Source: Akkermansiaceae bacterium
GTDB taxonomy: Bacteria; Verrucomicrobiota; Verrucomicrobiia; Verrucomicrobiales; Akkermansiaceae
Assembly (NCBI GenBank): GCA_903826205.1
Contig: CAIKDP010000197.1
Coordinates: 1 to 40,671 of the forward strand
Length of the DNA: 40,671 nucleotides
Reading direction: 5' to 3'
The position numbers and the translations under genes were made by a program. The stretch's first letter is position 1. Each line of letters starts with the position of its first letter. Shown piece by piece: positions 1 to 40,671 of this stretch. The notes beneath the pieces were generated by a model. The model was given only the letters and a program-made list of their open reading frames with translations, was not told the origin of the DNA and ran no database searches.

Positions 1-94
1 CGGGATCGCGCTCCTTGTATTTCTGCGCGAAGTGACGCGGGTTCCTGCCGCTGTAGCGCGGACGGCGTTTGGGTTTCTCTCCGGGATCGCTCAT
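1..94 (-). CDS. rsmH: Probable RsmH, 16S rRNA m4C1402 methyltransferase, N-terminal fragment
   Basis: Only the first 31 codons lie in the window; the gene runs off the left edge. Reading the minus strand from the ATG at 94 gives a basic N-terminus starting MSDPGEKPKRRPRYSG, followed by RNPRHFAQKYKERDP. From memory of the family, verrucomicrobial RsmH proteins carry a basic extension of this RRPRYSG...NPRRF..KYKE type ahead of the methyltransferase domain. RsmH methylates N4 of C1402 in 16S rRNA in the cytoplasm. No catalytic motif is visible in this short piece, so the call rests on resemblance of the extension alone. No clear Shine-Dalgarno sequence precedes the ATG; a GTTAGA hexamer lies 11 bases upstream. 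Confidence 0.5.
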   Translation of the reverse strand, partial: MSDPGEKPKRRPRYSGRNPRHFAQKYKERDP

Positions 95-138
95 GCCGCC
101 ATTCTAACGCAAGACCCGCCCGCTGGCACCTCCCGATT

Positions 139-168
139 GTGACAATTTTCCAGACCGTCTGGTGTCAC
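139..168. repeat. Nested palindrome beside the RAYT gene
   Basis: GTGAC (139-143) is inverted at 164-168 (GTCAC), and inside it CCAGA (150-154) is inverted at 158-162 (TCTGG). It lies just beyond the RAYT stop codon. Read on the minus strand, the inner hairpin is followed by AAAATTGT, so it could act as a weak terminator for the transposase gene or be a transposase-associated palindrome. The sequence does not decide between these. Confidence 0.45.
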
Positions 169-172
169 CGGC

Positions 173-1174
173 TTACGGGCTTGCTCCGATCTGCTTCTGC
201 AATGCCCGCGCACACCACAGCACCCCGGCCGCCGCCGCGCCATTCCCCCGCAATTTCCTGGCACCGCTCTTGCGCTTCGGACCAAAGCGATTCCGACAGC
301 GATGAAACACCTCATCCACAAACCCCCGACTCCCGATCACCGCCCCATCGGTGAAATATCTCACCCGGCAGCGGAGCATCTTGCCCATCGACACATCCGC
401 CGCCCCTTCCGCTAACAACAACATCCGGTATTCCCGGGACACATCCCCCGCCCAATACTGCGCATCCGCGTCATACCCCTGGTGGGCCCTCAGCGCCCGC
501 ACCAAACCGGCCCGTGCCTTCTTTCCATTACCTCTGGGCCCGCCTCCCATCGCCTCACCGTAACTGCTCCAGCGATAATCCGCCGGATCCGTGGCAAGGC
601 CAGCCCTTACCGGATTCAGATCAATGTAGGCTGCCATGGCTCTGGCGGCGCAGCCATCTTCCACGATCACGCTCTTGAATGCATCTTCCCACAGCCCCCC
701 GCTGCGCTTTTGGCTGCGATTGAACCACTGGGTGAAGCGTTGCATGAAGCCCTTCATGTACTCGCTCAAACTGTGCATCCGATAGGTATAGCGGTCATGA
801 ATTTCCCTGACCAACACCTCGTCCGCCAGGCCGCACTTCACTTGCTGTCGAACCTCCGCCAACTCCTTCGCTACCCCGGTCACTACCACCTCACTGCAAA
901 TCGCCCGCAGCCGTTGCAACAACTCCGCATCGGTCAATCCCTCGGCGGGCATCGGCGGCACTTCCAACAGCAAATGGATATGATTGGACATGAAGCAGTA
1001 GGCCAGCGCCCGGCATCCCGAAAACTTCTCGTACATCCGCATCAGCGTCCTCAGTTTTTCCTTTTCGTCCTTGCCGAAGGCAAACCGGCGCTCCACCACC
1101 CGGCTGATGCAGTGGTAGATCACAGGCTTTGTCAGGGAATCCTTCCACGGAGCCAACCAGCGTACGTGTGCCAT
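173..1174 (-). CDS. REP-associated tyrosine transposase (RAYT, Y1/HUH family)
   Basis: A 333-residue single-strand DNA transposase of the IS200-like Y1 superfamily. The HUH motif is visible as NHIHLLLEV (His65 and His67), and the probable nucleophile is Tyr183 in AYIDLNPVRAG, the block that carries the catalytic Tyr in E. coli TnpA-REP. Both are intact. The family cuts and joins hairpin DNA and is associated with dispersed REP palindromes rather than with ends flanking its own gene. The protein is longer than the compact E. coli form because of an insertion after the HUH motif (about residues 75-130) and a basic Arg/Lys-rich tail. I start it at the ATG at 1174 (MAHVRWLAPW); the frame stays open to 1318, but that extension overlaps the trpB upstream region and has no family resemblance. 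No accessory tnpB and no terminal inverted repeats were seen. Confidence 0.85.
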   Translation of the reverse strand: MAHVRWLAPWKDSLTKPVIYHCISRVVERRFAFGKDEKEKLRTLMRMYEKFSGCRALAYCFMSNHIHLLLEVPPMPAEGLTDAELLQRLRAICSEVVVTGVAKELAEVRQQVKCGLADEVLVREIHDRYTYRMHSLSEYMKGFMQRFTQWFNRSQKRSGGLWEDAFKSVIVEDGCAARAMAAYIDLNPVRAGLATDPADYRWSSYGEAMGGGPRGNGKKARAGLVRALRAHQGYDADAQYWAGDVSREYRMLLLAEGAADVSMGKMLRCRVRYFTDGAVIGSRGFVDEVFHRCRNRFGPKRKSGARKLRGNGAAAAGVLWCARALQKQIGASP

Positions 1175-1179
1175 GCCCC

Positions 1180-1207
1180 ACCCTACCCAGTGTCTAAACC
1201 GTGTCAA
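1180..1207 (-). promoter_or_regulatory. Candidate promoter for the RAYT gene
   Basis: On the minus strand a perfect -35 hexamer TTGACA (1207-1202) is followed after 16 bases by TAGGGT (1185-1180), a weak -10. Transcription would begin near the ATG at 1174, so the mRNA would be almost leaderless. The weak -10 keeps confidence low. Confidence 0.3.
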
Positions 1208-1339
1208 CAAATATTCTATAAAAGAAGACTCCTTTTGTAGAATCTCATTCTCGCCTTGAAACTTGGGACGAGCCGCCGGACACTCGTTTCGGCCATGGTC
1301 CCCGCTCTTTCCAGTCATCCCAGCCTCTCCACCCGTCCG

Positions 1340-2533
1340 ATGCTACCCGACGCCAGCGGTCATTTTGGCCCATTTGGCGGCATGTTCGTGCCGGAAACCT
1401 TGATGGCCCCCCTTCAGGAACTCGCCGCAGCCTACGCCACGGCCAAGGACGACCCGGCATTCCAAGCGGAACTCGATGACTTGCTCAGCAACTATGCCGG
1501 GCGCCCGACCCCGCTGTATTTCGCGGAGCGCTGGACGCACGCGCTGGGCGGCGCCAAAATCTATCTGAAGCGCGAGGATTTGCTGCACACCGGCGCCCAC
1601 AAGATCAACAACGCCATCGGTCAGATCCTGCTCGCCAAACGCTTGGGCAAGAAACGCATCATCGCGGAAACCGGGGCCGGCCAACACGGCGTGGCCACCG
1701 CCACGGTGTGCGCCCGCTTCGGCATGGAGTGCGTGATCTATATGGGGCAGGTCGATATGGAGCGACAGGCGCTCAACGTCGTCCGGATGCGTCTGATGGG
1801 CGCGGAAGTCCGCGCCGTCACCGCCGGGCAAGCCACTCTCAAGGAGGCGGTCAACGAAGCGATGCGCGATTGGGTGGCCAGCGTCGAACACACCCACTAC
1901 ATTCTGGGCTCGGCGCTCGGGGCGCATCCGTTTCCGATGATAGTGCGGGATTTCCAGCGGGTGATCGGGGTGGAGGCGCGGCGGCAAATTCTGGCGAAAG
2001 AAGGCCGCCTGCCGGATCTGCTGATTGCCTGTGTCGGTGGCGGCTCGAATGCCATCGGCCTGTTTCACCCGTTTCTCGACGATGCCTCGGTGCGTATGTT
2101 AGGCGTGGAGGCCGGCGGCGAAGGGATTGTCCCGGAACGCCACGCCGCCCGCTTCCAGGGCGGCAAACTCGGCGTGCTGCAAGGCACCAAGACCTGGTTG
2201 CTGGCCAACGCCGACGGCCAGATCGAACTGACCCACTCGGTCTCCGCCGGGCTTGACTACGCCGCCGTCGGCCCGGAGCACGCCTACCTGCATGATAGCG
2301 GGCGCGTGGAATACACCTACGCCACCGACGCCGAGGCCCTCGCCGCATTCAAGGCATTAGCCCACACTGAAGGCATCATCCCGGCGCTTGAGAGCTCCCA
2401 CGCGATGGCAGCGGTGATCAAACGCGCCCCCACCCTGCCGCGCGACGCCATCATCATTGCCAATCTATCCGGCCGCGGCGACAAGGACGTCGAGCAGGCG
2501 TCGAAGTATTTGTTGGACAGAGCCCACCCGTAG
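1340..2533 (+). CDS. trpB: Tryptophan synthase beta chain
   Basis: TrpB condenses indole with L-serine to make L-tryptophan using pyridoxal phosphate, normally in an alpha2beta2 complex with TrpA in the cytoplasm. The product is 397 residues, the typical length. The PLP-binding lysine is Lys88 in [10 protein letters not shown], and the phosphate-binding loop is GGGSNAIG (Gly233-Gly240). I chose the ATG at 1340 ([10 protein letters not shown]) because it matches the family N-terminus; ATG 1295 and TTG 1256 are in frame but add residues the family lacks. No clear Shine-Dalgarno sequence precedes 1340. No trpA, trpC or trpF lies in the window, so the gene is separated from the rest of the pathway here. 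The gene is divergent from the RAYT. Confidence 0.95.
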
Positions 2534-2534
2534 G

Positions 2535-2569
2535 CGCATTCGTTAGAATGCGGAGGGCAAAGTCCGCAT
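2535..2569 (+). promoter_or_regulatory. Two overlapping, mutually exclusive hairpins after trpB
   Basis: Hairpin A pairs CGCATTC (2535-2541) with GAATGCG (2546-2552) around loop GTTA. Hairpin B pairs ATGCGGA (2548-2554) with TCCGCAT (2563-2569) around an 8-base loop. Both stems are perfect 7-mers and share bases 2548-2552, so only one can form at a time. There is no T-tract, so it is not a standard intrinsic terminator. It starts two bases after the trpB stop. It may be a palindromic repeat or an attenuator-like switch. Confidence 0.5.
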
Positions 2570-2696
2570 GCCGGTGAGCAACCCCGCCGCCCCCACCCGC
2601 GCTGTCACCAGCGCGCCTGCATGGGAAGACAATACAGAACCTCGAACACTGAATAATTGTTCTTGATTTATCCAGCGGGCGGTTCAGGCTCCGGGC

Positions 2697-2936
2697 ATGA
2701 CAAGCATTCACGGACACGATGTGATCGACATGATCCAGCAAGCGGGGCGCGCGTTTTCGCGGGCGGAGTTGGTGAGCGCCATCGGCGAGAAATTCGGTAT
2801 GGACGCACGGTTTCACACGTGTTCGGCGGAGGGGTTGACGGCTGATGGTTTGGTCGAGTTTCTGGCCAGCCGCGGCAAATTCACTGGCAACGCCAGCGCC
2901 CTCTCGATGGATCCGTCGAAAATCTGTCAGCATTGA
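2697..2936 (+). CDS. YecH-family (DUF2492) probable metal-binding protein
   Basis: A 79-residue cytoplasmic protein. The N-terminus has IHGHDVIDMI, the middle FHTCSAEGLTADGLVEFL, and the C-terminus ends PSKICQH. This is the conserved layout of the small DUF2492/YecH family (TIGR03853), thought to bind metal through the conserved His and Cys residues (HGH, HTC, ICQH). The exact role is unknown. The ATG at 2697 fits the family start. It stands alone, 163 bases after trpB, and is followed by a hairpin. Confidence 0.85.
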   Translation: MTSIHGHDVIDMIQQAGRAFSRAELVSAIGEKFGMDARFHTCSAEGLTADGLVEFLASRGKFTGNASALSMDPSKICQH

Positions 2937-2972
2937 GGGACGGAATCGAATACAAGGGGATGGAGGCAGGAA

Positions 2973-2995
2973 CAGGGAGTTAGCCCCGCTCCCTG
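2973..2995 (+). repeat. Hairpin after the YecH-like gene
   Basis: CAGGGAG (2973-2979) pairs with CTCCCTG (2989-2995) around a 9-base loop containing GTTAG-like sequence. It lies 36 bases after the stop codon. It lacks a following T-run, so terminator function is possible but not shown. Confidence 0.4.
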
Positions 2996-3114
2996 GAGGT
3001 TTGATTGCCTGGCCGCCGCCAAATTTTTCCGAGTTCGGGGTTGCTCCGGCCGCGCAATTCCGCCAAGTTATTGGCATTCATCCGTGTAGGCCACCCCAGC
3101 TCCCTGTCCAAATC

Positions 3115-4518
3115 ATGAACCACCCCACTCGCCGCAATTTCATCAAGACCAGCCTCGGCGGCACCGCCGGGATGCTCATCCTGCCTAACATTTTCACCGG
3201 CTCCTTGTTCGCGGCCGCCTCACCTAACAAACAGCTCCAGGTCGCGCAGATCGGCTGCGGCCGCATGGGCAGCGGGGACATGGACGGAATTCTCAGGCAA
3301 ACCAAGGCCCGCGTTGTGGCGGTGTGCGATCTGGATTCGAAGCGTGCCGCCGCCGCCGCCGCCCACGCCGAGGAACATTACAAAAAAAAGGGCGAGGCCG
3401 CGGTCAGGATCGGCGTGTATGAAGACTACCGCGAGGTGCTGGCCAACCCGGAGATCGATGCGGTGGTGGTCAGCGTGCCCGACCACTGGCACGGCTTGAT
3501 CGCGGTTGCCGCGGCCATCGCAGGCAAACATATTTATGTCCAGAAACCTCTGGCTTATACCATTGCCGAAGCCATCGCCCTGCGCAAAGCGGTCCTGGCA
3601 AAAAAGGTGATCTTGCAGACCGGTTCGCAGCAGCGCTCGGAAAACCCGTTTCCCGCGTTTCGTCCCGCCAGTGAGGCCGTGCGCAATGGCCGGATCGGCA
3701 AGCTCCAGACCATCAAGATAGGCGTGGGCATCGACAAGCCCAGCGGCAAGGCGCCTGCGCCGATGCCGGTGCCGCCGACCTTGAATTTCGAGCGCTGGCT
3801 GGGGCCGGCACCCGAGCAACCCTACATGGAAGGCCGCGTTCATCCGCAACACGACATCGGTCGTCCGGGCTGGATCACCACCGAGGGGTTTGGCCTGGGC
3901 ATGATCACCAACTGGGGCGCCCACCACATCGATATCGCGCAGTGGGCGATGGGCCAGGAACTCGGCGGTCCCATGACCATTGAGGCGCAGGCGGAATTCA
4001 TGCTCAATGACGTCTGGACCGTGCACACCAGTTATCACATCGCGATGATGTTCCCCAATGAAGTGCAACTCATTCTGGACAACTCGTTTGAAAATGGCAT
4101 CCACTTCGAAGGCTCCGAAGGCTGGGTCTTCTGCACCCGCGGCGCGGCCAAGGTGACCGCCAGCGATCCCAACACCCCGGTCGGCGGCGCCAGCGCCTTA
4201 CGCGCCAGCAATGCCAACATCCTTTCCCCGCTCGGCGCGGATGCCAAGCGCTGGCCGGCCAGCCACGACCATTATGACAACTGGATCGACAGCGTGCTGG
4301 CTAACAAGGAACCGGTGGCGCCCGTGAGCCAATCCGCGCGCAGCTTGGAAACCTGTGCCACCGCGTGGATCGGCATGAAGCTCAAACGCAAACTCACCTG
4401 GGATGCGGCCAAGGAGGAATTTGTCGGTGACGCCGAGGCCAACGCCCTGCGCAGCCGCAACCCCCGCAAACCCGAATACGACACCCAGGTGCTCCTTGCC
4501 AAGGCGGGATTGGCGTGA
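3115..4518 (+). CDS. Tat-exported Gfo/Idh/MocA-family oxidoreductase
   Basis: A 467-residue NAD(P)-dependent dehydrogenase of the Gfo/Idh/MocA family, which oxidises or reduces sugars, cyclitols and derivatives. The N-terminus carries a twin-arginine signal (TRRNFIKTSLGG), so it should be exported folded. The Rossmann motif is QIGCGRMGSG, followed by the acidic VCDLDSKR that ends beta-strand 2. The YVQKPLAY segment corresponds to the family EKP motif, and GAHHIDIAQW is the usual His/Asp substrate-site region. Start ATG 3115 was chosen because the signal begins there; the frame is open further upstream to 2845 but overlaps the YecH-like gene. The substrate is unknown. It is followed closely by the GH2 gene, suggesting a two-gene glycan-processing unit. 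Confidence 0.93.
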   Translation: MNHPTRRNFIKTSLGGTAGMLILPNIFTGSLFAAASPNKQLQVAQIGCGRMGSGDMDGILRQTKARVVAVCDLDSKRAAAAAAHAEEHYKKKGEAAVRIGVYEDYREVLANPEIDAVVVSVPDHWHGLIAVAAAIAGKHIYVQKPLAYTIAEAIALRKAVLAKKVILQTGSQQRSENPFPAFRPASEAVRNGRIGKLQTIKIGVGIDKPSGKAPAPMPVPPTLNFERWLGPAPEQPYMEGRVHPQHDIGRPGWITTEGFGLGMITNWGAHHIDIAQWAMGQELGGPMTIEAQAEFMLNDVWTVHTSYHIAMMFPNEVQLILDNSFENGIHFEGSEGWVFCTRGAAKVTASDPNTPVGGASALRASNANILSPLGADAKRWPASHDHYDNWIDSVLANKEPVAPVSQSARSLETCATAWIGMKLKRKLTWDAAKEEFVGDAEANALRSRNPRKPEYDTQVLLAKAGLA

Positions 4519-4541
4519 GATCAAAAAACCGCGAATTCCCC

Positions 4542-7070
4542 ATGACTCGATCCCTATCCGTACTTTTCCTGTTAGCCCTGGCTGCCATCACACCGCTGGC
4601 CCGCGGCGCGGACACACCCCGACGCACCCTTTCCCTTGATGGCACATGGCAGATTGCCGAGGGCAAGCTGGATCCGGCGCCGGGCGTGTTTGAGCGGACA
4701 GTGCCGGTGCCGGGGTTGGTGGACATGGCCCAACCGGCGTTTGACGATCCGGGCCCGAAAGTTGGCAACCGCGAGCTCTTGCCGTCCAAAGACAAGCGGC
4801 GCGACGCGTTCTGGTATCGCCGGTCCTTCAATCTCGATGGCCCGGTCCCGCCGGTGGCCATGCTCAAGATCGGCAAGGCGATGTTCGGCTCGCGGGTGAT
4901 CCTGAACGGAAAATCGTTAGGTGAGCACGCACCGAGTTTCACGCCGGGATATTTTGATTTGAAGGACGCGCTGAAAACCGCTGAGAACGAATTGCTCATC
5001 CGCGTCTGTGCGGACCGCGACACGGTGACGCGGGCCATCCCCTCGGGCTTTGATTTCGAAAAGGAACGCTACATGCCGGGCATCTTCGATTCGGTGGAGT
5101 TGGTTCTATCAGGCACCCCGCACATTCTCAACGTCCAGACCGTGCCGGACGTCGCCAACAAGACCGTCAGGGTCCAGACGCAAGTGCGCAATGCGGGCCC
5201 GGAAACCACCGCCAGCCTCAGCTTCGTGGTGCGTGAGACCAAGTCCGGCAAGGTGGTCGGCAAGGCGACCACCGCCACTGAACCCCTTGCCGCCGGAGCG
5301 GAAAAATTGTTGGACGTGCGGATTCCCATTGAAGCCTGCCGGCTGTGGTCGCCGGAGGATCCGTTCCTCTACACGCTCGAAGTGACAAGCGCCGGCGATG
5401 CCCTGGAGACGCGCTTTGGCATGCGTGAATTCAAGTTTGATCCGGTGACGCGCAAGGCCATGCTCAACGGCAAACCGTATTTCATGCGCGGCAGCAACAT
5501 CACGCTCTATCGGTTTTTTGAGGACCCCAACCGCGGCAACCTGCCATGGAAAGAAAAATGGGTGCGCCAGTTGCATCGCCAGGTCAAGGAGATGAATTGG
5601 AATTGCCTGCGCTACTGCATCGGCTTTCCGCCGGAAATGTGGTATCGCATCGCCGACGAGGAAGGCATCCTCATCCAGGACGAGTTTCCCATCTGGTTCG
5701 GCGGGCCCGGCTGGAGCGAGTGGCCCAAGGAGCTCAAGCGCAACCAACTGGCGCTGGAATTCACCGAGTGGATGCGCGAGCGCTGGAACCACCCGTGCGT
5801 CGTCATCTGGGACGCCAGCAATGAAACCATCAGCAGTGAAACCTCGCCCGCCGTCCGCCAGGTACGCGCCATGGATCTATCAAACAGGCCGTGGGACAAC
5901 AGCTACTCCGCCCCGCTGGAACCCGGCGACACCTTCGAGTCGCATCCCTATCATTTCATGAATTCCGGCTTCAAACTGCGCAACCTCGCCGGGGAGAGTC
6001 CGGTGCCGCAGGGCAGCGCCATCAAAAACGATGAGAAACACCCGGTCATCATCAACGAATATGGCTGGCTCTGGCTCAACCGCGACAGCACCCCCACCAC
6101 TCTAACCAAAGATCTCTACAAAAACCTGCTAGGGCCCAATTCCACCCCCGCCCAACGGCTCGAGCTCTATGCGCGCTACCTCGCCGCGGAAACCGAGTTC
6201 TGGCGCGTTCACCGCAAGGTGGCCGCCGTCATGCATTTCACCGCCCTTGGGTATTCGCGGCCCGACGGCCAGACCAGCGACCACTGGCTCGATGTCGAAA
6301 AACTCACCTGGGAACCGAATTTCCACCATTATGTGCGGGATGCCTTCGCCCCGGTAGGCCTCTGCGTGAATTTCTGGAAAGACTCCTTGAACATCAGTGA
6401 GAAAGCCAAGGTGCCCGTCATCCTCATCAATGATCTGGACCAGCCATGGACGGGCCCGGTCGTGCTGTTTGTTAGAAAGGGCGGTCAAGTCATCTCACAG
6501 GTCAAACAAGACTGCCGCATCGAGCCGTTAGGGCGCGCGGAACTGAGCTACGACATCACCCTGCCCGCAGATCCCGGCAGCTACACGCTGGACGCGGAAT
6601 TGCGCGGCGCGAATGACCAGGCGGTCCACAGTGTGCGCGTGATCGAGTGCATCGATCCGGCGATCGCGTTGCGCGCGCTGGGACTTGCCCATCTGAAACC
6701 AGCCACCGCCTCGTCGAGTGTCACCGCCAGAAACCGCACCCACAGCCCGAATTTGGCGGTCGATGGCAATCCGGCTACCTATTGGTCATCCAACTCGACC
6801 GACCCGTCGTGGCTGGCCGTGGACCTGGGTGCGATGAAAAAAATCAGCCGTGTGGTCATCAACTGGGAGGCGGCGTTTGCCAAAGCGTTCACCATCCAAG
6901 TGTCACCCGATGGCCAGACTTGGACCGAGGTTTACAAGAATGACGCCGGCCAGGGCGGTATCAACGCCATCCCCATCACCCCGGTGACCGCCCGCTGGGT
7001 CCGCATGTTAGGCACCAAGCGAGCCACCGAGTGGGGTTACGCCATCCGTGAACTGCAGGTGTTTGAGTGA
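4542..7070 (+). CDS. Secreted GH2-family glycoside hydrolase with C-terminal F5/8 type C domain
   Basis: An 842-residue enzyme with a signal peptide (RSLSVLFLLALAAITPLARG). It has the GH2 order: jelly-roll sugar-binding domain (about 35-180), Ig-like domain (about 185-300), then TIM barrel. The predicted acid/base is Glu428 in DASNET and the nucleophile Glu506 in IINEYGW, both as in beta-galactosidases and beta-glucuronidases. About residues 705-842 form a discoidin/F5-8C carbohydrate-binding domain (NLAVDGNPATYWSSN). It should remove terminal beta-linked sugars outside the cytoplasmic membrane; the sugar cannot be told from the sequence. I start at ATG 4542; the frame extends to a GTG at 4515 overlapping the upstream stop, but the signal peptide favours 4542. 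The 23-base gap suggests cotranscription with the oxidoreductase. Confidence 0.92.
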   Translation: MTRSLSVLFLLALAAITPLARGADTPRRTLSLDGTWQIAEGKLDPAPGVFERTVPVPGLVDMAQPAFDDPGPKVGNRELLPSKDKRRDAFWYRRSFNLDGPVPPVAMLKIGKAMFGSRVILNGKSLGEHAPSFTPGYFDLKDALKTAENELLIRVCADRDTVTRAIPSGFDFEKERYMPGIFDSVELVLSGTPHILNVQTVPDVANKTVRVQTQVRNAGPETTASLSFVVRETKSGKVVGKATTATEPLAAGAEKLLDVRIPIEACRLWSPEDPFLYTLEVTSAGDALETRFGMREFKFDPVTRKAMLNGKPYFMRGSNITLYRFFEDPNRGNLPWKEKWVRQLHRQVKEMNWNCLRYCIGFPPEMWYRIADEEGILIQDEFPIWFGGPGWSEWPKELKRNQLALEFTEWMRERWNHPCVVIWDASNETISSETSPAVRQVRAMDLSNRPWDNSYSAPLEPGDTFESHPYHFMNSGFKLRNLAGESPVPQGSAIKNDEKHPVIINEYGWLWLNRDSTPTTLTKDLYKNLLGPNSTPAQRLELYARYLAAETEFWRVHRKVAAVMHFTALGYSRPDGQTSDHWLDVEKLTWEPNFHHYVRDAFAPVGLCVNFWKDSLNISEKAKVPVILINDLDQPWTGPVVLFVRKGGQVISQVKQDCRIEPLGRAELSYDITLPADPGSYTLDAELRGANDQAVHSVRVIECIDPAIALRALGLAHLKPATASSSVTARNRTHSPNLAVDGNPATYWSSNSTDPSWLAVDLGAMKKISRVVINWEAAFAKAFTIQVSPDGQTWTEVYKNDAGQGGINAIPITPVTARWVRMLGTKRATEWGYAIRELQVFE

Positions 7071-7113
7071 GACGCCTGATGCCTCCAGAATACGGCAAAT
7101 CCTGTCTGAGAAG

Positions 7114-7142
7114 TTGGTTTATCGTAAGTGTGTGAGAATAAT
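7114..7142 (+). promoter_or_regulatory. Candidate sigma-70-like promoter upstream of the repeat array
   Basis: TTGGTT (7114-7119), a 17-base spacer, then AATAAT (7137-7142), which matches five of six consensus -10 bases. It points toward the HzsA-related gene 270 bases downstream; if used, the transcript would carry the palindromic array in its leader. The long distance keeps confidence modest. Confidence 0.4.
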
Positions 7143-7218
7143 CAAGGAGGGGCGATTTGCCTGATGAGTTCCAATGAGTCAATCAGGCTATCTGCGCCCC
7201 GCTGCGGTTCCTTGAATC
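7138..7218. repeat. REP-like inverted element, unit 1
   Basis: Imperfect inverted element. The outer ends are AATCAAGGA on the left and TCCTTGAAT on the right. Within it GGGGCG (7149-7154) pairs with CGCCCC (7195-7200), and GCCTGAT (7159-7165) pairs with ATCAGGC (7182-7188). It shares the AAGGAG foot with the neighbouring unit. It looks like two facing palindromes (a REPIN-type arrangement), diverged relative to unit 2. Confidence 0.6.
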
Positions 7219-7223
7219 GCCCT

Positions 7224-7347
7224 CACCCCAAGGAGGGGCGATCTCCGAATCGCCCACGACCATGAGCAGACAATGGGCAGCGTCTAGTCTCCAATCATTG
7301 ACCGTCCATGGCCAACGGCGATTCGGAGATCGCCGCTCCTTGAATCG
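7224..7347. repeat. REP-like inverted pair, unit 2 (REPIN-type)
   Basis: A 25-base arm at 7230-7254 and its inverted copy at 7317-7341 differ at one base. Each arm reads AAGGAG (or AAGGAG with C for the next G), then stem GGGCGAT, loop CTCCGA and stem ATCGCCC (7236-7255 in the left arm). About 60 bases of unique sequence separate the arms. With unit 1 this fills most of the 343-base gap before the HzsA-related gene. The GGAG tetranucleotide directly 5' of a hairpin is the layout of RAYT-recognised REPs. Confidence 0.75.
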
Positions 7348-7413
7348 TTGTCGCATGATACGCATTGCTTTTGGCGGAGCGGGCATTAGTCTTGCGTACC
7401 CACAAATTACAGC

Positions 7414-10400
7414 ATGATCAAACTTATTTTCCGACAGGCCGCAGGCGCTGCCATTTTGGCTGCCGCACTGGGGGTCGCAGCCACTGCCCGTGCCGCGGAA
7501 CCCGCCGCACCGGCGGCGGGTCAGTTGTGCTTCGACTTCGAGACCGGCGCCCTCCAAGGCTGGAAAGTCGTTGAGGGCCAGTTCGCCCGCGTGGTGACCG
7601 ATCGCCCGGAGTATCACAACAAAGGCGCTTATGCCTCACGCCAGGGGAAGGCCCATCTCTCCACGGTCGAGGGTGCCAACGGTGCTCCAGCCGACGTCCA
7701 GCGCGGCGTGATCGAGTCGCCGGTATTCACGTTAGACGCGCCGCAGGTCTCGTTTCTCATCGGTGGCGGCACCGCCCAGGATACCTATGTCGCGCTGTGC
7801 ACGCTCGACGGCAAGGAGCACATCCAGGCCCGCGGCAAGGGCAGCGAAGTGATGTCCCGCGTGCAATGGAACCTGCCGGCTCTGGTGGGACAGAAAGTCT
7901 TCATGCGGGTTGTCGATGGCAACAGCAGCGGCTGGGGCCATGTCACCCTGGATGACGTCGTCGCCAGCGGGACCCTCGACGCCCAAGCCAGCACCGAACA
8001 CTTTGCCAAGCGCAAACGCGTTCTAACACCCCAAGGCGGCGCCGGCAGCGCGGTGCCCCTCGACGCGCTGCGCTTGGCGGTGGAGGATTTGACAACGACT
8101 TTTGGCAAGCGCTACCCCGGCGGCACGGCATTTCTGAAGGAACTCGATGAACTGCAAAAAATTGCCGACGATGATGCGGCGGACAAGGCGGCATTGACGG
8201 CGCAACTCGCCGACCTGCAACGGCGGGCTTTGTTAGCCAATCCGCTGGTGAGTGGACGTCCGCTCGTGTTCGTGGCGCGGCCGCAGTATGCCGCGATCTA
8301 TCATGCCATCGATACTTTGTCCCAGGTCGGTGAGGCCACCGACGGCAAGTTCGCCCCTGGCGGCGCGCTCAAAATATTGGATGTTGCCTCAGGCGCAATC
8401 CGCACGCTGGTTGAAACCCCGCAGGGCACCGTGCGCAGCCCCTGCGTCCACTTCGACGCCAAGAAAATCCTCTTCGCCATGCGCCGCACCGCCAAGGAGA
8501 ATTTGCATATCTTCGAAATCAACGCCGACGGCAGCGGCCTCAAACAACTCACCTTCGCCGCGGACGTGAGCGATTTTGATCCGATCTATCTGCCCGACGG
8601 CGGCATCGTTTTTTCCTCCACCCGCGAGCCGAAGTTCAACATGTGCAGCCAGGACATCGGCGCCAACCTTTTCCGCATGGACGGCGACGGCTCCAACATC
8701 ATCCAGATCACCAAGAGCACCTTGTTCGAGAATCAGGCCGCGCTGCTGCCCGACGGCCGCATCGTCTACAAACGCTGGGAATATGTGGATCGTAATTTTG
8801 GCGACGCCCACGGGTTCTGGACGGTCAACCCCGACGGCACCCAGCAATCGATCTTGTGGGGCAACAACAAGGCTGACCCCGCAGCCGTGTATTACCCGCG
8901 CCTCATCCCGGACACCTGGCAAATGCTCTGCATCCTCAGCACCCATCACGGGAACATGTGGGGCGCGCTGGCGATCATCGACCCTAACATAGACACCGAC
9001 CGCAACGCCGCCATTCTCCGCACCTGGCCGGCCGGCGTGCGCGCCAGCCTCAGGGATAGTGATAGATTTGATTGCGACCGCCTCGGGCGCGTCAATCCCA
9101 AGTATGAGGACCCGTGGCCGCTGAGCAGCAAGTACTTCCTCTGCTCGCGCAGCGACCCGCAAAACCGCATGGGCATCTATCTCCTCGATGTGTTCGGCAA
9201 CGAGTTGTTAGTCCATAGCGAGGCGCCCGGCTGCTTCAGCGCCATGCCGCTGGCCACCACGCCGCGCCCGCCGACCACACCCGTGCGGCGCGACTACAAC
9301 AACGCCAGCGGCCTGATGTATGTGACCGACGTCTATCAGGGGACTCACATGCAAGGCGTCAAGCGCGGGTCGGTGAAAAAAATCCGCGTCGTTGAGTCAC
9401 CCGAAAAACGCGCCTGGACCGATGGCAAATGGTTTGGCCAGGGGTTCCAGGCACCGGGCATGAACTGGCACGACTTCACCGCCAAGCGCATTCTCGGCAC
9501 GGTGCCGGTGGAATCCGATGGCAGCGCGTATTTCAAGGTGCCGGCGGACACCTTCATCTTTTTCCAACTGCTTGATGAGAATGACATGATGATCCAATCG
9601 ATGCGCAGCGGCACCGTCGCCCAATCGGGCGAAAAGACCGGCTGCGTGGGATGCCACGACAACCGTCTGGCCGCGCCGCCGCCGGCGCTGGTTCCACCGC
9701 TGGCGTTGCGCCGAGAGCCCAGCACGCTTGAGCCATGGTATGGGCCCACGCGTTCGTTCAGCTTCATGGCCGAGGTGCAACCGGTGTTCAGCAAGCATTG
9801 CGTCGAATGCCATGACTTCGACAAACCCGCCGGCAAGAAGCTTTTGCTTGCAGGTGACCGCGATCCGTTTTTCAACGCCGCCTACACCGAGCTATGGCGC
9901 AAGAAATTCATCAAGACCATCGGCGCGGGACCGGCTGGCATCCAGCAACCGTACTCATGGGGATCACATGTCAGCCCGCTGGTGAAAATCCTCGTCGAGG
10001 GCCACGCCCCGGATAGGGGCCCAAGTCCCGACAAGCTCAAGCTCGACAAGGAAAGTGTGGACCGCGTCATCACCTGGATCGATATCAACGCTCCCTACTA
10101 TCCGACCTACGACAGCGCCTATCCGAACAACCCCGCCGGACGCTCGCCTCTAACCGGAGGCCAGCTGGGCCAGCTCAGCCGTCTAACGGGCGTGAATTGC
10201 TCGCAAGACAACTTCGCCTCCAGCAACGGACCGTGGGTCAGCTTCGACCGGCCGGAGCTTTCGCCCGCTCTCGCCAAGCTCGACAAGAATTCGCCGCAAT
10301 ACAAGGAGGCCCTCTCAATCCTGCAAGCGGGCAAGGACGCCCTCGCCCGCCAACCGCGGGGTGACACACTTGATTTCACCCCCTGCGCCAAGGACCAGCA

Positions 10401-10524
10401 GCGGGAGGGTTTCTATCGCCAACGGCAGCAGGTGGAAGCCACCAACCGAGCCGCCATCCGCGACGGCAGGAAGCTGCGTGAGCAGCCTCAAGGAGGGGCG
10501 GACTCCGATCCGCCCGGCCAGTGA
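7414..10524 (+). CDS. HzsA-related secreted protein with propeller and two c-type haem motifs
   Basis: A 1036-residue exported protein; residues 1-27 are a signal peptide. About 38-190 form a beta-sandwich-like region (CFDFETGALQGWKVVEG). About 270-600 carry TolB/PD40-like propeller repeats (LPDGGIVFSSTREP, LPDGRIVYKRWEY). Two haem c sites follow, Cys744-x2-Cys747-His748 and Cys796-x2-Cys799-His800. The layout matches proteins annotated as related to the hydrazine synthase alpha subunit, which are widespread in Planctomycetota and Verrucomicrobiota without anammox, so it should not be called hydrazine synthase. A periplasmic redox or binding role is likely. No other cytochrome or electron-transfer gene is adjacent. 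The last dozen codons overlap a REP-like hairpin, so the tail (PQGGADSDPPGQ) is repeat-derived. Start ATG 7414 precedes the signal peptide. Confidence 0.85.
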   Translation: MIKLIFRQAAGAAILAAALGVAATARAAEPAAPAAGQLCFDFETGALQGWKVVEGQFARVVTDRPEYHNKGAYASRQGKAHLSTVEGANGAPADVQRGVIESPVFTLDAPQVSFLIGGGTAQDTYVALCTLDGKEHIQARGKGSEVMSRVQWNLPALVGQKVFMRVVDGNSSGWGHVTLDDVVASGTLDAQASTEHFAKRKRVLTPQGGAGSAVPLDALRLAVEDLTTTFGKRYPGGTAFLKELDELQKIADDDAADKAALTAQLADLQRRALLANPLVSGRPLVFVARPQYAAIYHAIDTLSQVGEATDGKFAPGGALKILDVASGAIRTLVETPQGTVRSPCVHFDAKKILFAMRRTAKENLHIFEINADGSGLKQLTFAADVSDFDPIYLPDGGIVFSSTREPKFNMCSQDIGANLFRMDGDGSNIIQITKSTLFENQAALLPDGRIVYKRWEYVDRNFGDAHGFWTVNPDGTQQSILWGNNKADPAAVYYPRLIPDTWQMLCILSTHHGNMWGALAIIDPNIDTDRNAAILRTWPAGVRASLRDSDRFDCDRLGRVNPKYEDPWPLSSKYFLCSRSDPQNRMGIYLLDVFGNELLVHSEAPGCFSAMPLATTPRPPTTPVRRDYNNASGLMYVTDVYQGTHMQGVKRGSVKKIRVVESPEKRAWTDGKWFGQGFQAPGMNWHDFTAKRILGTVPVESDGSAYFKVPADTFIFFQLLDENDMMIQSMRSGTVAQSGEKTGCVGCHDNRLAAPPPALVPPLALRREPSTLEPWYGPTRSFSFMAEVQPVFSKHCVECHDFDKPAGKKLLLAGDRDPFFNAAYTELWRKKFIKTIGAGPAGIQQPYSWGSHVSPLVKILVEGHAPDRGPSPDKLKLDKESVDRVITWIDINAPYYPTYDSAYPNNPAGRSPLTGGQLGQLSRLTGVNCSQDNFASSNGPWVSFDRPELSPALAKLDKNSPQYKEALSILQAGKDALARQPRGDTLDFTPCAKDQQREGFYRQRQQVEATNRAAIRDGRKLREQPQGGADSDPPGQ
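10490..10515. repeat. REP-like hairpin overlapping the end of the HzsA-related gene
   Basis: AAGGAG (10490-10495) is followed by stem GGGCGGA (10496-10502), loop CTCCGA (10503-10508) and stem TCCGCCC (10509-10515). Geometry and loop match the array at 7230-7254, but the last two stem pairs differ with compensating changes on both sides. It lies inside the coding sequence and supplies the final codons of that protein. Confidence 0.75.
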
Positions 10525-10587
10525 GTTGCCGATGCACGCCTGGTCTGGCTTGCGCGTCCATTCCGCGGACCAAAAAAATCATGGATC

Positions 10588-10616
10588 TTGGTGATCCGGA
10601 TTGCAGAGACTGGAAT
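10588..10616 (+). promoter_or_regulatory. Candidate promoter for the giant RCC1-repeat gene
   Basis: TTGGTG (10588-10593), 17 bases, then TGGAAT (10611-10616). Each hexamer is only a partial consensus match. It would start transcription about 40 bases before the ATG, just upstream of a palindrome at 10638-10652. Confidence 0.3.
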
Positions 10617-10637
10617 TCTTCGATATCCTCAAAATCA

Positions 10638-10652
10638 GGTTAGGAACTAACC
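10638..10652. promoter_or_regulatory. Perfect 6-bp inverted repeat before the giant gene (possible operator)
   Basis: GGTTAG (10638-10643), three bases, then CTAACC (10647-10652). It ends nine bases before the start codon and overlaps where a Shine-Dalgarno sequence would lie. It could be an operator, or an mRNA hairpin that occludes the start. It contains an inverted pair of the GTTAG core that is common across the window. Confidence 0.4.
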
Positions 10653-10661
10653 GATTCTCCG

Positions 10662-13600
10662 ATGATGCGTACCCTCAGAGAAACCTTGGCACTTGTGCCG
10701 GTTGCACTTGGATGGATGGTTTTTGCATACCCAGCTGCCGCAGATCTGGCGTTCAGTTTCACGTCCGGCATCGATGTTGGGGTGACGGCCCCCGCATACA
10801 CCGCCGATGGAGAGTTGAATCTAACGCTTGGATTCGAGCCCACGCCTGGAACCCACCTCACGGTGGTGAAAATCACCGGACCCGCGTTCATCGCCGGAAC
10901 CTTCAGCAACGCAACCCAGGGTGCAACGGTGCCGCTCACATACAACGGCATCACCTACAACTATATCGTCAACTACTACGGCGGCAATGGCCGGAGCCTC
11001 GTGCTGCAATGGCCGTTGATGGGGATGGCGGCCTGGGGGACCAATGCATACGGTCAACTTGGCAACAATGGGATAAGCAACCAAAGCGCCCCGGTGGCGG
11101 TAATGACCCGTGGGCAGATGACCGGCAAAACGGTGACGCGCCTCGCGGCAGGTCAATTTCACAGTCTGGCTCTCACGGCGGACGGTCACCTGTTTTCGTG
11201 GGGCAACAATTCCAGCGGACAACTCGGCAACAACAGCACGCAAAAAACCAGGGTGCCCGTGGATGTGGACGCCAGCGGAGTGTTGGCAGGCAAAGTCCTT
11301 GTGGCGGTTGCAGCTGGTAACGACCACAGTCTGGCCATCGCCTCGGACGGCATGGCCTATGCATGGGGCTTTAATAACTCCGGACAATTAGGTAGCGGAA
11401 ATCTAACCCAAAGTTTGGTGCCGGTGGCTGTGAACACCAGCGGCGGGTTGACTGGCAAAGCATTGGTGGCGGTTGCAGCCGGCAACGGCCACAGTCTGGC
11501 GCTGTCATCGGAAGGCTTGGTCTATAGCTGGGGTTCGAACGCTTACGGGGCGCTGGGACACACTAGTTTGGGCAATGGTTCCATACCCGTCGTGGTGGAC
11601 ACCAGTGGGGTACTGGCATCCAAAACCATCGTGGCGATTTCCGGCGGCAATTTTTTCAGTCTGGCTCTGAGTTCTGACGGTCAGGTTTTCAGCTGGGGAT
11701 ACAATGGCTTCGGGCAACTGGGCAACAACAGCACTACCAGCAGCACGGCCCCGGTGATAGTCAATACCAGTGGCGAATTGTCTGGAAAATCCGTCGTCGC
11801 CGTGGCAGCAGGGTACGCTCACAGTCTGGCCTTGACTGCGGATGGCAAGGTGTTCGCCTGGGGCGAGAATGGCTCAGGTCAACTCGGCAACAGCAGCACT
11901 TCACGAAGCCCCGTGCCGGTGGCCGTCAACACCAGCGGAGCCATGGTTGGCAAGACGGTGGTGGCGATCGCGGCAGGTCAGGATCACAGCGTGGCTATCA
12001 CCTTGGACGGGATGATTTTTACTTGGGGGACCATAGACACGATCCACAGTTCCGTGCCAGTGGCGGTGACGACAAGCGGCGCCCCCCCAGGACGACTGGT
12101 ATCATCCATCGTTGCTGGTTGGGGCCATAACATGGCACTGTTGGATTTGGGTCCTCCCAGTGTGACGCGGCATCCTGTGAGTCAGACCGCGGCCGCTGGT
12201 GCTACGGTTGCTTTCACGGCAACCGCTGGCAATGAATTCCCTTCCACCGTGCAATGGCAGGTCAGCCCTACCGGCACGGCCGGCACCTTCAGCGACATCG
12301 TTGACAATGCATCCGCAACCACAGGCACACTGACATTGGCCAACGTCATGGCATCGCTAAACGGTTATGCCTACCAGGCGGTTTTCTCCAACAGTTCGGG
12401 ATATCGGGTTACAGCAATGGCAACGCTCACGCTGGTGGACTGGACGGCGACGATCACATCAGGATCCGATGTGCCTTTCCAGAGTGTCGGTGTGGTGGCA
12501 TCCGGCCCTCTGAATGTGCAACTGGGATTTGCTCCCGCGCCTGGAACCAATCTCACGGTGGTGAAAAACGACGGAACCTCCTTCATTATGGGGACTTTCA
12601 GCAATGCGCCGCAGGGAGGAACGATTCCGCTGACCTTCAATGGCGTTACCTACAACTACCTCGCTAACTACTATGGCGGAAATGGCAGGAGTTTGGTGCT
12701 GCAATGGCCGTTGATCCGCATGGCAGCTTGGGGTGAAAACCGGAATGGATGTCTGGGCAACGGCACCACCACGACCAGCCTGCTGCCGGTGAAAGCGCTG
12801 GTCGGCGGGGCGTTGGCCGGAAAGACCTTGGTGAAGGTCTGCGCGGGTAGCGATTTCAGCCTGGGATTAACGTCGGAAGGCAAACTTTTCGCATGGGGGC
12901 AGGGCATCGACGGCCAATTGGGTGTCAACAGCCAATCCAGCAGCAGCGTGCCAGTGGAGGTGACAGCCAGCGGGGCACTTGCCGGAAAGACCATAGTATC
13001 GATGGCGGCGGGATCCAGTCATGCCCTGGCCCTGACGTCCGATGGTCAGGTCTTTGCCTGGGGCGTCAATGGCTATGGCCAGGTGGGAATCGCGAGTCCA
13101 GACTTCAGGATTTTAAGTCCGGTGGCCTTGGGCTCCGCCGGTGTCTTCGACGGCAAGATTGTGGTGGCGATCAGTGCAGGCGGTGACCACAGCATGGCAT
13201 TGACATCAGAGGGTCGCGTTTTCACCTGGGGAATGAACTATTCCGGAGAATTGGGCGACGGCACATCAATCTCCTACAGCAGACTCCCACTGGAAGTGAT
13301 GACCAGTGAAGAGCTTGCTGGCCAGACCATCGTGGCCATTGCAGCAGGTCTTTCCCACTGCTTGGCGCTGGCCGCGGACGGACGCCTTTTCGCATGGGGC
13401 GCTAACGGGGGCGGCAAATTGGGCATCAACTCCACCCGCGACAGCCATGTTCCCACTGCAGTCATCATGAGCGGAGCCCTCGCCGGTAAAACGGTGACCG
13501 CCATTGCAGGCGGTTGGCACAGTTTGGCGCTGACCGCAGACAACATGCTCTTTGCCTGGGGTTATAATACCTATGGTGAGCTCGGTAATGGCACCCTAAG

Positions 13601-16600
13601 CGACAGTTGGGTCCCGGTCGCCGTGAACCAAAGTGGCGTCTTGAGCGGGAAAACCCTATCGGTGATCGCATGCGGCAGTTACCATAGTGTGGTGATGAAT
13701 CCCGCAGGAAACTGCTATGCCTGGGGACAGAACACACAAGGCCAGTTGGGCAACAACAGCACGACAGACAGCCCGCTACCCGTGGCGGTGGCTGCCAGTG
13801 GGGAATTCGCCGAAATGAAGGCGGTTGCGGTCGCTGCCGGCAACACCCATAACCTTGTATTGTTAGACTCCGGACCACCCACCGTTACCATCAACCCGTT
13901 CAACCGGATGGCAGCTTCCGGCGCGACTGTCACCTTCACAGCGGCAGCCACGGACCCCTTCGGATACAGCGTCCGGTGGCAGGTCAGCACAGCGGGAATA
14001 GCCGGTCCATTCGCTGATATCACAGACAATCCAACCGCCACAACCGAGACACTTACGTTGACCGAAATCTCCACCTCTTACGACAACCATGCGTATCGGG
14101 CGGTTTTTTCCAACAACTCCGGATTCAGCATAACTTCCCCCGCCACCTTGACGCTGGTGAATTGGGCCACGATCTTCAACGCCGCCTCGGATATTCCATT
14201 TCGAGCAGACGGTGTCGTCGCTTCAGGTTCATTGAACCTCCAGCTGGGGTTTGCTCCAATGCCAGGGACTAATCTAACTGTCGTGAAAAACACCGGGACG
14301 GCATTCATCACCGGGACATTCAGTAACGTGCCACAGGGCGCAAGGGTCCCGCTTACCTATAACGGTGTCACCTATGATTTCATCGCCAACTACTATGGCG
14401 GAAACGGCAGGAGCTTGGTACTGCAGTGGCCGTGGATGGGATTGGCCGCCTGGGGGTTGAACAGTTCCGGTCAGCTGGGCAACGGCAGTTTGTCCAACAG
14501 CCAAGTGCCGGTGCCGCTAATCACCAGCGGGGCACTGGCTGGAAAGGCCGTGATAACCGTCGCGGCAGGCGGTGCCAACAGTTTGGCACTCACCTCGGAT
14601 GGCCAAGTGTGGACGTGGGGCGGTAATAACACGGCGCCGGTGGCGGTAACCACCAGCGGGGTATTGGCCGACAAAATGGTGGTGACCGTCGCGGCGGGTG
14701 ACGATCACAATTTGGCGCTCACCTCGGACGGGCAGGTCTTTGCCTGGGGCACAAATACCTTCGGCCAACTGGGTAATAACAACACGACCAGTAGCATGGT
14801 GCCGGTGGCAGTGATGGCCAGCGGGGCACTGGCTGGCAAAACGGTGGTGGCCATCGCGGCAGGGCGTTATCATAGTTTGGCCTTGACCTCGGACGGACAA
14901 GTCTTCGCTTGGGGCTACAATTCCAATGGCCAGCTGGGAAATCGAAGCACCACGTCCAGCGCGGTGCCGGTGCTAGTGAGTACCGAGGGCGTACTGGCAG
15001 GATTGAGAGTGGTAGCCGTTGCGGCAGGCGACCAGCACAATCTGGCCTTGACCTCGGATGGTCGGGTCTTCGCCTGGGGCGCAAACTTCAACGGCCAACT
15101 GGGCAATAATAGCACAGCCAGTTGCTCGGCTCCCGTGGCGGTGCACAGCAGCGCCGCACTGGCGGGCAAGACCGTGACCGCCATCGCCACCGGAAGCTTC
15201 TTTAGCTTGGCACTGACCTCAGACGGCCATGTCGTTGCTTGGGGGGACAATGGCTACGGCCAACTGGGCAATGGCAGCACCACAAAGAGCTTGTCACCAG
15301 TGGCGGTGAACACCAGTGGAACACTGGCTAACAAGTTGGTGATCGCCATAGCGGGAGGAGTCTCCAGCAGTATTGCGTTCACCTCGGACGCTCAGGTTTA
15401 CGCATGGGGATACAATGGTACTGGCCTACTAGGCAACAATAGCAGCACGGATAGCCCGTTGCCAGTGGCGGTGAATACCAGCGGAACCCTGTCCGGCAAA
15501 ATGGTGGCGGCGATCGCAGCGGGCGATTACCACTGTTTGGCGATGTTTGGTTTGCCAGGATCACCCACCGTGACTCTGAGTCCAGTGAGTCAAACCGTGG
15601 TCCAGACGGAGTCATCCGGAGTTTCTATCAGTCTCACCGCGGCGGCAATCGATGTTTTCCCATTCACCGTGCAATGGCAGGTAAGTCAGACGGGAAGCGC
15701 CGGGCCCTTTAGCGATATTATCGCCAATCCAAGCGCCACTACCGGCACGTTGACCCTGACCAACGTCGTCCCGGAGCAGAACGGTTACGCTTATCGTGCG
15801 GTGTTCGCCAATGATGGTGGTAGCTGTGCGACCTCTGCGGCCACTCTATCAGTAACGACGGTGAATGAAGCAGTGACCTTTACTTCGGGCACGGATCTCC
15901 CGTTTGTGGCCTCTAATCCCGTGGTGTCGGGATCGCTGAACATCACCTTGGGGTTTGCCCCCATACTCGGAACCAATCTCACAATATTAAAAAACACGGG
16001 CACCGCATTCATCAGAGGAACATTCAGCAACCTGCCGCAGGGCGCAATCGTCCCGCTCACCGCCAATGGCGTCACATTAAATTACATTGCAAACTACTAT
16101 GGCGGGAACGGCAGGAGCTTGGTCCTGCAGTGGCCGTTGATCGGCGTGGCTGCCTGGGGTGACAATTCTAACAATCAACTGGGCAACAACAGCAGCACCA
16201 GCGGCCCGGTACCGGTGCCGGTAATTTCGAGCGGAGTCTTGGCCGGCAAGACCGTGGTGGCCGTTGCGGCGGGCGCTAACCACAGTTTGGCGTTGACCGC
16301 GGATGGTCAGGTGTTTGCCTGGGGTGCCAATGGCTCTGGTCAACTGGGGTGTAACAGCCTGACGGGCAGTGCGGTACCGGTGGCAGTGTATGCCAGCGGC
16401 GCTTTGTCCGGCAAGTCCGTGGTGGCCATAGCGGCAGGCACGAACTTCAGTATGGCATTGACCGCGGATGGACAGGTGTTTGCCTGGGGTGCCAACGACT
16501 CCGGCCAACTGGGCAACAACAGCATGACAAACAGCCCGGTGCCTGTGGCGGTGAATACCAGCGGGGCTTCCTCTTACAGAACAGTGGTTGCTATCGCGGG

Positions 16601-18200
16601 GGGAGGTTCGCATGCCCTGGCGCTCGCCTCGGACGGCCAGGTATTTGCCTGGGGTTCTAACAATTACGGCCAACTGGGCAATGGCACAACTACAGCGAAC
16701 AGCCTGGTGCCGATGGCGGTGAGCACCAGTGGGCTATTGGCCGGCAAGACGGTGACAGCCATTGCGGCTGGCGCCTACCACAGTTTGGGTTTGACCTCGA
16801 ATGGGCAGGTGATTGTCTGGGGTTACAATTACTATGGCCAACTGGGCAACAACAGTAACACGAATAGCCCACTGCCGGTAGCCGTGGACACAAGCGGAGT
16901 CCTGGCTGGCAAAACCATTTCAACCATTGCGGCTGGTGCCTCCCACAGTTTGGCGCTGACCTCGAATGGGCAGGTGATTGTTTGGGGTTACAATTACTAT
17001 GGCCAACTGGGGACTAACGGCACTGCGAGTAGCCGTGTACCGATAGCTATGGTTGACAATGGCGTACTAGCCGGCATGACCGTGGCGGCCACTTCGGCCG
17101 GGTACTATCACAGTTTGGCACTGACTTCGGATGGCAAGATGGCGACCTGGGGATCCAACAGCTATGGCCAACTCGGCGACAGCAGCTATAGCAGCATGAG
17201 TACGGTGCCCGTGGCGATCAGCACAAGCGGGGTACTGGCTAACAAAAATGTGGTCGCCGTTGCAGGCGGGAGCTATCACAGTTTGGCGATGTTCGGCTCG
17301 GGCTGGGCCCCCATTGTGACCACTCAGCCAACGAACCGGACTGTGGCGTTCACAGCGACGGTGATTTTGTCGGCGGCAGCCAGCGGTTATCCCGTACCCA
17401 CGGTACGCTGGCAGGTGCGTAAGACAGCCACTGGGTCGTTCAGCAATCTCACCGGCAATTCAACCGCCACCACTACGGCCTTGACCTTGACCAACGTAGC
17501 CTCAACCCAGAATGGCTATGCGTATCGCGCGGTTTTCACCAATAGTGAAACAAGCGCTACGACCGCTGCGGCGATCCTGACGGTTTACCCGCCGCCGGCA
17601 GTCTCCGTTCCGCCTGACATATTGGTAGGTGCCACGGGCAAGAACGGCGCGCTCGTCGCCTATAGCGTCACGGCAAATGACAGCCTTGACGGACCCCTGA
17701 CCCCAATTTGCACGCCACCGTCTGGATCGACATTCCCGATCGGCACTACAACGGTGAATTGCACTGCCAGCAACTCTCTCGGCGGCACCACCTCCGCTTC
17801 ATTCATCGTGACCGTGCTGCGCACGTATGCGTCGTTCCAAGAACAATATGACTTGACCGACACTGATCCTGCGGCAGACCCGTACTTCACCGGAGTGAGC
17901 ACACTTGCGGCCTATGCCTTCGGAGTCGCCCCTGCGGCACCGGACCGGTCACAGCTGCCGTCAGTTTCGTTAGAATCCGGCTACCTCCAGATTTCGTTCC
18001 CACGATGGAAAGACAGTGCGGATCTGGGCTATATCGTGGAAGCAAGTGACGATCTGGAAAATTGGCATTCCGGGCCAGACACCACCCAACAGGTATCGGT
18101 CACCGCCATCAATGCCACACGCGAACGAGTCGTTGAGCGCGATCTCATCCCGGTTGCCAGCGCCGCTCGCCGCTATATGCGCGTCAGGATCAACCACTGA
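10662..18200 (+). CDS. Giant secreted protein: four modules, each a seven-blade RCC1-type propeller plus Ig-like domain
   Basis: A 2512-residue protein with a signal peptide (about 1-27, cut after YPAAA). Four modules of about 570 residues cover roughly 29-593, 594-1167, 1168-1733 and 1734-2310. Each has an entry domain ending GGNGRSLVLQW, then seven RCC1/ATS1-type blades (core patterns AWGxNxxGQLGNNS and AAGxxHSLALTSDGQVF), then an Ig-like domain (VQWQVSxTG...GYAYRAVF). An HYR-like domain (about 2311-2385) and a C-terminal region (LGYIVEASDDLENW) follow. RCC1 propellers bind proteins or other ligands; here the protein must be exported or surface-bound, so adhesion, matrix or glycan binding is inferred. 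No enzymatic motif was seen. Base composition appears lower in GC than the flanking genes. Start is ATG 10662, or ATG 10665 just after it. It stands as a single gene. Confidence 0.9.
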   Translation: MMRTLRETLALVPVALGWMVFAYPAAADLAFSFTSGIDVGVTAPAYTADGELNLTLGFEPTPGTHLTVVKITGPAFIAGTFSNATQGATVPLTYNGITYNYIVNYYGGNGRSLVLQWPLMGMAAWGTNAYGQLGNNGISNQSAPVAVMTRGQMTGKTVTRLAAGQFHSLALTADGHLFSWGNNSSGQLGNNSTQKTRVPVDVDASGVLAGKVLVAVAAGNDHSLAIASDGMAYAWGFNNSGQLGSGNLTQSLVPVAVNTSGGLTGKALVAVAAGNGHSLALSSEGLVYSWGSNAYGALGHTSLGNGSIPVVVDTSGVLASKTIVAISGGNFFSLALSSDGQVFSWGYNGFGQLGNNSTTSSTAPVIVNTSGELSGKSVVAVAAGYAHSLALTADGKVFAWGENGSGQLGNSSTSRSPVPVAVNTSGAMVGKTVVAIAAGQDHSVAITLDGMIFTWGTIDTIHSSVPVAVTTSGAPPGRLVSSIVAGWGHNMALLDLGPPSVTRHPVSQTAAAGATVAFTATAGNEFPSTVQWQVSPTGTAGTFSDIVDNASATTGTLTLANVMASLNGYAYQAVFSNSSGYRVTAMATLTLVDWTATITSGSDVPFQSVGVVASGPLNVQLGFAPAPGTNLTVVKNDGTSFIMGTFSNAPQGGTIPLTFNGVTYNYLANYYGGNGRSLVLQWPLIRMAAWGENRNGCLGNGTTTTSLLPVKALVGGALAGKTLVKVCAGSDFSLGLTSEGKLFAWGQGIDGQLGVNSQSSSSVPVEVTASGALAGKTIVSMAAGSSHALALTSDGQVFAWGVNGYGQVGIASPDFRILSPVALGSAGVFDGKIVVAISAGGDHSMALTSEGRVFTWGMNYSGELGDGTSISYSRLPLEVMTSEELAGQTIVAIAAGLSHCLALAADGRLFAWGANGGGKLGINSTRDSHVPTAVIMSGALAGKTVTAIAGGWHSLALTADNMLFAWGYNTYGELGNGTLSDSWVPVAVNQSGVLSGKTLSVIACGSYHSVVMNPAGNCYAWGQNTQGQLGNNSTTDSPLPVAVAASGEFAEMKAVAVAAGNTHNLVLLDSGPPTVTINPFNRMAASGATVTFTAAATDPFGYSVRWQVSTAGIAGPFADITDNPTATTETLTLTEISTSYDNHAYRAVFSNNSGFSITSPATLTLVNWATIFNAASDIPFRADGVVASGSLNLQLGFAPMPGTNLTVVKNTGTAFITGTFSNVPQGARVPLTYNGVTYDFIANYYGGNGRSLVLQWPWMGLAAWGLNSSGQLGNGSLSNSQVPVPLITSGALAGKAVITVAAGGANSLALTSDGQVWTWGGNNTAPVAVTTSGVLADKMVVTVAAGDDHNLALTSDGQVFAWGTNTFGQLGNNNTTSSMVPVAVMASGALAGKTVVAIAAGRYHSLALTSDGQVFAWGYNSNGQLGNRSTTSSAVPVLVSTEGVLAGLRVVAVAAGDQHNLALTSDGRVFAWGANFNGQLGNNSTASCSAPVAVHSSAALAGKTVTAIATGSFFSLALTSDGHVVAWGDNGYGQLGNGSTTKSLSPVAVNTSGTLANKLVIAIAGGVSSSIAFTSDAQVYAWGYNGTGLLGNNSSTDSPLPVAVNTSGTLSGKMVAAIAAGDYHCLAMFGLPGSPTVTLSPVSQTVVQTESSGVSISLTAAAIDVFPFTVQWQVSQTGSAGPFSDIIANPSATTGTLTLTNVVPEQNGYAYRAVFANDGGSCATSAATLSVTTVNEAVTFTSGTDLPFVASNPVVSGSLNITLGFAPILGTNLTILKNTGTAFIRGTFSNLPQGAIVPLTANGVTLNYIANYYGGNGRSLVLQWPLIGVAAWGDNSNNQLGNNSSTSGPVPVPVISSGVLAGKTVVAVAAGANHSLALTADGQVFAWGANGSGQLGCNSLTGSAVPVAVYASGALSGKSVVAIAAGTNFSMALTADGQVFAWGANDSGQLGNNSMTNSPVPVAVNTSGASSYRTVVAIAGGGSHALALASDGQVFAWGSNNYGQLGNGTTTANSLVPMAVSTSGLLAGKTVTAIAAGAYHSLGLTSNGQVIVWGYNYYGQLGNNSNTNSPLPVAVDTSGVLAGKTISTIAAGASHSLALTSNGQVIVWGYNYYGQLGTNGTASSRVPIAMVDNGVLAGMTVAATSAGYYHSLALTSDGKMATWGSNSYGQLGDSSYSSMSTVPVAISTSGVLANKNVVAVAGGSYHSLAMFGSGWAPIVTTQPTNRTVAFTATVILSAAASGYPVPTVRWQVRKTATGSFSNLTGNSTATTTALTLTNVASTQNGYAYRAVFTNSETSATTAAAILTVYPPPAVSVPPDILVGATGKNGALVAYSVTANDSLDGPLTPICTPPSGSTFPIGTTTVNCTASNSLGGTTSASFIVTVLRTYASFQEQYDLTDTDPAADPYFTGVSTLAAYAFGVAPAAPDRSQLPSVSLESGYLQISFPRWKDSADLGYIVEASDDLENWHSGPDTTQQVSVTAINATRERVVERDLIPVASAARRYMRVRINH
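10980..16135 (+). repeat. Four-fold module repeat inside the giant gene
   Basis: The DNA for the GGNGRSLVLQW block recurs near 10980, 12674, 14396 and 16100, giving a module period of about 1.7 kb. Spacings are close but not identical, because blade lengths vary; the second blade of module 3 is shortened (WTWGGNNTAPVAV). The modules are clearly homologous yet diverged at the DNA level, so this is an old internal duplication. Confidence 0.85.
16794..17011 (+). repeat. Recent duplication of one propeller blade (165-bp period)
   Basis: A 53-base segment at 16794-16846 recurs at 16959-17011 with a single C-to-T change (GTCTGG versus GTTTGG), exactly 55 codons apart. Both copies encode SNGQVIVWGYNYYGQLG. 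Other blades in the gene differ much more, so this copy event or gene conversion is recent. Confidence 0.85.
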
Positions 18201-18201
18201 C

Positions 18202-18351
18202 GTGTGGGACTGACCGATAAGACGGGCTTTCAGGCCTGCGTTTTCTCCTGGCCGTTTATCTTGGGCTGGCCCAGGCTGGATGAGTCGGGTCTCTGGCCCC
18301 GATGAATTGCATCTCTTCCATCAATAACTGATCCCGGGCGTGCAGCGCCCT
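18202..18351 (-). repeat. Structured noncoding stretch, possible dispersed element
   Basis: Between the giant gene and the URO-D-like gene there are successive short hairpins: TGGGC/GCCCA (18262-18273), TCGGG/CCCGA (about 18285-18302) and GGGCG/CGCCC (18336-18350), plus CAGGCCTG near 18230. No T-tract terminator is evident on either strand. Serial GC-rich hairpins in a spacer suggest a mobile or dispersed intergenic element rather than coding DNA. Open frames here lack family resemblance. Confidence 0.35.
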
Positions 18352-19644
18352 TCACCCCCCGGCCTCCTGCATGGCGATGGCAGCCCATTCCCACAGGCGT
18401 TGCGGCTGATGGCGGACCGTGGAGATGTCCTTCATGATCAACTCGACGTGGCAATCGCGGGCTTGCTCGAGGAAATCGCGCAACGCGTGGCGGGCGCGAT
18501 CCGGGTGCCAGGTGTCCTCGGCGAGGATGGCGGGATTGGGCTTGCGGCTCATGACCCAGTGCGGGCCTAGGGTCTCGACGGCGCGCGCGGTCTTGCACCA
18601 CGGTGTGACCGAGACTTTGCGGAGGTTGGGGATTTGCTTCAACAAGTCGGCCTTGCCGTCGAGCGGTTCACAGCAACCATAGTAGTTCATCCCCCAGCGG
18701 CTGAGCCAGCGCAGGTCGTGTTGGATGGCAAACTCCCAGTGCATGTCCGGCGAAACCTCGGAGAAAATCTGCGCGTTGGAGCAACCCCACATGTTATGCG
18801 GCTTGACATGGGTTGGATCAAAATCACTGCCGGGGAGATCCGAGATATAGCCGTAGCCGCCGGAGCCGATGCGCGTGTTGTTAGAATCGAGCTCCAGCGC
18901 GTTGAGTGCGACGAACTGGTCGAGCTCGACCATCCATGCGTCCACCATCCGCTCGACGCCGGCATGCACGAGGTCCGGCCGGTCGACCATGTCGAGCATC
19001 GCGTCCTCGATGCCCCACCAGCGGATCAGATAATCCCAGGGTGTGAACCAGATGTGGGACTGACCGGTTTTTCGAACCGGCATGATGTCGCCATAGAGGT
19101 CGCACATGGCATGGTACCGGAACTCGGTGGCCTGCGTGTTGTGCGTGAGCACCGGCATCTCGATCTTGTCGAGGTCGGCGAAGTCATGGATTTGCTTGTG
19201 GAAATGGCGGGAGACGATGTCGCTGGCGGCATCGGTGCGGACGATGTCCACCTCCTCGATGATGCCGAAGTCGGTGCTGTGGATCGCCAGCGGGCAGGCG
19301 ATGAAATCGCTGACGATCATGTCGCAGGGCATGTGCCGCCATTGGTAAAGTGTGCGGCGCATCTCGCGTTCCTGATCCTGCGCGAACGGATGGCTCGTCT
19401 GCAAGGTCAGCTCGCCATTGACATCCATCTCGTGCCAGGGAATCTCATTGATCCACACCATCGGGCGGACGGATTGGCGGTCGTTGAGACGGCGCCACAA
19501 TTCCGCCTTCTCCTTGTGCACCGGCAGGGCGGCGATGTCGGCGAGCGCGGCGGCGAGCCGGCGCAAGACCGTCTTGTCGGCGTCGTTGAGGATGATTGGC
19601 GCGGCCGGTGCCGGCGCTTCGTAATGACCAGGATCGTGGAGCAC
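18352..19644 (-). CDS. URO-D-like (uroporphyrinogen decarboxylase superfamily) protein
   Basis: A 430-residue cytoplasmic protein with no signal peptide. The pattern resembles the URO-D superfamily, which includes corrinoid-dependent methyltransferases of the MtaA/CmuA type: an early MVWINEIPWHEMD segment, the central HIWFTPWDYLIRWWGIEDAM, then GYGYISDLPGSDFDP and YYGCCEPLDGKADLLKQI with clustered Cys and His. Verrucomicrobial genomes hold many uncharacterised members, often near carbohydrate genes. No corrinoid-protein gene is adjacent, so a methyltransferase role is unproven. The start is a GTG at 19644. It lies 123 bases downstream of the nucleotidyltransferase gene on the same strand. Confidence 0.65.
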   Translation of the reverse strand: MLHDPGHYEAPAPAAPIILNDADKTVLRRLAAALADIAALPVHKEKAELWRRLNDRQSVRPMVWINEIPWHEMDVNGELTLQTSHPFAQDQEREMRRTLYQWRHMPCDMIVSDFIACPLAIHSTDFGIIEEVDIVRTDAASDIVSRHFHKQIHDFADLDKIEMPVLTHNTQATEFRYHAMCDLYGDIMPVRKTGQSHIWFTPWDYLIRWWGIEDAMLDMVDRPDLVHAGVERMVDAWMVELDQFVALNALELDSNNTRIGSGGYGYISDLPGSDFDPTHVKPHNMWGCSNAQIFSEVSPDMHWEFAIQHDLRWLSRWGMNYYGCCEPLDGKADLLKQIPNLRKVSVTPWCKTARAVETLGPHWVMSRKPNPAILAEDTWHPDRARHALRDFLEQARDCHVELIMKDISTVRHQPQRLWEWAAIAMQEAGG

Positions 19645-19767
19645 GCGCCCATCTTAGGACATTCCTGACACGACGTCGATGCAGGAATTTGAAAAATAGC
19701 ATGGCAAAAAACCCGTCATGGCGGCGGTGGGCCCTTCCAGCAACTTCATCCACTGCGGGAAGATCAC

Positions 19768-20298
19768 TTACCTGCAGAAAACCTGATCGAAGGCATTGCC
19801 GGAAAGCATGATGTATCTATCCGATTTGGCAATGGAATCAAGGCGCTGCCTGGCAAGTTCGGGCCGGATCATAGCATTTGCATGCAACAACTTGAGCAGT
19901 TCCAGATCCTTGGGTCTGGCGATCATGAGTTTCACTGCGGCAAGGTCGTGCGGATCAATGGCAAAAACATTCGTGCAGCCGGGCACGGCAACGAGGCGCT
20001 CGATCCACCCAGGGGGCAGGGTTTCAAAGATGTCATCGCGGAGGATATCGGCATGATAGCCATGACGCAAATGAAACGCATGGGATGCCCCAAGGGCTTC
20101 CTCGAGCATGCGTCCCGTGGTTTCATCAAATGGCTGGGGACAAAGGTCCGCATCAAAGGTGCTGGCAAGCGGACCATCACGCCGCCCCAAATCGGGGAAT
20201 GACGCCAGCAACGATGCCGAACCGAGCACGATGATCCGACAATCGTCGGCCAGCGACTGTGCTGCCTTGGATAGATGTTGCAGTGCTTGGAGGTTCAT
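19768..20298 (-). CDS. DUF6036-like nucleotidyltransferase of a two-gene toxin-antitoxin-like module
   Basis: A 176-residue protein with a nucleotidyltransferase-type pattern: VLGSASLLASF (the G-S motif) followed by STFDADLC (Asp-x-Asp). It resembles the DUF6036 group of minimal NTases found beside small partner proteins. Such NTases can act as toxins or antitoxins by modifying tRNA or protein, but which role applies here cannot be told. It is preceded by a 100-residue gene whose stop is four bases before this start, so the two are surely cotranscribed. The ATG at 20298 has no obvious Shine-Dalgarno sequence, consistent with coupling to the upstream gene. Confidence 0.7.
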   Translation of the reverse strand: MNLQALQHLSKAAQSLADDCRIIVLGSASLLASFPDLGRRDGPLASTFDADLCPQPFDETTGRMLEEALGASHAFHLRHGYHADILRDDIFETLPPGWIERLVAVPGCTNVFAIDPHDLAAVKLMIARPKDLELLKLLHANAMIRPELARQRLDSIAKSDRYIMLSGNAFDQVFCR

Positions 20299-20302
20299 GC
20301 GG

Positions 20303-20605
20303 CTAGCAGGATTTCACGCTCTCAAGCCCCACAAACGGCGAACAGGATTTGAGAGGTTCCGAATCATCATTGTCGGCTTCCAAATAACTCAGGAGCTTGT
20401 TGAATTCCGCGCTTGACGCCCGCGCCAGCAAAATCCGTCGCTTCCACTCCAGCAACGGTGCCGGCTGCAGCCGCCCCCTGGCCAGCCAGCGCTCAATATT
20501 GGCCAGCGGGATTGCCAGTGCCTCAGGCTGCGCTCTGAGGTGCGCCGCGATCTGCCCCCAGTGCAGCCGGCGGTCTTGGCGATAGAGATGGAAATCCTCG
20601 GGCAT
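20303..20605 (-). CDS. Small partner protein of the DUF6036-like nucleotidyltransferase
   Basis: A 100-residue protein rich in Leu, Ala and Arg (IPLANIERWLARGRLQPAPL, LLEWKRRILLARASS), probably all-helical, ending with a short acidic stretch (EADNDDSEPLKSC). The N-terminal half could form a DNA-binding fold, but I cannot assign a named domain with confidence. It is first in the two-gene unit, as antitoxins usually are. A strong -35 box and a short leader lie directly upstream. Confidence 0.6.
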   Translation of the reverse strand: MPEDFHLYRQDRRLHWGQIAAHLRAQPEALAIPLANIERWLARGRLQPAPLLEWKRRILLARASSAEFNKLLSYLEADNDDSEPLKSCSPFVGLESVKSC

Positions 20606-20620
20606 CTTGGCGAGGTGGTC

Positions 20621-20649
20621 AGATTAGGTCTGTCTGCGCGGCCTGTCAA
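20621..20649 (-). promoter_or_regulatory. Promoter of the nucleotidyltransferase module
   Basis: Minus strand: perfect TTGACA (20649-20644), exactly 17 bases, then TAATCT (20626-20621). The start codon at 20605 lies 15 bases beyond the -10, so the mRNA leader would be around ten bases or fewer. No Shine-Dalgarno sequence is visible before the ATG. Confidence 0.6.
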
Positions 20650-20724
20650 GCGCCTAGGCCAGCCGTCGTGCGCAACTGTCGATCCGTGATTCAATTCGCG
20701 CGCCAAATCCGTGGACTTTCCAGC

Positions 20725-22476
20725 CTAACGGAAGATCACATACAGCACGACGAAGGTCACGAGCACGGCGGCGGACATGACCCGGTAATCGGCCAGGCCG
20801 GTGCCGCACTTGGCCTTGAGCGGATCACTCCAGTGGTCCCACACCAACATTCTGGCCTCCTCCTTGAGCGGTTCAGGCAGCAGCAACGAGGCGATGACCT
20901 GGATGCCGACGCAAACACAGAAGATGCCGAATGAAGCGAGCATGAAATCCTTGAGCAGCACATCGTAAATCAGGTGCCACACGGGCGAGGCGGCGAGGGA
21001 TTCCTTGGTGGTTAAAGAGTCCTTGAAGAAATCCAGAAAGAAGCCGAGCGCACCAATGCCGCCACCCGCAACCATTGTTAGAAACGCGGCCCGTCCGCCG
21101 GCGCGCTTCCAGAAGACGCCGACGAGGAACACGGCGGTGATCGGCGGGGCGACATAACAGATGAGTTTGATCAGGCCATTGAAGATGGTGTCGTAGTGGC
21201 CGAAGATCGGCGACAACACGATGGCGAGGAGGGTGGCGGCCACGGTGGTCCAGCGGCCGATTTTCACCAGGCTGTGGTCGGTGGTTTGCGGCCTCCAGCG
21301 TTTCCAGATGTCGTAGGCGAAGAGCGTGGCCGCGGAGTTCAATGCCGCCGAGCACGTCTGCATGGCCGCAGCCAGCATCGCGGCGATGACCAGGCCTTTA
21401 AGTCCCGCCGGCAACAGGTGGGTGATCATGAACGGATAGGCGTCCTTCGAGGTGAGCGGGCCCACGCCGGCACCGAAGTAGCCCTTCTGGACCAGCGCCA
21501 CGCAGATCACGCCGGGCAACACGAACAGAAACACCGGCAGGATTTTGATGAAGGCGCAAAACAACGGACCCAACCGCGCGTTCTTCTCGTCCTTGGCAGC
21601 CAACACCCGCTGGACAATGGTCTGGTCACAACACCAATACCAAATGCCGATGACCGGATAACCTAACAAGATGGAATACCACGGCACATTGGCCACCACC
21701 GTGTCGTCATTGGCTCCGTGGGCCATGTGCAGGAACGATTGGGTGGAAAGCCCGGGGCCTCCCTCCTTGCCTAGCAACGGGTGCGGCTGCGTGTCCAGCA
21801 GATGATTGAGGGCATCCCAACCACCGACGGCTTGGTAGCCGATGACGGTGATGCAGACCGCGCCTATCAACAGCAGGATCGTCTGCAGACTTTCCGTCCA
21901 CACCACCGCGAGCAGGCCGCCGATGACGGTGTAGATGCCGGTCAGGACGCCGAGCGCGATGATGAAGAACATCAGGGCGTTGAGGCCCAGGATCTTTTGC
22001 GTCTCCGGAATTTCAAAGATGAAACACAGCACCGCCGCCGCCGTGAACAGCGCCACGCCAATGTGCATCACAATCGCCGAAAGCAACGACACGAAGGAGA
22101 GCACATCCCGGCAGTTGCGGTTGTACCGGCGTTCCAAATAGTCCGGCAGAGTGGACACCCGCGAGCGCAAATACAAGGGCGCGAAAAACAGCGACAGCAG
22201 AATCAGGGTGAATCCCGCCATCCATTCGAAGTTGCCGTATAACAAGCCCGAGGTGTAGGCCGATTGCGCCAGACTCACCAGATGCACCGTCGAAATGTTG
22301 GCCGCAAACATGGCCAGGCCGATGACCGGCCACTTCAGCGAATTGTCGGCCAGGAAGTAATGGCCGCCTTCCGTGCCACGGCTGCGCATGAAGCCCGCGG
22401 CCACGCCGATGCCGACCACGCCGATCATGTAAGCGGCGATGATGCCCCAATCCAAAGTTGTCATGCCGGTTGTCAT
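20725..22476 (-). CDS. Sodium:solute symporter (SSS/SLC5 family)
   Basis: A 583-residue inner-membrane protein with about 13-14 hydrophobic segments, the size and pattern of SLC5-type Na+-coupled transporters. Family-like segments include YFLADNSLKWPVIGLAMFAA near the N-terminus and GLVIAAMLAAAMQTCSAALN around the conserved second sodium-site helix. Substrates in this family are sugars, inositols, amino acids or sialic acid; a sugar is likely given the neighbours. The start overlaps the stop of the upstream propeller gene by four bases (ATGA at 22473-22476), so translation is coupled. A second in-frame ATG follows four codons later. Confidence 0.92.
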   Translation of the reverse strand: MTTGMTTLDWGIIAAYMIGVVGIGVAAGFMRSRGTEGGHYFLADNSLKWPVIGLAMFAANISTVHLVSLAQSAYTSGLLYGNFEWMAGFTLILLSLFFAPLYLRSRVSTLPDYLERRYNRNCRDVLSFVSLLSAIVMHIGVALFTAAAVLCFIFEIPETQKILGLNALMFFIIALGVLTGIYTVIGGLLAVVWTESLQTILLLIGAVCITVIGYQAVGGWDALNHLLDTQPHPLLGKEGGPGLSTQSFLHMAHGANDDTVVANVPWYSILLGYPVIGIWYWCCDQTIVQRVLAAKDEKNARLGPLFCAFIKILPVFLFVLPGVICVALVQKGYFGAGVGPLTSKDAYPFMITHLLPAGLKGLVIAAMLAAAMQTCSAALNSAATLFAYDIWKRWRPQTTDHSLVKIGRWTTVAATLLAIVLSPIFGHYDTIFNGLIKLICYVAPPITAVFLVGVFWKRAGGRAAFLTMVAGGGIGALGFFLDFFKDSLTTKESLAASPVWHLIYDVLLKDFMLASFGIFCVCVGIQVIASLLLPEPLKEEARMLVWDHWSDPLKAKCGTGLADYRVMSAAVLVTFVVLYVIFR

Positions 22477-23396
22477 GGGTTCACAGCAGGGGTGCGGGTT
22501 TCATCGAGCAACACGACATTGGAGATGGTGCGCACCGCCTTGTGATCAGCGAAGCTCCACACCGCCCGTTTGTCCGGGGTGACCTCGACCAAATGCGGCG
22601 ACTTGCCGAACTGGCCGTGGCCGAGCCAATTGCAGATCAGGGTGTTGCCATTGGGGAGGCGCTGGATGCCGGTGGGAAACTTCAGGCTGTGGCCGGCCAC
22701 TTCGTCACCCTGCACCTGCCAGACGGTAAGACCCTGCGGGTCCACCTCGAAAACACGTGAGCCACCCGGCGCGTCGCCGCATGAGATGACGGTGTTGCCA
22801 TTGGCCAGGCGGATGACGCTGTGCGGGCCACCTGCCGCGGGGATCTCCCGCAACACCTTGCCCGTCGCGTCGTATTCCTTCACCACCTTGTCGGCGAAAT
22901 GCGCGACGAGGAAATGGCCGTTTTCTAACACCCTGGCGCAGCGCATGTAGGCGTGGCCGCCGTCCTTGCCCTCGGGCAACAGGCGCACTTCGCGCACGAT
23001 CCCGCCGTTGGGGTTGAGGATGAGGAGGCGCCCGGAACCGCATTCCCCGACGAAGGTGTTGCCATCCGGCAACCGCTGGCAGGTGTAAATCTCGCTCTTG
23101 GATTGATAGTCGAAGACAATTTCCTTGGTCCGCGTGACCTCGCGCGCGCCATGACCGGTGTTGAAGAGGAGGTTGCCGTTAGACAGCACCGCGAGGTCGT
23201 TGGCATTCTGGGCCGGATACTCCCATTCGATCTTACCCTCCTTGGAAATAATGAAAACCTTGCCCTGCACATAATCGGTACAGGCAAAGGCATGCACGAT
23301 GGTGACCGGCCCGGCGTCAGCAGCGTCGGCCAAGGCTGACGGAAATGCCAGCACTGCGGCCAGCACGACAAGGAACGACGATGGGGGGAATTGCAT
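22473..23396 (-). CDS. Secreted beta-propeller protein coupled to the symporter
   Basis: A 307-residue protein with a signal peptide (FLVVLAAVLAFPSALADA). The body has repeating motifs of the type LxNGNxL (LSNGNLLFNTG, LPDGNTFVGECG, LANGNTVISCGD, LPNGNTLICNW), as in NHL/PQQ-like or arylsulfotransferase-like propellers. No catalytic residues can be named. It is exported and overlaps the symporter gene by ATGA, so it may bind or process the transported compound. AAAGGGG just before ATG 23396 serves as a Shine-Dalgarno sequence. Confidence 0.8.
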   Translation of the reverse strand: MQFPPSSFLVVLAAVLAFPSALADAADAGPVTIVHAFACTDYVQGKVFIISKEGKIEWEYPAQNANDLAVLSNGNLLFNTGHGAREVTRTKEIVFDYQSKSEIYTCQRLPDGNTFVGECGSGRLLILNPNGGIVREVRLLPEGKDGGHAYMRCARVLENGHFLVAHFADKVVKEYDATGKVLREIPAAGGPHSVIRLANGNTVISCGDAPGGSRVFEVDPQGLTVWQVQGDEVAGHSLKFPTGIQRLPNGNTLICNWLGHGQFGKSPHLVEVTPDKRAVWSFADHKAVRTISNVVLLDETRTPAVNP

Positions 23397-23439
23397 CGCC
23401 CCTTTACGTGGTGAGGAGCATCAGCCTTTCAGATCGCTT

Positions 23440-23475
23440 CCGTTGATATCGATAAGCGGACCCTCCTTGATTCAT
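23440..23475 (-). repeat. Degenerate REP-like hairpin upstream of the propeller gene
   Basis: On the minus strand ATCAAGGAGGG leads into CGCTT ... AAGCG (a 5-bp stem with a 14-base loop containing ATCGATAT). The ATCAAGGAGGG lead matches the array at 7141, but the stem is not flush with the foot. It is a weak family member or a coincidence. Confidence 0.35.
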
Positions 23476-23618
23476 GGATGGGAGCCCCCCGATCACCCGC
23501 CGGATCAAAAAATATTGGAAAGTTTTGAAAAAACTGCCACGTAGAAGCCGACATCATGGACTTGCTGCCACGACGGCAGTGGGCTGTGCCCAGTGAAACA
23601 CCAAAACAAATTGTGATT

Positions 23619-24485
23619 ATGACGACGAAATCGAAGACCCTCTGGCTGCTTCTGGCTGCCTCTGCAGCGACCCAAGCGGCCCCCATGGCGACCGTTACCG
23701 TGGGTAAACCCGGCAACGCGGCTGACTCCACCGGCTACGGTGCCGTCGCCTATGAATATAAAATTGGCAAATACGAAGTGACCAACGAACAGTATTGCGC
23801 CTTCCTCAACGGCGTGGCCAAGAGCGACTCCTATGAACTCTATGACGGCCGGATGGGCGACCAATACGGTGGCATCCTCCGCAGCGGCGAGTCCGGCTCC
23901 TTCACCTACAGCGTGAAAGACAGCATGGGCAACAAGCCGGTGAACTTCGTCAACTTTGATGCCTGCGTGCGCTTTTGCAACTGGCTGTCCAACGGCGGTG
24001 GCAGCGGCGACACGGAAAAGGGCAGCTACACGATCAAGTGGGGTCAGGTGACCCCGCCGAATCATGCCACCCTTGCGGCGGATAAAGCAGTGAAATGGGC
24101 GATCCCCACCGAAAACGAATGGTACAAGGCTGCCTATTTCGACGCGGAAAAGCCGGGTGGCCCGGGCTATTGGTCGTATGCCATCAAGGGCGGCAGCGCT
24201 CCTGAGTGCAATATCAACAGCGATACCCCCTCCGAAGTCGGCTCCTTCAAGTCGGCGGCCAGCCCCAGCGGCACCTTCGACCAGAACGGCAACATGTGGG
24301 AATACAACGAAAATATGACGGACGGCAAGGTCGGTCTGCGTGGCGGTTCCTTCTTCATGCATGATAATGACTCTTATCTGCTGTCCTCCACCCGTTACGA
24401 CGTCTTCGGCGCGAAATGGCCGAACTACGGCTTCCGCGTGGTGGCCCTCGGCGGCGGCGCGGCCGCTCCCGCACCCAAGAAATAA
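23619..24485 (+). CDS. Secreted SUMF1/FGE-domain protein lacking the catalytic cysteine pair
   Basis: A 288-residue exported protein (signal TLWLLLAASAATQAAP). It has the formylglycine-generating-enzyme fold signature: YKIGKYEVTNEQYCAFLN, NKPVNFVNFDACVRFCNWLS, WAIPTENEWYKAAYF, NGNMWEYNEN, GLRGGSFF and a terminal NYGFRVV. True FGE enzymes use two Cys just before the GFR motif; here that stretch reads SSTRYDVFGAKWP with no Cys, so sulfatase activation is unlikely. A binding or structural role, common for verrucomicrobial members, is inferred. No sulfatase gene is near. I start at ATG 23619, directly before the signal peptide; the frame is open to 23556. Two terminators follow. Confidence 0.87.
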   Translation: MTTKSKTLWLLLAASAATQAAPMATVTVGKPGNAADSTGYGAVAYEYKIGKYEVTNEQYCAFLNGVAKSDSYELYDGRMGDQYGGILRSGESGSFTYSVKDSMGNKPVNFVNFDACVRFCNWLSNGGGSGDTEKGSYTIKWGQVTPPNHATLAADKAVKWAIPTENEWYKAAYFDAEKPGGPGYWSYAIKGGSAPECNINSDTPSEVGSFKSAASPSGTFDQNGNMWEYNENMTDGKVGLRGGSFFMHDNDSYLLSSTRYDVFGAKWPNYGFRVVALGGGAAAPAPKK

Positions 24486-24491
24486 TCCAGG

Positions 24492-24510
24492 GCGCCGCAA
24501 CGGCGCTTTT
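24492..24510 (+). terminator. Intrinsic terminator of the SUMF1-like gene
   Basis: GCGCCG (24492-24497), loop CAA, CGGCGC (24501-24506), then TTTT. It begins six bases after the stop codon. Confidence 0.8.
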
Positions 24511-24521
24511 AGCTGATTCCT

Positions 24522-24572
24522 GTCAGCCCTCGCATCCCGGAATTTTTCCGACCTGCGGGGGCTGACTTTTTT
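24522..24572 (+). terminator. Second, larger terminator with an inner hairpin
   Basis: GTCAGCCCTCGC (24522-24533) pairs with GCGGGGGCTGAC (24555-24566), 12 pairs including one G-T wobble, followed by six T. The loop holds another small stem, CGGAA/TTCCG. It is a backup terminator for the plus-strand gene and insulates recR, which ends at 24582 on the other strand. Confidence 0.8.
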
Positions 24573-24581
24573 AATCCGCGC

Positions 24582-25190
24582 TCAGACTCCGCGCCGCCCC
24601 TGGATGGCACGCAGCAGCGTGAGGGCATCGGCATGTTCGAGTCCGCCACCCGCCGGCAACCCCTGGGCAATGCGGGATATCCGGCACTTGCGGCCGCGCA
24701 AAATGTTAGCCAGATAATTGGCGGTCACTTCGCCTTCGACGTCGGCACCCAGCGCCAGAATCACTTCCAGTTCCGCCGGCGCGGCATCGATGCGCTGGAG
24801 CAAGGACGGGATGCGCAGGTCTTCGGGTGAGACGCGGTCGAGCGGTGAGAGTTTGCCGCCGAGGCAGTGGTAGCGGCCGCGGAAGGCGCCGGAGCGTTCA
24901 AGCGGCAGCACATCGGTGGCCTGCTCGACCACGCAGAGGGTGAGGTCATCGCGTTTGGGGTCCGCACAGAGTTGGCAACAGCCATGGACCGCAAAAAACC
25001 CGCAGACCGGACAGGCGACGATGGTGGCCTTGGCATGTTGAAGCGCGGCGGAGAGCGCGGGCGCGTCGGCCTTCGGGCTTTGCAGGAGCCAGATGGCGAT
25101 GCGCTCGGCACTGCGCGGGCCCACGCCTGGCAGGTGTTTCAATTCGCCTATCAGCGTTTTGACGGGTTCGGGAAAATCGGCTTGGGACAT
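24582..25190 (-). CDS. recR: Recombination mediator protein RecR
   Basis: A 202-residue cytoplasmic protein that, with RecO and RecF, loads RecA on gapped DNA. The domain order is complete: helix-hairpin-helix (LKHLPGVGPRSAERIA), a C4 zinc finger (CPVCGFFAVHGCCQLC), a TOPRIM domain (LCVVEQATDVLPLERSGAFR, then ILALGADVEGEVTANYL) and the Walker-B-like tail (ISRIAQGLPAGGGLEHADAL). Length is typical. It starts at ATG 25190, 52 bases downstream of the membrane-protein gene on the same strand, so the two may be cotranscribed. No dnaX or ebfC is present here. Confidence 0.97.
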   Translation of the reverse strand: MSQADFPEPVKTLIGELKHLPGVGPRSAERIAIWLLQSPKADAPALSAALQHAKATIVACPVCGFFAVHGCCQLCADPKRDDLTLCVVEQATDVLPLERSGAFRGRYHCLGGKLSPLDRVSPEDLRIPSLLQRIDAAPAELEVILALGADVEGEVTANYLANILRGRKCRISRIAQGLPAGGGLEHADALTLLRAIQGRRGV

Positions 25191-25242
25191 GGGATGACAA
25201 TCGCAAATGGTTCAATCTGTTGGAGTCCGGTCCGGCGATCTG

Positions 25243-25698
25243 TCAGTTAGTTGGATCCAGTTCGCAGGGCATGCGGTGCGAGTGGACATAGACGAGGGCG
25301 CAGGCACCGGACCATACGGCGGCAATCAGCGGCCCGGCAATCGCGGGCGCATGCGCCGCCAATCCCAAGACCGGCGCCCATGACGCCACCAACACCAGCG
25401 TGGTAATCCACAACACGAGCCGCCGCCATGTGCCAGGCACACCGAGCATGGCGAGCGCAAGGCCATAGGCGATCAGCGCGGTGCCAAGCCACTGCCCCCA
25501 TGCCGGCAGGACCTTGGGAAATGCCGTCGGTCCATCCTGCTGCAACGCCTGACCCACCAGGCTGGCGATGGCCGAGTCCGCCCTGTCCGTTAGACCCAAG
25601 GCGTCCAAGCCGGCGGCCAGCACCAGTGCCAGACTGCCAATGAAGGCCGCGGTCACCAGCACATGTCCCGGAGAATGGCGGAATTGGTTTGCATGCAT
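25243..25698 (-). CDS. Hypothetical four-helix inner-membrane protein
   Basis: A 151-residue protein with four predicted membrane segments, around residues 13-35, 70-88, 92-113 and 118-137. No family or functional motif was recognised. It is upstream of recR on the same strand, 52 bases away. The start ATG at 25698 is the only good one in frame. Confidence 0.65.
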   Translation of the reverse strand: MHANQFRHSPGHVLVTAAFIGSLALVLAAGLDALGLTDRADSAIASLVGQALQQDGPTAFPKVLPAWGQWLGTALIAYGLALAMLGVPGTWRRLVLWITTLVLVASWAPVLGLAAHAPAIAGPLIAAVWSGACALVYVHSHRMPCELDPTN

Positions 25699-25855
25699 CG
25701 TCGCGGGGGCAGACTAGGGAAGCCACGGCAACAATCAAGCGAGGGTTTCGGCCGTGAGTGGGTTCGGTTGCGGTCCATGCTCAGGTAATCATCGTTACGC
25801 AAAATCACAAAAAATTCGCTAACTTGACGCGAGTGCCGGCGGGCGTTGGAGAGTT

Positions 25856-26818
25856 TTGAGTTTGCGTTTGGCGCGTGTAAGGTATCATCGGGGCGTGTTG
25901 ACACGCCATCATTTGGATGAACTCTCCAGCCTGGGAGCGCCCCTGCACTTGGCGCTGGGGGTGTTTGACGGCGTGCATGTGGGCCATCAGGCGGTGATTG
26001 CGCGGGCGGTGGCGGCGGCGGCCCGCAGCGGCGGCCTGGCCGGGCTCTTGACTTTTGACCCGCACCCGATCCGGGTGCTGGCACCGGAAAAATCGCCCAA
26101 GGCACTGCTCACCACCCTCGAGCACAAGGCCAGAATTGCCGCCGGTCATGGCATCGGCTTGTTTGTGCCGCTGCATTTTGATGCGGCGATGGCCGCCTTG
26201 GCGGCGGACGAGTTTTTCCAACAATTGAGCGCCGCGCCGCTGCGCACGCTGGCAGTGGGTGAGGACTGGCGGTTTGGTCATGGCCGCCACGGCGATGTGG
26301 AATTTTTACGGGCGCGGGCCGCGGCGTGCGGGTTTGTGCTGGAGGCGGTGCCGCCGGTGATGGTGGACGGTGACCGGGTGAGCAGCACGCGCATCCGCCA
26401 AGCCATTCGCGATGGCTCGTTAGAGGCCGCCGCCCGCATGCTTGGCAGGCCCTACAGCGTGTTGGGCCGCGTGGTGGAAGGCCGCAAATTGGGCCGGCGA
26501 CTCGGGTTTCCAACCGCCAACCTGACCGTCGACGAGGTGCTCACTCCGCCCGATGGCGTGTGGGCCGCGCGGGTCTCGGTGGCGGGTGGCGCGGCCATGG
26601 CGGGCGTGGCCAACCTCGGGGTGAGACCGACGGTGGATGGCACCATCCGTGTGTTAGAAGTGCATGTGTTTGATTTCACCGGCGACCTGTATGGCCGGGA
26701 GATCGAAGTGGAGTTTGTCAGATTCCTGCGGGAGGAAATGCGCTTTGCCTCGTTGGATTTGCTGCGGGAGCAGATAGCAGCCGATGCCCAAGCCGCGCGC
26801 CAGTGGTTGGTGCCGTAA
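25856..26818 (+). CDS. ribF: Bifunctional riboflavin kinase / FAD synthetase
   Basis: RibF phosphorylates riboflavin to FMN and adenylylates FMN to FAD in the cytoplasm. The N-terminal nucleotidyltransferase shows GVFDGVHVGHQ, with the HxGH-type ATP site, and SSTRIRQAI. The C-terminal kinase begins near GRVVEGRKLGRRLGFPTANL, with the FPTAN flavin/ATP motif. The 320-residue length is normal. The start is uncertain: TTG 25856 has GGAGAG a few bases upstream, while GTG 25895 would give a more typical N-terminus (TRHHLDEL then GAPLHLALGVFDG). No ATG precedes the conserved region in frame. It converges with nagA, leaving seven bases between stops. Confidence 0.95.
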   Translation: MSLRLARVRYHRGVLTRHHLDELSSLGAPLHLALGVFDGVHVGHQAVIARAVAAAARSGGLAGLLTFDPHPIRVLAPEKSPKALLTTLEHKARIAAGHGIGLFVPLHFDAAMAALAADEFFQQLSAAPLRTLAVGEDWRFGHGRHGDVEFLRARAAACGFVLEAVPPVMVDGDRVSSTRIRQAIRDGSLEAAARMLGRPYSVLGRVVEGRKLGRRLGFPTANLTVDEVLTPPDGVWAARVSVAGGAAMAGVANLGVRPTVDGTIRVLEVHVFDFTGDLYGREIEVEFVRFLREEMRFASLDLLREQIAADAQAARQWLVP

Positions 26819-26825
26819 ACGAGGC

Positions 26826-27968
26826 TCAGCGCTCGGTGCCATCGACGAAAGTTTTCCAGACTGAGAAATCCGGGTTGAGAATGACGATGTCGGCGAGGAA
26901 GCCGGGTTCGAGTTTACCCATGCCGGCGAGGCCGAGCGAGCGGGCCTGGTTCCAAGAGGTGGCTTTGACAAGTTGGTGCAGCGGCAGCAGGTCGAGCCTG
27001 GCCATGTTGCGGACGCCCTCGTTGAAGCGCAAGCAGGAGCCGGCCAGCGCGGCGCCTTGCTTGAGGCGGGCGGCCCCGTCCTTGACCACCACGGCGAGAC
27101 CGCCGAGAGTGGTTTCCCCCTCGCCGATCCAGGAAGCGGCCATTGAGTCGGTGATCAGCATCAGCCGCTCAATGGACACCAACTTGATCACCAACCTGAG
27201 CATGTCCGGACAAAGGTGGATGGTGTCGCAGATCATCTCCAGCATGAGGCTGTCATCAAGCAAGCCCATGCCGACCACGCCGATCTCGCGATGGTGCAGC
27301 GGCGTCATGGCATTGCCAAAATGCGTGACATGGGTGAGCCCGGCCGCCTTGGCGGCAAGCATTTGCGCGGCAGTGGCCGATGTGTGGGCGGCGGAGCAGG
27401 TGATACCCAGTTGCTTCGCACCGCGGATCACCTCGAGCGCACCGGCGACATCCGGTGCAATTGATAGAATCAGGGTTTTGGCGATCGCGTGGAGCGCCTT
27501 GAGTTCTGCCAGATCCGGCGGCCGGACAAACTGCGGGTTTTGCGCGCCGGCATTTCCCTTGTTGATAAACGGCCCTTCAACATGCAACCCGGGGGTTTTG
27601 CAAAATTCCTGATTGGCGAAATAGCCGGCACACATGGCCGCCACTTGTTCAAGTTTGGCTTGGGGCTGGGTGAGGGTGGTGGGCAACCAACAGGTGACGC
27701 CTTCCTGCAACTTGCGCCTTGCGATGTGGCGGATTGCCTCCAGCGAGCCATCGCAGACATCATGGTGATCGGCGCCGTGCGCATGGATGTCAATGAAACC
27801 CGGCATGCTGAGGCGGCCTGCGGCATCGATCAGGGCGTCTGCGGCGGGTTGTGGCTCGCCGGGTTGCAGCACCGCCTCGATCCTGCCATTGGCAAGCAAC
27901 AGCGCGCCGTTATCGATTTCAATATCCGGCGATACGATGCGGGTGTTTAGGATCAGCGTCTTCATCAA
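26826..27968 (-). CDS. nagA: N-acetylglucosamine-6-phosphate deacetylase
   Basis: A 380-residue cytoplasmic amidohydrolase that removes acetate from GlcNAc-6-phosphate, giving glucosamine-6-phosphate. Metal and active-site motifs are present: FIDIHAHG (HxH), HVEGPFIN (metal Glu), AAHTSAT and THVTHFGNAM (metal His), and LITDSMAAS (catalytic Asp). The length fits the family. No nagB, kinase or transporter for GlcNAc is adjacent, though the symporter at 20.7 kb could serve. The ATG at 27968 is preceded by a candidate promoter containing an inverted repeat. A second ATG follows immediately. Confidence 0.94.
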   Translation of the reverse strand: MMKTLILNTRIVSPDIEIDNGALLLANGRIEAVLQPGEPQPAADALIDAAGRLSMPGFIDIHAHGADHHDVCDGSLEAIRHIARRKLQEGVTCWLPTTLTQPQAKLEQVAAMCAGYFANQEFCKTPGLHVEGPFINKGNAGAQNPQFVRPPDLAELKALHAIAKTLILSIAPDVAGALEVIRGAKQLGITCSAAHTSATAAQMLAAKAAGLTHVTHFGNAMTPLHHREIGVVGMGLLDDSLMLEMICDTIHLCPDMLRLVIKLVSIERLMLITDSMAASWIGEGETTLGGLAVVVKDGAARLKQGAALAGSCLRFNEGVRNMARLDLLPLHQLVKATSWNQARSLGLAGMGKLEPGFLADIVILNPDFSVWKTFVDGTER

Positions 27969-27992
27969 TCAACAAACAAAAGGAACACCCCC

Positions 27993-28021
27993 ACTATCCG
28001 CCAGCCACGGTTGGCTGACAA
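27993..28021 (-). promoter_or_regulatory. Candidate nagA promoter with inverted repeat between -35 and -10
   Basis: Minus strand TTGTCA (28021-28016), 17 bases, GATAGT (27998-27993). Most of the spacer is a perfect inverted repeat: CAGCCA (28002-28007) and TGGCTG (28012-28017) around CGGT. A repressor bound there would block polymerase, which fits substrate-induced amino-sugar catabolism. The regulator is not in the window. Confidence 0.45.
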
Positions 28022-28100
28022 GACACTTCAGGTGTTTTTCCTGACAATTCAAAAACCGCTGCATGCGTCGCATGGGATGATTGCCTCATTGGGATCGTTT

Positions 28101-28163
28101 AAGGAGTAACGAAATTCATGTCGTTTCCTCCGCAAAAGACAAGACGAGGACAAGAATGTCCCC
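28101..28163. repeat. Two palindromes between nagA and the CreD-like gene
   Basis: AAGGAG (28101-28106) is followed by AACGA (28108-28112), inverted as TCGTT (28121-28125). Then GAGGACA (28146-28152) is inverted as TGTCCCC (28157-28163) with one wobble around AGAA. The second is a member of the GGACA/TGTCC family also seen near 36.4 kb. The rest of the 221-base spacer holds the nagA promoter and no gene. Confidence 0.5.
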
Positions 28164-28189
28164 GCCCCTCACCAGACCACCCATGACAC

Positions 28190-29425
28190 TCATCCGCGCA
28201 TGACCCCCGGCAGTGGCGGCGGGCCGTCATCACCGCCGGTTTTCACCTTGGCCGACCAGGCGCGCCAATCGACCTTGGCGGTGAGCATCATCAACAGCGC
28301 CAAGGTGGCCACCGCACAGACCGTCAGGGTGATGCCCGTGAGCCCGTCGAAGAAAAACGACAGGCTGAAGAGCACCAGATAGGCGACTTGTGCCGGCACC
28401 GCCACCCTGAACAACGTGCGGCCTCCCACCGCACGGAGATAGCCGCACACCAGGACCAGTGAAGTCACCGTGGCTATCGCAAAACTCGCCAGCAAGGGCA
28501 GTAGATCCACCAGATAGGCGAACAACAGGTGGAACGAGAAAAATCCGGCACACACGAAAAACACATGCATCGGATGCAAGGGCGCGCCTTTCAACGCACC
28601 TATCAACATGACAATCGTCACGAAAAACAACAACGACACCGGCGCGTAAAACGCAATCCGCGACGCCACCGGCCCGGCATTGAGCAGCTTGGGCATCTCC
28701 ATGCCGATGGATTTAGCCGCCAGCACATCGGGGTAATTCCATGCCAGACTCCAGCTATTGCCGACGAGCTTCCTGTCCCCGTCCTTGGGCGATCCCGTCC
28801 CCACCGGATAATTGATCTCGGCGAAGTCGGTTTTCATCTTGAGGGAGAATCCCGCAATCCGTTGGTTGTTGTTAAATCGATAGATCCAACTGCCGGTGCC
28901 GCGCGTTTGATATCCGGCGTGGAGGGTGACACTCGCGGAGGCCGGCAGCACCACGGCCTGGGTGGCCATGTCCGGGCCGGTGGTCGGGCTGCGTCCGCCG
29001 CCATCCGCTTCGCCGAGCCGGAATTCGAAGCGTTCCAGCCCCTGCGCGTTGGCGGGCAACGGGAATGAAACATACACGGTTTGCGGAATCCGCGTCGGAT
29101 TGGTGAACACATAATCGGCCTTGAATCCCACATCATAGGTCGGATGCCAGAACAGACCGCGCTTCTTCGGCACGAATGTTAGATCAACGGCGACGCTGGA
29201 CGACGACGGCAGCAACACGGCCCGCCCACCGGGGGCGTTGGGCGTGTCAAACCACGCCTCCGGATGGAGCTGCTCGAGTGCCGGGTTCCAGACCCCGGAA
29301 ACCTCCCGGGTCATGGTGTCGGATGAGCTGGAGGTGCGTGTGGTCAGTGCCATGCCAAGGATAAACCAAGCCACCATCGTGCATCCGATAATGGCCAGTG
29401 AGGCGAGCAAATGGAGAGTTTTCAT
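28190..29425 (-). CDS. CreD-like inner-membrane protein
   Basis: A 411-residue membrane protein. One helix lies at about 7-27; a large extracytoplasmic beta-rich region (about 35-255) follows, then about five helices near the C-terminus (APVSLLFFVTIVMLIGALK, HPMHVFFVCAGFFSFHLLFA and others). This topology and the IHP-like HPMHVFFV segment resemble the CreD family (PF06123), known in enterobacteria as a member of the CreBC regulon and linked to envelope stress and colicin tolerance; its molecular function is unknown. It is 37 bases downstream of the secreted 548-residue partner, likely one operon. No creB or creC is present. Confidence 0.75.
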   Translation of the reverse strand: MKTLHLLASLAIIGCTMVAWFILGMALTTRTSSSSDTMTREVSGVWNPALEQLHPEAWFDTPNAPGGRAVLLPSSSSVAVDLTFVPKKRGLFWHPTYDVGFKADYVFTNPTRIPQTVYVSFPLPANAQGLERFEFRLGEADGGGRSPTTGPDMATQAVVLPASASVTLHAGYQTRGTGSWIYRFNNNQRIAGFSLKMKTDFAEINYPVGTGSPKDGDRKLVGNSWSLAWNYPDVLAAKSIGMEMPKLLNAGPVASRIAFYAPVSLLFFVTIVMLIGALKGAPLHPMHVFFVCAGFFSFHLLFAYLVDLLPLLASFAIATVTSLVLVCGYLRAVGGRTLFRVAVPAQVAYLVLFSLSFFFDGLTGITLTVCAVATLALLMMLTAKVDWRAWSAKVKTGGDDGPPPLPGVMRG

Positions 29426-29462
29426 GATATGTCAGGTAGGTGTGTGCTAATGAATGTTAGAA

Positions 29463-31109
29463 TCAGTGTTTGAGGTCCGCGCGGCGGTAGAAGACATGGA
29501 CTTCCGGGCGCTCGTCGCGGCAGAGGTTTTTCCGCAAGGTGATTTGAGAGGGAGTGGCGTCCTTGGAATTGGGCGTGCGGGTGAGGTTGCCGTGGGTTTC
29601 CGCGATGTATCCGCCGGGCAGATTGATGCTCCAGACCAGCGCGTTGATAAACAGCGGGGTCTTCGGCAAGGCCAGCGTCAGGGTGCCATCCACCGGATCC
29701 AGCGCCTCGGTCCGCCCGGTGAACGCGCACTCGATCTTGGTCGAGCCTCCGCCACCGGGTAGCGTGACTTCAAGCCGGCCCTCGCCTAGATTGACCGGTG
29801 CCACCGCCTGGTCACCCACCTGGCAGGACAGCAGCGACAAGCCGGACGGCGTGTCAAAGGCCACCACCATCCGCCGGCGATGCTCGACTGTTAGAGAACC
29901 TTTCACCAGCATGGCACCGTCCGGCTCGATGGTGACGGACCAAGCGGCGGTGGGAATGCTGCCATCCGCAGTGGCCACCAGCGGCAACGGATTGACGGTG
30001 AGTGCGGCGGATTCGGCCGCCTCCAGGTGATAGCACGACTCACCCTTGAGCTGAGACTTTAGGAAATCAGGAAGACCGTCAGGCTCAAAGGGACCGGTTA
30101 GATTTTCGGCGGCGTAGGCCAGCGTGGCGGAACTGGCAATCACAAACCGGGTGCGCGTGGCATCCGCCACCGGACTACCCGGTGCCTGCAGGGACCATTT
30201 GCGATCCAGCGGCCGGCGCGGCAACTGATAGGACAACTCCACGTCACGCTCCAACACTCCGCGGGTCTTCCAATCCAGCGTGAGATTGAGCGCGCGATCC
30301 TCACCGCGCTGCACCTTGTGGCCCGTTAGATCGCGGCCCGCCACCGTCACCTCGCGGGCATCCTGCGGCAGGGTGAGCAGCGCCGCCACACCCGAGCCAT
30401 TGGTGGCCGATGCCCGCGCCATCACATGATAGGCGATCACCCCGTCGCCGGGCAGCACCAGCGCCTGGTGCTGCCACGTCCACGTCGATGGCTCCGGCGG
30501 GCGCAATGCCTCGCGGGTCTCGTCACCTCCCAGCAACTTAACCGTGACGCTACCGCCCGCCAACGGCAATGGCAGCATTTGGTTAGGACCGAGGATGTGC
30601 TCCCGGCCGTCGATTTTCACGGCAATGGCGGCGTCGGTGCCGAGGTTGCCGGTTTCCAGGATGGCGGAGGGACAGGCTGGCACGAGCACTTCAAAACCCT
30701 CCGGTCCGGCAGCGGGCAGCAACCTGGCCTCCAGCACCTTGGTGCCGGCTACCTCCAATGCCTGGCACAGATGCCGCCCGTGAATGAGCACCCTGCTATC
30801 CGCAGGCTTGCGGGTCACCATGGTTAGATTGCCGCCGATCAACGGCACCAGCGCCAGGCCGGTGCCGAAGCTGGAGCTGGCAAACGTGGCGTCCACCACC
30901 GGTTTGCCGGCATCAATGGATACCCGCAGGTGCGCCGAGAGCAGCGCCGTCAGCGGCTCACCCGGAGGCTCCGGGCGCACGGCGTCGGCCAGGAGTTTCT
31001 TCAACTCGCCATAGGGCAATTTGACTTCGGCCTCGTCAAGGCCGGGCGTTGCCGCCGCCAGCGTTGTTGTTAGAACGGGGATTGCAAGCAGCATGTGGAA
31101 CTTGGTCAT
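29463..31109 (-). CDS. Secreted protein of unknown function, paired with CreD-like gene
   Basis: A 548-residue exported protein (signal MTKFHMLLAIPVLTTTLAAA). The sequence is rich in beta-strand patterns with Ala, Gly and Thr, has no clear catalytic motif and no transmembrane helix after the signal. Near the C-terminus is an arrangement of beta strands with GGGGSTKIECAFTG. No family was recognised. Start ATG 31109 is chosen at the signal peptide; the frame is open to 31154. It is first in a two-gene unit with the CreD-like protein, whose large extracytoplasmic region it might contact. Confidence 0.7.
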   Translation of the reverse strand: MTKFHMLLAIPVLTTTLAAATPGLDEAEVKLPYGELKKLLADAVRPEPPGEPLTALLSAHLRVSIDAGKPVVDATFASSSFGTGLALVPLIGGNLTMVTRKPADSRVLIHGRHLCQALEVAGTKVLEARLLPAAGPEGFEVLVPACPSAILETGNLGTDAAIAVKIDGREHILGPNQMLPLPLAGGSVTVKLLGGDETREALRPPEPSTWTWQHQALVLPGDGVIAYHVMARASATNGSGVAALLTLPQDAREVTVAGRDLTGHKVQRGEDRALNLTLDWKTRGVLERDVELSYQLPRRPLDRKWSLQAPGSPVADATRTRFVIASSATLAYAAENLTGPFEPDGLPDFLKSQLKGESCYHLEAAESAALTVNPLPLVATADGSIPTAAWSVTIEPDGAMLVKGSLTVEHRRRMVVAFDTPSGLSLLSCQVGDQAVAPVNLGEGRLEVTLPGGGGSTKIECAFTGRTEALDPVDGTLTLALPKTPLFINALVWSINLPGGYIAETHGNLTRTPNSKDATPSQITLRKNLCRDERPEVHVFYRRADLKH

Positions 31110-31207
31110 GCGGGTATCAACGCTCGTGATTGTGAATGGATGATGAACCCCCAATGAAATTCTCAGGATATCAGTTGCATAATGACTGCCTCGCAGTTCG
31201 GGCGAAG

Positions 31208-31297
31208 AAAACCACTGAAATACTGAGGACCACTGAGATCACTGAAAAGAAAGATAAATCAGTGCAATCAGTGGGTCTCAGTGTTTTCAGTGGTTTT
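31208..31297. repeat. Long imperfect hairpin made of eight CACTGA/TCAGTG units
   Basis: Left arm 31208-31245, right arm 31259-31297, 13-base purine-rich loop (AAAGAAAGATAAA). The outer 13 bases are perfectly inverted (AAAACCACTGAAA and TTTCAGTGGTTTT region). ACTGA occurs four times in the left arm and TCAGT four times in the right, spaced 9-10 bases, about one helical turn. It lies between two divergent genes, just before a candidate promoter for the metallo-hydrolase. Confidence 0.85.
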
Positions 31298-31299
31298 AT

Positions 31300-31329
31300 T
31301 TGCATGTCCAACCTTTTGTAGTCTATCCT
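31300..31329 (+). promoter_or_regulatory. Candidate promoter for the metallo-hydrolase gene
   Basis: TTGCAT (31300-31305), 18 bases, TATCCT (31324-31329), 27 bases before ATG 31357. It abuts the CACTGA hairpin, so the hairpin would sit directly upstream of the -35. Confidence 0.4.
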
Positions 31330-31356
31330 ACGGTGACCACAGTAAGCAACCCACCC

Positions 31357-31971
31357 ATGAAACTCACCCCCTACACCGGCGGCTTCTGCGAAACCAACGG
31401 CTACCTCGTCGAAACCCCGGACGGCAATTTCATCGTCGATGCACCCGACGGGATCGCCGACTGGGTGGCAGCGCGCGGCGTACGCGTCGATGACGTGTTG
31501 CTGACCCATCAGCACTTCGACCATGTGCTGGATGCCGCCGCGCTCCAGGCGACCGGGGCGCGCCTGCATGCCTTGGAAGACTACTCGGATGAATTCACCT
31601 TGGAGTCCCTGACCCGCCAGTGGGGCGCGCCGGTCGAGGTTGCGCCCTATCGGATTGATAGAAAGTTGGAGCCGGATGCCGTCACCCCGTTCCACCTTTG
31701 TGGCTTGCAATTTTTGCTCTATCACATTCCAGGCCACGCGCCGGACAGTGTGGTGTTCCATCTCCCGGACCATGAGCTCGCGTTTTCCGGTGACACCCTG
31801 TTTGCGGGGTCCATCGGGCGCACCGATTTGCCGGGTGGCAGCCACCGGCAATTGCTCGACGGGATTGCGAGGCATCTGCTCACGCTGCCGCCGCAAACCC
31901 GCCTGCTGTCCGGCCACGGCCCGGTCACCACCATCGGCGAGGAAATGCAGACCAACCCCTATCTGGCGTGA
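31357..31971 (+). CDS. Metallo-beta-lactamase-fold hydrolase (glyoxalase II-like)
   Basis: A 204-residue cytoplasmic hydrolase. The metal motif is THQHFDHV (HxHxDH), followed by HIPGHAPDSVVF, FSGDTLFAGSIGRTD and LLSGHGP, the full set of zinc ligands of the superfamily. The GSIGRTDLPGG segment is typical of glyoxalase II-like thioester or sulfur-dioxygenase relatives, but the substrate cannot be fixed. Start ATG 31357 (MKLTPYTGGFCETNGYL) fits the family. Its stop overlaps the GTG of the next gene, so the pair may be cotranscribed. Confidence 0.9.
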   Translation: MKLTPYTGGFCETNGYLVETPDGNFIVDAPDGIADWVAARGVRVDDVLLTHQHFDHVLDAAALQATGARLHALEDYSDEFTLESLTRQWGAPVEVAPYRIDRKLEPDAVTPFHLCGLQFLLYHIPGHAPDSVVFHLPDHELAFSGDTLFAGSIGRTDLPGGSHRQLLDGIARHLLTLPPQTRLLSGHGPVTTIGEEMQTNPYLA

Positions 31972-34454
31972 TCGCGACCCAGCCCATGATCTTTGTCTGG
32001 GCGATTCTCGTGCTGGGCTGCGTTGGCGGGGCCATCCATGCCGGGGATGTGGCGATTGTCCACGCCGACAAGGCATCGCCACAGGAGCGGTTGGCGGCGC
32101 ACGAATTGCGCAGATATATCTATCAGCGGACCGGGGAGGTCGCCGACATCCGCCGCGACACCGGGCCGGGCGACACCCTCGCCCTCGGGGTCGATGCCGC
32201 GCTCGATGCGCAGGAGTACCGCCTGGTCACCACCGCCAACGGCCGGCGACTGGACATCACGGGCGGCTCGCCACTGGGCGTGCTGTACGGCGCGTACCGC
32301 CTGGCCGAGCATCTGGGAGTCCGTTTCTACCTGGAAGGCGACGTCATTCCGGATGCCAGGCTCGTGTGGGCCATGCCGCAATTGAACGAGCGGGCCAAGC
32401 CGCAGTTCCAGTTGCGCGGGCTGAACCCATGGGGCAGTCATCCGTTCGGATTCGACCAGTGGGGCGTGGATGACTACAAGGCGATCATCGCGCAGATGGT
32501 CAAGCTGCGCATGAACTTCATCGGCATGCATTGTTATCTAACACAGCCGTATGACGAGCCGACCGTGTGGACGGGTCCCAGCGAGGATGTGGGAAATGAC
32601 GGCACGGTGACCTCCAGTTATCCGTCGCGTTATTACAACACCCTGTGGAAGGGCATCTGGGGGCCGATCCCGCCGAAGAAGACCGGCGACTATGCATTTG
32701 GCGCAGCCCAACTCTTCGAGAACGACACATGGGGGCCGGCGTCGATGCAAGACTTCTGCCCCACACCGGCAACGGCCGGCGACCGCATCCAGCTGCACAA
32801 CCGGGTCGGCAGGCAATTCGGGGAGGTTTTCGGATTTGCCAGAATGTTAGGAATGAAGACCTGCCTCGGAACCGAGGCCCCCTTGAAAAAATTCATGCCC
32901 GCGGCAGTGAAAGCGCGGCTTAAAGCCGCGGGCCGGGATCCGCACTCGGCGGAGGGGGTCGGCCGGATCTATGAGGGGATATTCGAGCGGATCAAGCGGA
33001 CGCATCCGTTGGATTACTATTGGATCTGGACGCCGGAGGACTGGACATGGGAGAATAACAGTGCGGCCGACATGCGGGACACGGTCGAGGATGTCAACAT
33101 CGCGCTGGCAGCCCTCGGCAAGGTCAACGCGCCCTTCAAGCTCGCCACCTGCGGTTGGGTGCTGGGCCCGGCCGGTGACCGTGCGGCCTTCGATAAGACG
33201 ATACCCAAGCACATGGCCATGAGCGCGATCAGCCGCCAGTTAGGCCATGAGGCGCTGGATCCGGCTTTTGCCAGCATCGAAGGCCGGGACAAATGGGCGA
33301 TTCCATGGCTGGAGAGCGATGGCAACCACGGACTTTCAGCACTGCAACTGTTTGCGGGCCGGACCCTTTACGATGGCGCACAGGCGAAGCGCTATGGCTG
33401 CAGCGGGCTGATGGGACTGCATTGGCGGACCCGCGGTCTCGGCCCTAACGTGGCGGCACTGGCACGCGCGGGATGGGAACCGGTGCGGCAGGATGACTTC
33501 AAGGCCGATTCATCGGCCAGCCGTTCGTTGCCGGTCGGGGCGTTCTATCAAGACATGGCGCTGGCCAACTTCGGGCCGGAAGCGGCGACCGAGATTGCCA
33601 GGGTCTTTGCCGGCATCGATAGCAAGGTGCCGGTCAGCGTCGGTGACGGCTGCCCCGCCGGCGCATTGAGCCCGCTCATGGAAGACTGGGACGACGTCAA
33701 AAAGCCCTACGCCTTCGTGGCGGCCATGGAGGCGCTCCGGCCGCGCGTCACGGGCGCCGGCAACCTGGAGCGGTTTGACTACTGGCTCAACACCTTCCGC
33801 TACCATCGCCTGTTGGCCAAGGTGCGCTGCACCCTGGGCCGGTTGGAAACGGCATTCAAGCAGGCCGAGGCGGAGACTCTGCCCGCCACGCGCAAGCAGG
33901 TGGCGGCCACCGTGGCGTTGCCGATCTATCAGGAACTGGTGCGTGAGTATGGCGAATTGGCGCGCTTGTGCATGGAATCCGCAACGACTCACGGCGGCAT
34001 CGCGGCGGTGATCAATCTCATGGCCAACGAGCCGTTCTGGATCGCGGCCATTGACCGGCCCGGCGCGCGGCTGAGCGGTTTGTTAGGCGAGGCCCTGCCC
34101 GCTGACGCGCTGCCGCCAAAACACCCCGGTGGCAGCGTGCGCATGATCCTGCCCACGTTGCGCAGTGTGCTGACCAGTGGCGAGGGGCTTGCCCTCAAGG
34201 TGATCCTGCTCAATGCCGGCGACCCTCCGGGCAAAGTCACCCTGTGCTGGCGGCCATTGGGTGAGGGCCGGTATGCAAAGAAATCGCTGCATCCAGTGGC
34301 ACGCACCACCTTTGCCACGGGACTCACGGCCGATGAAATCCATGGTAGGGACATCGAGTATTACGTGACGGCCAGGACCGCCGACGGCCAGGAACTGCGG
34401 GAACCCGCCACCGCGCCGCGGATCAATCACACGGTGACCGTGATGGAGCCCTAG
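31968..34454 (+). CDS. Large secreted glycoside-hydrolase-like protein (GH20b/GH67-type N-terminal domain)
   Basis: An 828-residue protein with a signal peptide (FVWAILVLGCVGGAIHA). Residues about 25-120 match the N-terminal domain shared by alpha-glucuronidases and GH20 enzymes (AAHELRRYIYQRTGE, LGVLYGAYRLAEHLGVRFYL). A TIM-barrel-like core follows, with DYKAIIAQMVKLRMNFIGMH, DYYWIWTPEDWTWE and GLMGLHWRTRGLGPN. The acidic residues of PEDWTWE are candidate catalytic residues, but no family catalytic pair can be assigned with confidence. It probably acts on plant-like or uronic-acid-containing polymers in the periplasm. Translation may start at GTG 31968, overlapping the upstream stop (GTGA), or at ATG 31986. 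Confidence 0.75.
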   Translation: MIATQPMIFVWAILVLGCVGGAIHAGDVAIVHADKASPQERLAAHELRRYIYQRTGEVADIRRDTGPGDTLALGVDAALDAQEYRLVTTANGRRLDITGGSPLGVLYGAYRLAEHLGVRFYLEGDVIPDARLVWAMPQLNERAKPQFQLRGLNPWGSHPFGFDQWGVDDYKAIIAQMVKLRMNFIGMHCYLTQPYDEPTVWTGPSEDVGNDGTVTSSYPSRYYNTLWKGIWGPIPPKKTGDYAFGAAQLFENDTWGPASMQDFCPTPATAGDRIQLHNRVGRQFGEVFGFARMLGMKTCLGTEAPLKKFMPAAVKARLKAAGRDPHSAEGVGRIYEGIFERIKRTHPLDYYWIWTPEDWTWENNSAADMRDTVEDVNIALAALGKVNAPFKLATCGWVLGPAGDRAAFDKTIPKHMAMSAISRQLGHEALDPAFASIEGRDKWAIPWLESDGNHGLSALQLFAGRTLYDGAQAKRYGCSGLMGLHWRTRGLGPNVAALARAGWEPVRQDDFKADSSASRSLPVGAFYQDMALANFGPEAATEIARVFAGIDSKVPVSVGDGCPAGALSPLMEDWDDVKKPYAFVAAMEALRPRVTGAGNLERFDYWLNTFRYHRLLAKVRCTLGRLETAFKQAEAETLPATRKQVAATVALPIYQELVREYGELARLCMESATTHGGIAAVINLMANEPFWIAAIDRPGARLSGLLGEALPADALPPKHPGGSVRMILPTLRSVLTSGEGLALKVILLNAGDPPGKVTLCWRPLGEGRYAKKSLHPVARTTFATGLTADEIHGRDIEYYVTARTADGQELREPATAPRINHTVTVMEP

Positions 34455-34466
34455 GGCAGACTTCTG

Positions 34467-35054
34467 CTAGACGTCGCTCTGGCCGCTTTCATGCAGGATG
34501 CGCAAGCCCTCGCGCACGTAGTCGACGGCCGACCACACGGTGAAGACAGCGGCAATGATGCATGGATAGATCGGCGAGAACGGCACCACCTTGAGCATGA
34601 TCCAGCCGATGGCAACCATCTGCGCCACCGTGCAAACCTTGCCGCTCCATTGCGGCGCGATGCGCACCTTGTGGCCGGTGAAATGCAGCACGTTGATGCC
34701 GCCTAGAATGATGCAATCGCGCACGATGACCAGCGCGGTGAACCACAACGGCAGATGCCAATTGTCCGGACCCCAATCCACCGCGGTGAGGGTGATGATG
34801 GCGGTGAGCAGCAGGGATTTGTCGGCGATGGGATCGATGATCGCGCCAAACTGTGAGCGCTGGTTGAAGCGGCGGGCGATCCAGCCATCGAGCCCGTCGC
34901 TGGCCGCGGCCGTCACAAACACCGCCAGCGCCGACCAGCGCAGCCATTCGAGCGGCGCCTTCTCATTCACACTATGACCATAGTAAATCGCCAGCACGGC
35001 AAACACCGGCACCAGCAGCAACCGCGACAAGGTGATCTTGCTTGCGAATGTCAT
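34467..35054 (-). CDS. pgsA: CDP-alcohol phosphatidyltransferase (PgsA-like)
   Basis: A 195-residue inner-membrane enzyme of phospholipid synthesis. The CDP-alcohol signature D-x2-DG-x2-AR-x8-G-x3-D-x3-D is intact in SDGLDGWIARRF and FGAIIDPIADK. Several membrane helices follow. The most common member is phosphatidylglycerophosphate synthase (CDP-diacylglycerol plus glycerol-3-phosphate to PGP and CMP), but other head groups cannot be excluded. Start ATG 35054 (MTFASKITLSR) matches family N-termini; an upstream in-frame start at 35072 adds MCLHGF. It converges with the GH-like gene, leaving 12 bases. Confidence 0.85.
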   Translation of the reverse strand: MTFASKITLSRLLLVPVFAVLAIYYGHSVNEKAPLEWLRWSALAVFVTAAASDGLDGWIARRFNQRSQFGAIIDPIADKSLLLTAIITLTAVDWGPDNWHLPLWFTALVIVRDCIILGGINVLHFTGHKVRIAPQWSGKVCTVAQMVAIGWIMLKVVPFSPIYPCIIAAVFTVWSAVDYVREGLRILHESGQSDV

Positions 35055-35092
35055 GAACCCATGCAAGCACAATATCCAGCAGGTGGGAAACT

Positions 35093-35120
35093 AAAAAAAC
35101 GCCCCCCGCGGCGCAGGGCG
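35093..35120 (-). terminator. Intrinsic terminator on the minus strand ahead of pgsA
   Basis: Read on the minus strand: CGCCC (35120-35116), a GC-rich loop, GGGCG (35104-35100), then seven T (35099-35093). It would stop a minus-strand transcript arriving from the palindrome block or from the SMP-30 gene, insulating pgsA, whose start is 39 bases beyond. Confidence 0.55.
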
Positions 35121-35192
35121 ATTGGCTTATGCCGCCTCTATTCAACGAAGCACAATGATTTTTGCGCTTTTCCTAAACATGGGTGCTGAGTT

Positions 35193-35383
35193 TGTCATGT
35201 GACCCGGGTTATGGACCCGGGTCACATGACAGGAATCCTCCCTCACAACAGAGGGTCATCCTGATGTCCGATCGGACATCAGGATGTCCTAACAGCTCAG
35301 GCCTGGTGCTGAGGCGGCTTCGAAATGAGGCGCGCACGGCGAACGCGACAAATTCGCTGACGATCGTCACAGAATTTGTCGCG
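35193..35383. repeat. Palindrome block: five hairpins in series
   Basis: (a) 35193-35231: 17-bp perfect arms (TGTCATGTGACCCGGGT and inverse) with loop TATGG. (b) 35240-35255: CCCTC/GAGGG. (c) 35257-35286: a perfect 30-base palindrome centred on CCGATCGG, which also reads as two facing hairpins (ATGTCC and GGACAT). (d) 35296-35313: CTCAG/CTGAG. (e) 35344-35383: arms CGCGACAAATTC / GAATTTGTCGCG (12 bp), with the inner palindrome TGACGATCGTCA at 35358-35369. No gene is seen in 35055-35511; with the terminator at 35093 this is the whole content of the spacer. Confidence 0.9.
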
Positions 35384-35511
35384 ATCCATCTTTCAGCGCG
35401 AGATTATCCTGCTAAATGTTTTGCATTAGTGGATTATAGCCGGTGAACAATGCGGCCCGCGTCGGCGTGCAGCGCGGCGAGGACGCAAGGAAATACGCCA
35501 TGCGCATGCCA

Positions 35512-36381
35512 TCACGGCACCTTGACGCCGGGGACGGCGAGGCGGACGCGATAGAGGCCGGTGCGGCAGGTCATGTAGAGCGCTTTCCAATCGTTGTCGC
35601 CGAAGGCGCAGTTGGCGGGCTGTTCGGCCATGCTGAAGGTACCGAGATGTTTGCCGGTGGCATCGAACACCATCACGCCCGGCCCGCTGGTGCAATACAC
35701 GTTGCCCGCGGAATCCACTTTCATGCCGTCGGGACCGGGCACCTTGGCGAAGACGCGGCCGTTGGCGAGCGAGCCGTCGGCGGCGACATCAAAGGCGCGG
35801 ATGTGACCGCCCTCGGTGTCGTTGACATAGAGGATCTTTTCGTCAGGCGCGAACGCCAGTCCGTTGGGCTTGATGAAATCCTTGGCGAGCAAGGTCAGCG
35901 ACTTGCCATCGGGGGAAATCCGATAGACCCCTTGGAAATCCAATTCCCGCTCTTCGGGTTTCACACCGTAGGGCGGGTCGGTGAAATAGGTCGCACCGTC
36001 ATTTCTAACAACACAGTCATTCGGGCTGTTGAGGCGCTTGTTGTCGTAACGCTCGGCGAGCACGGTGAGGGTGCCGTCGGTCTCGGTGCGGGTGACGCGG
36101 CGCGTGCCGTGCTCACAGGCGATGAGGCGGCCTTGTTTGTCGAGGGTCAGGCCGTTGGAGTTGTTGCTGGGAGTACGGAAGGTGACAAACTTGCCGTCCT
36201 TGAAACTCACAATCCGGTTGGCGGGGATGTCGCTGAAGAGGAGTTGGTTTTGGGCGGCGACCCACAGCGGCCCTTCGGTGAATTTGAAATCGCCGCCGAG
36301 CTTTTCGACCGGCGCGGTGAAGTCCAGTGCGAGGGCGGTGTTTATCATGGCGAGGCAGGCGTAGGATAGTTGGATTTTCAT
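35512..36381 (-). CDS. Secreted SMP-30/gluconolactonase-family hydrolase
   Basis: A 289-residue protein with a signal peptide (QLSYACLAMINTALA). It has the six-bladed SMP-30/gluconolactonase pattern: FTEGPLWVAAQNQLLFSDI with the metal Glu, NSNGLTLDKQGRLIACEHG, LNSPNDCVVRNDGATYFTDP with the metal Asn, and KPNGLAFAPDEKILYVNDTE with the metal Asp. The family hydrolyses sugar lactones such as gluconolactone using a divalent metal. A periplasmic lactonase role in sugar oxidation is likely. Start ATG 36381 has GGAAG upstream and precedes the signal peptide; the frame is open to 36444. Confidence 0.9.
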   Translation of the reverse strand: MKIQLSYACLAMINTALALDFTAPVEKLGGDFKFTEGPLWVAAQNQLLFSDIPANRIVSFKDGKFVTFRTPSNNSNGLTLDKQGRLIACEHGTRRVTRTETDGTLTVLAERYDNKRLNSPNDCVVRNDGATYFTDPPYGVKPEERELDFQGVYRISPDGKSLTLLAKDFIKPNGLAFAPDEKILYVNDTEGGHIRAFDVAADGSLANGRVFAKVPGPDGMKVDSAGNVYCTSGPGVMVFDATGKHLGTFSMAEQPANCAFGDNDWKALYMTCRTGLYRVRLAVPGVKVP

Positions 36382-36416
36382 GGGTGGCTTCCGTTCTTTT
36401 CGGTGTGAATTAAAAT

Positions 36417-36475
36417 AAGGAGGAGGGACATTCCTGTCCCTCACAAATCTGGCAATGGTGGACAGGAATGTCCAT
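36417..36475. repeat. Facing pair of GGACATTCCTGTCC palindromes (REPIN-type)
   Basis: AAGGAG (36417-36422) leads directly into stem GAGGGACA (36423-36430), loop TTCC and stem TGTCCCTC (36435-36442), a perfect 8-bp hairpin. The 14-base core (36426-36439) recurs as its exact inverse at 36460-36473. It is upstream of the SMP-30 gene. It shares the AAGGAG foot with the 7.2-kb array but has a different stem and a TTCC loop. Confidence 0.75.
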
Positions 36476-36477
36476 CA

Positions 36478-36859
36478 TCATTGGCAGGATAACACCAAGC
36501 GAAAGCCCATGATCAGCGCGAGCTGATGGTGGTGGCTGCGAACAAGAAGTCGGTGTTGGGGACCTCGGGCATGGGGATGGCCCGCGAATAGAGGCATCGA
36601 AGGCGATGGTGGTCCGCTAGGCCCGGTCTGAAACCGCCTGCTCGATGGAATATTGGCCCTGACCACGCGACTCCTTCCCTTGCCCTAGCGGTCCGCCCGC
36701 GCGCTCTCTTTGCGGGCCCTGCGGATTCGGTTGGCCTTGTGCCGCGGACTGGCTGTCGGCCTCGGGTGCCTGTGTGTCCTCGCGCGGGGGCGGACGTTGG
36801 CCGTTGCGCGGGGGATTGCCGTCTTGTGCGCTTAGTATGCGGCACGAACCAAGCCCCAC
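36478..36859 (-). pseudogene. Decayed gene for a secreted or lipoprotein-like product
   Basis: The minus frame from a GTG at 36859 encodes MGLGSCRILSAQDG, a lipobox-like LGSC, then a Pro/Gly/Gln/Arg-rich stretch and QYSIEQAVSDRA before a stop at about 36617. Beyond that stop the same frame continues RTTIAFDAS, which looks like the continuation of a conserved domain (YSIEQA.SDRA..TTIAFDA). Frame B has a TGA just upstream of the GTG, and the signal peptide before the lipobox is missing. I read this as a gene broken by an in-frame nonsense codon and an eroded N-terminus. The family memory is loose, so the call is tentative. Confidence 0.45.
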
Positions 36860-36880
36860 GATTGCTGCAGGGCCACCTGT

Positions 36881-37477
36881 TCAACCCTGGCTCTTGTCGA
36901 TGCGGATCAAGACTTCATTGCGGCGCATGAACAGAGGCGTCCACGGTGGATCATAGTAGGCAAAGAACGGCTCACCTTTTGCGACGAGCTTTTGTTCGGC
37001 GAGCCAAGCCATGAGTTGCGTGATGGCGGCTTGCTCATTGGCCGTCGTGCGACCGCCACCGAAGCGCCACACCGCCATGCGCGCGGCGCCGATTTCACCC
37101 AGGACCACGCCGTCACCGACCGGCTTCGGCACGCCCTTCTCGACCGCTTTTTTCGGCATGATAAAACTCATCGTTCGCGGGTTCTTGGTGGTGTCAATCA
37201 ACACCGGCGCGGTCATCGCGATCTTCTGCGCGCCGTCATTGCCGCCGCTGATGAAGCGGAACAACTTCATGAAGCTGCCATTCATGTCAGCGCCGCCCAG
37301 CGGCGTGGTGGCCACGGTGAGCGCCGGGTAATCGCGGATTTCAAACTTCCCGTCGGCCCGCACGACCTTGTAATCCGGCGTTTCGGTCGCCGCACGGGAA
37401 TTGCTGACAAACAGGAAAGCGATGAGGGTCACCGGCAGGGCGACGAGAAATACGAGGGCTATCGGGGGGCGTTGCAT
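36881..37477 (-). CDS. SOUL-family haem-binding protein
   Basis: A 198-residue protein with one N-terminal hydrophobic segment (IALVFLVALPVTLIAFLFV), a signal or anchor. The body is a SOUL/HBP domain: YKVVRADGKFEIRDYPALTV, FMKLFRFISGGNDGAQKIAM, TAPVLIDTT, MSFIMPKK and a C-terminal FFAYYDPPWTPLFMRRNEV. Family members bind haem or tetrapyrroles. Start ATG 37477 (MQRPPIALV) is chosen at the hydrophobic segment; the frame is open to 37618. It lies upstream of the decayed gene on the same strand. Confidence 0.9.
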   Translation of the reverse strand: MQRPPIALVFLVALPVTLIAFLFVSNSRAATETPDYKVVRADGKFEIRDYPALTVATTPLGGADMNGSFMKLFRFISGGNDGAQKIAMTAPVLIDTTKNPRTMSFIMPKKAVEKGVPKPVGDGVVLGEIGAARMAVWRFGGGRTTANEQAAITQLMAWLAEQKLVAKGEPFFAYYDPPWTPLFMRRNEVLIRIDKSQG

Positions 37478-37750
37478 CGGGTGGACGGGAGCGGTGGCGG
37501 GGTGAACCAAACCACCTGCACTCAACAACCTAGCGAGATTGGCGGAAATGCAAGGCGGAAAATCCCACGCATGCCCTGTCATTTTCGAATTGTGGCGGCC
37601 GCGGCCCGCGACGGTCACAAGCTGTGGTCAACCGCGTATTTTGATTGTTTTGATTATTTGTCTGTGGAAAGATCCCTTGTTGCCGCCCGTATCCGCCATG
37701 CATCCCGCATATCCCCCAGTCCCGCGTCGACGGCACAACAACCCGAAATC

Positions 37751-38434
37751 ATGAATCGAACCATCATCAGCGCCGTTCTAACAACAATATTCCTGTTTTC
37801 CACAGTTGCGTGTGAGGCGGCAGGCAAGAGCACTCTGGTCGCCAATCTGGAATCAGGCAAGCCACAGACCGTGGTGACGTATGGAACGAGCCTGACGGAT
37901 GGCGCGCCCTGGGTGGGCGAGGTGCAGGTGGCGCTCGAGCGCAGCTATCCGGGCAAGGCCAAACTCATCAACAGCGCCAAGAGCGGCATGTGGTCGAAGT
38001 GGGGGGCGGAGAATCTTGACCAGCGCGTGATCGCGAACAAGCCGGACACGGTGATCATCGAGTTTTCGATCAATGACGCGTATCTGCAATACAAGACATC
38101 GGTCCAGCAGGCGCGCGGCTATTACGAGGACATGATCAAGCGGCTGCTTAAAGCCAACTCCCGCTGTGAAATCATTCTCATGGTGATGAATCCGCCGATC
38201 GGTGGCAATTTGGAGCAGCGGCCCAAGATCAAGGACTATAACCAGATGGTCCGCGATATCGCCAGAAACCACCGGCTCATGCTCATCGATCATTACCCGA
38301 ATTGGGAAAAGATCCTCAAGGACGATCCGGCCCTGTTCAACAAGTATATTCCCGATGGCATCCATCCGGCCGCCGAAGGCTGCAAGATGGTGATAGCCCC
38401 GGAAGTCCTCCGCGCCTTGGGAGTCAAAAGCTGA
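37751..38434 (+). CDS. Secreted SGNH/GDSL-type hydrolase
   Basis: A 227-residue exported esterase-like protein (signal IISAVLTTIFLFSTVACEA). SGNH blocks are visible: block I YGTSLTDG with the Ser nucleophile, a Gly-containing block near NSAKSGMW, block III EFSINDAY with Asn, and block V DGIHPAAEG with the Asp and His of the triad. The family deacetylates or de-esterifies sugars and polysaccharides. ATG 37751 directly precedes the signal peptide. Tandem TTTTGATT copies lie about 100 bases upstream in an AT-rich leader; no clear promoter was assigned. It converges with the Lcl gene, six bases between stops. Confidence 0.87.
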   Translation: MNRTIISAVLTTIFLFSTVACEAAGKSTLVANLESGKPQTVVTYGTSLTDGAPWVGEVQVALERSYPGKAKLINSAKSGMWSKWGAENLDQRVIANKPDTVIIEFSINDAYLQYKTSVQQARGYYEDMIKRLLKANSRCEIILMVMNPPIGGNLEQRPKIKDYNQMVRDIARNHRLMLIDHYPNWEKILKDDPALFNKYIPDGIHPAAEGCKMVIAPEVLRALGVKS

Positions 38435-38440
38435 TGAATG

Positions 38441-39808
38441 TTAGATTTTAGGAGTCGCTGGCGTTGCGGTGCGGACGCAGCGGACAAAGTTAGTGGAGCG
38501 GATGACATCGCCCTGCGGGCCGCGGCCGTGCGGGAACTGCGCGGGATCCCCCGCCTTCGGATCGCTGCGTTGCGAACCGGCACCGTGCACGTCAGTGAAG
38601 TGATAGTCGCCACCACCCGCGCCTGAAGGCATTGCACCCGGTGGGCCAAGGGGTGGCCCGCCAGGCGGTCTGCCAGCGCCCGGTCCACGTCGACCGGGTG
38701 GACCGCCGGCCATGGCACTGGCCGACATCCAGCCAGCGGCGCGGCCGAAGGCGACGTACATTGCCGCCGCGCCGCCTTGGAATCCGGCATGGGTCGTTGC
38801 CGACCAGTAGCACGGCCAGTCGGGTTTGCCGCCTTCGTTAGTGAAGGAGGTGCATTTGAAGACCGGATCGATCGCCGGCGATTGGGTGGTGTCCGGCGCA
38901 CGCGTGTAATCCACGATGCTCTGCAATTCCTTCACACTCGGCAGGCGCCAGTCGGCGTGACCGCGGAATTTTCCGCTATTCTGTTTCAGCACCCATGCCA
39001 ATGCATCCTGCCAGTTCATGCCTTTGCCGCTGTCGTCCTTGGACCACATCAGGCCGGTGGCGCGGTCGGTGACGGTGCCGTCGTTGTTGTCATGGAAATC
39101 ATTCCTGCCGTAACCGGGGTTGCCGCGCACGCATTGGACGAAAAAGGTTTTCTCGATGCCGCCGCCGGGCATTTGGAGGTCGTAGCCCTTGATCCGGCCG
39201 TCGGCGAAATTGACGCCGAAGAGCTTGTCGAACCCGCGCGCTCCCTTCCCAACATATTTGGTGGCCGACGCGTATTGGGAATCGATGACGCGTTCGCCGG
39301 TGCGCGTGTCCCCATAGGCAAACTTGAAAAATCGGGTGTCGATGAAGGGTGTTAGAGCAGAGGTGTCGGTGGCGACGGGTCCGCTCGGATCGGTGCCGCC
39401 GGCGTTGAAGAGCGAATACAGTTCCTTGATCGAGGGCAGCCGCCAGTCGTCGAAGCCGCCGAACTTGGCGGCATTGAGCTTGGCCGGAAGCGCCTTGGCA
39501 CCGGTCAAGGTGAGCTTGTCGCCGCGGTTGAGCACACCGTTGCCATCGGTGTCCGGGCTGCGTTGCCAGGTCAGGCCGGTGACGGTGTCGTGGACGGTTA
39601 GACTGTCGGCGGCAAGCGTGTATCCCGCCGGGTGGGCATGGAACTGGGCATCCTGGCCATAGAACGGCTGGCCCGGCGGCGGCGGGGCGATCGGCTTGAA
39701 GTTGTCGTAACACTGCGTCTGACCGGTATCGACAACCGTGAAGGGCAGGGCGGCGTGCAGGGAGGTGGCAGCCAGGGCAACTGCGAGGGCTGGTATGTTA
39801 GATATCAT
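38441..39808 (-). CDS. Secreted protein with two Lcl C-terminal (DUF1566) domains
   Basis: A 455-residue protein with a signal peptide (ISNIPALAVALAATSLHA). Two DUF1566/Lcl-type domains are visible: DTVTGLTWQRSPDTDGNG with DDWRLPSIKELYSLF (about 60-155), and DRATGLMWSKDDSGKGMNW with ADWRLPSVKELQSIVDYTR (about 235-330). A Pro/Gly-rich insert (GPPGRRGPGAGRPPGGPP) precedes the last block, which ends TNFVRCVR. The fold is related to C-type-lectin/FGE-like structures; in Legionella, Lcl binds glycosaminoglycans. Surface adhesion is inferred. Start ATG 39808 has AAAGAAG upstream; the frame is open further to 39988 but overlaps vapC. Confidence 0.85.
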   Translation of the reverse strand: MISNIPALAVALAATSLHAALPFTVVDTGQTQCYDNFKPIAPPPPGQPFYGQDAQFHAHPAGYTLAADSLTVHDTVTGLTWQRSPDTDGNGVLNRGDKLTLTGAKALPAKLNAAKFGGFDDWRLPSIKELYSLFNAGGTDPSGPVATDTSALTPFIDTRFFKFAYGDTRTGERVIDSQYASATKYVGKGARGFDKLFGVNFADGRIKGYDLQMPGGGIEKTFFVQCVRGNPGYGRNDFHDNNDGTVTDRATGLMWSKDDSGKGMNWQDALAWVLKQNSGKFRGHADWRLPSVKELQSIVDYTRAPDTTQSPAIDPVFKCTSFTNEGGKPDWPCYWSATTHAGFQGGAAAMYVAFGRAAGWMSASAMAGGPPGRRGPGAGRPPGGPPLGPPGAMPSGAGGGDYHFTDVHGAGSQRSDPKAGDPAQFPHGRGPQGDVIRSTNFVRCVRTATPATPKI

Positions 39809-39893
39809 TGTTTCTTCTTTCCCATGATGAAAAGAGTTTTCGGGGGGTGGCGAGTGTGGTGCATGCGTGAAACTCACCCCAATGGAGGCCAGC

Positions 39894-40265
39894 TCAAACG
39901 AGCTGAAGGCCGTGGGGAACAAAGGTTTCGAAATCGCTGCGATTCTGCGTGGCAATGCGTGCGTTGGCGGCGATAGCGGTCCCGGCAATCATGGAATCCA
40001 CCCGGAGAGAACGCTTTCGATCGATCGCGTTGAAAAGTCGGGCCGCCGCTACGGCTTGGGGTTCGGCAAAGGGGACAATGGTTGTAAGAAAGGCTCGCAT
40101 GGCAGCCTCTTGATCATCGGTGACAGGTCCACATAAGAATTCGAACCAAGCAGGCGTGGAGGTGATGAGAGTTTCTCCCGCCTCGATCCATGCAACCAGT
40201 TCGGCGGCCTCCGCGGTGTCCGCAGTCACGCCGCGGATCAAATAGTTGGTGTCGAGGCAAATCAT
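39894..40265 (-). CDS. vapC: VapC-type PIN-domain ribonuclease toxin
   Basis: A 123-residue toxin that cleaves RNA in the cytoplasm when free of its antitoxin. PIN acidic residues are Asp5 (CLDTNYLI), Glu42 (WFEFLCG), Asp90 (RVDSMIAG) and Asp111 (RSDFETF). The start ATG 40265 overlaps the antitoxin stop (ATGA), as is usual for this family. Length is typical. Confidence 0.9.
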   Translation of the reverse strand: MICLDTNYLIRGVTADTAEAAELVAWIEAGETLITSTPAWFEFLCGPVTDDQEAAMRAFLTTIVPFAEPQAVAAARLFNAIDRKRSLRVDSMIAGTAIAANARIATQNRSDFETFVPHGLQLV

Positions 40266-40522
40266 GTGCTGCGCCAGTGTTTGCGATCTTCGTAAACTTC
40301 AGCCAAATACGCTTCGGCCTTGGCACACTCCAATCCGCCGCCGCTTTCATGCAACCGCCGCAACATGGCAACCGGATCCGGTTTGTGGACTTCCGCCTGT
40401 TTCTCTGCCTGTTCCAATGACCGGCGCACCACTTCGGCCTGCGACACCTGCCACAGCGAGGATAGACGCCGAAGTCGATTGGCCGTGGTGCCATCGAGAG
40501 CGAAGGTGGTGCGGTGAGTCAT
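40262..40522 (-). CDS. Ribbon-helix-helix antitoxin of the VapC module
   Basis: An 86-residue antitoxin from ATG 40522 (MTHRTTFALDGTTANRL), or 89 residues from ATG 40531. The N-terminal half is a CopG/ParD-like ribbon-helix-helix (TTFALDGTTANRLRRLSSLW, then QAEVVRRSLEQAE); the C-terminal part should bind the toxin. The frame extends to 40567 but that region is the promoter itself. The predicted transcript start near 40532 makes ATG 40522 the better start. The gene is first in the operon. Confidence 0.82.
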   Translation of the reverse strand: MTHRTTFALDGTTANRLRRLSSLWQVSQAEVVRRSLEQAEKQAEVHKPDPVAMLRRLHESGGGLECAKAEAYLAEVYEDRKHWRST

Positions 40523-40530
40523 CGTTGGCA

Positions 40531-40567
40531 TACCATCACTCGTACCATCACTATTCCGCCAGGTCAA
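40531..40567 (-). promoter_or_regulatory. Antitoxin promoter with paired direct-repeat operator
   Basis: Minus strand: TTGACC (40567-40562), 17 bases, TACGAG (40544-40539). Two exact copies of GTGATGGTA (40551-40543 and 40539-40531), 12 bases apart centre to centre, flank and overlap the -10. Ribbon-helix-helix antitoxins repress their own promoters by binding such tandem sites. Confidence 0.65.
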
Positions 40568-40671
40568 GGTGAAATCCGCGTCTTGGTGAATTGGCAGTTG
40601 GGGCAGTGAGAGACACCAGATCGCGATCTATGGGTGGCGGATCGCAAAGGAAAGAGAGTTAAGGATGGCAA
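40568..40671 (+). other. Right-end spacer; possible start of a plus-strand gene at the edge
   Basis: An ATG at 40665-40667 follows a purine-rich GGAAAGAGAG stretch that could serve as a Shine-Dalgarno region, but only seven bases of the frame remain. Nearby, GATCGCGATC (about 40619-40628) is a 10-base palindrome. Nothing else is seen. Confidence 0.2.

Follow-up and report, generated by a model that had tools for sequence, protein, structure and literature searches.

Palindromes of an Akkermansiaceae spacer belong to dispersed repeat families that appear to be paired with PaaX-like genes

The window, meaning the whole 40,671-bp stretch of Akkermansiaceae DNA analyzed here, contains an intergenic spacer with three large palindromes (P1, P2, and P3), two of which (P2 and P3) appear to be members of two families of ∼36-bp palindromes, each probably paired with a PaaX-like gene. 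Such a gene forms a ∼0.9-kb unit that is bounded on both sides by its palindrome, with solo palindromes dispersed in the same genome. From the sequence comparisons described below, we consider it probable that these are repeat-protein pairs, in which a PaaX-like protein recognizes its own palindromes and the palindromes are dispersed in a REP-like manner, some of them as MITE cargo. The protein is predicted to bind its palindrome as a dimer, and this binding would control its own gene and allow the palindromes to be maintained and to multiply, much as REP/RAYT pairs do; IS-derived MITEs may have carried some copies along, those of the window among them. A gene-plus-repeat partnership that resembles REP and uses a different protein is apparently undescribed, and none of the titles listed in our literature search links PaaX with such repeats.

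In the host genome (a 5.57-Mb draft, termed G000 herein; other genomes, contigs, and loci carry the prefixes G, C, and L), the spacer with P1, P2, and P3 lies between a pgsA-like gene and an SMP-30-like gene, both on the minus strand. Its features are the following.

34467 to 35072, minus strand: CDP-alcohol phosphatidyltransferase gene (pgsA-like), the left neighbor, outside the element
35116 to 35129, plus strand: left terminal repeat GGGCGATTGGCTTA of an IS-derived MITE; the same left end starts a repeat in G039
35116 to 35445, plus strand: apparent truncated MITE remnant, its right end set by eye where similarity to other copies stops
35193 to 35231, no strand: P1, a hairpin with two perfect 17-bp arms and a 5-nt loop
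35254 to 35289, no strand: P2, palindrome GGTCATCCTGATGTCCGATCGGACATCAGGATGTCC, 36 bp, 94% complementary
35341 to 35386, no strand: P3, 46 bp, 87% complementary, with core GCGACAAATTnnnTGACGATCGTCAnnnAATTTGTCGC
35512 to 36444, minus strand: SMP-30/gluconolactonase-like gene, the right neighbor, outside the element

A first-pass annotation, made from the letters alone, had described five different palindromes in series in this spacer and judged chance to be very unlikely. The cluster is real. P1, P2, and P3 have the three highest palindrome scores in the window (17.0, 15.5, and 15.5; one score was applied to the whole window), in which five palindromes score at least 11, the two others at 11.0, and 300 dinucleotide-preserving shuffles of positions 35100 to 35500 yielded no palindrome of score ≥11, which bears out the judgment on chance. 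The 17-bp arms of P1 and the perfect palindrome formed by the inner 30 bases of P2 (35257 to 35286) were confirmed by coordinates, and a reported 40-base palindrome ending at 35383 exists but extends over 46 bp (35341 to 35386); the palindrome said to be nested in it is its perfect center, TGACGATCGTCA. The other two palindromes of the first-pass annotation are 5-bp hairpins, located by eye at 35240 to 35255 and 35296 to 35313, which are too small to mean anything. P2 and P3 have a common architecture, a 36- to 38-bp core palindrome centered on CGATCG, and differ in sequence. The left half of P1 resembles the leader of an IS, as far as the ATG that opens the IS reading frame, and its right half is an inverted copy; P1 is read, from this match, as a fold-back of the IS leader and not as a palindrome of the PaaX type. 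A single repeated unit, already doubted in the first-pass annotation, was rejected because the three differ in sequence and P1 has this other reading. A structured RNA, which had been offered as an option, gained no support either, with no Rfam match at the gathering score in the window and with palindromes that read identically on both strands and stand beside unrelated genes. When the 401-bp spacer was compared with 38 other genomes, any match at all was found in 4 of the 38, each 32 to 44 bp long, arguing that the spacer as such is not conserved. Elsewhere in the window, a PIN-domain gene (39894 to 40265, minus strand) lies directly behind a 101-amino-acid gene (40262 to 40567) without a Pfam match, and the two (39894 to 40567, minus strand) look like a toxin-antitoxin pair.

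The pairing of palindromes with genes is seen in a scan of a genome collection, in which 80 loci with PaaX-like genes comprised 57 from Verrucomicrobiota, Kiritimatiellota, and bacteria without a group label and 23 further loci, mostly labeled as Patescibacteria groups, that were treated apart. Several PaaX-like genes lie between two matching palindromes, which differ from locus to locus, those of G049 belonging to the P2 family. Palindromes scoring ≥11 were present within 160 bp upstream in 30 of the 57 loci, downstream in 41, and on both sides in 25, and their density was about a hundredfold higher near the gene (72 in 18.0 kb) than beyond 400 bp (9 in 246.7 kb). At the 25 two-sided loci, the similarity of left and right palindromes averaged 0.92 (range, 0.65 to 1.00) versus 0.49 between loci, and a gene's own right side was the best or tied match to its left side in 22 cases. 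Protein identity correlated with palindrome similarity (Mantel r = 0.60; 0 of 2,000 permutations; n = 22, since three of the 25 loci, absent from alignment A2, were left out); this correlation alone could come from shared descent, but the left-right match and the dispersal are independent of it. A relaxed rescan of the other 32 loci, run without a null, added 11 pairs with a similarity of at least 0.8, and 21 of the 57 loci, some of them at contig ends, had no matched pair by either route. Among the 23 loci treated apart, matched pairs of ≥0.94 were found in five (L156, L158, L170, L172, and L175) and a pair of 0.66 in L163; the palindromes of these five, at PaaX-like genes outside the Verrucomicrobiota, have other centers.

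The two families of the spacer are each linked to PaaX-like genes that have these palindromes as their bounds, an arrangement pointing to recognition by a protein, and the idea of a protein-binding array in the first-pass annotation survives to that extent. Recognition by the PaaX-like protein would be the simplest account. It could also take the form of an ordinary regulator with a regulon, that is, a PaaX-like repressor for which the palindromes are operators of its own gene and of target genes. Where an upstream palindrome was found, it lies mostly within tens of base pairs of the ATG, as an operator might, and PaaX is a known repressor of the same fold; the palindrome that is also present downstream of the gene in 41 of the 57 loci does not fit, and we regard this explanation, the strongest competitor, as rather unlikely. 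PaaX-like genes occupy the same place in related species in four pairs of loci, which indicates vertical inheritance. For the PaaX unit of G015 and G022, the two neighbor genes match at separate places elsewhere, leaving no definable empty site.

G000 has PaaX-like genes at three places, and 11 of 58 other genomes also have such genes; the gene of the P2 family is not among the three of G000. PaaX represses phenylacetate degradation, and Cas2 is a subunit of the CRISPR integrase. The protein encoded on contig C283 has PaaX_M (PF20803) as its sole Pfam hit, at 71.5 bits against a gathering cutoff of 24, and fits Escherichia coli PaaX by profile (hhalign probability, 98). It resembles PaaX (TIGR02277; E. 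coli K-12 paaX) in fold and in domain order (MarR-type winged helix, Cas2-like domain, and C-terminal helices), but all four proteins compared with the TIGR02277 equivalog model scored 53 to 63 bits, far below its cutoff of 264.55, and the neighbors of the C283 gene, the one locus whose gene neighbors were run through Pfam, are sugar-kinase and aminotransferase genes and not paa or cas genes. An AlphaFold model (mean pLDDT, 79.8) matched Rv0674 (PDB 3kfw; Z, 14.4; rmsd, 4.2; 218 residues) and E. coli PaaX (PDB 8a39; Z, 13.7; rmsd, 6.5; 239 residues). Model residues ∼91 to 170 have the ferredoxin-like fold of Cas2 and VapD (best Z, 9.6 and 8.1, respectively), and residues 1 to 78 matched winged helices such as MepR at a Z of 8.0, near the level of common arrangements. 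As in Cas2, an Asp stands at the end of the first strand (FDLP), but the domain is fused here to a winged helix, and the Cas2 profile matches are weak. This Asp100 is invariant in all 48 proteins of alignment A2 (drawn from 60, the products of the 57 scan loci and of the three genes of G000, with 12 fragments or odd starts left out), an invariance that is partly built in because the peptide patterns used for searching included one containing FD. E. coli PaaX lacks the Asp, and no palindrome at the scan score was found in the 20 kb around E. coli paaX. No relative turned up in viral contigs, and plasmids gave one partial match.

Outside these loci, the palindromes are dispersed, with copy numbers that are minima throughout because nearly all genomes are drafts or bins and the search patterns were strict. 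With up to 3 mismatches allowed, the P3 half-site GACAAATTNNNTGACGATCGTC was hit 49 times in G000, at 25 places, against 0 hits for the reversed control, and GACGATCGTC is kept in all 49 although the arms vary; TGACGATCGTCA occurs at 16 places, 15 within the P3 family and one other on C307. Five of the family's places are on C283, two of them beside an rRNA operon and three around the PaaX-like gene (7254 to 8021), one 62 bp past the stop codon and two upstream, the nearer 12 bp before the ATG. The three that flank the gene are imperfect and fall below the score at which the flanks of the PaaX-like genes of G000 and the other genomes were screened. P3 palindromes adjoin the 5S end of apparent rRNA operons (L065:7720-8200 and L026:1-200), and one of these two ends has ∼370 bp extra, bounded by direct repeats TTGTCGCGGAG and with a GGCCGGCGAAT-type tandem array. 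In the upstream region of L033 (G000:C8), the tandem repeat GAGCGGAGCGAGATAGACTT adjoins a P3 copy. Contigs C57, C162, and C276 (L025, L024, and L023) hold three copies of a repeat that seems to be the region upstream of, or at the start of, a small repeated gene; a P3-type palindrome stands at the same place in every copy.

P2 belongs to the family that flanks the PaaX-like genes of G049 and G059. Its half-sites numbered 72 at 38 places in G059 (34 places hit on both strands; two single ones appear chance-like), 20 at 10 places in G049, 5 in G000, 4 in G042 (all with 3 mismatches), and 1 each in G018 and G039, and the reversed pattern gave none in all six genomes. Half-hits of a ACAATnnTTGTCnCGGCC-type family were present in seven of eight genomes (G067, 49; G069, 23; G070, 22; G066, 18; G071, 14; G068, 6; G072, 4) and absent from G000, with no control hit in any of the eight. 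CACCTG-type half-sites were found in G064 (23; control, 1), G062 (19; control, 0), G063 (18; control, 0), G061 (13; control, 0), G060 (4; control, 2), and G065 (2; control, 2), the counts for G060 and G065 not being above chance save for the gene's own sites in G060; in that complete genome, palindromes occur only at the PaaX-like gene (2 places), plus one chance-like hit. Other families are centered on GGCC, AGCT, GTAC, CATATG, or CACCTG, and a methylation or HIP1-like site, which the CGATCG center might suggest, was rejected for this reason.

The first-pass annotation had named a genome-wide search as the test of whether the spacer is a repeat hotspot. Since P3 proved to be an independent dispersed repeat in G000 (25 places) and P2 is dispersed in relatives, the spacer is, by that test, partly a repeat cluster, apparently a MITE remnant, but the repeats are not anonymous. 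The dispersal, which ranges from 2 to 38 places in a genome, and the strong conservation of the core might also bring to mind a chromosome-organizing protein with dispersed palindromic sites, as known from MatP/matS and ParB/parS. We find this hardly credible, because the gene too has such sites on either side and their numbers vary widely between relatives.

Solo palindromes lie mostly between genes. Among 33 solo-site loci, 32 could be classed by crude ORF calls, with 7 in convergent, 10 in divergent, and 15 in tandem contexts, which is near random; four of the 33 (L265, L266, L270, and L288, the last being the unclassed one) have no palindrome at the score used for comparing G067 with G066. 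This distribution speaks against a regulon, and promoter-only or terminator-only placement was unsupported by these crude contexts. At L233 (G000:C77:21580-22200), two different CCGATCGG-centered palindromes adjoin each other, one P2-like and the other similar to the palindrome found at the PaaX-like gene on contig C114.

Part of the dispersal involves MITEs. The left part of the window spacer, starting with GGGCGATTGGCTTA at 35116 and extending to mid-P1, is a repeat in G039 too, where four contigs end just inside the GGGCGATTGGCTTA-starting repeat, after the start of a reading frame. Within G000, the 401-bp spacer gave 44 matches (the palindromes' own reverse-strand matches included), of which one is a near-complete relative (C208; 76%; query positions 13 to 324) and a series covers P3, several including the flank to its right. 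No right terminal repeat was found in the window copy; a degenerate right end similar to TCAGCCAAACGCCC (2 to 4 mismatches in 14, without a null) lies 83 to 109 bp right of the P3 center in 7 of 14 other P3 copies examined. Given the left terminal repeat and these degenerate right ends, we read the spacer as what is left of an IS-derived MITE after truncation. The DNA to the right of P3 in C205 resembles that at 7 of 24 other places (E value of 0.001 or better), so that the MITE context is clear for part of the P3 family only. The two neighbors of the window element match on different contigs in G042 and G018, and its empty site could not be defined. In our reading, the spacer is a nest, a MITE remnant that holds a palindrome from the family of its own genome's C283 gene together with a palindrome from a family whose gene sits in relatives.

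A ∼195-bp MITE unites 22 of the G059 copies in one alignment, the palindrome lying close to the MITE center; a few of these copies have a replaced left end, and target duplications of 9 to 11 bp (≤1 mismatch) were found in 12 of the 13 copies with both ends placed (13 of 26 copies; no random-pair control). Most G059 copies appear to have moved as MITE cargo and not evidently by themselves, and L211, L232, and L235 sit outside this MITE. The element (L199 to L218, L227 to L231, and L236) has long terminal repeats CATGCGCGTCAAGTTAAGG and lies in GC-rich sequence. The G059 copies and the left terminal repeat of the window spacer would also suit an explanation by MITE debris only, in which the palindromes are internal parts of IS-derived MITEs and their association with PaaX-like genes is incidental. 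This is very unlikely: palindromes of PaaX families occur in two MITEs that are unrelated and belong to different genomes, the copies of G066 and G067 have unrelated flanks, and the flanking of PaaX-like genes recurs in dozens of loci. MITE-borne copies and the presence of two families in one spacer would be unexpected for a regulon.

REP-like palindromes are widespread in bacterial genomes, and in REPIN-RAYT systems doublets occur and the gene is inherited vertically. The PaaX-like genes and their palindromes share both traits with them, and, as in REP/RAYT systems (REPtron or REPIN-RAYT), a gene is bounded on both sides by palindromic repeats that are also dispersed between genes, though not in every locus or genome. 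They differ in the protein, since RAYT (TnpA-REP) is an HUH tyrosine (Y1) transposase and the protein here, by Pfam and by fold, is not, being PaaX-like with a Cas2-like domain; the absence of HUH transposases among the 50 structure matches listed proves nothing by itself. They differ also in the repeats, which here are near-perfect palindromes over their whole length, reach up to a few tens of copies, and, as read by eye at the scan loci, have no GTAG tag in common at a stem end. Most G059 copies lie inside a MITE with terminal repeats, and the window copy apparently lies in a MITE remnant with a left terminal repeat; the palindrome families also exist outside MITEs. According to PMC3733652, one large REP class has no known partner enzyme, and CGTC-tagged REPs carry CGTC at one stem end and have no dedicated tyrosine transposase. 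The palindromes described here are similarly dispersed without such a transposase, but GACGATCGTC is a center, and of one family only, other families having other centers. If a second, unrelated protein family has its own bounding palindromes, gene-repeat pairs of this type must have had more than one origin, and the Cas2/PaaX fold, used in CRISPR adaptation and by a catabolic repressor, would gain a link to the maintenance of repeats in genomes. From the pairing one can also predict directly, for dozens of natural protein-palindrome pairs, which protein should be specific for which DNA.

How the sites evolve can be followed in the sister species G066 and G067, which are 88% identical over 2.7 kb at the PaaX-like gene. 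Since the flanks of their palindrome copies are mutually unrelated, the palindromes are naked there. G067 has 18 solo loci, besides a 19th locus with the PaaX-like gene. For 11 of the 18, an orthologous palindrome is present in G066, 3 (L258, L264, and L266) lie in an aligned G066 stretch in which no palindrome was seen and the intergenic surroundings are not alignable either, and 4 (L257, L262, L263, and L270) have no placement. For naked palindromes, the search for a clean empty site with a target duplication gave none. Twelve orthologous palindromes were compared, after the nonorthologous L273/L283 pair and the first palindrome of L256, without a counterpart, had been dropped. The center is CAGCTG (5 sites) or the intermediate GGCTG (3 sites) at 8 of the 12 in G066 and neither at any of the 12 in G067, and the arms also change on both sides (for example, L267 versus L276). 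All three palindromes at the resident gene of G066 (L115) have CAGCTG, and those of G067 (L121) have GGCC. This match between solo and resident-gene centers suggests that the resident gene sets the course for the sites, which would be either selected for being recognized or converted. Template switching during replication perfects palindromes and could add to the concerted change.

The 11 orthologous loci and the change in concert with the resident gene are what a regulon would give as well, as is the fold shared with E. coli PaaX and Rv0674. Alternatively, the PaaX-like protein might, besides binding DNA, act as a mobilizer, a Cas2-fold enzyme that works independently of Cas1 and spreads its own palindromes by nicking them or recombining at them. 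This reading, under which REP-like elements of Verrucomicrobiota, Kiritimatiellota, and Patescibacteria would have an enzymatic basis of a new kind, seems doubtful to us. Hints compatible with it, all without a control count, are the invariant Asp, the two-sided bounding, the matched flanks in 5 of the 23 mostly Patescibacteria loci, and homology breaks at palindrome edges (L130/L143, L256/L279, and L265/L360) or, in L105/L106, where the right palindrome ends. Among a regulon, a REP-like partnership (selfish or domesticated), and an active mobilizer, we favor the REP-like one, on the grounds that a palindrome also follows the gene, that 7 of 32 classed sites lie between convergent genes, that doublets occur, and that the numbers vary. 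Three of the twelve compared palindromes lie in stretches that are 95 to 99.7% identical between G066 and G067 (L272/L282, L269/L274, and L271/L275), other shared loci being mostly 73 to 88% identical, which perhaps reflects recent exchange or mixed bins.
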